From positions 40,160,706 through 40,224,705 of the forward strand of contig NC_090283.1 of assembly GCF_037392515.1 (NCBI RefSeq): 64,000 bases of DNA, given 5' to 3'. Of the stretch, positions 1-64,000 are shown piece after piece (positions within the stretch are counted from its first letter, which is position 1; every line of letters starts with the position of its first letter). A program made the position numbers and the translations under genes. The notes under the pieces are model-generated. The model did no database searches. It saw only the letters and a list, made by a program, of their open reading frames with translations, and was not told where the DNA came from. The stretch comes from Haliotis asinina (Eukaryota; Mollusca; Gastropoda; Lepetellida; Haliotidae).

Positions 1-495
1 AATCCCCGGAAAAGACTGCTGCTTGTGTGGGCATTGAAGGGATAAGGCGACCATTCAGTTTACTATGCGGCTTATTCCTTATAAGAATGAAAGGGAGTCG
101 GTTTCCATAAAACCTTGCTTTTCTGCGAACTGTGGATATTTTTGACTATGCGATATGATATCACGAATGCGTCACGTTGTATGTTTCAGTGTCCCTGTGC
201 TGGTATTTACTAATATTTACTACTATTTACTATGATAAAATCAGCTGCAGGATACGATTGTATCATTGCTCCATTTACAAATGTCTACATCCGACCCTTG
301 TGATGCGTTAAATCCTTAATGCACCATTTAAGTTAGGAAATGACATCATTAAGACGGTTTTACCAAACACTGGTTAGCGTATCATTATCTATTGACGTCA
401 TAATCTAAATAGTTTCATTAAATTCGGGTGTGTTAACATGGACCTACAAGAGGTATATACGACCACGAGAGAGGGGAGGGAGGGAGAGAGAGAGG

Positions 496-530
<35 letters not shown>

Positions 531-840
531 AATGACTAATTTCCGGCGTAAACTACTGTCGTAAATGTGTTAACGTGGACACACATGGTATGACCTCGTT
601 TTGATTTCGGAATACAGATTTTATCCCACACGAATGTTTTCTCAAAATCTAGTTACCCGATAGAATATCCTGTACACCTATTGTGATTCCATCTCTTGGG
701 TAGCTAAAAGATTGTAGAGATTGCAGTTAGTTCATAAATTTAGATAACTAAGCTGGTTCGGTAAATGTTAAAACTGACAGCATTTATTTTGCTCATGCTC
801 TTTCATTTTTGCCTTTGTGTTGTCTGATTTGTTATACATA
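1..840. other. No gene seen; AG microsatellite
   Basis: I see no supported coding sequence here. The only structure is a purine-rich (AG)n/(GGGA)n tract at about 471-529. The rest is AT-rich unique-looking DNA. Confidence 0.6.
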
Positions 841-945
841 GTGAGTGCGTGAGTTTTGTTTTACGCCGCACTCAGCAATATTCCAGGTATATGGCGGCGG
901 TCTGTAAATAATCGAGTCTGGACTAGACAATCCAGTCATCAACAA
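841..945 (-). repeat. Truncated copy of the GGCGTAAAAC-tail dispersed repeat
   Basis: The stretch carries the repeat's diagnostic pieces: a GTGAGTG start, ACGCCGCACTCAGC, AATATTCCAG, GGCGGCGGTCTGTAAATAATCG and a GACAATCCAGT block. Other copies lie at 19.7, 34.5, 46.9, 55.4 and 60.1 kb. Strand is given so that the CACTCACTCAC tail is the 3' end. This copy stops after about 105 bp. Confidence 0.75.
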
Positions 946-1455
946 CATGAGCTGTCACAGTACCTTTGAGCTGTCAGGTTGTAATGACGCAGGCAGTAAT
1001 GAACAGTATATTGCTCAATCAGAAAATATGAGAGCCCGGGTTCGTGTCCATAAACAACAAATAAAGTCACCTGAAACCCGATGTATCCCACTGAATTAGC
1101 ATCTAGATGTCTATGCCAAAGGAAAGGATATTAAATTCATAACGTTTCCTTTTTTATTAAGTTAAAAATTCAGACAAACTAAAACGAATTTTAGAAGAAA
1201 ACTACTTCATAGATAAGTTCAAACCAAAGTAAAACCACTGTAAGCTTTGAACTTGTCCCTCTACTGTGACGTCATAATGTATATGTAATGAAGTCATACT
1301 GTAACGGCTACAATCTCTCTGAAGATACAGGTTTGAAATACAAGCATTGTTTGTAATTATGACTTAACACCTGTAATGTTGTTGGGTTTTTTGTTTTGTT
1401 TCTTTTTATATTTTGTACGTACCTACCTCCGTTCCTACCTACCCACCTACCTGAA

Positions 1456-1770
1456 TATACATACATACATACATACATACATACATACATACATACATAC
1501 ATACATACATACATACATACATACATACATACATACATACATACATACATACATACATACATACCGAATGTTAAATGTATAGAGGAAATATCTCATACGC
1601 ACATACGCACATGTGCGCACACAGATAGATAGAGAGATGTCTAGATACGCACATAGATGCATACATAGATATATATATATATACATACATACATAGATAG
1701 ATACATAGATATATAGATACATACATACATAGATACATACATAGATACATAGGTACATACATACATACAT
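1456..1770. repeat. CATA microsatellite, two blocks
   Basis: A near-perfect (CATA)n run covers about 1456-1563. A degenerate CATA/GATA run covers about 1640-1770. Open frames across it encode only YIHT or MYVC repeats and are not genes. Confidence 0.9.
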
Positions 1771-1936
1771 CCGATGATGGGAGACTGCCTTGTCCAGTAC
1801 AGGGCACGAACAGGCCGTTTTATGCAGCCAAATAAGTCCAGAAGGACATTGGACGGTATTTTATTAAGAAGAGGGCATTTTCACATTTTTGAGGGTTATT
1901 AACTTGCTCAGCGTAACATGGTTAAGCCTTCTAAGT

Positions 1937-1963
1937 GGAGACGTCGAGTCCAACCCCGGCCCG
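1937..1963 (+). other. 2A-like ribosome-skipping motif GDVESNPGP
   Basis: The codons read GDVESNPGP, an exact fit to the D-x-E-x-N-P-G-P consensus, preceded by the hydrophobic run VTWLSLL. In known 2A sequences the ribosome skips the glycine-proline bond, here between 1960 and 1961. Such motifs are known at the N-terminus of LINE proteins in sea urchins and molluscs. In this copy no ATG is seen close upstream in frame, so the copy may be dead or start elsewhere. Confidence 0.8.
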
Positions 1964-2810
1964 ACCACCCGACTACAACAGGTACAGCACACTCTAGCAG
2001 TAGGTGACAGTGGCAATGCTGAACTTGCGACTAGGGACAGTGAGGCTATCTTGATATTAAGAGAACTGAAAAATGATGTGAAAATTATGAGCGAGAACTG
2101 TAAAGAGCTAAATGTAAGGGTTGACAAGATGGCGTCCAATCTGCACGTGATCTGAACGTGAGTCCCTCGTGCAAACAAACCTGCAGTTACAACGAACACT
2201 CTCGAAAATGGAAGAAAAGTTGGAAGATCTGGAGTGCCGAAATAGAAGAAATAACTTGCCGTTTCATGGAATAGAGGTAGAGAAAGATGAAACTCTGCAC
2301 AAAAAGTGAAAATAAAGTAAGGGACATGATTCGAGACAAACTGGATACGGTAAATACAGACTGAGGATATCATTATCGAAAGGGCCCATAGGCTCAATCC
2401 CAAAAAGAGAAATAACGATATCATCGTCAAATTTCTTCTGTCGAGAAACAAGAGTGACATTTTCATGCGGAGCCGTGAAAAGGTCAATTCAGATTCTAAT
2501 TTAAGGGTAACGGGGGATTTTCGGCAAAAGATAAGGGAGAATAGAAGTGCCCTCTCGGAGATGTTTGTGCAGGCCCGGAATTCGGGGAAAAGACCGAAAA
2601 TGAGCATCAACAGGCTGATTATTGATAGGGAGGTCCACTTCTATGATCGGAAACGGAAGAAGATTGTCAAGTTCAACGAGCGTGACAATGTGACAACCAC
2701 TGTGCATAAGCACTGTGGGTTTTTTTTCCGGTGTTGGACCAGGTTCTACTTCTCCGCACCCATGGGAGGTAACTCTGATTCTTGCAAGTGTAAACATGTG
2801 AGAAGGCTCA
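1964..2810 (+). pseudogene. LINE ORF1 protein, broken
   Basis: After the 2A motif the frame continues to a stop at about 2153, with heptad-like residues (LRELKNDVKIMSENCKELN) suggesting a coiled coil. Translation of 2200-2460 in shifting frames gives ECRNRRNNLPFHGIE and IIIERAHRLNPKKRNND, which resemble the RRM-like middle of L1-type ORF1 proteins. The frame reopens from 2465 with the C-terminal domain. Several small indels break the reading frame, so the protein is not expressed as one piece. ORF1 proteins of this type bind element RNA. Confidence 0.6.
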
Positions 2811-2832
2811 AATTACATCCTGTCATGGAATA

Positions 2833-2837
2833 TTGAA
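2833..2837. other. Target-site duplication TTGAA, left
   Basis: The five bases TTGAA precede the CAGAGTC terminus and are repeated at 9128-9132 after the other terminus. Removing one copy plus the insert restores the LINE endonuclease frame as SWNIEGLRKYD, the expected motif for this domain. Confidence 0.75.
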
Positions 2838-2908
2838 CAGAGTCAGGGCACCACTACAAACAAGGATAATGGGTCATTCCGGTGATTATCCCTAATCTTA
2901 GGGATGGA

Positions 2909-3349
2909 ACGAGCTCGCTATGGGCATAAAAACGCGCGTTTTCCACTACACGGGCGAGCAATGTACAGTTTGCATCACCTTACAACAGCTAGTTATGCAA
3001 ACACCGGGAATTTACCGCATTTTGGTCGACTGGTCCGAAGTAAATATGACCTGCCTCGCCATTTTGCGCAATTATGCCCGTCAACATGCTTAGTTAATGT
3101 TTGTATGTACATTTATGTCACTCACCTAGGGGAACGATCTTTCCCCTCTGCACCCAAACCGGAACTGCCACTTGATTGGCACACAAACTTCCGCAAGGGG
3201 ACGTAATGCGATGTAGGGGTCGGAAACCGTGAAATAGCTATGGTGTGCTCTCAGGACCATTTCCACATTGTGAAAATCGCATACATGACAGAACACAGTA
3301 CAGCAGTTGGAAAGGAACTTTCAATCATGAAAACAAGTACACATGCATT
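2909..3349 (+). repeat. Left inverted arm
   Basis: This arm matches 8625-9103 in inverted orientation. The inner 200 bp (from about 3150) are nearly identical, while the outer part has drifted and carries small indels. The same frame is open in both arms (HFGRLVR.KY.LPRH), with mostly conservative changes, which could be coding or chance. Confidence 0.8.
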
Positions 3350-3650
3350 CAAAATAAACGTAACTGATAAATGTAAATTGTGATACATGTAATTAACAAA
3401 AGAAAAATTAGTGACACGTCTGTGTATTATCTTCTTGTTACAGCTGCAACAACAGGAAGTGCAGTTGCAGCCGTCATGACCTTTTTGCACAAAATAAATA
3501 TTAATCGTTCAGTGTTTCTACAATTTCCTCAAAGAAACGGGTCAAGCCCATCCATGACACACATTTAAAATTGGGCTACCTAAAAGTAAAATCAACGTAT
3601 ATATGCACATCCTGCATAGCTTATATGAAGGAACATTTCATCCAACCACA

Positions 3651-4735
3651 ATTATCACCCACCAGAAGACATCGCCATTGAGACAATTAATACAGCAACT
3701 GACAATGACAGGCTCAGTGAAGAACAAATAAACAATCTGTGCGAGTTAGTGGGGAAACTTGCGAGGAACGGCATACAAACAGACATCACAGAGATATGTA
3801 GGCATTACCAAAGGGATGTTTTTTCATCATAATTATGCGTTGACACCGTGACTAAAAGAAAGACATTCACTGTTGCTAGAATTTCTTACAGCGTTTGCTA
3901 ATGTCAATGTGAATGCATTGGATAATGAAGAATCTGACAAGTCCTTGCGCGTACTGTGTACAGTCGTTGATCACATGTACTTTCTTGTGTCACCCAGCAT
4001 AGTCACGCCATTGGCCTTCGTTTCAAACATGTTTCCCTACTTTATCTCAGGCAACGAAAGTGCACATCAACTCCATCACAGTACAAGTCCTTGTGGCACT
4101 TACACGACTATACGGAAATGGATAGAGAGAGGAACTAACGTCCCCAATAGATTGTCCACTGAAGGCAGTGTTTGTATTTACTTTGATAATAACCAGGTCC
4201 TACAGAAAAGGTAGAGGGTTGTACTTAGCTTCAAGCTTCAAAATGCAGTATCATGACCCATGCCATTGCCATACAAAACCCGCACAACAACATTCACCCT
4301 TTTACTGGCTCTACACAGTGTCTGATGCTAACTGCACTACTGAATTAAATGATATGAGTTCAGCATGTGAACAACACCTGTGGCAATACACTAATGTTTT
4401 CATCCAGTCTGAGATAAAACATGTTCTGCAGACATTGTCGCAACCAAACCCGGATGAAACCATGAGTGACAGTATTGCTAAGGGTGAAGTTGAGGTCATT
4501 GATCTAGGGGGTTTTAAGACCACGTCTGATCCATATTGTCTTGTCGACTCTCACCATCCACAATTTCCGCCTACCACAACACTCACGGATAACAGCACTA
4601 GGTCATCAAGCAGGGTTGGGGCAGGGAAGACAGTGGATAGGTTGTGATGGCACTCCCTACAACCACGTTGCCCGGATGATTGAGGACTGGTATTCCTGTG
4701 GTGAATGTGGACAGGAGTTCCGCAGCGAGGTACCG
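3651..4735 (+). pseudogene. Unrecognised transposon-type protein, frame-broken
   Basis: Three frames in succession give protein-like sequence. First comes an acidic N-terminal piece with SEEQINNLCELVGKLARNG, ending at a stop near 3831. Next is a piece from about 3873 with VSNMFPYFISGNES and ending FDNNQVLQKR (4214). Then come frames through 4647 and 4735 with IAKGEVEVIDLGGF and CDGTPYNHVARMIEDW followed by CGECGQEF, a C-x2-C pair. The FDNNQ and CDGTPY aspartates could be part of a nuclease-like fold, but that is speculation. I recall similar motifs in uncharacterised invertebrate proteins but cannot name the family. It is likely the decayed transposase or an accessory gene of the surrounding element. 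Confidence 0.45.
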
Positions 4736-4865
4736 AGGTACTGTCGTCGAGTGGACATACAAGCAAAGGGGAAGGAGGTACTGTCGTCGAGTGGACATAC
4801 AAGCAAAGGGGAAGAAGGTACTGTCGTCGAGTGGACGGACATACAAGCAAAGGGGAAGGGGGTGA
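4735..4865 (+). repeat. 40-bp tandem repeat, about 3 copies
   Basis: The unit starting CTGTCGTCGAGTGGACATAC recurs at 4741, 4781 and 4821 with a period of exactly 40 bp. The third copy has a 4-bp insertion. It follows directly on the CDGTPY-containing frame and may be a decayed C-terminal expansion. Confidence 0.85.
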
Positions 4866-5519
4866 CTTTATCCTTGAAGGTCGGAATCTTAAAGTGAAGA
4901 CATGGGCGTTACAACGGAGCACACGTGGCTAAGGAGCTGTCGTAATCTCGACAGGGTGGAAAAGGTAAATATCAAATTGAATGTAAAATAATACATAGAT
5001 AATACATACATAATAATAATAATAGGATATTCAAATCCTATGCAATATATTGAATCAGTAAATTCGGCCACCACACATACTGTTATGGCAGGTTATAACT
5101 CACCAATTCTTTTTGTTTTAATTCTTTGTGATTAGCCTTGATTATAACTATGTTATTATGACAAAGCGTTACCCTAAGTGGTGTAGAGGGAAAGGTGTAT
5201 CAAATGAAGTGGGTCGATTCCCGCTCAGGCGTTATTATTTCTTTTTTATTATGTTATATACATTACGTTGATGTTTTACTGCAATAAAGGACAGACATAT
5301 GCATATTGTTTCCGAGGTGGTTTTTTTTGCTGATGATGGCTTTGTTATGGGATGATTGTGATCAGGATAGTAGTACGATATGTATTTCAGATGGATGATG
5401 CGTTTAACATGAATGTCAAGACATGTCAAATGCACCTAGTATTCACAGCTACTGTTTTGGTGTTGGCATCCAAACCAAAAATTGGCTTTTGTGGTGATCA
5501 GCATTGCTGTCGTATGTTA

Positions 5520-6761
5520 CGAGGGGAAGTCAATAAGTTCATAGAAGTGGGTGCTGATATATCCTTGGTGATGTTGTCATTGGTGTCATTATTGAGTTGA
5601 TTCATCTGTGACTCTGTATACTGATACCCAACCTTCCTCGAGCATTTACTTGAGAGTTAGAGCCTTTAAAAGACGATTACCCTGCACAAATCATGGAAAC
5701 CTCCAAAACTGAGTTTCGTGCAGTTATCAAGTTTCTCACTAAAGAAGGTGTGAATGCAACCGAAATCCACAAACGCATGATCTATGTGTATGGCGAGGAA
5801 GCCCCTCAATATTCCACTGTGGCAAAATGGTCAGCTGAGTTTAAGCGAGGTCGCAGCTCCTTGGAAGATGACCCACGGCCAGGAAGACCTTCTGAAGCCA
5901 TTACAGAAGATACAATTGCCCGGATCCAACGGCATTTCACATGGAAGTGTTTGCACAGTGATCCATGAACACCTGCACATGTCCAAGGTATCCGCAAGAT
6001 GGGTCCCTCGTAACCTAAATGCACATGATCGTCACCAGAGAGTTGAATCCAGTCGTGAGCTGTTGGACATCTACAACGCTGATCCTGATAACTTTCATGC
6101 TCGTCTGGTTACTGGGGATGAAACCCGGATTCATCACTGGGATCCCGAAACCAAACAAGAATCCATGCAGTGGAAGCACAAGCATTCTCCTGCACCCAAG
6201 AAGTTCAAAACACAACCTTCTGCTGGCAAGATCATGGCAACCGTTTTCTGGGATTCAAAGGGTGTGATTCTCATAGACTATAAACCACCTAAAACTACGA
6301 TCACAGGGGCTCACTATGCTGACTTGTTGAAAAGATTGAGAGCGGCCATCAAAGAGAAGAGGCGTGGGAAGTTGACAGCTGGAGTCATGCTTCTCCACGA
6401 CAATGCACCAGTCCACAAGAGCCGTGTTGCACAAGCTTCTCTTCAACAATGTGGCTTCGAACAACTAAACCATCCCCCATACAGTCCAGATCTGGCCCCC
6501 AGCGACTACTATCTGTTTCGCAATTTGAAATCTCACTTGCGTGGAACAAGATTTGCCAATGATGATGACCTCAAGGCAACAACAGAGGCGTGGCTGAGGG
6601 ACCAATCTGAAGACTTCTATTTCAAGGGCATAGACAGTCTCAAAGACAAATGGGCAAAATGCATCGAGGTTCAGGGAGACTATATTGAAAAATAAAACCA
6701 ATATCACAACCATTGTGTTCTGTTTTATATCGAGTTCTATGAACATATTGACTTCCCCTCG
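5520..6761 (+). mobile_element. mariner element (1242 bp), flanked by TA
   Basis: Terminal inverted repeats of about 27 bp with one mismatch (CGAGGGGAAGTCAATAAG... left, CGAGGGGAAGTCAATATG... right on the complement) are flanked by TA at 5518-5519 and 6762-6763, the target duplication typical of Tc1/mariner. The length is normal for the family. Sharp ends and few frame lesions suggest a younger insertion than its host element. It sits inside the 2838-9127 element. Confidence 0.95.
5693..6695 (+). pseudogene. mariner transposase with internal deletion
   Basis: The N-terminal paired-like HTH region is open from 5693 (METSKTEFRAV) to IARIQR near 5930, where the frame shifts. The catalytic part continues to a TAA at 6693-6695. 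The DDD triad is visible: TGDET, HDNAPVH and SPDLAPSDYY, with exactly 34 residues between the second and third aspartates, as in DD34D mariners. The linker WVPRNL is also present. At the break the second helix-turn-helix seems to lack about 20 residues, so this looks like a deletion plus frameshift rather than a single-base error. The encoded enzyme would cut and paste the element in the nucleus; this copy is very likely inactive. Confidence 0.9.
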
Positions 6762-6763
6762 TA

Positions 6764-7016
6764 TCTTGCACTGGCGACAGTTATCCTTCTCGCTTGACGT
6801 TTGCGTGTGGGTCCTTTTCCGTTGTGTCATGTGACAAGTGCCAGTAGTATCCTGATTAGGAGACATGGTTGTGCTAGTGCTGGTGCTAGTGCTAGTGCTA
6901 CTGCTGGACTGAGCAGAACTGGTGCTACTGTTACTGGTACTAGTGGTTGTGGTGCTGATGCAGTGTCTATTAGCAGTGGCGCCGGTGGTAGTGGGTATGG
7001 TCTCATTAGTAGACAT
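6764..7016 (-). CDS. Thr/Ser-rich frame cut by the mariner, function unknown
   Basis: On the - strand an open frame from 7016 encodes a low-complexity Thr/Ser-rich segment followed by KDNCRQCKI, where the mariner right end interrupts it. Joining the flanks across the mariner and one TA continues the frame as TYDSNADHHKSQFLVW and then a stop, so the mariner may have landed in a short cysteine-containing coding region. It belongs to the 6.3-kb element. No family is recognised, and low-complexity bias could explain the open frame. Confidence 0.3.
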
Positions 7017-7448
7017 TGGGCGGGGTTTAACAGTTTCAGCTGTAGTTATTGTAGTGATTAAATGGGGTTTTAGTCCTAGTCGAACACTTGCTGACTGAGG
7101 TAGTTTCAGTGGGTGTCATTAGACTTTGAGGTGGCGGTGGCATTGTTAGTATGTTTGTTTTTGTTGTCATTGCTTCCTGAAAGTAAATAACAGAAATTTA
7201 ACAGAAAACACATAACAATATTCTTATTGTCCTAATCATTTAGGTATGTACAGTTTCCTTATATCGTAAACATCTGACATACACACGGGGTAATAATTTC
7301 CGGTGCAGAACTCTACTGGGGCATTTCCATCAGATGTTTCGAATATCACGTTCGCTCTCACTTCCGTCTGGATGTATATTTCCGGCAACTGGTTAATTAT
7401 GAGGAGATATATTATATGCAAAATGATATGTACATGTATTCTTTACAG

Positions 7449-7616
7449 ATCAGGAGCAAGGTCCTGCGACATGGTGCGTGAGGATGTCGTTTCCACCACT
7501 GACGACACCACTGACGAAATGGCGGGTTTCCGGCAAACCGGTTTGGATCTCACTCATTTAGATCCTGTGATGGACAGTTGCGTAGCACACTGTCCGCTAA
7601 ATCGTCAAACTTATCG
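7449..7616 (+). CDS. Candidate exon inside the 6.3-kb element
   Basis: The segment follows a TTCTTTACAG acceptor and ends at a CG|GTATGT donor. Only one frame is open (GARSCDMVREDVVSTTDDTT...). Its end phase does not fit the start of the next candidate exon at 7867, so an exon boundary is wrong, an exon is missing or the gene is decayed. No domain is recognised. Confidence 0.35.
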
Positions 7617-7866
7617 GTATGTCATGCAACGCAGTTGTTCTTTATGTGTATGTTGTCATCAGAAGAGAGTGCCAATTGTATTTTCACTAGCATGTTATAT
7701 TCTATCAGTAAACATATTGCCACCATCCCATGGTCATGCTGACAACGTCATCGCCCTCACGTCAACGTTACTATGTCAATATTAATTTCTGTATTGATCA
7801 TATCAAAAGATCACACATTCATTTTTTTTATTATGTTGTATTCATTCATGATTAGATGCAGCGCAG

Positions 7867-8216
7867 GTGAGGGCCTCTGCTAAAAGGAAACGCCTTGCCC
7901 TGCTGGTTGTTCTACCGGAGGACAGAACCAGTTATGATCAGCCCCAGCGGAGGACTGCTGCAGAGCTGTCCACCATGGTGTCAGTGAGACTGGCCATGAT
8001 ATCGGTATGTATATCTCACCAGTTCATTATGACTATTTTTCTCATCGCATGACTGTTGTCACACTCCGCAATGTGTGACCATACAATGGTCAGTTCATGG
8101 AATGTTTCCAGGTTGAAAACGCACTGCGAGAAAAATGGTCAGAGGTTGCCAAAAGAGGCAGTAAGGCGGACATTTTACAGTTTGGGCTGCAACTCCAAGA
8201 GATAGAGACCAATGAG
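7867..8216 (+). CDS. Two phase-compatible candidate exons (7867-8004, 8112-8216)
   Basis: The first exon follows a CAG and ends at ATCG|GTATGT (46 codons, phase 0). The second follows TTTCCAG and ends at AATGAG|GTAATA (35 codons, phase 0). Joined, they read through ELSTMVSVRLAMIS into VENALREKWSEVAKRGSKAD, an acidic, helical-looking sequence. Matching phases and good splice sites support a real spliced gene carried by the element. Function is unknown. Confidence 0.4.
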
Positions 8217-8624
8217 GTAATATCCTCTGATGCGTATACATTGACATACACGATTGTCATTACCTACCTAATCATGGTCATTCTTTTTTGGGAAAAGGTT
8301 TTGTATTTTCTTTGGGCGTCTGACAGGTACCGTATCTGTCTCGTTCCAGTTGGGTGTGGGCCAGTTGTTTCATATGGTGTTTCTTCAACACCAGCCAGTC
8401 CATTTCATGTGTGTTTTTTTGTCCCTTGGATCCTATGTAACAACTCAATTATCTTATTCCACATTTTAAATGCTACCTTTTTTATTTTTATTTTAAAACA
8501 CAAATGCTATTTGCACACACAATTGTTGACATTTGTTGTTACATTAATGATCTTGATAAAAGGTGTTTTATGGTGTATTTGGGCTTCCATAGATTCTGCC
8601 GACATCGAGGGGTAACTCATATAT

Positions 8625-9103
8625 AATGCATGTGTACTTGTTTTCATGATTGAAAGTTCCTTTCCAACTGTTGTACTGTGTTCTGTCATGTATGCGATTT
8701 TCACAATGTGGAAATGGTCCTGAGAGCACACCATAGCTATTTCACGGTTTCCGACCCCTACATCGCATTACGTCCCCTTGCGGAAGTTTGTGCGCCAATC
8801 AAGTGGCAGTTCCAGTTTGTATGCAGAGGGGAACATCGTTCCACAAGGTGAGCGACGTAAATGTACATTAAAAGAAAACATTTACTAAGCATGTTAACGG
8901 GCATAACTGCACTAAATGGCGAGGCAGGCCATATTTCTTTCGGACTAGCCGGCCAAAATGCGGAAAATTAACGGTTTTGTTGCATACGTAGCTGTTGTAA
9001 GGAACGCACGTGATGCAAACTGTGCACATACCATTGTCCGCCAGTGTAGTGGAAGACCGCGAGCGAGCGCAACGCCCATTTGTATGCCAATAGCGGGCTC
9101 GTT
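8625..9103 (-). repeat. Right inverted arm
   Basis: This is the inverted counterpart of 2909-3349. It is about 40 bp longer because of small insertions in the outer part. The near-identical inner block includes the frame starting MVCSQDHFHIVKIAYMTEHS in both arms. Confidence 0.8.
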
Positions 9104-9132
9104 GTTTGTTGGGGTGTCCCGAACCTGTTGAA

Positions 9133-9944
9133 GGACTGAGGAAATATGATTCTTCGTGTTCAAAGGTAAAGGAGTATTGCCGACAGTTTGATATTATTTC
9201 GTTTTGTGAATCGTTTACTAGATCAGCTGGTGACTTCACTAACGTTCTCAATCGATTTCAAATTTACAATAGCGTGCGACCCAAACATAAGCATTTTGAG
9301 TGCTATAGTGGTGGTGTCAGCGTTTTCATTAAGAAATGGCTTGGTACTGCCGTTTTTTTAATCGAATATATGATCGGTTCCAAAATACCGATGTTATGTT
9401 GGCTACGTCGATGTTTGCTTATGATTTTATCATTATCTTGATATTCACGCATTTGTCACCTGTAGCTTCTTCTCTATATATTGATTCAGATAAAGATGGT
9501 ATGACAGATCTGGAACAATATCTATTAACAATAGTAACAGATTATCCGGATCAGAGAATATTTCTTGTTGGTGATCTCAATGCCAGAGTGAAGGATTTCC
9601 ATGATGATATTCCAGCTGATAATATTAGCTTCATTAGTAGAGACGTGTTTAATTTGCTTCGAAATAGTAAAGACAATGTTTATAACAATTACGGTAAGCA
9701 GTTAGCTGATATTTCTCGTTCCCTTGGAATACATGGAATATAGTTGCATAATGACAAACAGGGAGAATTTACATGTTTCACATATAAGGGTCAAAGTGTC
9801 ATAGACTATATGATTGCATCTGATTTGTGTACATGGATCTCAAATTTTGGAGTCTCAGTGAGGGATGAAAGTAACCACTTCCCATTGTATTGTTCATTAA
9901 CATTGCCAGCATCTGGATGTGTTCCTAATTTAGCAAGGACTTAG
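9133..9944 (+). pseudogene. LINE endonuclease domain, broken
   Basis: The frame from the junction gives GLRKYDSSC, then QFDIISFCESFT (the E-containing motif), SGGVSVFIKKW, and after a frameshift near 9345 FTHLSPVASSLY, VGDLNARVKDF (D-x-N motif), a TAG at about 9741, then GQSVIDYMIASD and ESNHFPLYC (the SDH-like histidine). This order is that of APE-type endonucleases that nick target DNA for target-primed reverse transcription. One frameshift and one stop are visible. Confidence 0.8.
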
Positions 9945-10739
9945 TCTACCAACAGCAACTATCCCTTGTCACAGAGCGCTGAAGATAAAATATGACCAGT
10001 AAATGGGCTAGGTATAGATGGAATAAGGAAACTATAGTGAATTGTTTAGACAGTAATTTGTTTCGTGATTATCACATGAGACACTTTGTACAAGTATTGC
10101 AGAAAATGTGGATGATGCAGTAACTAGTTAAACTGGACTATATTAGTCAGCTGCTGACCATGCTGAAGTCATTTATAGAACCCATAGATTTGTCTCAAAA
10201 CAGCAACTGTATGCAAAAGAATAAGAGATGAAGACTGGGTAAAACATTTTTCATGTTTGCTGAAAGTAGATGGGTTAAGGGTTAAGTTCCTTAGAGGTAC
10301 ATGACTGTAAAATGTCTGATCCAGACAGTAGCTCAGTTGAATTTTGACCCGTTTTAAACGCACCTATATCACAGAGTCTCTCTTCACATATTGATAATCC
10401 TGGTAAAATTAAATCACCAGGACCAGTTGCTTTAGCAGTCGAGTTCTTACAAGATAGCAAGTGTTACATCTTAACATTATTGACAAAGCTGTTTAATAAG
10501 ATCTTAGTTCTGGGGTGATCACACTAAGAATGGGGTAAAACGGTGTATCGATAGGTGTATCATGTAAGAAGTTCTGTTCGGTGATGAACTCTAGGCTTAA
10601 GCAGCGGTGTGATGACCAAAGTCTTTGCAGGCACGTTTTAGGGAAAATTATTCAACGATTGATAACATTTTTGCTTTGCATTCTATTTGTCAGAAACATT
10701 CGTCAAGAAAAGCTGGTAGGTTTTATTGTCTTTTTGTTG

Positions 10740-11250
10740 ATTTTTCATAAGCGTTTGATTCAATACCACATGATGTACTCCTGAACAGTCTCTCGGAAGT
10801 TGGTATTCGTGGCAAGTTTCTTCATGTAATTTTATCAATGTATTCACAACTTTGTGCATGTGTGAGAATGCCAGATGGAAGTTCCCAGTATTTCTGTTGC
10901 AACACTGGCACCCGCCAAGGCTGTATTTTGAGTCCTCAGATCTTTATATTGTTTCTTGACAAATTAGAAAATATAATGCACAATTGGGGTGGGAGAGGTG
11001 TGTACATTTCCCAAATATATGATAACCTGAGTCTTCTCATGTTTGCGGATGATGTGTCCTCGGTAGCCAGTTCTTGTTTGGAACTGCAGCACAAGATCTG
11101 TGCCTTGGAAAAAGTTTGTGATCAAACTGGAATGAAGGTTAATTTGGATAAAACTAAAATAATGGTATGTTGTAATGGCGGTCCACTTCGATCATATGCA
11201 AAAATGGTACTTTCAAGGAAAACGAATAGATACTGTTTCTTCATATAGAT
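10740..11250 (+). pseudogene. LINE reverse transcriptase domain, partial
   Basis: The pieces IPHDVLLNSLSEVGIRG, TGTRQGCILSPQIF and FADDVSSVASS (FADD at 11042-11053) are fingers and palm motifs of a non-LTR reverse transcriptase. The region between 9950 and 10740 is too degraded to follow. Frames change several times. Confidence 0.8.
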
Positions 11251-11519
11251 ATTTAGGACTTGTATTCACTCCCAAACTAACCTGGAGCAGGGGCACAATT
11301 TTGCCTTCGTTCACAAGCAAAAAAAGCTATTATGTCAATTTATAGGTATTCTAAGAGGGTTGGGGGTATGTCATGTAAGGATTTATTAAAGATATTCGAT
11401 AGTATGGTTGTGCCAGTTGTGTGCTATGGATCAGATTTATTTGGTATATATAATAGTTAAGAAGTAGAAAGCACATTTGAAATTTGTAAGTGGATTCTTA
11501 GAGTTAATCCATCTACATC

Positions 11520-12250
11520 TGAGAATATGATATTGGGAGAATATGGGCGTTTGTCTCTACAGCTGGTATATATGACCAGAGCAGTTCAATACTGGTGTCG
11601 GCTCATTACTGTACCCCCTAGTGGGTTACGAAACCAGTGTTATCAGATGCATATGTCCCTCAATAATGTAGGCCGTACTACTTGGGTCACACACATTCGA
11701 GAGATTCTATTTACAGTCGGGTTTGGTTTTTATCTGGGTTTCCCAGCAGGTTGGTTGCATAAACTGTTTCATTTCTTTGTTCCGGCAAAGACCATCAGAT
11801 AATTTTGCAGCAGTCTTGGACTTCGAGTTTAAGCACTTCTACTAAGTGTAATTAGTATAGACAGTTTAAATCGCTGCTAAATGTACAATTATTGTTGTTA
11901 GGTGATATTCCTTATTACTTACAATACTCATTGGCTAGATTTCAATGCCAAAATTTTGGTCTTGCTGTAGAAACTGGTAGATATAACAAGAAAGAATTTA
12001 AGAATAGGTTTGTTTTTTTTGCGGGATTTTTTTCTGTAAATGTAGGGACAAATATTTTATTGAAGATGAGCTGCATGTACTGCTTATTTCATTATGTGTC
12101 GCAAGATATGGTGAATGTACTGATATCATGCAATGTTTCTACCTTGCACAGAATAGGTTTATATTTGAATAAGGTGTGGAAATTGAAAGTCAGCACCATT
12201 AAGCATTTAGCCTTGCAGTTACTCCTGGCACAGTAATGCCTCTACTTTGC
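11520..12250 (+). pseudogene. LINE ORF2 C-terminal region, decayed
   Basis: GRLSLQLVYMTRAVQYWCRL, GRTTWVTHIREILFTVGFGF and then YSLARFQCQNFGLAVETGRY follow the order seen in the C-termini of marine-invertebrate LINEs, where a cysteine-rich segment follows. That part is degraded here. A related C-terminus is clearer at 25586-25789. Confidence 0.6.
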
Positions 12251-12629
12251 ATTTTGTGTGCATGTACCTATGTAAAGTAGGGTAATCGAGAGTTCGCATT
12301 ATTAATCCATAAGTATTGGGTTTGGAGGTTTTTTTTATTTTTTTCAGCTATTACTGATACACTGTAACTTTCCAAATTCTGTATATGTGTTTATGTCAAG
12401 TATGGAAAAGGAGAGCCATCATTGTTAGTCCATACGCACCTAGCTTTGCATTCACTGCTGGTATATAGTAATGTCTCTGCCATGCTTAGTGAATCTCTGT
12501 ATATGTATTCATATTAAGGATGGAAACACTGACCCGCCACTATTAACATATTTCCATACTTGTGTCTGCTTGTAGATTATATATTCACCAACTCGGCATA
12601 TTATGGACCAAGGCCTCTCTATTGAATAA

Positions 12630-12630
12630 A

Positions 12631-12673
<43 letters not shown>
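12630..12673 (+). repeat. (CTGT)n LINE 3' tail
   Basis: About eleven CTGT units follow TTGAATAAAT. The same motif ends the second LINE copy near 32090-32110. Confidence 0.85.
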
Positions 12674-12674
<1 letters not shown>

Positions 12675-13200
12675 CACCCATACAAAAATATTCAGATTCG
12701 GGATTCGAATCCCCAATCCCGAATCCGTTTCGAACGTCATGTTCCCGTTATAAACACTGAATAGTAGACACAGACTTGTTACCGATATTGTATCGTAGCA
12801 CCTTCGTTTCAAACACTGCTTCATCACTACTTCAATACCTTACACTCGATGTTCACACTTTCGTTACAAACACTGTATGGCAATACATTTGTTACCAACT
12901 GTGTATCGTCACACATTCAACACCCACATTCAATCGTCACACCTTCGTCACCTACAAGGGTATAATCATAATGGCGTTAAGACATTGATGCATATTACGT
13001 CACTGATAAGAATTAACACTTTTGACAGCGTAAGAGGGAACATCAGTCACACCTCAGCCATCCCCGGACAGGAGTGGAAGCACCGTGATTCGTCATGAGG
13101 TAAGGATTGAAGAGCTAAGGTTACAGAAAACCTGTTGTAAATTACAGACAAATAATACTTCCACTCTATCTGTAGGCTGAACGTAAGTTATATCTAAGTG
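12674..13200 (+). repeat. Degenerate minisatellite outlier, no gene
   Basis: Between about 12770 and 12960 the sequence repeats the theme TGTATCGTCACAC...TTCGTTAC seen in the 28-bp minisatellite at 14.3-16.1 kb, in degenerate form. A GTAAGG donor-like site follows a short open frame at about 13100, but I cannot support a gene. Confidence 0.5.
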
Positions 13201-13204
13201 TATA

Positions 13205-13476
13205 GTGTTGGAGGGTCTGAGACAAATGCATTGTGTCAGAAAAGTGAAAACTGAAAAGATCTATGTAGACACATATTTGTCCACTCTTAATGGGTTATCT
13301 CTCCACATTGATATATTCCACAAGCCTTGCATGCACGACTATAGAAGTCAAATGTGGATATTTCGAGGTAATCGACTTCATATCCATTCATATGCCGTTG
13401 ACTCTATGGATAACAAAACTCTAGAAACTCTTGCAGCAACAAGTCTGATCAAACCTGTATCCTTTTTACATGACTG
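13205..13476 (+). CDS. Candidate exon, unrecognised protein
   Basis: An open frame encodes about 90 residues including MWIFRGNRLHIHSYAVDSMD and ETLAATSLIKPVSFLHD, with good amino-acid composition and no low complexity. Any splice link to the next frame at 13506 does not keep phase with the sites I can see. It may be a host gene fragment. Function is unknown. Confidence 0.35.
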
Positions 13477-13505
13477 AAATAATTGTTTTCGAACGTGTAT
13501 TTCAG

Positions 13506-13806
13506 GAAGAATGAAGAAGTCTTCAGTGAATTCATCAAGCACATTCCGATTGCTGGTCCGTGCTTTGACCTGCACTCTGCTTATCTCTATCTTTGCGATG
13601 GAGACGCAGATATGGCAAAGGATCTGGCGAGGAGAGCTGGTATTGGACTTTCCATTGATGTAATTGCAATCGCAGGTGCCCTGAGCATTGGGGGACCTAT
13701 TGGAACGATACTTCTGAGAGCTATTGTAGCGGCTTTCATGAACAGGATAACCTTCTTTTACGGTGTGAGCCCAATGATGTCGACAGGCAAATGTCACGAC
13801 GAGTAG
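13506..13806 (+). CDS. Candidate exon of a small membrane-like protein
   Basis: After a TGTATTTCAG acceptor the frame reads KNEEVFSEFIKHIPIAGPCF, then a Gly/Ala/Ile-rich hydrophobic segment (VIAIAGALSIGGPIGTILL) and stops at TAG (13804-13806). The pattern of short helices, an HIPIAGP turn and a glycine-rich hydrophobic stretch looks like a real protein, perhaps membrane-associated. I do not recognise the family. With the preceding frame it may form one host gene. Confidence 0.4.
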
Positions 13807-14269
13807 GTGCCCACATAACGCGAATATTTCCTGATTACCCAAGGTTAAGAACAGAAACATATGCCTAATCATCGGTATGAACGCAATCGCTGCGTGCACA
13901 GAGCTCGGCATCAACACATTGTGTGGTTCGACTTCCTTGTGACAATGAAATATGCAACATGAGAATTGATTTTCAATAGATACAACTGCGCACAGTGTTC
14001 AATAAACATTAGATCTCCAGACCTCTAATTCGAGTGACTTAAGGCAAAAATTCAAATTAAGGACCAAAATTCAAACTGTTAAACACCTTCCATTCCAGTA
14101 CGATGTATCAGGAAGAATATATGTCTTAATAAACATGACATAAATTTACAAACATGTTTGCTTTGACTTTTCTCTGATAAGGATCTAAAACATGACGGAT
14201 TCAAAATCATTGTATTTGGGCATGTGGCAATTGAGATCAGTCTCCAAAAAATATAACGTGACATTTTGT

Positions 14270-16060
14270 CGTCGTTACCCACTCTGAATCGTCACTCCTC
14301 TTTACCCACTCTGTATCGTCACACCTTCGTCACCCATTCTGTACCGTCACAACTTTGTTACCCCATAACGTACCGTCACACCTTTGTTACCCCGTAATGT
14401 ACCGTCGCAATTTCGTTATCCCGCTCTGTACATTCATACCTTCGTTACCCACTCTGCATCGTCACACCTTTGCTAACCACTCTTCATCGTCATACCCTTG
14501 CTAACCACTCTTCATTGTCACACCGCTAACCACTCTGCATCGTCACACCTTTGCTAACCACTCTTCATCGTCACACCTTCGCTAACCACTCTTCATCGTC
14601 ACACCTTCGCTAACCACTCTGCATCGTCACACCCTCGCTAACCACTCTGCATCGTCACACCTTCGCTAACCACTCTGCATCGTCACACCTTCGCTAACCA
14701 CTCTTCATCGTCACACACTTACTATCTACCCTGCATCGTCATACCTTCGCTCACCACTCTTCATCGTCACACCTTCGCTAACCACTCTTCATCGTCACAC
14801 CTTCGCTCACCACTCTTCATCGTCACACCTTCGCTCACCACTCTTCATCGTCACACCTTCGCTAACCACTCTTCATCGTCACACCCTCGCTAACCACTCT
14901 GCATCGTCACACCTTCGCTAACCACTCTGCATCATCACACCTTCGCTCACCACTCTGCATCATCACACCTTCGCTCACCACACTTCATCGTCATACCTTC
15001 GCTCACCACTCTTCATCGTCACACCTTCGCTAACCACTCTGCATCGTCATACCTTCGCTCACCACTCTTCATCGTCATACCTTCCCTCACCACTCTGCAT
15101 CGTCACACCTTCGCTAACCACTCTTCATCGTCATACCTTCGCTCACCACTCTTCATCGTCATACCTTCGCTCACCACTCTTCATCGTCACACCTTCGCTC
15201 ACCACTCTTCAACGTCACACCTTCGCTAACCACCCTGCATCATCACACTTTCTTTACCACGCTCTGTATCGTCACACCTTCGTTTACCTATGCTGTATGT
15301 TACCCACACTGTATCTTCACACTTCGTTACCTAGACTGTATCGTCACAACCCTTGTTGCCCACACTGTATTATCACATCTCTGTTCCCAGCAAAGTATCA
15401 CATCCTCGCTACAAAGATTATAACATCACACCTTTGTTACCTACACTTTTATTGTCACACCCGCATTACCAACTCTTTATCGTCAAACCCTCGTTGCCCG
15501 GTATGTATTGTCACACCTTTGTTTCCCTGCTCTGTATTGTCATATCTTCAATACCCACTCTGTGTCGTTACATATTCGTCAACCACTCCTAACACTTTCG
15601 TTATGTACTCTGTTTATTACCGTCACACGTTCATTACCCACACTGCATCGTCACACCCTCGTTTCTTTCGTCAGAGCTTCGTTATCTATACTGGATCATA
15701 ACATACGATTTACCTACACTGTATCGACACACCTTTGTTACCCACATTGTTTTGCCAAACCTTCCCTACACTTACTGTTTTGTCACAGCCTCGTTAACCA
15801 CAATGCATCGTCACACTTTGTTACCCAAAATATATCATCACATCTTCTTTACCCATACTATACTGTCACACCCTTGTTATCTACACAGTATCGTATCACC
15901 TTCGGTACCAACATTGTATCATCAAACCTTCGGTACCAACTCTGCATCGTGTCACCTTCTTACCCTCTCGATATCGTCAGAACTTTGTTACCCACACTGT
16001 ATCGTCACATCCTCGTTAGCGTACAACAGATTGAACATAATCATAGTAAACAGTATAGTC
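14270..16060 (+). repeat. 28-bp minisatellite array
   Basis: A 28-bp unit, with core CTCTGCATCGTCACACC followed by TTCGCTAACCA, is repeated with few changes from about 14440 to 15240. It continues in degenerate form to about 16060, and sparser copies precede it from 14270. Period variants of 27-29 bp occur. Frames across it are open by repeat periodicity only and are not genes. Confidence 0.9.
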
Positions 16061-17040
16061 TTTATACACAAGTGAATTCAACCATACGCCCACTCCAGTG
16101 ATCATATAATAAATGTTATCCAAATAATGGATGGTTTCTCTATCTACTTTGAACTGCCAAATCTTTGGCCTCTTTGATTAAGGGGAGATAACTGTTTTAG
16201 CTCCCTGTATTCAGTGGAAACTCGGGGTAGGGCGTTACATCCTGTCTGTGCAAGGGTCAAGGGCAGGTAACACCGAAATTCTTTTACAAAACACGTGGTG
16301 CCAGCAGGATCGTCACGGCTGGAGACAGTTAAATACTATCAAGGCAAAAAATGGCATCGGATTCTCATCGGATCATGCCAGGAAGAAGAGTGTCAACGGG
16401 GTGAAGCTAATGATTCTAACGAGGACCGTAAGAACGAGAAAGTGTGTGTGTGTGTGTCTGTCTGTCTGTCTGTCTGTCTGCGTGTGTGTGTGTGAAGGTG
16501 GGAGCGAGGCTGTTAAGAAGGGGGTGAAAAAGGCGGGTGATCGAGCCGTCGAACTCAGGGACAGCAGCGATTGAACGTCAAGGACAAATATCGATACAGC
16601 CTCGGACGCACAAGAATGGTGCAAAGGTAAAGCAAAATCTACAGCGAATATAACAGACAATATGGGTGAAATCTCAAATGGTTGTAACTGTAATTGTGAT
16701 TGTACTCAAAAGGTCACGGCGGTACCCCACACGCATGGTAGGTTCACCTTCCCCGTCTGAACGTCGAGCGAGCAATATGACGGCAGCACCCACGGTGGTT
16801 GCCCACGGTGGCTCCCCACGGGGTCAGTAGGTCAAATGCAATCTCAGCAGATGCCAAAGCGAGTCCAGATTAGATGAATGCATATTTGTCTAGCAATGAC
16901 ATAGTCTTTCCAGTTGAGTTTAATCAAATTGCACATGTTTGTTCTACCCCATCACGCCAAGCGCAACTAACCACAGCCCAGATTCACTGAGCTCACTGAT
17001 CCCTCAAGGGGTTACGGATACAATTAGGTTGGGGAGTTTG
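16061..17040. other. No gene seen; CTGT/GT microsatellite
   Basis: A mixed (GT)n(CTGT)n(GT)n tract lies at about 16443-16494. No coding sequence is supported. Confidence 0.5.
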
Positions 17041-17562
17041 CGGAGTTGGGGATGGTAACGTTCCTGAGAAATGACATGCCAGATTGGGATGATACACGAG
17101 TGGGGTTTGCTATAAATGCTAGTGGGACTACTGAACCGGTTAAGAAAGGGCTTATCGACAAGACTGAAACAAGTGAGCAATGCATTCTTGATATTTGCAA
17201 GTGTCTATTTGGAGGGTGTCCCAGAAATACACCAGGATCTGCTGAAACACACATGCAATGTCAGTTTAGCGGCACGTAGGGCAAGAGGAATAGGCTTGCG
17301 AACCTGATAATGTACAGTCGGGCTAAAAGCTCGTTTTCGCAACACATCTTGGAGTATCTTTGATCATGATTTATGGCTAGTCAATATTATGCCTTTAAAC
17401 AATCAACCGCTCAGACAAGCTAGCAGATACCCCCCAAAGAGGTTCATAACAAATACACAAATGAGGATTCCATGTTAGGATTTCAACCTTAGGTCATGAG
17501 CACGCTTTTCATGCAAACAGGCACACACATGCCTAACCTGCTCAGGCCCACACACTTTTAAA

Positions 17563-17990
17563 GTGTGTGCATTTAAATTAATTCCTGTTCAACAACAGGA
17601 TTTTGAGTTACTGGGTATTTCCACTGAAGGCAGTTTCTATGTGGACATGTGTCTACCTGTGGGCTGCAGGATAACAAGTGCTATTTTTGAAACATTTGCT
17701 AGATTTCTTGAATGGGCAACAACTATACGACTTGATAGAGCGTAACTGTTGCACTATCTAGATGACATTCTGTTTGGAGGCAAGGCTGGTAGCAGTGACT
17801 GTAACAAAGCTTTGAATATGTTACTCTCTGTCAGTAGTGAGCTAGGTGTCTCAATGGCAAGTGAAAAAACAGTCAGACCTTGCACCCACTTAACATTCTT
17901 GGGAATAGAAATTAAAACAGTGCAAAAGTCTCATGGTTACACCAAGATAAGATCAGGGCTTGTGGTAAGCTTCTGTGTGAGTTTCAGCAA
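17563..17990 (+). pseudogene. Reverse transcriptase of Ngaro-like element
   Basis: The frame gives FKLIPVQQQDFELLG, FYVDMCLPVGC and EWATTIRLDRA, then an in-frame TAA at 17743-17745, then LLHYLDDILFGG and LTFLGIEIKTV in the same frame. These are the palm motifs, including the YLDD catalytic box. Downstream shifted frames continue with KVKLKDMQSLIGVLN and GRPFSWKLIETT, typical of the thumb. One nonsense codon and later frameshifts make it inactive. Confidence 0.75.
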
Positions 17991-19056
17991 CGACGGAAGG
18001 TAAAACTCAAAGACATGCAGTCACTGATTGGAGTGCTGAACACAATATGTCGTGTGATACTAATGGGTAGACCATTCTCATGGAAACTGATTGAGACTAC
18101 CAGATATATATGTCCTAGCCTACACAAGGGATCCGGATTACAAGAGCCATAAAGGAGCACCTGGCACCTGACACTTGGTTGTCGTTTCTTAGCCACCAAA
18201 GTGGGGTAACATTGCTGCCAATAGGCTTTGGGATGACAACACTAGACTTCAGATGTACACAGTGCAGTTGGTATGGGAAGAGGTTTTGGTTTGTATTTCA
18301 GAAGCAAGTCGGCAGGTGGGACATGGTCATTGGAGTGGCACAGAAATGGTTTTCACAAATGATATCACCTTGTTGGATCTGGTTTGCAGTGATGATATCA
18401 GGGGATATAAAAATCCAAAGTTATTTTTCACTCTGATAACAAAGCAGTTGTAACAATTCTCAACAGGTAACCACCCAGCTCCCCAATGGTCCTGGTGTTG
18501 GTAGGAAGCTTTACTCCGCAATGTCTCAAGTTGAACCTGTGGATAAAACGGATGTACATCCCAGGAAAAACAACAAAATCATTGCTGACTCTTTAGCTCG
18601 TTCTAAATTTCAGTAGTTTCGTACGCTGGCTCCACAGGCAGACCTGGAGGCCATCAGAATCCCAGAGTCAGTATGGCAGCATTTGCAGCGGAAGCTTTCC
18701 ACTTGCTAGACGTATCATGGTCGCTGAACATCAAACTCAAGGAGTGCCTTCCTTTGAGCGTTACAGGGAGGAGTGCCATCTGCCACACACCTTGTCAGTA
18801 CCAGTTTCTCAGCTTTTTCACTATATTGGTTATATGTCAATGTCAGGTAAAGCACCATAGACCGCTGCATAGCATATATCATCAGAGCTAATAAATTAAG
18901 GTCTTTAGCTGACAATTTCATCATCAGAAGAATGTTACTTAAGGGAGACCCAAAAGCCAGACAGTCAATTGCCAATATCTCTACCAATTTTAAGTGAAAT
19001 GGTGTGTGCAGATCCATTGGTTTGTAAATAAGATATTGAGGCATCTTTATTCCGCA

Positions 19057-19535
19057 GTATTTTCACCATGGGGTTCTTTGCTCTGCTAAGGGTAACTCAG
19101 ATGGTAAAATCTGATGTAAGTCCTCACACAGGTTTCAGAATGAATGATGTTGACCTCTCTGGTATTATCCTCTTTTCGAAAACTGACCAAGACTGAACTC
19201 ACAACTATTGAGGGTAATTGGTAAGCTACATTTACATGTTTGCCCAGTGAAGGGCTTTTCAGCTTATTTGGAACATAGAAGTCATTCTAGCAAATCAGAT
19301 TTTCTATTTACACATCTGAATGGAACACCTGTCACTGGTAATCAGTTCAGATCTCTCGCAAGAAAACATTTAACTTCGCTGGTATCCACAATGCTAATTA
19401 TTATATGCATAGTTAATTATAATATGCATAGTGTGCGCATTGGTAGGGTATCCTATGCTGTTCTCAATGGTGTCCCTTAAAACAGGTGAAACAGTGGGAT
19501 AGATGGAAATCTGATGTGTTCAGACGATATATCAG
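19057..19535 (+). pseudogene. Tyrosine recombinase C-terminal part, decayed
   Basis: Pieces read LLRVTQMVKSDV, FLFTHLNGTPVTGNQFRSLA, HSVRIGRVSYAVLNGVP (H at 19427, R at 19436) and, after a one-base frame change, KQVKQWDRWKSDVFRRYIRI with the likely nucleophile Tyr at 19528-19530. HxxR followed by RW and a Tyr about 30 residues later is the tyrosine recombinase signature. The N-terminal half is scattered at 18860-19050. Confidence 0.7.
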
Positions 19536-19666
19536 AATAGACACGCAGGAACACCTTCGATTAATTCAGTGGCGTGGTTGACAGGTTCATTCTACATCTA
19601 CTAGGCGAGACGACAAAAAGTGTACCTTAGGTATGGCCCTAACCTTGCAATAATTGGGACCCACGA

Positions 19667-19905
19667 AGGTCTCGGGGTAGAATAGGCCTTCAGCAAATCC
19701 ATGCTTGCCATAAAAGGCGACTATGCTCGTCGTAAGAGGCGAATAACGGGATCCGGTGGTCGGACTCGCTGACTTGGTTGACATTTGTCATCGGTTCCCA
19801 GTTGCGCAGATCGATGCTCATGTTGTTGATCACTGGATTGTGTGGTCCAGACTCGATTATTTACAGACCACCGCCATACAGCTTGAATATATCTCACCCC
19901 TTAAC
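19667..19905 (+). repeat. GGCGTAAAAC-tail repeat, near full length
   Basis: The copy runs from the GGTCTCGGGGTAGAATAGGC block through GGCGACTATGCTCGTCGTAA and GATCACTGGATTGTGTGGTC to ACAGACCACCGCCATA, the same order as in other copies. The tail is degraded. Confidence 0.8.
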
Positions 19906-19964
19906 CTTGGTCTGGAGGACAAGGGATTGAAGGTGGTTAGTGATTAGTGTTGAGATTGCTATTA

Positions 19965-20315
19965 CAAACATCGTGTATCATCTCCGTTATCTACCCCCTG
20001 TTATCTCAGTTACCAACCCTGTATCGTCACTGGTACCTACTCCCTATCATCTCCGTTATCCACCCTGTATGATCTCCATTATCCACTCTGTATCGTCTCG
20101 ATCACACATTCCGTATATCTCCGTTGACCACCCTGTATCGTTTCCCTTGTCCACCCTGTACCAACTCCATTGTCCGCTCTGTATCGTCCCCGTTATCCTT
20201 TCTGTATCATCTCCATTACCCACCCTGTACCATCTCCAGTATCCGCACTGTATCATCTTTGCTATCCGCCCTGTATCATTTCCGCTGTTCACCCGGCATT
20301 GAACACTCTCTATCA
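19965..20315 (+). repeat. 23-bp minisatellite
   Basis: About 14 units of 23 bp with consensus near TATCATCTCCGTTATCCACC plus CTG. The unit resembles the 28-bp unit at 14.3-16.1 kb with a 5-bp shorter middle (TATCGTC...CGTTAC...CTCTG), suggesting common origin. Confidence 0.85.
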
Positions 20316-20798
20316 TCTACGTTACCAAACCTATACCTGGCGGCGGGAAGTGGGTCGTGTTGACGATTGGTCGGTTGCATACTCCATATAAGGTTTTTGG
20401 ACGCCGGATATTGTTGGGAGCGGCGACTAGCTGTGGATTCACTGCAGGGAGCTGGGATATTGTAACACGTCTTGGATATACCGGTATGCTTGGGTACGTT
20501 CCGCATCGATAAATGTTTCTAGGGTACATTTACCAGTTGTATACTAGTATAGGACAATTGTACCTAATCGGTCAGCGGATTACATGTTAAAATATGCCCC
20601 AAAGCCACCAGAAGAGGGTATCTCAGTGAAGGTCACCTTGCCGAATTCCAACTGCGCAGTAAATGATGGCCATACGACTATCAGTCTGTAGTGACCCGTT
20701 ACTTGAATATACGTATAGCATGTGCCCTACAGCTAGGAAAATTGTATTGCCAGTAATTTGAATAATAATGCGATCGTATATAATACCTTCTGCATATC
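20316..20798. other. No gene seen (upstream of TNF ligand)
   Basis: I see no coding sequence or recognised repeat in this stretch. It precedes the duplicated promoter-proximal block. Confidence 0.5.
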
Positions 20799-21085
20799 GC
20801 CAACAGCATGTTTGCGTCCAAGGGTATGTGCGGGAGATGGCTATATTACTTTGAGATATACGTTACCATCACCGTATATGCATAATTTGGCAACGGTTTA
20901 TATGCTCGTATTTTAATACCTGACAGTGTAAGAGAGTTACAATTTGCCAACAGCATGTTTGCGTTCAAGGTTATGTGCGCAAGATGGCTATATTACTTTG
21001 AGATATACGTTACGATCACCGTATATGCATAATTTGGCAACGGTTTATATGCTGATATTTTAATTTCTGAGCGTGCAAGAGTGCA
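20799..21085 (+). repeat. Direct 147-bp duplication upstream of the TNF-like gene
   Basis: Two head-to-tail copies start at 20799 and 20946 with GCCAACAGCATGTTTGCG and share GGCTATATTACTTTGAGATA and TATGCATAATTTGGCAACGG. The second copy ends about 50 bp before the ATG at 21134. The block therefore probably covers the promoter or 5' UTR of the ligand gene. No motif of a named regulator is claimed. Confidence 0.85.
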
Positions 21086-21133
21086 AAGAATATCTGAGAG
21101 AGATCCAAACATACTGTTAAATTTGTTTTCAGC

Positions 21134-23529
21134 ATGGATCGAGTTCGAGGAAGGAACAGATTGATTACAGGAGCTGTGTACATGGTTCTTGTCAATCTTT
21201 CTGTAATCGGCGTGGCTGTGTATCAGGCGTTCATAAGCCAGACGGATCAGCCACCCGCTGCTGCAGCCCAGGTGTTCAAACAGGATATTGATTCCGAGGT
21301 GTGTGGATCGAGTGTACTTTGTAGTCACCTTGAAGCATTAATACGTTTATTCAAACTTACATATATGTATTGGTAAATGGTAAAAGTGGGGATATACGTG
21401 TAACTAGAAGTAAGTTATTCCATCACTTCACTGATGTTGTTGAGTCGTTATCAACTAAGTGTTCGTAACGTTACGTTATTCGTAAGATTATGATCAAGTA
21501 TAGAAATACGACAGCATCCTAATGTTACGAACGCTTCGTGGATTGGGATCCTAACACTGTTTCAGGGCAGGAATGTAGTTCACGCTTGAACCAAGGATCA
21601 GATTTGCTTTTTTCTGATTAAAAATATATCCAGTGCCATTATTAAAGGGTAATGTGTCCATTGCATTGATAGGAATCAGTTCCATGTTATGAATATAACA
21701 GTAATAATACGTCAGTGACTGTTTAAATCCCTGTTGACTTAAGGCACCACAAAACGCGTTAGGCAACGCACGTCCCAATGATTGAGAAATCGAGAATATA
21801 CAGTGTTTCAAAAACACTCTCAATGTCTGTATCGTCGAAACTGTGACAGCATTGTGTCTTTATAGCATCACAATTGAGAAAGTTCGAATTCCCATGAACA
21901 GACATAGGCTATAAATGTCAGCAGTACTCTCCCCCTGACATCATGGTTTCTGATACGAAATGACGGTAGCGGAGAGGGATCAAGCGTTCATTCAAGCTGT
22001 TCACAGTCAACGACAACCCGCAGTTAACTTCTATGTGAGACAAAATGTAATTTGGAGACTGTGACAAAGGTTTCTAGCCATCTTGGATGGTTGGAATATG
22101 CGAGAAGGTCAGGTTCACCTAGAGTGACTGCTGCAGTGGTTAAAGGAACATGGTTAAAGCCGCTGTACCTAATGGATTCGCGACTGCCGCTGACTTTCAG
22201 AATATTACCATATTACTACATGACCCTTTAATAACGGCCCTGAGTATATGTTGCTTTCATTAAACTTAACCTTAATGATTAATCATCTTTCTGTTAGTAT
22301 TTTCATGACTTGAGATACTTATATCTGCAGTTAGCCGATGCTCTGAAGCTTGCAAGGACGTCATCCAACGACGGGAGTTCTGAAATTGAAGGTAATATAA
22401 ACATAATCAAAGCTGTCACTAAGAAAATTTCTCGTCCGACGCAAGTATCTTCTAGGTTTAAAATGAAATGCCAGACATTGGAAAATAACAAGTTGTATAT
22501 AATCTATTCCACAGATTGCAATGTTAATTTATTTTGTAGATGTACCGGATCGGACATTTCTGAACCTCTTGAAACCCATCGCTTCCCTTCATGGATTGCT
22601 TCCCTTTGACACGTCAGGTATGTATGTGATGTCTGTGTAGTAGGAAAAATCATAGACAACTGGTTTCTCATGTTTCAAAGTTAGTGATAATATGTAAAAT
22701 ATGATTAAAATATTCAAATTGTCACGTCTCACGTCATGTTGTTATGAACCATGAACTTCAGCAACCCGTCCTTGTCATCAGAAGCGGCTAACGGGATCAG
22801 GTGGTCGACACAAGTCACCGTACCCCATGTGCATATATTGATGCTCAAGATGTCGACCTCTGGATCGTATGGTCCATTATAAACAGACCGGGGTGATATG
22901 GATGGAATATCACTGAGTGTGGCGTTAAACAATGACTAATCAATCAATCCAGCATTTATATAAACATTTATCCATACAAAGTTGCATGTATGGTCAAAAA
23001 AGAAAAACAAAACACACACACAAAAAAAAACAACCAAACAAAAAAAAACCCAATGTCTTATAAATGTCCTATTCACTTTGGTATATAGTTCTATAAGCCC
23101 ATTAATATCAATTCAGGCATTCAAGAAGGAAAATCTACCGTTCGAACGTGGAAAACAAAAGATGGTCTGAAGAAGTCCGAGATTTTGAATGGGATGAAGT
23201 ATGCCAGGGGCCGCATCATAGTTCCTGAGAGTGGCACCTACCGGGTAACTGTTCATGCAATGATGCACTATGAAGGGTCACATGGTCATTGTGAACTCGT
23301 GTCACTTGACGTCATTCGACACGATGTAATCACACAGAAGGAAGACGTCATATTTCCTAACAAGGGTGAGACGTGTCCTGAAGCCAAGGAGGGGACTGCT
23401 GACCACCTTAGTCATGTTGATGGTCTTGTAGAATTAAATCTTGGAGATCAGATATATGTTACTGTATCAAATCTGTCGCTTCTAAACACATACAGAGACG
23501 ACCATTACTTTCAAGTTTATTTAATTTGA
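21134..23529 (+). CDS. TNF superfamily ligand, four exons, 238 residues
   Basis: Exons are 21134-21298, 22331-22391, 22540-22617 and 23117-23529, all with GT..AG borders and matching phases (0, 1, 1). The joined 717 nt end in TGA. Residues 1-10 are a basic cytoplasmic tail, and about 11-33 (ITGAVYMVLVNLSVIGVAVY...) a signal-anchor, so it is a type II membrane protein. A stalk follows. The TNF homology domain begins with KPIASLHG (usual KPxAHLxG), continues with YARGRIIVPESGTYRV (the first core strands) and ends LGDQIYVTVSNLSLL...HYFQVYLI, the conserved C-terminal strand. Such ligands trimerise at the cell surface or after shedding and bind TNF receptors. The exact subfamily cannot be told. 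The 147-bp duplication upstream may affect its control. Confidence 0.85.
22770..22925 (+). repeat. GGCGTAAAAC-tail repeat, diverged, in TNF intron 3
   Basis: The pieces GGCTAACGGGATCAGGTGGTCGAC, TTGATGCTCAAGATGTCGA and GGAATATCACTGAGTGTGGCGTTAAAC follow the repeat's order but are diverged, so this is an old insertion. Confidence 0.65.
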
Positions 23530-24090
23530 GACGGTGAGGAAGCAATGACTGGTAGTCTAATCGGCTATCGATACTTGCATTGGTTTCCACTGACATGTCA
23601 CATACAATTACTGGCAAACAAGGATAAGTTGGACCGGCGGAGAGAACGCGTTTATGAGAAATGAGCGTTGCACGGCAATGAGCACACCCATTTGGTTCGT
23701 GAAAGTTAGAGCAGAGGTAAGCTAATGCACCTGTCGTGCATGACGATGGAATTAATTCCGCACGTAGCAGCACGTGCTCCACAAGCTTGTCTCTTGGTGG
23801 ATACAGCAAGTCGGTACAACCTGGGACCCTTTCGCTCACAATGGCGAGCGCCAGTGGGCATCACTCAAACCTTCTATTGCGGGTCAGTTGTCAAGTCGGT
23901 GCTTCCTTGTTTGCCAGTAATATCAGTTTATATTGCGTTCATGGTATGGGATCTGAAAAGCAGTGATAGAATTCGTTTTAATCCATTCAACTATCTGAGC
24001 ATTAGTTTAAGTACTTTTTATTATAGAGTTTGTTACTATATCACACGTTAATTGCACCTAATTTTTTAATGTTTATTTTTGTACTGTTCT
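23530..24090. other. Downstream of TNF-like gene; 3' UTR or intergenic
   Basis: No coding sequence is supported on either strand. The first part is presumably the ligand's 3' UTR, but I did not find a close AATAAA signal. Confidence 0.4.
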
Positions 24091-24229
24091 GTTTATGGAG
24101 AGAGCTTCTCAAGTTAGACCACACTGATGGTCACAATTGTAAAACCATCCGTTTCCTGTGCAAAATGCTTCTATGAATGTTCAGATCCTTGTAAGGAAGT
24201 GCCCCAGTATGCGTAACCCATCTTGTGCG

Positions 24230-24440
24230 TGAATATCAGCTGCTAAGAAACATTAGGTCATCAACACAACATATGTCAAAGTCAGTTGTTGGCAGGACAG
24301 GTCCTTTCAATCCGGTGGTCCATCTTTGTGGAACAAGCTCTCTCTACGGTCAGAAGAGAAACTGAGTACTTCAGATCAGAAATAAAGAGTCTGTCTCATT
24401 TATTCTCGGCAGCCTACCACACCGAACGCTAGACAAATGT
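24230..24440 (+). pseudogene. LINE ORF2 C-terminus, short fragment
   Basis: In shifting frames the sequence gives TGPFNPVVHLCGTSSLYG and YFRSEIKSLSHLFSAAYHTER, which resemble the last 50 residues of RTE/CR1-like ORF2 proteins (SF...PxLWNxLP ... FKxxLKTxLFxxAY). A TGATTGATTGA tail follows at about 24447. Only the 3' end of an element is present. Confidence 0.45.
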
Positions 24441-25560
24441 ATATATTGAGTGATTGATTGACATTGTTATGTTGTTCCTTGAACTGCAACCAGTTTGACC
24501 AAACACATGTACATGTACAAGAACTGAATGTATTTACTTCTTTTCACACAGGCAAGTTATGCTTTAGAGATATTGCAGCACTCTTCAATATATGTGGATA
24601 TCGTGTTGTTAAAAGTTGTTTAAGTTTCAGTCTTGATGGAAACTTTTGATAATAACTGGGTTTTGTGTGCGCAGAATAGAATGGGCACACAATGAAAAAA
24701 TGAAGTACATTGTGTCATTATGCTCACATTTATCACGTATCAGTTATTAAATACTGTTATAACGTTGTTGTTGAACATTCAACTTTTTATTGTGTTATGA
24801 AGATTTATTTGCTTTGCTCCAGAAAAAAGTTTAGAAAAGGGGCAGGAAGTTGGCCTGCTTCTCATGAGTGTAAAAATGTATATTATTATATCAGGACATA
24901 AATTGTCAAAACGCCCAGGAAAACCGAGATAACAGTGCCGGAATGAAATTGCGCGGGCTTGTGTGAGATGGTAACTACAGGAAAATACTGACAGGCTAAC
25001 CGGAACAACGCCACGTCACGCCCTCACTGTGATCTGAGTTGTATGTATTTATACACACTGTGTCACTCATGATCTGTGACGTGTGGCTATTTATATCTTA
25101 GCGTGACACGGTCACGGTGACATACCTAGTCTCTACTGTTCATGTCACATGCGACTTTGTGATCAGAAAGCATGAAGTCTCGGTGTAACTCGGTTTCGAG
25201 GATCAGATAGGCGGCTACACAAAGTACTGAGTGGCCACGAACTCTTTTGTTGTGACTCTCTATTTTGGAACATCCCTTTGTTTAATGCCCGTGTAGATAC
25301 AGACCTGTTCCTTTTCTCAAAGCATAGCACCTAACCCTCTACAAATCCAGCGCGTCAGGGTGACGTATTAGTAAAACAAGTGTTTTCATAAGCCTGTTAG
25401 CCTAATTGCAGTATTTGTATGGGTGAGTACTGCTCTGCTATCGGGTTGGCATATTGCACGTATTTTTATCATCTTGATCGATATAAATGATATATTCGCA
25501 TTCATCACTATCTTGCTCATTCAAATGTACTTATTATTCATAATTTAAATCATCTCTAAG
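24441..25560. other. No gene seen
   Basis: AT-rich DNA without recognised coding sequence or repeats. Short open frames here have no protein-like composition. Confidence 0.4.
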
Positions 25561-25844
25561 CGACGAACCACATTTAACCGGTGAATTGCAACCAAATCAA
25601 CGTAAACACATAACTCGGGTCCGGTGTTGTAGCTTTAGAGTTACAGTTGAATGTGGACGTTATACAAACATCCCGTATAACGAATTTCTCTGCCTCTTTT
25701 GTCACGCTGCTGGCTTTGACTATATCGAAGACGAACACCGTGTTTTATTAACATGTCCAAAATATTCCCGACACAGACAGGATTGCTGACTCAACCACCA
25801 CCACAACAGGTGTAACTTTCATCCGATTGTTGTCATCCGACAAT
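25561..25844 (+). pseudogene. LINE ORF2 C-terminal zinc-binding region, left of DIRS insertion
   Basis: The frame at 25586-25789 reads KHITRVRCCSFRVTVECGRY, LCLFCHAAGFDYIEDEHRVL and LTCPKYSRHRQ, a clear C-x2-C...H...C module found at the C-terminus of marine-invertebrate LINE ORF2 proteins. A TGA follows. It is the same kind of C-terminus as in the LINE at 11.5-12.3 kb. The DIRS element interrupts the LINE at 25845, and the LINE resumes at 31913. Confidence 0.7.
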
Positions 25845-26028
25845 ATATAACATTTTTGATTAAATGTCATTTTTTATACTTACCTGGTAGAAAGCCAACA
25901 ATGCCCACGTGAGTGGCGCTTACTCAATTTCTCTCATAACACAGTCTACAAAAAGTAGAGATGCGAGGTCAACATACGGGCGGTAGGTCACCCAGGTCAC
26001 GAGATGACCTGGACACGTCATTCCCTTA
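25845..26028 (+). repeat. DIRS inverted terminal repeat, left (3' end of element)
   Basis: From 25885 to 26028 the sequence is almost identical to the complement of 31750-31890, including AATGCCCACGTGAGTGGCGC. It contains a perfect hairpin CCAGGTCA-CGAGA-TGACCTGG at about 25992-26012. The outermost 40 bp differ between the two ends, and both versions recur in the internal complementary region. Confidence 0.9.
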
Positions 26029-26085
26029 CCCAGCGAGGCAGACAACAAAACCCTCAGGAGGGGAGGCTGGGCGGGAACTCCCGAC

Positions 26086-26177
26086 TGTTGGCTTTCTACC
26101 AGGTAAGTATAAAAAATGACATTTAATCAAAAATGTTATATTTTTTACATACTTATCAGGTAAGAAAGCCAACAATG
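26086..26177 (+). repeat. DIRS internal complementary region
   Basis: Bases 26086-26141 are the exact complement of the left end (25845-25900). Bases 26141-26177 match the complement of the right end (31876-31912). The two are fused at TGTTATATTTTTTACATAC. This is the expected DIRS arrangement, thought to template circle completion. It contains two splice-donor-like sites, CAGGTAAGT and CAGGTAAGA. Confidence 0.85.
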
Positions 26178-26514
26178 TCCAGAATGGCACAGAGGCGGAA
26201 TGCTGAGAGCGTGGACGCGAGACCTCGCCCGTGCGTCTCTACGTAAAGAGGAACCAAGAAACCCCGAGGAGAGCGATCCACCGGCATCCGCCTCCGCACT
26301 AGAGGGCGGGTAGGACACCAACCGCTGTCCGGACATCTCCGATAAGGAGGAGGGATCGGCCGACAACCCCGGAAGGGAAACCCAACACGAGAAAAGACAA
26401 CTCAACACTGAAGGAGTGGAGAGAAGCAACAGAAAAGTTTATTTGAGGCAAAAAGGGTGTGTAGCTGAGGTCCCCAGCTTGGCACCATACGAGAGGCGGG
26501 GGAGTGTAGGCCGC

Positions 26515-27702
26515 CTAAAGAGGAGCAGCCCCGCGCCGAATTAAAGGGTAAGGACCCCCCGTTCTTTGCTGGGCAAAGACCTGGGGTCCTAGCCTTGAAA
26601 TGCCCGCCAGATCCTCGTTGGAGAGGGTTCGTAAATAGTGGTTGGCGAACACCAAGCCAGACTTCCAGAAGCAGCCCGCCATGATGTCCGCCACCGCAAT
26701 GTTGCGGTGATAAGCCATGGTGGCCGAGACGGCCCTGATCTCGTGTGGGTTGGTTCGAGTCGGAAGAGGTCTGTCCTGGCCTTTGTAGGCCTCTATGATG
26801 GCCAACCGAAGGTATACCCCAAGAGCTCTCCGATCAATCTCCCTTTTGCTCCTCTGGGAGTGAGGGAGGAAGAGCCTCCGCCGCCCCCGCCTAAGGGAGC
26901 GGGTACGGTCGGTATACACTCGGAGAGCCCTGACAGGGCAGAGAGAGAGTGCTCCCTTCTCCGTCGGGTCTACCAACGGCCCTAAGGAAGGGATGTGGAA
27001 GGTACGTCCCATTTCGTCTGCCTGTTGGTTCTTGCAAACGAAGTCGGGGGCGAGGCCCAAGGACGCAGATCCTCCATCCGTGGCCTCAAATCTCAGGAGA
27101 TCCGCCTGAAGAGCGTGAAGCTCCGATATTCGGGCCGCCGAGGCCATGGCCACTAGAAAGGTGGTCTTCACCGTGACGCGGAGGAGGGGAACCTCTTCCA
27201 GAGGCTCATAAAAATCTGACTTGAGGTGGTCAAGCACCACTGCCAGATCCCACTCAGGAGCCCTCGGCTTGCGCCGACCCTCCGCCTGTCGGAAAGACTT
27301 GATGAGCTCCCTCAGTACAGAAATGTCCAGTCCCGGCGACCTCTTCCTTATAACGGACATGATGGCCTCCAGATTGGTGTTAATGGAGGAGGCCTTGAGC
27401 CCTCGAACGTTGCGCAAGTGAACCAGATAATCAGCTATCTGGGGAAGAGTGGCAGAACCGGCCTCCACGCCGTTGTCTTCACAGAAGGAGGAAAAGGAAC
27501 CCCACTGGAAGTCGTAGAGCTTCTGCGTGGTTTTCCTCTGTGAGGAAGCCAAGGCCGAGGCTACTCGCTTGGAGTATCCACTGTTCCTGAGCCCCCTTTG
27601 AATACAAGCCGATCGAATACCTGAGGGTTTTCGTGAACACGGCCGCTTGGCTTGCTTATGAGAAGGTCCCTCCGGTGAGGGATCTGAACGGGATCCTGCA
27701 GA
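26515..27702 (-). CDS. DIRS tyrosine recombinase (integrase)
   Basis: The recognisable recombinase occupies the last ~356 residues of a 998-codon frame open from 29511 to the stop at 26515. An N-terminal SAM-like region (KLYDFQWGSFSSFCEDNGV...) is followed by the catalytic domain with Arg in ARISEL, HEIR (HxxR) and the nucleophile Tyr in FANHYLRTL; all three are present. The enzyme would recombine the circular DNA intermediate into chromosomes. The true start is uncertain, because the frame is open far upstream through the overlapping RT gene. There are no lesions in the domain, so it may be functional. Confidence 0.85.
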   Translation of the reverse strand, partial: SAGSRSDPSPEGPSHKQAKRPCSRKPSGIRSACIQRGLRNSGYSKRVASALASSQRKTTQKLYDFQWGSFSSFCEDNGVEAGSATLPQIADYLVHLRNVRGLKASSINTNLEAIMSVIRKRSPGLDISVLRELIKSFRQAEGRRKPRAPEWDLAVVLDHLKSDFYEPLEEVPLLRVTVKTTFLVAMASAARISELHALQADLLRFEATDGGSASLGLAPDFVCKNQQADEMGRTFHIPSLGPLVDPTEKGALSLCPVRALRVYTDRTRSLRRGRRRLFLPHSQRSKREIDRRALGVYLRLAIIEAYKGQDRPLPTRTNPHEIRAVSATMAYHRNIAVADIMAGCFWKSGLVFANHYLRTLSNEDLAGISRLGPQVFAQQRTGGPYPLIRRGAAPL

Positions 27703-29747
27703 CAGAGTCTGCGAAGGGGAACGAACCAGGGCCGGGCAGGCCACATGGGAGCCACCAGAAGCAGTCTGATGGACTTGGTGGTATGAAGCTTGGCCACTAC
27801 CTGTGCTAGAACCGCTGGGGGAGGGAAGGCATAAGCGTCCATCCCTTCCCACTCTAACGACAGTGCATCGACGGCCCAGGCCGCTGGGTCCGGCACGGGG
27901 GATACATAGAGCTGGCAGTTCAGCCTGGTGGTAAACAGATCCAACATGGGCCTGCCGAACTGGAGACAGAGGGACTGAAACGTCCGCGGGTTCAGTTGCC
28001 ACTCTGTCGAAGGAGGCGCGTCCGGCCGGGAGAGAACATCTGCCAGGACGTTCTTGGCTCCTGGAATGTGAACTGCACGGATGCTCAGGCAGAGCCTGTC
28101 TACCAGTTCGAACAGGCGGAGGGTCAGGTCTAGGAGAGGAGTGGCTCTGGTGGAGCCTTGACGGTTGATCGTCCAGGCTGCGACTGAGCTGTCCGTGTGG
28201 ACCAGTAAGGTCTGGTGCCTGAGGGGAACGGACCAATGGAGGATGGCAAGTCGTACGGCGTCCAACTCCAGCACATTGATGTGCCGGTCCTGCTGGGCTG
28301 CCGACCAGGTACCTGCCGTCTGGTCCGACCCCAAGTGAGCGCCCCATCCTTGGGTGGAGGCGTCCACGAAAAGGTGACTGGTCGGGAGAGGTGTCCTTAG
28401 GGGAACTCCTTTGAGGACGTTGTCGTCCACTTGCCACCAGGTGAGGAAGTGTCTGAGGTGAGGTGGGAGACTTATTGGGTGAAGACAGTGGGTCTCCCTG
28501 ACGAGCTCGTTGAGGAACACCTGAAGAGGTCGGAGCATCAGCCTCCCCCTTATGGTTAGGTCCTGGGCTGACGTCAGGAGGCCCAATATCCGCTGCCGCT
28601 GCCTGAGGGACAGGGGCTCTGATAGTGCCCGAGTCATCAGGGGCGCTAGCCTGGTCATCCGCTCCTTGGGTACAAAAGCCTTGAAGGCTACTGTATCCAG
28701 TATGGCACCTAGGTATTGGAGAGAGGTGGTTGGTACCAGGTCCGACTTCTCCAGGTTCACTAGCCACCCTAGGCGTCGAAGGAGGTGGATGACGAGGTCC
28801 CGTTGCGCCTCGAGAATGGAGGGCGAAGGGTTGTGAGCGAACCCATCGTCCAGGTACATAAGGAATTGGACCTGGAGTTCGTTGAGGAACTGGACGATGG
28901 GTTGGGTCACACGAGTGAACAGCCATGGGGCAGAGGAAATCCCGAACGGGAGGACATTCCACTGAAAGTGCCTGCCCCCCAGGACGAAACGGAGGTACCT
29001 GCAATCCGCCAAGTGAATGGGGATGTGCAGGTACGCATCCTGGAGGTCGAGGGACACCATGTAGTCCGAGGGCTCCAGTAACCGCATGACTGATGGAACA
29101 GTCAAGAGTCGAAAATATGGCGGCTGTTCGAGGTAGGAGGAGTTGAACTCCTTCAAGTCGTGAATCAGCCGCCATTTCCCTGAGTTGCATTTGGGCCTGA
29201 CAAAAACGGGGGAATAGAACCCGGGAGTCAGATCCTGGAGGGGGATTTCCTGAACTGCCCCCTTGGAGACTAGAGACTCCACCTGCTCTAAGGTGAGTTG
29301 GAACCTGACCGAGTCCATCGGACGTTCCACCGGAGAGCAGGTTAGAGGGGGCGGAGAGGAGATCGGGATGCGGAAGCCACGCTCCAGGATCTGACACACG
29401 AATGGGTCTAGTCCTAGCTGACGCCAGTTTGGGACAAAGAGGCTCAAGGGGCCGCCAACGGGTCCGTCGAATGGAGGAATGATAGGTGGCGGAAGGATTG
29501 GCTGGCACCAAGAGTCACTTCTTCTTGGACGTCCACTTGCCCTTGTTCCGCTTCCGCGGAGTGCCCTTGCTGGGGGTTTGGAATCCCTGGTTAGCCTGGC
29601 TGGGCTGGTTGGACTGGTTCGTGGGTCCTCGGCCACGACCTCCGAACCGAAAGTCCACCTTTTCTGTCCGCTTCCTAGGAGTGGATTGGTCTGCTGGAGG
29701 ACCTCCCTGACGCTTGCGGGGGGTGGAGCCTGCTGAGGGTCCGCCAC
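27561..29747 (-). CDS. DIRS reverse transcriptase/RNase H polyprotein, 728 residues
   Basis: The frame is uninterrupted. After a Pro-rich N-terminus come RT motifs: KWRLIHDLKEFN, SLDLQDAYLHIPI, LPFGISSAPWLFT and the catalytic box MYLDDGF. The RNase H part shows LFVDASTQGWGAH, INVLELDAV, LLVHTDSSVAAW and ADVLSRPD, so the acidic catalytic residues are visible. A C-terminal extension (LDLFTTRLNCQL...YVSPVPDP...YAFPPP) resembles the methyltransferase-like tail seen in many DIRS elements, which is an inference. Its start overlaps the gag 3' part and its end overlaps the recombinase frame. Its role is to copy the element's RNA into circular DNA. Confidence 0.9.
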   Translation of the reverse strand: MADPQQAPPPASVREVLQQTNPLLGSGQKRWTFGSEVVAEDPRTSPTSPARLTRDSKPPARALRGSGTRASGRPRRSDSWCQPILPPPIIPPFDGPVGGPLSLFVPNWRQLGLDPFVCQILERGFRIPISSPPPLTCSPVERPMDSVRFQLTLEQVESLVSKGAVQEIPLQDLTPGFYSPVFVRPKCNSGKWRLIHDLKEFNSSYLEQPPYFRLLTVPSVMRLLEPSDYMVSLDLQDAYLHIPIHLADCRYLRFVLGGRHFQWNVLPFGISSAPWLFTRVTQPIVQFLNELQVQFLMYLDDGFAHNPSPSILEAQRDLVIHLLRRLGWLVNLEKSDLVPTTSLQYLGAILDTVAFKAFVPKERMTRLAPLMTRALSEPLSLRQRQRILGLLTSAQDLTIRGRLMLRPLQVFLNELVRETHCLHPISLPPHLRHFLTWWQVDDNVLKGVPLRTPLPTSHLFVDASTQGWGAHLGSDQTAGTWSAAQQDRHINVLELDAVRLAILHWSVPLRHQTLLVHTDSSVAAWTINRQGSTRATPLLDLTLRLFELVDRLCLSIRAVHIPGAKNVLADVLSRPDAPPSTEWQLNPRTFQSLCLQFGRPMLDLFTTRLNCQLYVSPVPDPAAWAVDALSLEWEGMDAYAFPPPAVLAQVVAKLHTTKSIRLLLVAPMWPARPWFVPLRRLCLQDPVQIPHRRDLLISKPSGRVHENPQVFDRLVFKGGSGTVDTPSE

Positions 29748-30021
29748 CCGTCATGATCCGATTGGTTAGGTCCTGCTGCTGGATCTCATGGCGAGTGCGG
29801 AGAGCTTCTGGGATTTCCCCCGCGAACAAGGTGTCTGCCGACACTGAGGCGTGACGGAGGGAGTCCCTAATCTCCGGAGGGAGATTAGTGCGCCCCAGGA
29901 AGCCTTCCCGTCTGAGGTTGGTAATGGCAGCTGAAATCCTAGCAGCCGACAGGGTGACTTGTGCCACTCCGCCAGCTACCGCTCCAAATGCCCTATACAG
30001 AGGTTCCTCACCCTGTTCCAT
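29515..30021 (-). CDS. DIRS gag, 3' part (168 residues)
   Basis: The frame from the ATG at 30021 is the same frame as the upstream gag and is separated from it only by a TAG. It has an Ala-rich helical start and a basic Arg/Gly/Lys-rich end (TPRKRNKGKWTSKKK), suitable for RNA binding. It overlaps the RT start by about 230 bp. Confidence 0.7.
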   Translation of the reverse strand: MEQGEEPLYRAFGAVAGGVAQVTLSAARISAAITNLRREGFLGRTNLPPEIRDSLRHASVSADTLFAGEIPEALRTRHEIQQQDLTNRIMTGGGPSAGSTPRKRQGGPPADQSTPRKRTEKVDFRFGGRGRGPTNQSNQPSQANQGFQTPSKGTPRKRNKGKWTSKKK

Positions 30022-30027
30022 CCCTGC

Positions 30028-31278
30028 CTAATTGGCGAAAGTGGCCATAGCTTGGCAGGCGTGAGCAACATAGTTGCTCAGCCCCACAATGGATCTGGCC
30101 TGCTTGTCCAAATGGATAAGGTGATTGTCCGACACCTTGTGGGGTACCCCAGCAGAAGCAACACGAGAGATATCGGGATCCAAGGAGGGAGGATCTAAAG
30201 GAATGGGCGAGTTCGCCACTGGAAGCCTGATCCTCTGTTTGTCTGAGAGGAGGAGCTGAGGGGTAAGGCGACCTGGTCCGGCGGTGGCAACAGCCTCCTT
30301 CAGTTCCTTAGCGGCTGCTTCAAGGAAGCGGTGCGGAGGGAGGACTTTCCGAGGGGAGAGAACACAGTCTTCAGGGCAGAAAGACTCGCCTCTCGCCCTA
30401 GAAGCGGCAGAAGGTTGATCGTCCACCTCCGCCAACACCACACCGGTGTATTCCGCAATTGCCTCCAGTCTAGACGCAGAGTCAGAGACTGGAGGGTTAG
30501 GCTCTGGAAGGACAGGGTCGCTGTCATCCCCCACCTCCTCCGGGAGGATAGGAATAAGTGGAGGGTCTCTTGTGTTAATGAACTCCCTAGAGGGGGAGGA
30601 CCTGGGAGAAGGAGAGCGCCTCGGGGAGTGAACAGGCATCCGCCTCCGGAGGCGGAGCGGAGAGGAGGGTTCCGCGGAACGTGCCGATGTGGGCGGACCA
30701 AGGCGTTGATCAAGGATGGACTCCACTAACCCTTTAACGGAAAGGAGAAGCCTCTCTGAGCGAACCTGCTCCCTGTCACGAGACTTCTTCGCTTTTTTCT
30801 CCTTCCTTCTCTTCTTCTCCTTCCTCCCCTCCGGTGATACGGCTACGTCCTCCCTCAGGAGGGGCCGAGAGGGAGAGACGGAACGGGAGCGAGTAGCGCT
30901 CCCCTCTGGCATAGTCCTGATGGGGTCCGACTCCATTCCTGACTGAGAGTCGAACTCCTCCGCCTCCTCGTGAATAACTAACTCCTCTGATGTGGAGGGA
31001 GAAGGAGGGCGGATGGGAGAGCGAGGCACCGATCGTCTAGATGACGCCGAAGACACTGGCGAACCTGCGGAAGGTGCTGCCTTCTTCCGATGAGACTCCC
31101 TCTCGCTCTTCCTAAGTACTGCCAGGTACTGACGAAAGTCCCGCTCAGAGAGGGCCTCACACTCTGCACAAGTGTTATCCGCAGCGCAGGGACTCTTGCA
31201 AAGCCTACACAATGTGTGAGGATCCCACTTAGCCGACTTCCTAGTGCCGCACTGAGTGCAGAAGGAGGCGAATACCAT
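30028..31278 (-). CDS. DIRS gag, 5' part, ended by TAG
   Basis: I chose the ATG at 31278 (MVFASFCTQCGTRKSAKW) because the zinc ribbon starts there; the frame is open to 31410. Three CxxC pairs (CTQC, CRLC, CAEC) are followed by a long Ser/Arg/Pro-rich acidic region. The frame ends at TAG (30028-30030), immediately before the in-frame 3' part. The TAG may be a nonsense mutation or, less likely, a read-through site. Gag would package element RNA. Confidence 0.7.
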   Translation of the reverse strand: MVFASFCTQCGTRKSAKWDPHTLCRLCKSPCAADNTCAECEALSERDFRQYLAVLRKSERESHRKKAAPSAGSPVSSASSRRSVPRSPIRPPSPSTSEELVIHEEAEEFDSQSGMESDPIRTMPEGSATRSRSVSPSRPLLREDVAVSPEGRKEKKRRKEKKAKKSRDREQVRSERLLLSVKGLVESILDQRLGPPTSARSAEPSSPLRLRRRMPVHSPRRSPSPRSSPSREFINTRDPPLIPILPEEVGDDSDPVLPEPNPPVSDSASRLEAIAEYTGVVLAEVDDQPSAASRARGESFCPEDCVLSPRKVLPPHRFLEAAAKELKEAVATAGPGRLTPQLLLSDKQRIRLPVANSPIPLDPPSLDPDISRVASAGVPHKVSDNHLIHLDKQARSIVGLSNYVAHACQAMATFAN

Positions 31279-31749
31279 GGTGGAACGCACGACAGGGTAC
31301 GCTGCCGAGGGGTGACGGCAGAGTAAACTCCTATCCGAGGAGGATAGGCACGTCACAAGCGAATGGTCCGACCAGGCGGAAGGTTCGCCTGTCCTCCGCC
31401 TCTCCGTCAAGGCGGAAGGTCCGCCTATCCGCCAACCCGCCTATCCGCCAGCGAGTAACGCGGAAGCCCGACAAGGGTCCGAGTGCACGAGCCACACAAG
31501 CGTGAACCGAGACACAATCGGGACACCCGTGAAGCACGTGCAAGTGGGACGACGGCCGACGACCCACAAACTGCTGGCAAGAAAGAAAAAATCAGCTAGT
31601 CGCAGATAACGAAAAACACCTAAAAGCGACTAGAATGATGATAGTAGAGAGAGAGATATATATATAGAAAAATGCAATAAACAAAGCACACACTTAACTA
31701 GAATCCAGTAGAGCGGCCAAGCAACACGTCTTGACTCGCTCGTCTCTAG

Positions 31750-31912
31750 TAAGGGAATGACGTGTCCAGGTCATCTCGTGACCTGGGTGACCTACCGCCC
31801 GTATGTTGACCTCGCATCTCTACTTTTTGTAGACTGTGTTATGAGAGAAATTGAGTAAGCGCCACTCACGTGGGCATTGTTGGCTTTCTTACCTGATAAG
31901 TATGTAAAAAAT
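31750..31912 (-). repeat. DIRS inverted terminal repeat, right (5' end of element)
   Basis: Inverted counterpart of 25845-26028, starting TAAGGGAATGACGTGTCCAG on the + strand and carrying the same hairpin. It ends near GTATGTAAAAAATA. Confidence 0.9.
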
Positions 31913-32110
31913 ACATATTTTAAAATTATTAACGAATTATCTATCACAAGTTCGCTGTATACGGAATAAATAAATGTAACTTAAATCAATTTTAAACTGT
32001 GCTTAACTTTACTCTATGTGTTTACTTTGACCAAATCTTTGCATTGTGTTCATCGGGCCTAAATTACCGAATAAACCCGTCTATAAGTCCGTCTGTCTGT
32101 CTGTCTATTC
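31913..32110 (+). mobile_element. LINE 3' end right of the DIRS insertion
   Basis: The sequence resumes the LINE interrupted at 25845, runs through a short reading frame (YFKIINELSITSSLYTE, then stop) and a 3' UTR, and ends in ACCGAATAAA followed by (GTCT)n at about 32093-32110. The ending matches the LINE tail at 12.6 kb. Confidence 0.65.
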
Positions 32111-32373
32111 ACCGAAGAAGAAAGAATAAACGCCCTCTCAATACTTTAAGAGTCACAGCATTTATGAACATCAATGAAAACAGTTATGAAACGGTGACCA
32201 AGGGTGTGAACACCACACACCACAGGCCCTCGTGTCTTTGATAGGATTACAGATTTACGAAACTGTGAGTTTGATATGACCCCGACTCATAATACTTCAT
32301 AGTGCGAAGTAGACTACATTACTGTACTGTGAAGTATTTCCATTCGGGGACCATCTCAAATATATACATATAA

Positions 32374-32377
32374 AATT

Positions 32378-32420
<43 letters not shown>

Positions 32421-32422
32421 TT
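32374..32422. repeat. (TTTA)n microsatellite
   Basis: About twelve TTTA units. Similar tracts follow exon 6 in both receptor copies. Confidence 0.9.
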
Positions 32423-32499
32423 TTAATGCTCGCAAAGACACAAGTGCCTGTAGTGGTGATATATATATTTTTATATACCGCACATTCCACGCACTAGTG

Positions 32500-32880
32500 C
32501 ATGCTCAAGGCGCTGGTATTTTTCTCCGATCACTGGATGTCAATCTCAATAGCACATCGTATTTCAATCTCAACTCCCTGGGGAGTATACAACTCTTGCT
32601 GCCACTTGGCGAACCGAGTTTATTGAGGTACCTATTCACAGCTGGGTGGACTGGGACACATATTCCAAGTAATTTGTCTAAGTTCACTGCAGGTGGCTGT
32701 ATCTACCTACCAACTAGGTGTTTGGACGTATACATGTGGCCACCATCCGGTCATATACCAACGAATTCGTGGGTTCTTTTAAGTGCACAGGGTTGTGTAC
32801 TGTACATTAGGGGTTGTGACAACACTGAGAGGGTCTGCACACAATGTTGACTCCAAGATATTTACTCCAGGTCACATGTG
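32500..32880 (+). repeat. Dispersed repeat, first copy
   Basis: The core ATGTGGCCACCATCCGGTCA, then TACCAACGAATTCGTGGGT, CAGGGTTG and a GATATTTACTCCAGGTCAC end recur at 33400-33600 in the same orientation. No coding sequence is supported. The family is unknown to me. Confidence 0.6.
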
Positions 32881-33171
32881 GGCTGGATCCAGACACGCCA
32901 ACCTCGCTGGATCACTAGCCTGGCGCCTGAGCCAGCTCGCCCACGATGTCCCACGACCATCCGGTCATGTACGTTGCGTGCTTAGACAAGCATGTCTTAC
33001 CGAAGCTCATTTGCAATCCGGATTTTCCGGGTTCTTCCGAAGTAATTGCTTAATATAGTAGCAAATAGCTGTCCCTAAATTGTAATGGAAAGGAAACACA
33101 CTATCCTGATTCTGTGGATGTTTTCGCTCCATTGGTTCCTCATTTTAGTTAATGCAATATTGAGACTACAT

Positions 33172-33322
33172 GTGTGAGTGAGTGAGTTTGATCTAACGCC
33201 GCTTTTAGCAATACTCCAGCAGTATAATAATGGGGGACACGAGACATGTACGGAGCCCATATGGGGTCCTGGGAGTGACAAGCTACCCCCCACGAGGTTA
33301 CCCCGCGCCCCAGCTGGAGAGT
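33172..33322 (-). repeat. tRNA-derived SINE, diverged antisense copy
   Basis: Read on the - strand the copy ends in the SINE tail (TATTGCTAAAAGCGGCGTTA then CACTCACTCAC) and matches, with many changes, the intact SINE at 43834-44000. The tRNA-like boxes are largely eroded. Confidence 0.7.
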
Positions 33323-33399
33323 GTGGCTGCCACAAATTACCAGGCATTAAAATAGAAGAATATTTATGTATAGTACATATAGTACGCAACTGGTATAAG

Positions 33400-33600
33400 G
33401 TCAAGTCGACGATATTTTCACTCGATCACTGCATATCAATCAAATCAACGTATTCATGTGGCCACCATCTGGCCATTTACCAAGGGATTATTTGGTACTT
33501 TGGTACTCAGGGTTGCTTGAAACACAGTAAAAGAGTCAAAGATGCACACAAAGCTGATCCCAAGGTTTTTACACCCAGTCACTAGTGGGTTCGATCGCTC
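33400..33600 (+). repeat. Dispersed repeat, second copy
   Basis: It shares ATGTGGCCACCATCTGGCCA, TTTACCAAGG, CTCAGGGTTG and a GGTTTTTACACCCAGTCACT end with 32500-32880. It is shorter and more diverged. Confidence 0.6.
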
Positions 33601-34490
33601 CCCAGATCACTAAAGTACTGTCGCAAACAGAAACATACGCTGCTTGCCGACTCTAATTCTGCATCCCTAAAATTTACACAACTGCAAATAGGATATGTCG
33701 AAATGCGTATGAGCATATTTGTTTATGTGGTTTAATGTTTGTACAAGGTTCATATTGAAATTAGCACTACACAAAATAAACAAGAAAATAACCCATATAA
33801 CGATGATAATAAACACCCGGGGTTTAATATGTCTACCGACATTTACCATGACATGATACATGTACAGGAAGGTGGCAGTAGTTGTCTCCCTTGTCTCATC
33901 ACAACTGTAAGTCATTGTGGCGTGGACGAGGAAATACACAAATGCGCTTGGTTGAGAGAGATGAGACTTGTTATCTCCCTTACGCCAGGTGTTTCAAGAG
34001 AAGCAATGTGTACATGTCTATGTAACAAAACGCAAATTATTGACAGCTTGTCTCTGTGGCGATTTACATCGAAAATCTTAAACTCTTCACATTGCTGCAT
34101 GGTTAATGTTTTCTACTTGCGGTCCGCATGAATAGTCTATCGTTAGATTATTGCTAGTATGTGTTAACTTCATGGGTTGAACCTGTACAGATACTGTGCA
34201 GAATTGGTTTCTAGCAACAATGGGAAGTGCGGCGAATGGGGTTGGGGTTGGGCGGTCAGGTTCGATGTTCATGATGTCAGTCACTGGATCTGATCCTGAC
34301 TCGAATACTTACAGTCTCCTGCAGTATGACTGGAACGTTGCTGGGTGAAAAGTTTAACAACAAAACAAATACTTCCAGAGCTGAAGCTGTAAAGATACTG
34401 TTTACGCTCCATGCATGACGTAAAATCGCCGAACGGGAGAGTGTCTTCAGGCTCGTCTTGCGTGTCATTGTATCTCACTTAAGGAGGTAC
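33601..34490. other. No gene seen; short repeat fragment
   Basis: No coding sequence is supported. A fragment of the GGCGTAAAAC-tail repeat (GGTCAGGTTCGATGTTCATG, then ACTCGAATACTTACAG) lies at about 34240-34316. Confidence 0.45.
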
Positions 34491-34493
34491 TCG

Positions 34494-34727
34494 TGAAGGT
34501 CGTGGTTAGAATATTAGCCTTCAGTCAACTATGCTTGTCGTAAGAGTCGACGTATGTTATCGGGTGGTCAGGCTTGCTGACTTGGTTGACACAAGTCATC
34601 GTATCCGAATTGCATAGATCGATGCTTATGATGTTGATCACTGGATGTTCTCATCCATACTCGATTATTCCTTACATCTGTAATAATGCTGCATGCGGGT
34701 AAAACTAAACTCACTCACTCACTCACC
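34494..34727 (+). repeat. GGCGTAAAAC-tail repeat with intact CTCAC tail
   Basis: The order GAAGGTCGTGG, ACTATGCTTGTCGTAAGAG, GCTGACTTGGTTGACACA, TGATGTTGATCACTGGAT and the end GGGTAAAACTAAACTCACTC gives a near full-length copy. Confidence 0.8.
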
Positions 34728-36030
34728 CTTCTTACGGAGATCGCTTTTGTCACATTTATTTACTGTTAGTGAACGGAAAGGACGGTGGTGGTGAGATTTG
34801 CTTGTACAAGATATTATCGACTTAAATGAAACTATTCATGTCACAAGAATAAAGATAAGTTGCATTCGACATAAAACTGTATATTGGTATGATTTTTGTT
34901 TTCTTTAGACTGTGTATACAGTATCGGTAAACCATACGGCCAAAGCGGAAGTCCGCCAGTAGATGTCTTTACATGCTCTGCGCATGCGCACAGCGAAACT
35001 AAAGTTAATGTGAAACCAACGAATTGTTCGTTACACATACCGCAGTACTCAAAAATCAGAAGTTATAGCCTCTCTGTACAAATCTAGACACAGTTCATTC
35101 TTCCCGGTTAGGTTATTTTCCAGTGACGCCATGTGTCAACTTCTGATTACGTCATCATTCGTTCATTCACTTAGTTTTAGATTCACACAGTGAGTCTATC
35201 ATCTTTGTGTCCTGCAAATATTTACATTTTCTGTTGTATTTTGGTATAACACTCGGACATTACACCTAGTAGTCGAGATATGCATTTGTTGGGATGGAAT
35301 CGACCTCCACATGAAGGTTTATGTAAGTTTTCATAGGGCATCCATGAAGCCCTTGTGTCCTATCTCTATTTCGACTATCAACGCGGGAAGGAAGTGCTTT
35401 GGGCCTGTATCTTGCAGGCAGTCCATAGATAAACCTCACCTCTGACCTTGAACCCCATATTCTCTTGTAGTTATCGTAATGCTTTCCTTCTCAAGGAGCA
35501 TATGTCTTTTTGTCTAAGGGCGTGTTTCAATAATATACTATCAGAAAAAAGAAACGCACGGACGAAAAACCTCGTCCTCAAATAGACTTATATGCATGAA
35601 ATTGTACACCAGTTTAGAGGAAGGTAACATATATACAACCAAGTGGATATTTTACATAACAGAGACGTTGAGCACGATGGTAACGACTTAGTACGACCCC
35701 GACGTCTCTCAGACCAATTTCATTCAAACTGTTCCGGACAGTTTGCCCGGGTATCATCTGAGGACCAGGCAGCCAAGTACATGGATAGATAGTTTAAGTT
35801 TAAGTAGGTGTTCGGGCAACTAGGTCCGTCACAAAGGTATGCTAATTTTCGAAACGTTTATAAAGTATTAATACTGCCACAAGCTTTAATATAAGGACGA
35901 AAGACATTCGAAACATCAGTACGGGCGAAATTCCGTGAACACAACAGTCCAGTCAAAGAGATATATCTCTACTGAGTGATGTAAGCGATTCAATCATCGC
36001 CTTACGTTGAGTTACATACTTTTGGCAATG
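34728..36030. other. No gene seen
   Basis: AT-rich DNA with no supported gene. An AAAAAAGAAACGCACGGACG string at about 35547 resembles the terminus of the small elements at 48.7 and 63.1 kb, but no second end was found. Confidence 0.4.
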
Positions 36031-36090
36031 CAAATAATGGGCCACATTATCTAGCTGATGACACCGTCTTTTCAAGAATCGAGAAAATAC

Positions 36091-37310
36091 TCAACACGAT
36101 CTCCCAATACAGCTGACGTCGGGCTTCAGCATGCATCGAACTTCTAACAGTTTATGTCTGAGATCGAAAGGCATTTCACCCGATTCAACATGTAGAGTGT
36201 CAACAGAGGTTGTTCTAAATGCTTCAAAACAGATTCGGAGGGCTTTTGACTGAACAGCATCTAGTCTTGCCTTCTCTTTAAGACATGCAGATCCATAAGC
36301 TTGACAGCCGATATCAAGCCATAATAGGACTCTTATCAAACAAGAGTCCCAAAAAACTCTTATCAAACAAGAGTCCAAAAAAGTTCACTTTATCCACAAA
36401 CTCCAAAGGAGAACCGCAGAAAACCAATTTTGGATTTTGAGGAATCTCTTCCAAGTAAAAATGATTGCAGACAATTTCGAGGCTGAAATCTTACAATCCC
36501 ACTGTATACACTAGTCTTGTACAATGCCGAGAGATTGTTGAAGGCCATTGAAGACGTCAAAATTACTGGACCGTTTCCACAACGCTCCATCATCAGCAAA
36601 CTGTGAAGTTTTGTCCAGGACATTGATATTCTCAAACAGGTCATTAATCATGACATTAAATAATGTTGGACTGATTACACTACCTTTGGGAGCTCCATTT
36701 TCTAACTTGAAAGTATGCGACAGTGAAGTTCCACTGTGAACTTGTATCTTTATATCCCTCACAAAATCATTTATCCAAGCATGCATCCACAAAACTCCAA
36801 GCTTATACAGTTTTATTACCAAACCGTCCCTTCCTAGCGCCTTAATTTCAGTTTCAAGCCGCACTAAATGATCAGCACAGATCTGTTTTTCCCAAAAGCC
36901 TGACTGAACACCCGAAAAGAGATTGTCCTTTTCCAAGAAGTAAACTAGCCAGTTGTTTACCATTCCCTCCATTACTTTGCACATGTTGGAGGCAACAGCA
37001 ATAGGCCTATAACATGTGGCTTGAGTAGGATCTTTACCAGGCTTAGGACTAGGAACTACAAATGCCTTTTTCCAAGAGATTTTCCAAGAAAGTTTGCTTT
37101 CAAACCAAATGTGATTTAAAAGTAAAAGCATTGTTTCCATGTTGATAAGTGGCAGATGTTTGAACATATCATTACACAATGAATCATCACCGGGGGAGGT
37201 ATTAGTCCGCCAAGAGATGACGTTCCTTCATTCCTGGAAACAAAATAAAGAGCTGTAGTCAGCGATATCATGTGTTGGACAATGTAAGATATCTGAAAAC
37301 TCTGATTCAA
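36091..37310 (-). pseudogene. Reverse transcriptase and post-RT region of the - strand LINE
   Basis: The longest frame (37179-36511) shows VVPSPKPGKDPTQATCYRPI, FSGVQSGFWEKQICADHLVR, LENGAPKGSVISPTLFNVMI and QFADDGALWKR (FADD catalytic box). The post-RT frame reads LLWLDIGCQAYGSACLKEKA and LRICFEAFRTTSVDTLHVESGE, typical of Jockey/I-type elements. A tandem duplication of about 30 bp (TCTTATCAAACAAGAGTCC) at about 36326-36378 adds an insertion there. Confidence 0.8.
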
Positions 37311-37429
37311 ATGTCTCCTTAAGAATTCAAAAGTCTAACCTAAATTTGTCTGTACTAGATACGTTCTGAAAGGACTCAGCCAATGCATTACTTTTGTTAA
37401 TATTTGTGCACCTCTACCAATAGATGGAA

Positions 37430-38125
37430 TTACATGGCATTTCTGTTGATGGAACTTGTATAGTTTATGCGAAGGCAAACATTTGGCTTCAGTAAAAGTT
37501 TGTCTGAGGAAAGCGGAAGTGAGTCGAAATTCCAGGAGTCAGAAGGTAAAGCAGACTCTTCAACCGTTTCCTTGACCCTCTTCCGATCATCATGAGCTGA
37601 CTGATACGCATCTGTCCACCAACAAACTAGCGGTTTTAGAGGACGTTTAGATGAACTTCTGCCCATGGTTTTATCAGCCGCAGCAATAATGTGAGAAACA
37701 AAGCAGTTATGAAACTGTTCAATATGAATTGAATTTATAGCTGGGGTGATAGTGTCGGAGCACAAATCAGTATATGCAGACCAGCCAGCTTTAGAAAAAG
37801 TCCACGGCTGAGCTGTTTCTCTTAATTCTGTTATCGGGTCAAGTTGGAGGCTGGTAAAAACGGGATAGTGATCACTGACAAACGAATCCTGAAACTACAC
37901 TTCCCAATCACAATGTCGAGCTAGTTGTCTACTGACAATGGTCAAATCCAGGGCTGAAAATGAAGCAGAAGCCAAGTCATACTGGGTCATTCGGAAGGAA
38001 CAGATTCTCTTCATCAATGGCTTTGCCTCCAGCATCCAGCTTTACAGCTCTCCACAAGGGAGTGTGGCTATTAAAATTTTCACACAATTCAGACACATTC
38101 AAAAGAGAAACATAATCATCACTTG
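37430..38125 (-). pseudogene. Endonuclease C-terminal part and linker of the - strand LINE
   Basis: Pieces such as NSHTPLWRAVKLDAGG (about 38040) and, near 37850, DSFVSDHYPVFTS carry the endonuclease's terminal SDH motif. The linker then reads PLVCWWTDAYQSAHDDRKR. Between them the middle of the domain is missing. Confidence 0.6.
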
Positions 38126-38139
38126 AAGCAAAAGCATGA

Positions 38140-39066
38140 TTGCAGATATTGAAAATCGTGACTGATCTCGTATACTTCAAATAGATAGTGACTGCATTTG
38201 CTTCAATTTCGGACTCTGGCAATCTAACTTCACTAAAGGACAACGAATCCTTTATGAGTGCTGCACAACCATCTCTAGACCCAAAACGGACGGTCTTTAC
38301 GTGAGCTTCACCACAGTTTTTACATTTAATGGAACTTTCAGTGCACTCTTCATACTTGTGCTTCCCTCCACATTTAGCACAAATATGATGAGAGTCCCTA
38401 CACTTAACAGAAACATGTCCAAACGACTGACATTTGAAACACCGCAGTGCAGGAGGAACATATATTCTGTTGGGAAATCTCTGGAAGTAAATATCAGCAT
38501 GATCGGGTAAGGACTGACCAGCAAATGTAAGCAAAACAGACTTAGTAGGGATTTTATCAGGTCCACGAGTCAGGCGCACAAAGGCGCATAGTTAAGGCAA
38601 AACAGGTTTTATTTCTTCCTCATTCATCTCAACATCCAGTTCAAGACCATAGATAACCCCGCGGGATCTCATGAGTGATTCAGGCTCGTAAGTGGTAACA
38701 TAATGGCCACAAAGTTCTTTAATTTGCATAAGTTTTTGGGCAGCCTAAACGGTTTTTGCTGTAACACTAACATCCCCCCTGGCCATCCTCGTAATACTGA
38801 TAATTTCAGTAGTAACCTTAGGCCCGCTTGGTCATCAGTAGACAAAGAGTTGTAGAAACGCCATCACAAACATCTGCCGTAATGATGACAGTGGTTGACT
38901 TCACCTGAACTAGCTCATCATAAATAAAAGTAAGATCAGACCATGCAGCAGTAGCAGCAGGTGGTTGCTTGCTTCACAACACAAGCTTTCTTAGAAGAAC
39001 CACCTGGAATGCGACCGATCCGCTTCCTCCCAGAGGACACCACTTTGAAGTCACCTTCACAGTCCA
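38140..39066 (-). pseudogene. Gag-like ORF1 with three CCHC zinc knuckles
   Basis: The start is probably MDCEGDFKVVSSGRKRIG at 39066. After breaks, an RRM-like part (SRGVIYGLELDVEMNEEEIK) leads to the frame at 38579-37977 with VPPALRCFKCQSFGHVSVKC and two further CxxC...H...C knuckles (CAKCGGKHKYEEC, CKNCGEAHV). Such proteins bind element RNA. The frame then runs toward the endonuclease end, suggesting a deletion fused the two. Confidence 0.7.
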
Positions 39067-39179
39067 TGCTGTTTGATTGATCCACGAAAAGGAATAAAAG
39101 TAAAGTTTCAAGACACAACAAGCGTGGAGACAACAAAAAGGGGAAACCATAAACAACCAAGTATGTAAGGATACTGTTC

Positions 39180-39424
39180 AGTTTGCGCTGAAGCAAAGTC
39201 CCAGGCAACCTGTCTGCTGTGCTCTCACCAGTAGCAGCACGAGTTACCGATGCAGCCCGAGGTGTGCCTCTAATATGGAGGTCATTTATTATACCCGTAT
39301 GCTTGCAACAAATTGTAAGCCATGACACATTGCTCAGACTAACATTCAGACACCTGGCAACAGATGATTGGTAATCTCCAGTATGCATTCTTTCAAATGG
39401 CGATGTTCCGTGTCGCAGAGCCAA
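39180..39424 (-). pseudogene. Tc1-like transposase HTH fragment
   Basis: The frame reads YQSSVARCLNVSLSNVSWL, HTGIINDLHIRGTPRAASVT, which matches the pattern of Tc1 paired-like domains (iArxlxVSxxTVxRL...TGxvxDrpRxGRPRxTt). The catalytic part is absent. Confidence 0.5.
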
Positions 39425-39429
39425 GACGT

Positions 39430-39890
39430 GACGTAGTGATTTGACCTTGAAAATCCTTTAAAACAAAGACCAATATTAGAAAGTGATTTGTATTTTTTAT
39501 TGCCAGACAGCGAATGACCTTTGTTGCACATTTTCAACTGGAAGTTGCATTCTGTTGCATTCTGACGCTGCCTTTCTCATCCTTGTAAGAAATCTCATCA
39601 AAATCAACATTTTCAGGTAAAATCGATTTTTTACTTGACCAATTGTCTAAAATAACGTTATCAACACTTTTCCCACATATTTTAACGATTGTTTGAGCAC
39701 AATAGGTAATTAATAGATTTTAACAATGCAAAAATCGCCTATGCATTTATTTTTTTAGATAGTGCATATAACCGTAATTTAGTTATTAAGTCATTGCTGA
39801 TCATACACTGGGAATCAATGACAACGCATATCAGGAATAAATGTCAGACTGACTTTTATTTCTCATTTGTCCAAAAAATACATATGACGG
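39430..39890. other. No gene seen
   Basis: AT-rich DNA between two Tc1-like fragments. It may include remnants of the same transposons, but I cannot support any feature. Confidence 0.35.
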
Positions 39891-40019
39891 TTCAGGAAAT
39901 GGCATTATGATGACTTGTTAACAGTACTGCAGTGTTTACAAAGGACTTCGGAAAATACAATGTCTTGGCGAGCACTTCAAAAACAGTTGATATGAGGACA
40001 CAATTGTCAATGACACATC

Positions 40020-40330
40020 TCAAAACCCTGTGTGTCCACTTCGGGTAGCTATACAAGCTTGGATACTGCCAGGCTTTGATAAGCACAACCTGAAGCAATT
40101 CCGAAGATGGACAACGACGATGTGCCAATCTTGCCTTGTGACGTCACGTGGGACGTGGGTGGACTTGGCCACTTCCTGTTGCCCTATGACGTTGCTGCAG
40201 CATCGAAAGGGTCTTCTGGTTGATGTGGAATGATTAGCAACGTCTGCCTGTGTTTGGCCACCGTGCAGCATTCCATTCACTTTGCTTCTTTGGATGTTGG
40301 TCAACCGTGTCATCGTGAATGTGAATGATA
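40020..40330 (-). pseudogene. Second Tc1-like transposase N-terminal fragment
   Basis: From about 40313 the frame reads MTRLTNIQRSKVNGMLHGGQ, TQADVANHS, VAKSTHVPRDVTRQDWHIVV and HLRNCFRLCL, the order of a Tc1 HTH region followed by its qDrxixxxxxRN linker. Degraded sequence continues to about 39900. Confidence 0.5.
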
Positions 40331-40389
40331 GCCATTTCTCAACCTGTGCTTTATGGGAGCTGAGTTTGTACATTGCACGTGCATCATGG

Positions 40390-41125
40390 TTTTCTGTTCC
40401 CCAGCTGTGTTGTCGTGACAGATGCTCTTGGGTGCGCGTGAGATGTCACGTCCCTGTAATTTGTAAACGTGGGAATCGAATCTGAAAACGTCAGAAGTGT
40501 GCATTTTAACCATACGTTTTCACCAAATTGTAGTTTTGAAAACAGCAACATCTCCAAACAGAACTTAGTGTTGAAGGTCCAATATGCGTTTTAAAGCCTC
40601 TCAATATATATCGTGACAAGATGCGTCTGCGCTTCAGATTGCGGTAACCACTTGATCACCATGGAGATAGTTTATCCATGTCGTGACGAGTTTCTGCAGC
40701 CCATTAACTCCGGTGAAAAGAAACATAACAGAATCACATTACATACATACCTTAAGACCATAGTTGACAAAATAAATCGATAAAATAAGTTCAAATGTTA
40801 CAAAACACTGTGATCACGCCCGTTCATTCAGTTTGTCAATGGGCGTTGGGACTACATAGTAAGCTCAGAAGAGTGAGACAGACAGTATCAGATAACCCCG
40901 TATTGTCCTTATATTTTGGTACATGACAACTGGAGACGTTACGTTGCATGTATGCACAGGACTGCGACCATCCGGTTTCATTCACTGAACGGTGACAATG
41001 ATTTATGTGTAAGGAGAACATGATACCTGGCATTAGCTGTCGATATAAATATCTGTGACGTTTTATCAGCGATCTATGAATGTACTTGTGAATAGTATAT
41101 AGTTTATCTTCTTCTTGAAGACATC
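40390..41125. other. Upstream region of receptor copy A
   Basis: No gene is seen. The last few hundred bases presumably contain the promoter of the receptor-like gene starting at 41126. Confidence 0.35.
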
Positions 41126-41689
41126 ATGGTGTCTTGTTCTGCTTGGATTCTGATTGTGGTTTACTTGGTATCTGTTACGTTCTCTTATGAAGAACTTACT
41201 GTTGATGGCAACTGTTCAGGAACTCTCCCGCAGAGAAGTTTGATGTATGGGGAAAGCCAGTGAGTAACATTATATTTTGGATAATTTATTCTTAACGGTA
41301 TGTATCGATATACAATTATGATAGTCAAACGCAAACGTTTTGGAAACATACTGCAAAGACAATTTTTGGAAAGGCGATCTCTTTGGACGAACTCTTGGAA
41401 AAATAATCAGTACCTTACTTATTGGGTTACTTTTATTCTCTGACGCTGGAACTCCGCTCACGCCATTCGTGTTTATTTCTTTGTCGGGCCTTGTGTGAGC
41501 AACAACAGAAGTGTGAACTCAACCGTGACTTCGTCTTATATAGATCTCAGGCAACGCCAGTCAACGGCTCCATATAAACGTTGACAGTAACAACAGTTTA
41601 GAATGGACAGCCATCATATAGTATGGACATTGTGGACTGAAGTAGTTATTGCAAGTTTACTTATATTGACACTAGTCTATATATACAAA

Positions 41690-42960
41690 ACGAAGTTAAA
41701 TGCAGTTAACGAATTTTACTTCATTTGGTAATAAACATGTACCATACATTATATACATGGCGAAATCGAATGTAGTTAACACATACGCTTGCTTCACTTG
41801 GTAATAAACATGTACCATACATTATATACATGGCGAAGTCGAATGTAGTTAACATACGTTTGCTTCACTTGATAATAAACATGTACCATACATTATATAC
41901 ATGGCGAAGTCGAATGTAGTTAACATACGTTTGCTTCACTTGGTAATAAACATGTACCATACATTATATACATGGCGAAGTCGAATGTAGTTAATATACG
42001 TTTGCTTCACTTGATAATAAACATGTACCATACATTATATACATGGCGAAGTCGAATGTAGTTAACATACGTTTGCTTCACTTGATAATAAACATGTACC
42101 ATATATAATATACACAGCGAAGTCGAATGTAGTTAACATACGTTTGCTTCACTTGGTAATAAACATGTACCATACATTATATACATGGCGAAGTCGAATG
42201 TAGTTAACATACGTTTGCTTCACTTGATAATAAACATGTACCATACATTATATACATGGCGAAGTCGAATGTAGTTAACATACGTTTGCTTCACTTGGTA
42301 ATAAACATGTACCATACATTATATACATGGCGAAGTCGAATGTAGTTAACATACGTTTGCTTCACTTGATAATAAACATGTACCATATATAATATACACA
42401 GCGAAGTCGAATGTAGTTAACATACGTTTGCTTCACTTGGTAATAAACATGTACCATACATTATATACATGGCGAAGTCGAATGTAGTTAACATACGTTT
42501 GCTTCACTTGATAATAAACATGTACCATACATTATATACATGGCGAAGTCGAATGTAGTTAACATACGTTTGCTTCACTTGGTAATAAACACGTACCATA
42601 CATTATATACATGGCGAAGTCGAATGTAGTTAACATACGTTTGCTTCACTTGATAATAAACATGTACCATACATTATATACATGGCGAAGTCGAATGTAG
42701 TTAACATACGTTTGGTTCACTTGATAATAAACATGTACCATATATTATATACATAACGAAGTCGAATGTAGTTAACATACGTTTGGTTCACTTGATAATA
42801 AACATGTACCATATATTATATACATAACGAAGTCGAATGTAGTTAACATACGTTTGCTTCACTTGGTAATAAACATGTACCATATATTGTATACATAACG
42901 AAGTTGAATGTAGTTAATACACGTTTGCCTCATTTGGAAATAAACATTCATCTACCAGAA
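41690..42960 (+). repeat. 71-bp satellite array in intron 1 of receptor copy A
   Basis: About 17-18 units of 71 bp carry TAATAAACATGTACCATACA and GGCGAAGTCGAATGTAGTTA. GG/GA variants mark units, and the variant ATATAATATACACAGCG recurs after 284 bp (42103 and 42387), so a 4-unit block has been duplicated. Copies at both edges are more diverged. Confidence 0.95.
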
Positions 42961-43833
42961 CCGATATAACGAAATTCAATGTAGTATTTTTAAACTTACT
43001 TCATTTACTTCGTCAGTAAACATAGAGACATTGTAGATCCACACCTTGCATTCCACAGATTAAGCGCTACGTGGTTCAGACTGAAATTCCTACACGTCTT
43101 GTTCCAGTTGACAACGAATGACTGAGTATTCATTTGTGTCTTCTTCAGTTTCAGAGGCAGCCTTTGACCTGCACATTGTATGGAACAGAATGTGCGTTTT
43201 ATGCTTGGAGTCTTCTTTCCACGTATACATTAAGACCACAGGTCATCTCAGAATTTATACGTAACGATATTGTTGCTACGTAATAGGCGAATGTAATGCG
43301 GCGTATTATAAATATGAATGGAGTGTGATGTTTCATTTGTGAGGGAAATGTTCCATAATTCCGCATCCATTGCCTCAAAATAGTCATAATCATATTCTTA
43401 CAAACACTAACTGTTCGCTTTCTTTAACATTCGGAATTTTATTATTAAATTGCTGATTGCCCGATACATGAGACTATGTGATGCAATTTTCGCCTTACTC
43501 CGTAAACTAGTGTGTGCATGCATACACACAGGGTGTAAAGGCAGTCTTCCACCACATCTGGAGGGTGACATCCCCGCTATAGCACCTTCTTCCTTGTCGG
43601 TACATGGACGGCTTATTGAAGACCCCGAAAGTAACAGCAGCCCTCAGATGACCATAGAATGGGAAGTGTCAAACACTACGGAAAGTGGTAAAACGTTACT
43701 GAGTATTATTATCATGTATTAAGCGTTTCGTTCAACAGTCAGTAGAGATGCTGGTGTTCGTGTGTAAGCGTTGAGATCTTCTGTGAAAATCTATCCAAAG
43801 ACAAGCATAATCAAGACAACCATTTATCAGAAG

Positions 43834-44000
43834 GGGCGGTAGGGTAGCCTAGTGGTTTGTTCGTTCGTCACACCGAAGACCCGGGTTCGATTCCCCATAT
43901 GGGTACAATGTGTGAGGCCCATTTTCTGGTGTCCACCGTGATATCGTTGGAATATTGCTAAAAGCGGCGTAAAACCAAAATCACTCACTCACTCACTCAC
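43834..44000 (+). mobile_element. tRNA-derived SINE with 10-bp target duplication
   Basis: The 5' part carries an A box TAGCCTAGTGG (43845-43855) and a B box GGTTCGATTCC (43884-43894), the pol III promoter of tRNA-derived SINEs. The 3' part is TTGGAATATTGCTAAAAGCG, GCGTAAAACC and (TCAC)n. TTATCAGAAG at 43824-43833 is repeated perfectly at 44001-44010. It sits in intron 3 of receptor copy A and is a young insertion. Confidence 0.95.
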
Positions 44001-44089
44001 TTATCAGAAGTGCATCTCGAGTTGCCATTGACATTTTGTTGTAACTATGAAATGTCTTAAATCTAATGCATACATGCAGACATGCAGAC

Positions 44090-44124
44090 ATACAGACACA
44101 CACACACATACAGACACACACACA

Positions 44125-44160
<36 letters not shown>

Positions 44161-44262
44161 TACATACATACATACATACATACATACATACATACATACA
44201 TACATACATACATACATACATACATACATACATACATACAGGCAAGCAAGCAGGCAGGCAGG
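44090..44262. repeat. (CA)n-(CATA)n microsatellite
   Basis: A CA-rich tract followed by a long (CATA)n run and GGCA/GGCAG units, in intron 3 of receptor copy A. Confidence 0.9.
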
Positions 44263-45865
44263 CAGACAGACACAGTGTGCGTGTGCATTTGTATGAAGCG
44301 CAGATGGTTCATGTAAAAAAGACCATTTGCCGCATACAGGCTGAAATTGTGTACAATGGGAGTTTAGAAAGGCACTACTACTTTTCTATGTATTCGATGT
44401 TTATACAAGTGTGCTTATGTTTTATTTTGCAGGATCGGGGAATGGCCAAATTCGTGCTTTTCGTCTTGAAATACGGACGCATGACTCCAGCGATAACAGC
44501 TCTAAACTCTTTTGCAGGATATTTGATTTTCCTGAGTCTCAGTTCAATCTAAGTGGTACAAAGGTAACGCGAATTTTTAGCGCCATATTTCATTTTCACA
44601 AATCGCTACTGCAAAACAATAAGTAGCGAAAATCATATGAAATGTGTCTGCTGAAATGAAATGTTTCAGTTGGTATTTGAAAAGAAGTAAGTCCAGTTCT
44701 CTGACGGGTGACACTGAACTCAGCCCAGAAATATATATTCTATGTAACATGGAAAAAACATGGATCTTTTAAGAAGATCTTGATCTTTTTCCCGAATTGT
44801 AGGTTCTGTTTGCAAATGAAAAATATAAACATCGCCGAGAAACAAATTCCTCTAAGCCATGTCTTGCAGCTGAAGTTCCAGAAGACACTGGTTGGGTTCC
44901 CGGGCGGTTCACACTTGCTGTATCACCTGGAACTGACATCTCTTCCACGTCACTCAACAGATGCCAAACTGGCCAAGTTCTTTACACTGCAGCCGGTTCA
45001 AAGTATGTAATAACGCTTGGCCATAAATTAAAACCATTACAGAGATGGTGACATGACACGATAATGTTTGTGAGCAGCCTACCCAAAGCCTTTGTAGAAC
45101 CGATATAGAACAGAAAAAGTAACTTTTGATTTATGGTAAAATGAATTAAAGAGTACACCATGTCATGGACGCATGATCTTGGAATATTTAGATATAAGAT
45201 GAGGGCTACTGTCGTTGACTACAACAGCACTGGGTTGTCCGCATTCATGAAGCTGGAATATTTCCAAGTTCAGCGTTTAACAACATACCACCACCAACCG
45301 GTATCTATACATCTTTCCTTCTACAGTTGAGTGCTTAACGGAACCCGTGCGTGCAAATAAGGCTAACGTTGTGCCGATGATCACATTTTTCTCGAGGTGC
45401 AACACCATCGAGTTGGGATGGATTATGAAAAAGATACAATCGTCAACTGATGTAACGTGCCTATACATGCATGCGACGTATCTCACTTCAGCTTTTCTTT
45501 TACACTACACGTTACTACACGTTAAACCTCACTGGGCGGATTTGAAATCCCCCCCAACTGGGTTCCCTCATATGTGATGGTGGATGACTTAAACACAAGG
45601 TGGCGCAAGCACTTATTTGTTTCAGAGGGAATAGTTATTCCTGCCAGGGACTGGATTCCGTTTATATCCTATGATGAAGTGAATTTCACTGCGCCTGCAA
45701 GTATCGAGGTCAGATTCAGCCTAGCAGATCCGACATATGGCTTCAGACAATACAGCGTGATGCTGGTGTCGAAGAATGACAGTCTCAATGCAGTGGAGAC
45801 GTGCATTATCTCGACTGATTCTAGTTACGTCTGTCAAGGCATGGTGAGCTGTTCGATATACTCTT

Positions 45866-45966
<101 letters not shown>

Positions 45967-46879
45967 TTTGATTGTTTGTTGTTTGATTTATTCTTGATAT
46001 TTCTCCCAGTGTTTTTTTACGTAACCATATGATACTCAGCGTTTTGATACCATTCTCGGGTGACATTAATTAAGTGCTTAAAGTGAGTAAAACTCTTTCT
46101 GAGTAAAATGGAAATACTACATGGAGGTTTTGCGTTTGTTGCAATGTGGATCGGATGACATTAACCCAGTGCATAAAATGACCGTCTTTCTGAAATACTG
46201 CATCGAGAAATACTGCATCGAGTAGATGTTTTGCTTTTGTTGCAATGCGGACTTCTTAACTGTTATATTGATGTTTCATCAGTATCTCATTTCAACTTTT
46301 CATTTAAGCCCCACATTCAGCTGACACAAATAGAAATCCACCCACATGGGTATCCTAGCTTGTATCGAGTACATGTTTTGCGTTTGTTGCAATGTTGACT
46401 TCTACACTATTATGATGACGTTTCTTTTCCAGAAAGTTGATCCTCCTTCAAAGGATGAGATCACAGTCTTGGCATCCTTCACTGGTATTGCAGCTGGACA
46501 ATACGTCATCCATGTACGTTTTGAGCAACTATACTGAGGGAAACAAATAAGGGAACGTATCAACATGCATTATATCAATTCTCATGTTTCTTCTCAAACA
46601 GCACTTTGCAGATGATCAACCATGACGATGAGGTGATGTTGCCTGATTTGTTTACCTCAGAATATATATTACATTACACACTGGAAAACCATCATTATGA
46701 AGTGACAAAAATTTCTTCGTAGCCACAATAAATCCCTCCCGAGAGCAGAGTCTAATGTACAGTATCACTATGCCATGATCATGTATTTATGTCACAGTGA
46801 AATTATCAAGTGATCGTGAAGAGGCGAGCGTATCCTGTCCCAGGGTTGGTAGGCGGCCTACATTAATGAGGGAATATAT

Positions 46880-47100
46880 AGCTGAGTAAGTTAAGCTTTA
46901 CGCCGCAACCCGCAACATTCCGGCTAAATGGCGCCGGTCTCTAAAGAATCCAGTGATCAACAGGAAGAACATCGATATGCGCAACTGGGAACATATGACG
47001 TGTCAACCAAGTCAGCGAGCCTGACCACCCGACAAGCATGGGTTTTATGACGAGCATGGGTTGCTGAAGGCCTGTTCTAACCCGGTCCATCATGGGGGAG
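46880..47100 (-). repeat. GGCGTAAAAC-tail repeat in receptor copy A intron 7
   Basis: GCTTTACGCCGCAACCCGCA, ATGGCGCCGGTCT, AATCCAGTGATCAACAG, TGTCAACCAAGTCAGCGAGC and GGGTTGCTGAAGGCCTGTTC occur in family order. Confidence 0.8.
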
Positions 47101-47174
47101 AAGATAGCTATAATGCATCCCATTTTTGTTTGTTTGTTACTTTCCGTTAAAACAGGCTGTCATTAATCTTGTAG

Positions 47175-47315
47175 TGATCGTGGTGATAGTGATGATGGCA
47201 ACGATGATGATGATAATGATGATGATGATGTTGATGATGATGTTGATGATGATCGTCGTCATCGTCGTTATCATCAACATTATCGTCGTCGCCGTCATCA
47301 TCATCATCATCATCA
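47175..47315. repeat. (GAT)n/(ATC)n microsatellite
   Basis: Imperfect GAT then ATC triplets just upstream of exon 8 of receptor copy A. Copy B has a GAT/GAC-rich tract (about 62590-62790) in the same intron. Confidence 0.85.
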
Positions 47316-47596
47316 TCAATAATATGCGTTATAATCTCATTATCCTTGGCAGATTCAGCCTGTGGACCCCTACAGACAGGATGACGTTAGATGCGTATGT
47401 TATTCCACCATTTTAAATGGAGTGAGGATATGCCAACCGTGTCTTGATACACGCTCCACGGTATTTACTGTAGGTGAGAGTGTAAACTTTGTCCATAATT
47501 CACACATCAAATTCAAATGAGACCTTTAAGTAATACGATAAGCAATAGTTTGAAATGCACGGTACATCAATATAACGACAGTGAATAGCATTTGCC

Positions 47597-47790
47597 AGGG
47601 GTTCAGTTGCCACACAGTATGTGACTTTAAGTAAGTAACTTGTCCTGACTAATTTTCCACTTGCCCTGATTTTTATGACATAACCACGATGACCTAATCA
47701 TGAAAGAATAAATCAACTTGGTATTTGATGCTAAGATTTGGTGGACTATTTATTGAGAAGTGATAAATAGCAAAAAAAGATAACTCAACT
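47597..47790 (-). mobile_element. Partial copy of the CAGGGGTT-type small element
   Basis: It starts CAGGGGTTCAG and shares ACTTGTCCTGACTAATTTTC, CCACTTGCCCTG and TGGACTATTTATTGAGAAGT with the complement of 57395-57724. Its other end is not clear. Confidence 0.6.
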
Positions 47791-47899
47791 TTATTATCAT
47801 TATGGAATTATCGTTTTACTAGATTACTTTCCTTAGTGTAATCCTTACTTTATGTATTATTTTGATCCCACAGAGATGAACGGTTTTCTCATATTTCAG

Positions 47900-47950
47900 T
47901 TACCAATTCAGTAAGGGAACCACGTTACTGGTAACTACAAACGCCCGTGT
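47900..47950 (+). pseudogene. Exon-9 remnant of receptor copy A
   Basis: After ATATTTCAG the sequence TTACCAATTCAG...ACGTTACTGGTAACTACAAA aligns with copy B exon 9 (63364-63426). In the copy B phase it reads VTNSVREPRYW and then a stop, whereas a shifted frame restores TLLVTT. The Thr-rich stalk is therefore broken in copy A. Confidence 0.5.
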
Positions 47951-48489
47951 TTGCTGCAGTCTCGTCCATGATCGGTACAGCCAATACTTTCTCTCCTGGT
48001 GTACCGTGTTCCAGTCTTGTAGTTTGTTTAGTACTCATTTTTTAAAAATGAATCATATTGTAATTCCGTACCATTCACGTATGCTCTGTCTAAATTTAGG
48101 AATCTGGAATCTTAAAGGAAAAAGCTCCTTGTCTAGATGTAATGAAATGTTTTTTATTTCGTTTGTCCCAGTTTCCAATTGCAATGCTCTGGCGAAAAAG
48201 ACCCAAATGCAAAGATCGACACATTTCATGCTATTTCAGCTCTGGATTGTGTTTACACTGCGTAGTTGATTCCTATTGGAAGAGTATTATCCAAAACTCT
48301 GCTCATGTATTTATGACAGATCAGGAAAAATCTAACTTAGGGTCGGTGTTGAGCAGATAACACTGACATGGTGGATTCATCGCATTTAACACAACAATTA
48401 TGTCTGTCGCGGCTGAGATAAAGCAGTGTGCATGTGTGAATTCTTTTGAGTGCAGTAAGACAGATGGGATAACATGATGCTTCGTCACA
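47951..48489. other. No gene seen downstream of receptor copy A
   Basis: No transmembrane or SEFIR-type exon is recognisable here or elsewhere before copy B starts at 54195. Confidence 0.45.
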
Positions 48490-48735
48490 TTACGGTTATA
48501 CATTGAATATCAGCAAATTTAGTTCACAGCGTCCGAGAACTCAGTTACACACTGATTATCGACAAATGGTAAATTTTATTCACAGCGTACGGGATCTCAT
48601 TTATACTTTAATTATCAACAAATGGAAACTCTAACTCGCAGCGTACGATATCTCAGTAAACATTAAATATCAGCAAACGGGAAATATGATTCACTGCGTA
48701 CGGGATCTCCGTAATACATTAATTATCAACAAATT
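48490..48735 (+). repeat. 56-bp tandem repeat, 4 copies
   Basis: Units with ATATCAGCAAA and TTCACAGCGTACGGGATCTC recur at a period of 55-56 bp (marker positions 48525, 48581, 48637, 48692). Confidence 0.85.
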
Positions 48736-48880
48736 GTATGCTGTGGCGAAAAAAGAAACGCAAGCGTTCATGTTAATGTCCTCTATTTAAAACTTGACCC
48801 AAAAAAATTAAAAAAACAAGGAGAAAGCAAAACACAAAAACAAAAAGAATTGCGTTTCTTCTGCTCTTCAGTATATAATT
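48736..48880. mobile_element. Small non-autonomous element with AAAGAAACGCAA ends
   Basis: GGCGAAAAAAGAAACGCAAG on the left and TTGCGTTTCTTCTGCTC on the right are inverted around an AT-rich core of about 110 bp. A related pair of ends is at 63137-63245 in receptor copy B. The superfamily is unknown. Confidence 0.55.
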
Positions 48881-48897
48881 GTACCGTGGGAAAGAAT

Positions 48898-49060
48898 GAA
48901 TGAGTTTTACGCAACACTCAGCAAAATATTAATGACAGCCATATCGCGGTGGTCACTAAATAATCGATTCCGGGCAAGACTATCCAGTGACAAGATAGAC
49001 ATCGATCGACATAATTGGGATATGATGACGTGCCAACCAAGTCAGCCTTGACAGTCTCTG
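48898..49060 (-). repeat. GGCGTAAAAC-tail repeat, diverged
   Basis: TTTTACGCAACACTCAGCAA, CACTAAATAATCGATTC, GACTATCCAGTGA and GACGTGCCAACCAAGTCAGC follow the family order with many changes. Confidence 0.7.
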
Positions 49061-49169
49061 CGTTGAGCCCAAGGAGCCATCTCTTACACCACGTCGTATA
49101 AATTTAAAATTTGTCTTTACAATACATTACTAAATTATATTCTAATGAATCTAACCCTGCCTATAACTG

Positions 49170-50766
49170 TGTGTTCAACCAAAAGAATTAAGCCATTTGT
49201 TTCTTCTGTCGGCATTGAGCTGGGAAGTATATCGCCATCCCGTCTTCCTACTTCGCCTCCTTGACAGTTGGTTAGGCCACAAGTTGACCTAACATTAACA
49301 TCATTTTTAAAAAAACAGATACCAGTGACTTACAATATAAACAAGAATATAATTAATGAAAAGCTAAATATAGCAATTGCAAACCCTTATTTACAGATGG
49401 TTCCAAGGACGGTGGTGCAGTAGCTTGTGCCACTGTCATTGGATCCGGAACAATATCTTCTAGATTACCGAATAACAGCTCTATTTTCACAGGGGAAGCT
49501 AACGCCATATTAACGGCCATTAAATGTATTCAAAGACACCCTAAACATAAAACGTATATAATCTTTTCAGACTCTCTTTCTTGCCTTCAGGTTATTAAAA
49601 TATTCAGTATATTAAACATATTTCAAAAATATTAAACATCCACTTGTAATAGAAATTATTGAACTGTATAATGATCTTGCTACTGGCCAATGCGGCATCG
49701 TCTTTTGTTCGTTACCCGGCCACGTAGGCATTTCTGGTAATATGATGGCCGATCTTACTGCCAAGGCAGCACACAAAAAATCTGTGACTCCACTTCTTAA
49801 TCCATACTCTGATTACAAAGCTACCATTAGAACTTACATCCGTGATCTGATACCCAAGTAGGTATAAATAAATTACATGAGATAAAACCGTATATTGGTT
49901 ACACCTACTTGGGTTGTCAGTCCAGATGTGAAGAGGTTATTTTACGACGATGTCGTATTGGCCACCCAAGATATACACATAAATATTTGCTTAAAGGTGA
50001 GGATCCTCCGTTTTGTATCCCTAGCGATGAAAGAATCACAGTCAAGCACATTCTGCTTGACTGTGTTGAGTATACCATCACAAGGGATCAGTATTTTAAT
50101 TCACGAACTATGAACTTTTTAGTAGTATTAGTCCTCGTTTAATTATTTCATTTTTAAAGGAATTAGATTTGTTAAATGAGTTGTAAATAGATAAATATTT
50201 TATAACTGGAAGATTAAATTAGTAACTCAAATCGTTAGTGGCTGTACCCTCAAAGGGAGTTGAAGTACTGTAAAATAATTGTCCTCCTGAGAGGGTACTT
50301 AAGTCCCAACACATTTGAAGTAAATTTAAATTTTCCAGGTTTTTAATCGTAGAATTAGTGTTCTTTTACTGAATGGCTAGATTTGTCTAAATTGCTGACA
50401 GCTGAAGGGGTGATGTAAACCCAGCTAGGGTCCATGCAGGAAGCAAATGTACTGTATGTCCCCATGGTCCTTAGTATGGTGATCTACCTTCTGTTGCTGG
50501 CAACCTATAGCTCATTTTTATATTGTATTGTCCTGTGTAGGTACATTTTTTAGGTCTAATCACTAGTTTTACATTCTACTCTGTGATGTTCTAGTGTTTG
50601 TACTGTCCTTCGTTGACAAGGTTTTACAATGTATGTGCTATTAATTCATTTGTATTTTTATAGTGTTTATAATGTGTGCATGTTTCATTTCAGTATCAAA
50701 ATGTTCTCGTCACGATGTGGCTGCGATATTGCCGATGTGACGTTAATTATTAAATCACTCACTCGG
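49170..50766 (+). mobile_element. LINE 3' portion (RNase H, C-terminus, 3' UTR)
   Basis: A 5'-truncated I/Nimb-like LINE: RNase H domain, a degraded C-terminal cysteine/histidine region (FCIPSDERITVKHILLDCVE), then a 3' UTR ending GCGATATTGCCGATGTGACG and AAATCACTCACTC. The same 3' UTR occurs at 63600-63955. Confidence 0.8.
49385..49865 (+). pseudogene. LINE RNase H domain
   Basis: Frames read LFTDGSKDGGAVACATVIG, FTGEANAILTAIKCIQRHPK, YIIFSDSLSCLQVI and GHVGISGNMMADLTAKAA, showing the D-E-D-D catalytic acids of RNase HI. A frameshift near 49620 separates the third and fourth blocks. The domain occurs in I-superfamily LINEs and removes RNA from the cDNA hybrid. Confidence 0.8.
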
Positions 50767-51280
50767 TTGTATGTATATCTGTATTTGTGAGTATTAAGAT
50801 TGCTTATCACTAGTATGATACTATTTGAAAAAAGAATTGTATTCACGTTTTTGCATTGTCATCTCGAATAAAACACACTAAGCTGAAAGACTTGTTCAAC
50901 TTCGACGGACACGTACTTTTACAATTATACAGCACACAGTGTTGATAATACACTTGAAAAGGTTATGGTTGTATCAGTACGGATATTACTGTAACGCTGC
51001 TTTTAAAGAGAAATGATAAACTTGTCTTTCATTGTATATATTTGTTGCCTGACTATAAAAGAAGTATGTGATGTAGGTTTACATATCAATTCAAATAACA
51101 ACAATAACACACAAAGGATTGACAGTGGTAGTGCAAGTATAAAAGCAAGATACTAGAGGCAGGTATTAGTAATCAATCGTACGACCTTGAACATGTGCAG
51201 GGCGTTGTGGTGAATGATGATTAATTTTCAAAATTCTATGGGATAGGCCCATATACAGCCTTAGAAAATTCCAACCAACA
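50767..51280. other. No gene seen
   Basis: AT-rich DNA between two LINE remnants, without recognisable features. Confidence 0.35.
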
Positions 51281-51545
51281 AACCCCATCTTGTGATTTTC
51301 GATAAAGCCAATGAATTCATTCATATCCGTGAATATTTTGACAGCAACATGATTCGCAAGTTTCCGGAAAAGCATGCTCTATATGCGGACCTCGCTATCG
51401 AAATGTCTCGCTTGCATCCCGAGTACACTAGTAATGTCGTCAGCTTCAACATTGTTCTCGGTGCCTTGGTTTGGTACCTGCTAATCTCTTGGCGCAAATC
51501 CGGAGAGTGCCTGGGTTCTTCACAGGCTACACAACCCTACTGACA
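51280..51545 (+). pseudogene. Retroelement ORF2 C-terminal fragment
   Basis: The frame reads FDKANEFIHIREYFDSNMI, HALYADLAIEMSRLHPEY and VVSFNIVLGALVWYL. The pattern KYxxLAxExxR...VxPIVxGALG is common at the C-terminus of RTE-like ORF2 proteins, so a retroelement origin is likely. A 44-bp direct duplication follows at 51594-51681. Confidence 0.4.
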
Positions 51546-52084
51546 CTAAGCAGAAGGCCGCAGTGTTTGGGAGTCTACAAATACACCTCAAGGTTGTTGG
51601 TGGGTTCAACTAGGTAGGGCTTGCTGGGAGAGGAAAGTTGTTGGTGGGTTCAACTAGGTAGGGTTTGCTGGGAGAAGTCCATTAGCTCTTGGCTGCGTAT
51701 AGAGGGAGCAACAGTCTTGAGTTCATGATGAACCTTACAAGTCTGACTGTGCCAGGATCACCCGAATCCTCTCTACTGCATTTCCATCTCAATCTATGAA
51801 ATAAAAATAATTATTCAGAACATTTATAACACGCCTTTACATGTTTTTTTTCTGCTCAAAGGATGCTCTAATCTAATTATTATTATCCCGAATAAGCCGA
51901 ATTCCCAGTGAGGCGCTACAAAGTTAATAGTTACATGACATATCCTACCTGGTACCCATTAAATATCAAAGTTCAAGCATCCGAAGTGTGTCGGTATTTT
52001 CCGACACATTGATTCTACCATTCCCTAAGGCGTGAATGAATTTGTGAAAATGGCATATGGTGGAATTCATGATAGACCATCCAG

Positions 52085-52205
52085 CAATATATCAACCTTG
52101 GTGTCAACCATGTTAGCGAGCCTGATCACCCGATCCGGTTAGTTGCCTCTTACGACAAGCATAGTCGCCTTTTATGGCAAACGTTTGTTGCTGAAGGCAT
52201 GTTCT
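52085..52205 (-). repeat. GGCGTAAAAC-tail repeat, 5' half only
   Basis: GTGTCAACCATGTTAGCGAG, TTAGTTGCCTCTTACGACAA, GCATAGTCGCCTTTTATGGC and TGTTGCTGAAGGCATGTTCT are present. The tail half is missing. Confidence 0.75.
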
Positions 52206-53090
52206 AGCCCTGACCTCCACGGAGGAGCAGATAGCTACAACAAGTCGCTTTTTTGTTTGCCTTTGTTTTGATTCGTTAATAGAATTAGAAAACGAAAGTC
52301 ATGAGTTTAGTGATGTCTACAGAAAACGAACAAAGCCGTTTTTACAGTTTTGACGTTTGGCCGTTATATTTTTTCCCCAAGGAAAGAAATCCGAATACTT
52401 CTAAAGTCACACAACAATCCTATCAGTTCACATCAGTTCCTCCTTCGGCGCAGTACAATTGTACAATTCCATGTGACCACTGAAACACGGAAACTTTGCA
52501 CTCAATACACCGATCAATATATTCTGTTCGAAATCTTCTGTACAGACGCGTCACAGTTTCGTATCTTGACTTGAATGCTCTGTATGTTCGCGCACAAGGA
52601 GGTGAACACTCCTCCTTGACACAGTTTGACATGTGGACATTAAGTGTGTTCCTTGTTCGACGTGATTAATGGACAGAGATACAAGTTGTGTTTGATGGGC
52701 AATGTTTGTGACGTCCTGGTCCCATACGCCAGTTTTACCTGGTCTGCATTTTGAATATCTCAAGTTGAATGAAGCGTGGGTCTTGTGTTCTGTTACTGTG
52801 GGAAAACCCAGCCGTGGGAGATATTTCGGCTGACACTTAAACTTGCACGTACGCAACCGTAATGGATACGTGTTTGAATATGCGCATACAAGTTTGGTCT
52901 GAAAGCACACAGAATGCTATTTGGTTCCGTTGTTGTTTGTGCTTTGCCATATCGTCATTAGTAACAGAATTTGTCCCATAGTGTAGGTTAGATAATGTTT
53001 CATTGCATATGGGCATGGCTAATACAGAAAAGCCCTCATTAGTCATTAGTCAACCTAAATTGACACATGCTTCTCCATAAAAATCATCAT
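52206..53090. other. No gene seen
   Basis: Open frames on both strands overlap one another and show no domain. I support no gene here. Confidence 0.35.
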
Positions 53091-53094
53091 CAGT

Positions 53095-53365
53095 ACAGTA
53101 CAAGGCCACACTTGCCATACCCAAACAGAAGCCCTGTCACACGTGATGTGTACAGTACAAGACAACACTGGTCATCGCAAAATAGATGGCCTGTCTCACG
53201 TGACGTATACAGTGCAAGGCCGACTGGCCATACCTAAACAGAAACCCTGTCATTCGTGACGGATACAGTGCAAGGCAACACTGGTCATACCAAAACAGAC
53301 ACCCTCTCAAATGTGACGTATACAGTAGAGGGCAACATTGGTCATACCATGACAGATGTATAGCC
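53095..53365 (+). repeat. 57-bp tandem repeat, 5 copies
   Basis: Units start ACAGTACAAGGC at 53095, 53152, 53209, 53264 and 53322 and include AACACTGGTCATACC and CCTGTCACACGTGA. They are diverged, so the array is old. Confidence 0.8.
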
Positions 53366-54194
53366 ACAACAGGCAAACTTTAACAGAAGCATCACGTATC
53401 TCTATTCCTCTGAATTATTACTCTATATCCTCTATATTACTCTGAAACGATACAACAAATGACATGTTGAGTCATGACAAATATATGATTTTTTAATTTT
53501 AAATACATTTGACATTATTGAACGTCTTAAGGTGAGGTATAACGTACATAGCTGTGATAATCACGTCAAGAATATGATTAAGTGATCTGTGATAGAAGGT
53601 GGTAAAACTGTAAGGACATATCACTGAAACCACTACAACACGATTATAAATACATTCCGAGCTGTGATCTTAAAACGACACAAAAGTAGGCTACTGTGAT
53701 CTGTCGCGACATATTATGAAACCGTAAACCTGACAACCTGGTGTTAAGCTTGGGAAGATATTCGATAGTAGTACGAAGGCCAATAGCGATTGAACTGTGT
53801 CCCGGGTGCGTGATTGAATAAGTATTGTGGTCTCCGTTATGTACTAACACAAACAACAAAACACAAAGAGGGGATATTCTGCTCTCTCGCTGGGTAGTCA
53901 GTTTAAACTGTATTTGCGCATCACCTCAATTTATGGAGGGGATTCATCAATACCCCTTTGGATTACTGTGACAGGGAAGAGAGTTTGAAGACGGTTGACT
54001 GCACATGTGCACTAGGAACAGTTAGGAAGGCAAACGGAACAAGGAGTCACCTATTCAAAGACCGACAACAGTATAGCGGTAACATAACAACCCCGCCTCA
54101 CCCCAGTGATCAAACTGAATATGCATTTGTCTGAATCGGGGTTCAGATACTCTTCCTCTTATCTCACTCCTTCCGTTACTTGGCTTACACAACC
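53366..54194. other. Upstream region of receptor copy B
   Basis: No gene is seen. The last part before 54195 should contain the promoter and 5' UTR of copy B. Confidence 0.4.
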
Positions 54195-57100
54195 ATGATT
54201 GTTCCTTGGATATGTGTTGTGGTTTTCATGATTCCTAATACGTTCACATTTAATGAAATTTCTGTGAATGGTAATTGTTCAAGGACGCGACCCCCAGAGC
54301 AGTTTGTGGTGTGGGGAAAACCGGTAAGTTAAACTTTGTTTTATATCGTTGGTATAAAATACCAGACATGGTGTATAAGAGGTAGAAATTCGAGGAGTAG
54401 AACAAATCATTGTGCAGCATACTGCATACATTGGAATTACTTGAGATAAAACTTTCAGATCCAAGTAAGCTGTCAAATTAAACTATGTTTTGAGAATTAG
54501 GAAAGTCGCAAAAATATCTTGACGCTAACATTTCCTGATTGACAGTATTGATTCTCGTATGATAGAAGCAGTAGAGTAATCAAGTCTGGAACATGTTATG
54601 GACTTGCCCATGTCCAATGGTAAGTTTACGCCTGACCAGTTGAGTTGGTTCTCATACAAGCTCAGAATGGAGGTTTGAAGATTTATTTAAGAGCGTAAAC
54701 CAGACGTTTTTGTGTAACTTATCAAAGTTACTGGTTGAGAGCTGTATTTTGGTATACAATATATGTGTCAAACTGTATGAAAAGTACATATCATAGAAGT
54801 TCTATAATGTAAATCCATCTCAATATATTTGTAACAGGTCACAGATAGACAGGCTAACAGGCAGGCGGACAGACACGTTCTCTCTTTCACGCTCTCTCAC
54901 ACTCTCTCACACGCACATGCATGCATACACGAATGCATCCATCCATCCATCCATCCATCCATCCATACATACATACATACATACATACATACATACATAC
55001 ATACATACATACATACATACATACATACACTACACTACACCAATGTAACTGCATGCATGTCTTTCTACCAATAGTGTATGTTAATCTATTACATCATTGA
55101 CGAACAGGCATTTTATATCAATTAATTGCAGGGACTGGCTTTGGACTGTACTCTGTGGGGAACAAACCGTAAGTCTAGCACACTGTATTCCGAGGATATA
55201 AATATGCCGTGTCTCAGTATAAATTATGCTCCAGATTTACTTCTGATTATACCATAAGAGCGAATAATGCATCATTTTCATTAACTGTATTCACATTTCA
55301 ACAATGTATCTAGGTCCACCAGAAAACAACAGTACACTTCAGGTATATACATTACTGAGCGAGTGAGTGAGTTTAGTTTTACACTGCAGTCAGCAATATT
55401 CCAGTTATGTGACAGCGGTCTGCAAATAATCGAGTATGGACCAGACAATCCAGTGATCAACATCATGAGCATCGAAATTGGGAACCGATGTCAACCAGTA
55501 AGCGTGCCTGACCACCCAATCCCGTTACTGGCCTCTTACGAGAAGCATAGTCGCCTTTTATGGCAAGCGTGGGTTGCCTAAGACCTATTCTACCCCGGAC
55601 CTTCACGGGTCGCGAATACATTAATACATCGATGGGTTGTTTGTAGGTGAATATATCAATATATCAATAACATGTTCTGTTTTGAAATATAAAGCAAGTC
55701 ACAACAACATACTTTCAAACCCCATATGAAAATTAACCTATTTCAGAACTGGCTCTTCAGTAGCACATGCCTGTAAAACGCGACTAACGTCATGCTCACT
55801 GACTTGGTTGACACATGCCATGCTGCTGATCACTGGATTGTCCGGTTTACATTTGATTATTTACAGACCTGTCACATATTGGAATATTGTGGTGTATAAA
55901 TAAACTCCCTCAATCAGAACTCGATGAAAAGTTATTATAATCATGCTGTGCCATGCCATGAAGAGCAAAACCAACTTCAATATTATATGACACGTACATC
56001 CAGGCAGTTACAGCATGATGACTGGACACCATCAGTTGACCAACTCTAATCTGACAACCAATGGAAATAACAAAACCTGCCATATAAACCTCCTCTGGCC
56101 CCTGTTACCAACTCACACTAGCGAATTGTTTAATTTCTTATACACTTAACTTTGTCCCACAGTATCAACTAATTACATCACATGGTGGACTAGGGGTAAT
56201 CAACAACGAGTTTGCTGGCCAGTTTTTTAAATATCGGCACGGTTATGCTCTGTGTGATTCAGTTGTGATGTTTAAGCAGCTTTGTGGCTAAATATTGTCT
56301 GGAAAGTCTCTGAATGCCACCCACTTACTGTACCGACAGTGACTTTCAACCACGACATAAAACAACATTAAGCTAGTTGCTGTGTTCACATAGGCTGCAC
56401 GAGCAGTCTTCCGCAACATCTCCAGGGTGACCCAGCCGATCCTCCATCGTCCTTGTCTGTGAGCGGCATGCTCATTCCTGATCCCAACGACAACAGCAGT
56501 CCTCAGATCACCATCGAATGGGACTGGGAAGGTATGGTGGTTACTTGTCATAAACACAACTGATATTAAATCGCTAGGTTTCAAGTATTTTATCCTGAAT
56601 GCTAGAACATCCACTGTGTCTATCGTTAGACACAGTGTGTCCTTGTCTTCCTCCCTCTCCCTGTCTCTCTGCGTTTGTTTCTGTCTCTGCTTGTCTCTCT
56701 TTCCCTTTGTTTCTGTCTGTCTCTCTCTCTCTCTCTCTCCCTCTCTCTCTATCTCTCTCTGTCTCTCCCTTTACGTCACTAAGACACTGGATTTCACTTG
56801 ACTGCTTGCTTTCTTTTCAGATGCTGGAACTGGCCATCTTGAAGGGTTTCTTCTACATATTCACACACATAATCTCCTGATCAACACTTTACCTACAATC
56901 TGCAGGATATTTGATTTATCGGGTTCTGCTTTCAATGCAACAGGCACCAAGGTAAGTGGCCATTTCTCTCCAGTGTATCTATGAAATACATTATTTCTCT
57001 AGTCATCCTGGGGAGATTATTAGTAGTAGTACCAGACAAACCCCTGCAGCTTTATCTGATCACCTGGATGTATTATGAGATGTCAAATATTTCTATGTGT

Positions 57101-58650
57101 ATCACATCAGTTTCTGGTGGATGTTTCAGTTGACGTTCCAGAAGAAACTGATCGGAATCTCTGGAGGTTCCCATCTGCTGCATCAACTGGGTCTATCATC
57201 TCTCCCTCGGCACTCAACAGACGTTAGACTGACCAAGTTCTTAACACTGCAGCCATTTCAAAGTACTGTCATTTTCTGCCTACAAAATGCCTTGAAACAA
57301 ACTGATAACGGCAGTACTTAGCGAGTTCACGAAAGGACCAAATAACATTTCCGAATGTATAACATGGTCTTGTGGACTACTACAATATCATATTCAGGGG
57401 TTCAAAAATCCCATTGCCCGATGCACGGGACAACTCAGTTTTCATTTCGGGCAATAAAATAATGGTATCTTACTGGTCTGTGGACTACTAGATAATTTCT
57501 ACTTATGGTTTCAAACTGCAAGTAATCTTGGATTTAATTTCATATCTGCTCATAATGAAAGTAGAGTGTGAAATTATCACTCTTCGATAAACAGTCCAGG
57601 ACACTTTTACATCACGCATTGTGTCATAAAACCAGGGCAAGTGGAATATTAGTCAGGACAAGTTATTTTCTTGCAGTCAATGGCCCTGTGGCAAGTGGCT
57701 TTTCAGCATATTTTTTAACCCCTGATATTGAGTCTATAAACTGACCCTTATTAAGGAGACTGCATCACAATTATTTAGATGCCAAACCTGGTAGTATTAT
57801 TCATTCCCAAGGTCGCTATAGACGAAGTCATTTAACAAAATGTGCTTCTCACGTTAACATTTAATCCCTGCTCTTCACCGGTTAGCAGTGACGATGTCGT
57901 TGATCTTGTGGCATAAACCTCGGATGTGTTTCTGTTAATATGACTGGACCATATTCTCCCATATTCCTGATGAACATTGTACCCTGTAGTGTTATCTCTG
58001 AACGTCTGTGTCATGTCTGGCGACTAAGAAAACATAGAGGTTCTTGAGAGGCATTTGGAAGTTGATGAATATATACGACAAGTATATGGATGGCAATTTC
58101 TTATTTATAGTATCACACATCGTTACTTGACCACTTCTTGCCCTTCTTCGCCCGAGGAAGGGTCATATATCTGTCCATATATCTCACGTAGCTTGGTTGT
58201 TTGGAGTGTACAGACCTTGGCTACGTATACGTCACAATGACAAGATATTGGGGGGGAAAGGGGGGTGGATTAACTTGGTACAGTTGCTATTAACAAAACC
58301 TATTACTATATCTTTCATATGATAGGTGTCTCGTGTCAAGTATTAATGATTAATGAAACCTGTGAGCTAGGCACAAAGTGACAATTGTACTTATATATAT
58401 TTGTTTCAGACGGAACAGTAATACCTGCCAGGAACTGGATTCCGTATATATCCTATGACAAGGTGAACTTCACTGCACCTGCAACTATCGAGGTCAGATT
58501 CAGCCTAGCCGCTCCGACATATGGCTTCAGACAATACAGAGTGATGCTGGTGTCGAATAATGACAGTCTCAATGCAGTGGAGACGTGCATTATCTCGACT
58601 GATTCTAGCTACGTCTGTCAAGGCATGGTGAGTTGTTCGAAATACACGTT

Positions 58651-58701
<51 letters not shown>

Positions 58702-61700
58702 TTTTGATTGTTTTGATTGTTTGTTTGGTGAGCCGAATACACATTTATTAGGTTCATAATTATTCTATTGTGTAGATCGAAGATCATGCTGTTGTTCACT
58801 GAATTGTCTGGTCAAGATTCGATTGTTTAAAGATTGCCACCATATATCTGGAGTACTGCTGAGTTTGGTGTAAAACTGAACTCACTCACTCACTCATTGT
58901 GTCTACACATTCCGCCTACAAATGCCAAATTAGAAGCATTATAAACGCTCTCAGTTACAGTACTGTAACATCACTGGGGAAAATCTTGATTGAACGCCGT
59001 TACAATCAAAAGTTTGAAAAATGTTGCAGGCCTTATACATGAAACCCTATTGCCGATGGACTAGCCAACGCAACCAGGACGAAAGTGAAAACTAATATAA
59101 GTTGTTTTGGTTCGAATAGAGTACCCCACTCTGATAGGCATGCAGTACTTACAAGTGTGATCTTGAAATGCTTATGTGATCTCCCGACCGTCAGTCAAAT
59201 TCCATTTGTAATGTTTCATGCAATTGGAATAATCCGAAACCATTTCTAACCATTCCCTTTTAAGCCTTACTTATCTAAATAAGCCCATTTACGGCAGTAC
59301 ATGTACATACTTCCATATACACAGGCGGGAAGTGTATACCGGTACCGGTTATATTCTTGATCCAGATTATCTACGTTCTAAGATGAGGGAAGATGATACC
59401 AATTTGTTGTTGGGAGTAGGTCATATCAGCATCTGTTCTCGTATATCTGGCTTGCGAGATGTGGTATTTCCTCTTCGTTTCCCGATCAGATCTCAGCACA
59501 GGCTTCTCACGATAGCTTGGATCCTGGCATTTTATTCCCATCCATACACCTGCAACATCTCTAATTTGAGTACACTTCTACTAGACGAATTTGAAGAGAT
59601 TTTCTTTGTCGTCTGTAACTAGATTTTCTTAAAAATCTACCTGTTTTCGTTTTTTTGTGGGGGATTGCAGCGGCCTTTTGGAGGCTCTTAGGCCCCAGTG
59701 CACCTCTGCGGTCCAGAACCCTCACTACTACACTACTTACCATAATCAATTCTTGTTTCTGTTCCAATATATCAACCGGTTTCAGTTACGTATGGGATGA
59801 GCTACAGAATCTTTGTCAGTGTGATTCTATATTTATGAATATTCAAAGATGACAAATAGGTATAAATAAGAGCTAGACACAATAGAGTTTGTTGTTTTTT
59901 GTTTGGTTTTATTTTTGTAACTCACAGATACACCATTAACCATATATCAATACTATAACGCCACAGAAACAGATGAATTCACATTTGCAATGTTTACTCC
60001 TAGGTTCAGATGTTCTGGTATTTTACATATCACGGTATGCTAAAATATCTGATTTGTTTCACACCGCGGTAATGAAACAATTCTTTGTGAAATACGGATA
60101 AATGCGGTATTCGATTTGTAAATTTACATTTATAGTGTGAGTGATTGAGTTTAGCTTTACGCCGCACTCAGCAATATTCCAGCCATATGGCGGTGGTCTG
60201 TAAGTAAGGAGGTAAGTCTGGACCAGACAACCCAGTGAGCAACATCATGAGCATCGTTCTGCGCAATTGGGAACCGATGAGAAGTGTCTACCAAGTCAGT
60301 GAGCCTGACCACCCGATCCCGTTAGTCGCCTCTTACGACAAGCTGAGTCGCCTTTTATGGCAAGCATGGGTTGCTGAAGGCCTATTCTACCCCGGGACCT
60401 TCACGGGTCATTTACATTGATAGGTGTGATGTGCAGCTAACAACCTTAAAATCAGTGAGAAGATATCATATGTCCATGAGAACTAAGCTCCTCTCTGAGG
60501 TGACAAAAGGTTATTCTAGCGTTCTTCCTCGAGGAAAATAACCACAAATCTAACGTGACTAGATTTACTTCCTCATTTTGACTGGCCTGTTCACGTTCAA
60601 TAATGTCAGTTCAAGCACCGTCAGCCCTGTCAAGTTACCGTGGTCCGTTATTGTGACATGAGATTTATGGATTGTGTCACAAAGAAATCTAACAGTACTT
60701 AGACTGCGTGTTGTATCTCGTTGACACAGTTTGTGATCATCGTTGTGTTTTGTACAATTGATGTCTTCAGCAGAAAACAATTGATCTCTATCACATTGTG
60801 CTCTTGCAGTGTCATATTTCCTTTGCGAAATGTATTTGCACATTCAACATCATTACTCCTGTCAGTGAGTGAGTGAGTGAGTTAAAGTCATGTCGGCAAT
60901 TTCATGAAAAAACATGTTATAATCCCGCATAATCATGTTACGTTACACAAAACCTGTTAGCGAAGGACTCAAAAATAACGAGAAAGTCAAAGACATAATT
61001 CTAAATTCAGTATGAACATCTGAAATATCGTAAGTATGAAAGACGATTGTAGTCAATTAGCCAAATATTGACATTGCACATATTTCATTTTAAACATGAT
61101 ATGAAAAAAAATCTTCGAATGAATTGGGATTTACATACATTCCTGTCAGTGGATCAGCGTGAATAAAGGGAAACGCTTTAGACACCCACCAGCCATTCCT
61201 GGCAGCGGTAGTCATGATTGCACAATTCTGACTGTGTAATGAGCATTTTGGGATCCTTATCAAATTGTGATGGTGTCTGGTATTCTCGAAAGGTTAGCGC
61301 TACAACAGTCGCAAAACTATGTAAAAGTATAGGAGTTACGATCCACTTAGCGCTGCGATCGCTTTACAGAAAGGATTCCTGACCTGTCCTACCTTTGGCA
61401 CCTATCATAAATAAACGCATATGAAAAAATGATAAGGCACTGTCCATCCCGAAAGCAGCAATGAAAATGTGAAATTAACGTAAAAGTCAAAATGATATAT
61501 ATATTGTATCAGACATCATTTTGTTACAAATGTTCAGATATAATTCACATGTCTGCGCAAAGATTTGGGAAGATTTCCTGAGCCTTGACTCGTGTATCCT
61601 TAACTGGACACATTTTGAACAGGAATCGTGTGACGATCTTTGACATCCTGAAGCAGTTCGAATAATGCTCGACACCACGGGAAAGTTGACATTTTAAAAT

Positions 61701-63426
61701 ATGAATTCGTTCCCCTGTCAATCAACAGAAGTTGTTGCCACACTGATTTTTATGCAGCAAATATGAACATAACAGGCCGTCTCCATATTTCAGGATCATT
61801 CCAGTAAATCAGGAATTGGGGGTTTTCAGCAGACATTCAGTAGCAGAAAGAAGTAAGCCTACATGGAGGGTTATACAAATAGTGCGCAAAGAAAGTTTAC
61901 AGTAAAGTTCTTTCTTTGGCACATTATTGATGTTAGTGTTTCCACCAGACCACAGAAAGGGCAGGGTGAAGTTTCTACAGACAGGGGCACCTTAGTCTCA
62001 AAAGGGCTCAAGCCACAATAAAAACCAAAACAAAATGATCAGATTGAGCCTCATGTATTATTAACCTACAGTCTCCTTTGCTTCTTTTTTCTCAGGAGGC
62101 TTTTCACAACAGCTTCCAAGTCGGTGTCATTGTGGCTGTCAGTGTTTAAGCTCATCATAAGATGCTTGTTACAGTTGCTGACTTTTATTCTGTTCCTGTG
62201 TTCACAACTAGCAAGTACCGGACAGGACACAGTAAAAATGGGGCAGGGTGTCAGAAAAAAGGGCAGGGTGCCAGAAGAAAAGGGCAGGGCGCCAGAAGAA
62301 AAGGGCAGGGCGCTGCACCCTTCTACAATGCCCTGGAGGAAACACTAGATGTTATAGGATAAACAAGCCAGTTTGAGTCTCACTGGTATATAATACTGTT
62401 ATCTCATTTCCAGGAATTTGGTCCTATTTCACAGAATGAGACCACAGTCTTGGCATCCTTCACTGATGTTGCAGCTGGTCAATACGTCATCCATGTATGT
62501 ATGAAAACATTCATGTATAACTTCAGTTTCAATTACCAAAATGTGTACTGAGAGGTCAATGATGCACAATGGCGACATTGTGCTATCGTTGATGACGGGG
62601 ACAAGGACGAGGACGAATGACGGAAGACGGGGAGGAGGGTAACCAACTCGTGATGAGGACGATTACGAGGACGAGACGATAATGATGACTTGGGCGATGA
62701 CGATGGCGGTGGCGGTGGGGGTGACGATGAAGATAGCCAAGACAATAACGATGGCGAGAGCGAAGGCGATGATGAGAACTAGCGTTAAGAGTTATTGTAA
62801 CAAGCATGAGGACGATGATGACATAATTACTGCCTCTTTACAGATACAGCCTTTGGACCCCTATGGGCAAGATGACGCCAGGTGTTTGTGCCATTCCACA
62901 GCTCATAACGTGAAACAATGTCAGCCGTGTCTCGATACACCTTCAGCTGTGCTTACTGTTGGTGAGACTACATGTATACCGTCTGGATGAACATGGATAA
63001 AAAATGACTGTGTCTCCTAAATTGTTGCTGTCATAAATGTAGTTCCAAGGAAAACGCTATCAATCGTTTAGTGGCGTATATAGATAATTACAAATGTCTG
63101 GTCGACTAAAACGTTACTGTCAAAAATTCAAACATTTCATGAACAGCAAAAGAGACGCAACTCTTTCTTGTTTAAATAGACACTATCAAGAACGTTTACT
63201 TTTCTGAGATTTCATGTTTTCGAAACTTGCGTTTCTTTCGCTGTGTAATATGCGTACTCAGGGGTGACGATTCTTTCTGTGTACTTCTTCTTTTGCAAAA
63301 TGATGAAGGTCGGTCACTCAAATGCATATAACAAGAAGATGAGATAATATGTATTTATTCCAGTTGCCAATACTGAAACCAACAACACAACGACGTTACC
63401 TGTGGCAGCAACAACTACTAAAACAG
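54195..63426 (+). CDS. IL-17 receptor-like gene, copy B, exons 1-9 (continues beyond window)
   Basis: Exons: 54195-54323, 55132-55168, 56394-56531, 56821-56951, 57130-57262, 58410-58627, 62414-62494, 62844-62961 and 63364-63426. All phases agree and give an open frame of 349 codons plus one base. Order: signal peptide (MIVPWICVVVFMIPNTFTF), first fnIII-like domain (ITIEWDWEDAGTGHLEGFLL, CRIFDLSG, HQLGLSSLPRH), second domain (IEVRFSLAAPTYGFRQYRVM, ETCIIS, YVIHIQPLDPYGQDDARCLC, CQPCLDT), then a Thr-rich stalk (NTTTLPVAATTTKT). IEW..DA..LEG...CR.F and the IQP...C module are what I know from IL-17 receptor ectodomains. The exon 5 donor is GTACTG, weaker than its copy A counterpart GTATGT. Transmembrane and SEFIR exons would lie past 64000. 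It would be a surface cytokine receptor. Another fnIII receptor family is the alternative. Confidence 0.7.
54938..55029. repeat. (CATC)n-(CATA)n microsatellite
   Basis: ATCC units followed by a long CATA run in intron 1 of receptor copy B. Confidence 0.9.
55355..55615 (-). mobile_element. GGCGTAAAAC-tail repeat, full length, with target duplication
   Basis: The copy spans from the GAGTGAGTGAGTTTAG end to CTTCACGGGTC. ATACATTA at 55347-55354 is repeated at 55616-55623, consistent with LINE-mediated insertion. It sits in intron 2 of receptor copy B. Confidence 0.8.
55785..55915 (+). repeat. GGCGTAAAAC-tail repeat, tail half
   Basis: TCACTGACTTGGTTGACACA, TGCTGATCACTGGATTGTCC and ATTATTTACAGACC are followed by a degraded tail (GGAATATTGTGGTGTATAAA). 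Confidence 0.7.
56640..56775. repeat. CT-rich microsatellite
   Basis: (CT)n, CTGTCT and CCCT units in intron 3 of receptor copy B. The open frames here are repeat-driven. Confidence 0.85.
57395..57724. mobile_element. 330-bp non-autonomous element, CAGGGGTT ends, ATATT duplication
   Basis: Ends CAGGGGTTCAAAAAT (left) and CAGGGGTTAAAAAAT (complement of the right) are flanked by ATATT at 57390-57394 and 57725-57729. CAG termini with 5-bp duplications match the hAT5-type pattern also seen for the 6.3-kb insert at 2838. It lies in intron 5 of receptor copy B. No coding capacity. Confidence 0.75.
58650..58702. repeat. (TTTA)n after exon 6 of receptor copy B
   Basis: Same position as the tract in copy A, with the same flanks (GTGAG.TGTTCGA.ATAC before, TTTTGATTG after). 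Confidence 0.95.
58775..58895 (+). repeat. GGCGTAAAAC-tail repeat, tail half
   Basis: TGTTCACTGAATTGTCTGGTC, AAGATTCGATTGTTTA, ATATATCTGGAGTACTGCTG and GGTGTAAAACTGAACTCACT plus (CTCA)n. Confidence 0.75.
58900..60120. other. No gene seen (receptor copy B intron 6)
   Basis: Long intron with no supported internal coding sequence. Confidence 0.4.
60136..60410 (-). mobile_element. GGCGTAAAAC-tail repeat, full length, 13-bp target duplication
   Basis: A 275-bp copy with all blocks. TTTACATTTATAG at 60123-60135 and TTTACATTGATAG at 60411-60423 differ by one base and mark the insertion. This is the best reference copy in the window. Confidence 0.85.
60424..62220. other. No gene seen (receptor copy B intron 6)
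   Basis: A short GTGAGTGAGTGAG string at about 60865 may be a repeat remnant. Otherwise nothing recognised. Confidence 0.4.
62236..62325 (+). repeat. Short tandem repeat, GGGCAGGG unit
   Basis: Units GGGCAGGGTGCCAGAAGAAAA of about 23 bp recur four times with small changes. Confidence 0.8.
62590..62790. repeat. GAC/GAT-rich microsatellite
   Basis: Degenerate GAGGAC and GATGAC triplets in intron 7 of receptor copy B, in the same intron as the GAT tract of copy A. Confidence 0.8.
63137..63245. mobile_element. Small non-autonomous element with AAAGAAACGCAA ends
   Basis: CAGCAAAAGAGACGCAACTC (left) and CAGCGAAAGAAACGCAAGTT (complement of the right) form inverted ends around a core of about 70 bp. 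Related to 48736-48880. Located in intron 8 of receptor copy B. Confidence 0.6.
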
Positions 63427-63599
63427 GTGCAGTTACCACGGGCCTTTTCTAAAATAATTCTTGTCGTGTTCAGCCGATTGAGCATGCAGTTTGCAGTTAC
63501 GTCGACCTCAAGATATACCGTGTAACACATTTACGGCAAAATTACACTAGTGTAATACCGCCTGATGTATGGCGTCAAAATGGTTCAAACGTCGCTGTC

Positions 63600-63955
63600 A
63601 TAATTTTACTAGATCCTGCTTGCTAGCCGCTAAAGGGTTGGTATAGATTCAGCTTGGATCTATGCAGGTTGCAAAGGTACTGTAAGTCTTCATGGTCCCG
63701 AGTATACTGATCAGCCTTTAGTTTCTGGTGATCTATAGCCCTTTTCATATTGTCTTGTTGTGTATAGTGATATATTATTAAGATACTGTACAAGTTTCAA
63801 ATTGAAAGCTATGACAATCTGGCATTTTACTATCCTTCTACGACTGATATTTGTGTGCTAAAATTACAGAATTGTTATATTGATATAAATCAAATTGTTC
63901 TTGTCAGGATATGGTTGCAATATGGCCGATGTGGTGCTAAAAATCTCACTCACTA
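63600..63955 (+). mobile_element. LINE 3' UTR fragment
   Basis: It matches 50390-50766 block by block (GATCTATGCAGG, CTGTAAGTCTTCATGGTCC, TGGTGATCTATAGC, GGTTGCAATATGGCCGATGT) and ends in AAAATCTCACTCACT. Only the 3' UTR of a severely 5'-truncated copy is present. Confidence 0.75.
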
Positions 63956-64000
63956 AAGTACTGCAAAAAAACCAACTATGCTGATTATGCATTTTTGGGA

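What the first reader, a model, noticed from the sequence alone, without database searches (positions are those of the whole stretch)
2838..9127. Possible undescribed DNA transposon with long inverted arms, CAG termini and 5-bp target duplications
The ends and duplication resemble the hAT5 group, but no hAT transposase is recognised. The interior instead has a broken protein with FDNNQ and CDGTPY...CxxC motifs, spliced-looking exons and 440-480 bp subterminal arms. Gene content and structure do not fit a family I know.
Basis: partly seen in the sequence, partly recalled or inferred. Interest (0 to 1): 0.75.

Follow-up and report, generated by a model that had tools for sequence, protein, structure and literature searches.

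The report
Unclassified DNA transposon with unfamiliar transposase
A dead copy of a 'jumping gene' sits here; better-kept relatives elsewhere in the same genome suggest that it moved by cut-and-paste with a transposase that matches no transposase model we could search, so it may be an unnamed lineage of DNA transposons.

Summary
A 6,290-bp element lies at 2838-9127 with CAG...CTG ends, 503-512 bp inverted arms and a 5-bp duplication (TTGAA), inside a non-LTR retrotransposon. The copy is dead: a mariner is nested at 5520-6761, frames are broken, and about 200 codons of the main protein are lost. A relative on contig C10 has a stop-free 736-codon frame (FDNNQ, CDGLP, C2H2 finger, GHMEIN, GGDFILE), arms of about 0.7 kb and duplication GTAAT. 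Of 7 independent two-ended copies, 3 have perfect and 3 have 4-of-5 duplications of 5 bp; 1 has none. The frame evolved under purifying selection (dN/dS 0.32-0.44 in 5 of 5 comparisons; 0.82-1.38 out of frame). No Pfam transposase model matched; the only lead is sub-threshold, DUF6589 (E=7.6e-4). A PHD-like finger on the opposite strand in both lineages is weakly supported. Best reading: a cut-and-paste transposon of an unclassified group, perhaps related to DUF6589, working like hAT or Transib elements. RNase H-like fold and absence from Repbase were not tested.

The parts
2833..2837 (.). target site duplication, left copy (TTGAA)
   Evidence: sequence
2838..3349 (+). left terminal inverted arm (starts CAGAGTCAGGGCACC); outer ~370 bp shared inverted repeat, inner 142 bp of near-identity peculiar to this copy
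   Evidence: other copies
3451..3615 (+). N-terminal part of the transposase-like protein (C.C..HD ... C..C), frame broken by a stop
   Evidence: tblastn of the C10 protein, E=7.4e-7 within this locus;
3852..4214 (+). transposase-like segment with FDNNQ (4182-4196; candidate first catalytic Asp codon 4185-4187)
4213..4647 (+). transposase-like segment, central, shifted frame; assigned by likeness to the C4:48.17 Mb copy
4612..4735 (+). CDGTPY motif (4643-4660; candidate second Asp codon 4646-4648) and C..C of the zinc finger
4735..4863 (+). 40-bp tandem repeat where about 200 codons (with the GHxEIN block) are missing compared with the C10 protein
4831..4976 (+). C-terminal block with GEGGDFILEGRN (candidate catalytic Glu, codon 4876-4878)
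5376..5477 (-). remnant of a PHD-like zinc finger on the opposite strand, cut off from its 5' part by the mariner; weak
   Evidence: tblastn E=0.012; sub-threshold Pfam PHD models for the C17 reading
5518..6763 (+). nested mariner (TA duplications 5518-5519 and 6762-6763; Mos1-type HTH and Transposase_1), not part of the element
7449..8217 (+). possible second + strand gene: three splice-bounded exons near 7449-7616, 7862-8004 and 8112-8216; coding not demonstrated
   Evidence: sequence, splice edges and dN/dS
8625..9127 (-). right terminal inverted arm (ends ..CCCGAACCTG)
9128..9132 (.). target site duplication, right copy (TTGAA)

Best explanation
A dead copy of a cut-and-paste DNA transposon from a lineage outside every transposase family searched here. 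A better-kept member encodes a single-frame transposase of about 730 residues. Its likely plan, read from conserved motifs: an N-terminal zinc-binding region, probably for binding the terminal arms; a first catalytic Asp at the end of a strand (FDNNQ); a second Asp (CDGLP) followed by a C2H2 finger; and a catalytic Glu either in GHxEIN or, after a long helical segment, in GGDFILE. The transposase would bind the long inverted arms, cut at the CAG/CTG ends, and join them to target strands 5 bp apart, leaving 5-bp duplications. Short arm-only copies would move in trans. Shown: ends, arms, a 5-bp duplication in several insertions, a conserved frame under purifying selection, relatives in three sequence lineages. 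Inferred: that the protein is the transposase, DDE chemistry, RNase H fold, arm binding, cut-and-paste.
For: Exact ends and duplication. Of 7 independent two-ended insertions, 3 have perfect and 3 have 4/5 duplications; in those six, length 5 stands out among lengths 2 to 10, and the chance of at least 6 of 7 with 4/5 or better is about 2e-10. C10 relative: 736-codon open frame, arms of about 0.7 kb at 93% (704 of 729 ungapped columns in a longer alignment), first 250 bp of the two arms 100% identical. dN/dS 0.32-0.44 in frame against 0.82-1.38 in the shifted frames, 5 of 5 comparisons. 35 arm matches, among them a 908-bp copy made of arm sequence. 54 protein matches in the genome. A third lineage at 29-33% identity keeps CDGLP, GHYEIN and QNASDHHK. 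No transposase model among Pfam matches at E<=5 for the C10 protein or E<=1 for 7 members. DUF6589 at E=7.6e-4, below cut-off (18.7 of 27 bits).
Against: No structure was computed, so the DDE assignment rests on motif order. Two places compete for the Glu. The C4:48.17 Mb copy has no matching duplication (TTACG/CAAAC), and three others match at only 4 of 5. Window-family segments show only weak constraint (dN/dS 0.68-0.97 in frame; for one segment against C4:48.17 a shifted frame scored lower, 0.34). The DUF6589 link is sub-threshold, and a profile-profile comparison with 5 local DUF6589 rows was not significant (hhalign P=0.036 and 0.11 in the two directions, probability 1.4% and 0.5%). HMMER's filters drop most weak matches, so silence at E<=5 is not proof of no relation. 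Repbase could not be searched.
Confidence: 0.7

Rival explanations
1. A very divergent branch of hAT5: same CAG..CTG ends and 5-bp duplications, with a hAT transposase too diverged for the Pfam hAT models.
For: CAG/CTG ends. hAT5 is described as hAT with 5-bp duplications (PMC12730594, passage seen). That hAT elements often end in CAG..CTG is recalled.
Against: No hAT model among the matches of a 736-aa uninterrupted protein at E<=5 or of 7 members at E<=1. Arms of 0.4-0.8 kb are unusual for hAT (recalled).
Confidence: 0.13
2. A distant branch of the CACTA/Mirage/Chapaev/Transib (RAG) assemblage: 5-bp duplication as in Transib/RAG transposons, a PHD-finger gene convergent with the transposase, and a C(2)C..H(4)H finger after the second Asp.
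For: 5-bp duplications and convergent RAG1L and RAG2L (Kelch-PHD) genes mark RAGL transposons (PMC7204232, passages; PMC4411706, passages). PHD-like finger on the opposite strand in two lineages. Motif spacing resembles RAG1 as I recall it.
Against: Pfam RAG1 does not match. It finds nothing in this genome, but it rang in no control genome either, so that search says nothing on absence. Ends are CAG, not CAC (the CAC rule is recalled). No Kelch in 6 minus-strand frames of the C10 element. The PHD frame shows no purifying selection.
Confidence: 0.1
3. Already in Repbase under a name unknown to me (for example as an Academ-like or otherwise named family), so only unlabelled here.
For: Repbase is large (recalled), and DUF6589-type proteins are multi-copy in this genome.
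Against: None of the papers listed by 10 searches was recognised from title and abstract start as describing it (several lists were capped), but no transposon database could be searched. AcademX makes 3-4 bp and AcademH 9-10 bp duplications (PMC10045372, passage), unlike 5 bp here.
Confidence: 0.3
4. The arms are two unrelated repeat insertions around a host gene fragment.
For: Inner and outer arm segments have different identity.
Against: The arms are complementary from end to end and flanked by a duplication; the same arm-frame-arm plan recurs on C10 and C5 with different 5-bp duplications.
Confidence: 0.01

Closest known systems
DUF6589 proteins (Pfam PF20231)
   Same: The only Pfam family that more than one member reached (2 of 7 at E<=1). 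By eye the same order of motifs, DN - GDGL/GDQL - H..M - helical - N..AD..E, in local members. Multi-copy in this genome (21 matches, 17 marked over the cut-off)
   Different: Score below the curated cut-off (18.7 vs 27 bits). DUF6589 has no assigned function in Pfam, and the local sequences read across that region lack the C2H2 finger after the second Asp
hAT5 group of hAT transposons
   Same: 5-bp duplication (PMC12730594) and CAG..CTG ends (recalled for hAT)
   Different: No hAT domain detected; much longer inverted arms (recalled for hAT)
Transib / ProtoRAG (RAG-like) transposons
   Same: 5-bp duplication; a PHD-like finger on the strand opposite the transposase (weak evidence)
   Different: Ends CAG, not CAC (recalled); no RAG1 match and no Kelch match
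Kolobok and KolobokP
   Same: Zinc finger between second Asp and Glu in most Kolobok (PMC9587614, passages)
   Different: Kolobok makes TTAA 4-bp duplications with RR..YY ends (same passages); here 5 bp and CAG..CTG
Academ (AcademX/AcademH)
   Same: Eukaryotic DNA transposons; AcademH occurs in animals (title in the reference list seen)
   Different: Duplications of 3-4 or 9-10 bp (PMC10045372); no helicase or nuclease match in the frames scanned

Membership tests
[quoted passage not shown]
   6 of 7 independent two-ended copies with 5/5 or 4/5 at length 5; 1 of 7 without
[quoted passage not shown]
   Joined flanks restore the LINE endonuclease frame. The one uninterrupted paralog found (C11:54408077-54408367, 75%) lacks 11 bases at the junction
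hAT / hAT5 | 5-bp duplication and CAG..CTG ends | tested here: met
   (CAG rule recalled)
hAT / hAT5 | hAT transposase domain | tested here: not met
   no hAT model among Pfam matches
Transib / RAG | 5-bp duplication | tested here: met
Transib / RAG | CAC-type ends | tested here: not met
   ends CAGGTCGGGGAG (C10) and CAGGTTCGGGAC (window right); the CAC rule is recalled
Transib / RAG | RAG1/Transib transposase core by sequence | tested here: not met
   PF12940 not among matches at E<=5; a Transib model proper was not tested
Transib / RAG | convergent Kelch-PHD (RAG2L) gene | tested here: inconclusive
   PHD-like sub-threshold matches in two lineages; no Kelch; no selection signal
Kolobok | TTAA target duplication | tested here: not met
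   TTGAA, GTAAT, GTTGA
DUF6589 | score above Pfam gathering cut-off (27 bits) | tested here: not met
   18.7 bits
DDE/DDD transposases | RNase H-like fold with Asp-Asp-Glu | not testable with these tools
   The stated rule of structure prediction does not list loci from the genome search; the window copy lacks the third block
any Repbase superfamily | similarity to a deposited consensus | not testable with these tools
   no Repbase or Dfam on hand

The most novel reading that the evidence does not exclude
A superfamily of eukaryotic DNA transposons, joined with DUF6589 proteins, whose transposase is a deep relative of the RAG1/Transib branch and which carries its own convergent PHD-finger gene. 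The RAG-like plan (transposase plus opposite-strand PHD protein, 5-bp duplication) would then be older or more widespread than the RAG/Transib lineage itself.
Probability: 0.12. Interest if true: 0.85.

Novelty: new variant of a known kind. Interest (0 to 1): 0.55.

Why it matters
If confirmed, it would add a superfamily-level lineage to the 20-odd that Repbase lists (20 with a DDD/E transposase in PMC9587614; 23 in all in PMC10045372), give a testable transposase function to DUF6589-type proteins of unknown function, and supply a well-kept member with very similar arms. The weak PHD link bears on how transposons with an accessory PHD protein, the kind that gave rise to RAG1-RAG2, arose.

Tried and rejected
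Rejected: the arms as unrelated repeats (C10 and C5 copies); the mariner as the element's own transposase (nested, TA duplications, absent from C17); the 6-kb extra DNA in C17 and C4:48.17 Mb as part of the element (it is one non-LTR retrotransposon family inserted at two different places). Sub-threshold Pfam matches such as Amidase_2, DUF6788, Globin and FMP23 were taken as chance. No related solved structure (six matches of E about 1, all G3BP1; none at E<=1). No relative in viral contigs. No paper in the library holds the word DUF6589. The AcademH paper, which might have allowed a motif comparison, is not held. hhalign against five local DUF6589 rows was not significant. No common second + strand gene was found between the C10 element and the window. 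Two loci fetched as possible relatives, C7:31.68 Mb and C15:28.45 Mb, gave no tblastn match to the C10 protein and were not used further.

Not done: structure prediction. Its stated rule admits window proteins and loci from other tools than those I had, so the C10 protein was not sent; the window copy itself was judged too broken to fold usefully. The collection genome contigs was not scanned.
Full report
What is there. The window lies in a 1.14-Gb assembly (G000, contig C4). The element spans 2838-9127, 6,290 bp, with TTGAA on both sides. Its flanks are a non-LTR retrotransposon (named from the frame by eye; Pfam gave no match for window 9094-9441). Deleting the element and one TTGAA in silico restores the frame YILSWNIEGLRKYD, which looks like the start of its endonuclease. 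A genome search with the joined flanks gave 6 matches: the two halves at the window and at C17, with query ranges 1-138 and 134-305 at the window, overlapping by the 5 duplicated bases; one uninterrupted copy (C11, 75%); and one short match on C6. The uninterrupted copy has 11 bases missing at the junction, so it is not a clean empty site.

Arms. The arms are 512 and 503 bp. The outer 370 bp agree at 281 of 322 ungapped columns with 87 gap columns; the inner 142 bp agree at 141 of 142. The C17 and C4:48.17 Mb copies lack the inner right stretch (about window 8621-8766). The simplest reading is that the inner right arm of this copy was copied from the left arm after insertion (gene conversion); this is inference.

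History of this copy. C17:1.491-1.503 Mb carries the same insertion with the same flanks (99.6% and 93.8% in the pieces that include flank), so it is an allele, haplotig or segmental duplicate, not an independent event. It lacks the mariner at window 5520-6761 and carries a 6-kb non-LTR retrotransposon. In the window copy the transposase frame is broken, and a 40-bp tandem repeat (4735-4863) stands where the C10 protein has about 200 more codons.

Relatives. Searching the genome with the 120-codon FDNNQ segment gave 12 matches, the window's own included, among them a 736-codon stop-free frame on C10. That element spans C10:42247149-42254363; blastn gives arms of 682/720 bp at 93%, a slightly longer global alignment 704 identities in 729 ungapped columns; the duplication is GTAAT. 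The C10 protein has 54 matches in the genome, a lower bound by the tool's own statement; these are pieces, not 54 elements. Its first 251 arm bases have 35 matches.

Target duplications. Two-ended copies read: window, C17 (same insertion, not counted), C10, C5, C4:62.23 Mb, C15:34.68 Mb (908 bp, made of arm sequence), C4:12.78 Mb, and C4:48.17 Mb. Three are perfect (TTGAA, GTAAT, GTTGA), three have 4 of 5 (TTTAA/CTTAA, GTGTA/GTGTG, TTTAT/TTCAT), one has none (TTACG/CAAAC). In the six, length 5 stands out among lengths 2 to 10 (the seventh was not put through that test). Four further loci (three on C6, one on C3) had a truncated or decayed end and were not counted. Other arm matches were one-ended or not fetched.

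Protein. Conserved in the lineages of C10, the window family (window, C11, C4:48.17) and the C4:62.74 Mb array, as far as each is preserved: FDNNQ (FDSNQ in C4:48.17; outside the array fragment), CDG(L/S/T)P, a C..C finger followed in most by H....H, GHxEIN (lost in the window), QNASDHHK (C10 and its near relatives, and the array), GGDFILE. Of 8 rows with the GHxEIN block, all 8 keep the Glu (variants GHMEFN, SHMEIN, CHVEIS). The Glu of DFILE is kept in the rows that cover it except L041, where it is Asp, and L033, where the frame is lost. In C10 numbering the candidates are D248, D441, E506 or E689. Hydrophobic runs directly before D248 and D441 (GDIVTFF, SWVVVGC) are what RNase H-like strands look like; this is inspection, not prediction.

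Selection. Against C10, dN/dS in the transposase frame is 0.37, 0.33, 0.44, 0.32 and 0.44 (C2, C7, C5, C4:62.23, C1), against 0.82-1.38 in the two shifted frames. A second + strand frame of the C10 element (4196-4912 of the element) gives 0.32 and 0.43 with C2 and C5, 0.84 with C4:62.23 and 0.15 over only 36 codons with C1; no shifted-frame control was run for it, and its tested part has no Pfam match. In the window family constraint is weak: 0.68 and 0.77 for the FDNNQ segment (shifted frames 0.91-1.21), 0.97 and 0.81 for the next, where a shifted frame scored lower in both comparisons (0.34 with C4:48.17, 0.65 with C11).

Opposite strand. The C10 element has CDRCAEC-x17-C-x4-C-x4-H-x2-C-x19-C-x2-H on the minus strand (counted by eye), convergent with the transposase. 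It scores sub-threshold with Pfam PHD-type models (best E 0.0013). The window family has a decayed counterpart at 5477-5376 (tblastn E=0.012; PHD_Oberon E 0.0055-0.011 for the C17 reading), and the mariner sits beside it, cutting it from the likely 5' part. Six minus-strand frames scanned show no Kelch. dN/dS of the PHD frame is 0.63, 1.2 and 9.87, with shifted frames at 0.37-1.39, which gives no support for coding. The PHD gene is therefore a suggestion only.

What it belongs to. Pfam: DUF6589 (18.7 bits, cut-off 27, E=7.6e-4, residues 607-699; 2 of 7 members at E<=1); the other weak matches were single-member and taken as chance. DUF6589 loci exist in this genome (21 matches, 17 marked over the cut-off, 0 of 14 control genomes), and two read on different contigs are nearly identical (L045, L046). 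By eye their motifs follow the same order as ours. hhalign between our 12 rows and five local DUF6589 rows lined up the second Asp, the GH/FH block and the C-terminal helices in order, but with P=0.036 and probability 1.4% (0.11 and 0.5% the other way round), so not significant. PF12940 (RAG1) found nothing in the genome or in the 14 controls, so that search does not show absence.

How it works, with steps marked. Shown: a mobile unit with defined ends, 5-bp target duplications, a conserved protein, internally deleted and arm-only copies. Inferred: the protein is the transposase; Asp-Asp-Glu chemistry; binding of long arms; staggered 5-bp joining; mobilisation of short copies in trans.

Literature seen. 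PMC12730594, PMC12220107, PMC10045372, PMC9587614, PMC4411706 and PMC7204232: passages only. Ten paper searches were made (two of them found nothing, and several lists were capped); no listed paper was recognised from title and abstract start as describing this family, and the library holds open-licence papers only. RAG1 motif comparisons, the CAC rule for Transib ends and the CAG rule for hAT ends are recalled. The host was not identified; that it is an animal is inferred.

Noticed in passing
G000:C4:62737000-62779500 (L041): A tandem array: five identical 251-residue stretches of a third transposase lineage (plus a sixth, partial one), mostly 7.32 kb apart. In the one unit read, the stretch is fused to a reverse transcriptase of the non-LTR retrotransposon kind. 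It looks like recent satellite-like amplification of a chimeric unit.
   Followed up: partly
window 5518-6763: Nested mariner with 97% complementary 29-nt ends and TA duplications, frameshifted transposase; absent from C17.
   Followed up: yes
window 2838-3349 and 8625-9127: Inner 142 bp of the arms nearly identical while outer parts differ by about 13%, pointing to gene conversion between arms.
   Followed up: partly
C17:1.491-1.503 Mb and C4:48.168-48.178 Mb: The same kind of non-LTR retrotransposon (86% alike over 4.4 kb) is inserted in two copies of the element at different places.
   Followed up: partly
G000, 21 places: DUF6589 proteins are themselves multi-copy in this genome, two of those read being near-identical on different contigs, so they may be transposon-borne.
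   Followed up: no
window 1457-1770: Long (ATAC)n microsatellite left of the element.
   Followed up: no
G000:C15:34680910-34681817 (L053): 908-bp arm-only, MITE-like derivative with a 4/5 target duplication.
   Followed up: partly
G000:C11:54408077-54408367 (L065): The one uninterrupted retrotransposon copy found lacks 11 bases exactly at the point where the element sits in the window copy; chance deletion or something else is open.
   Followed up: no
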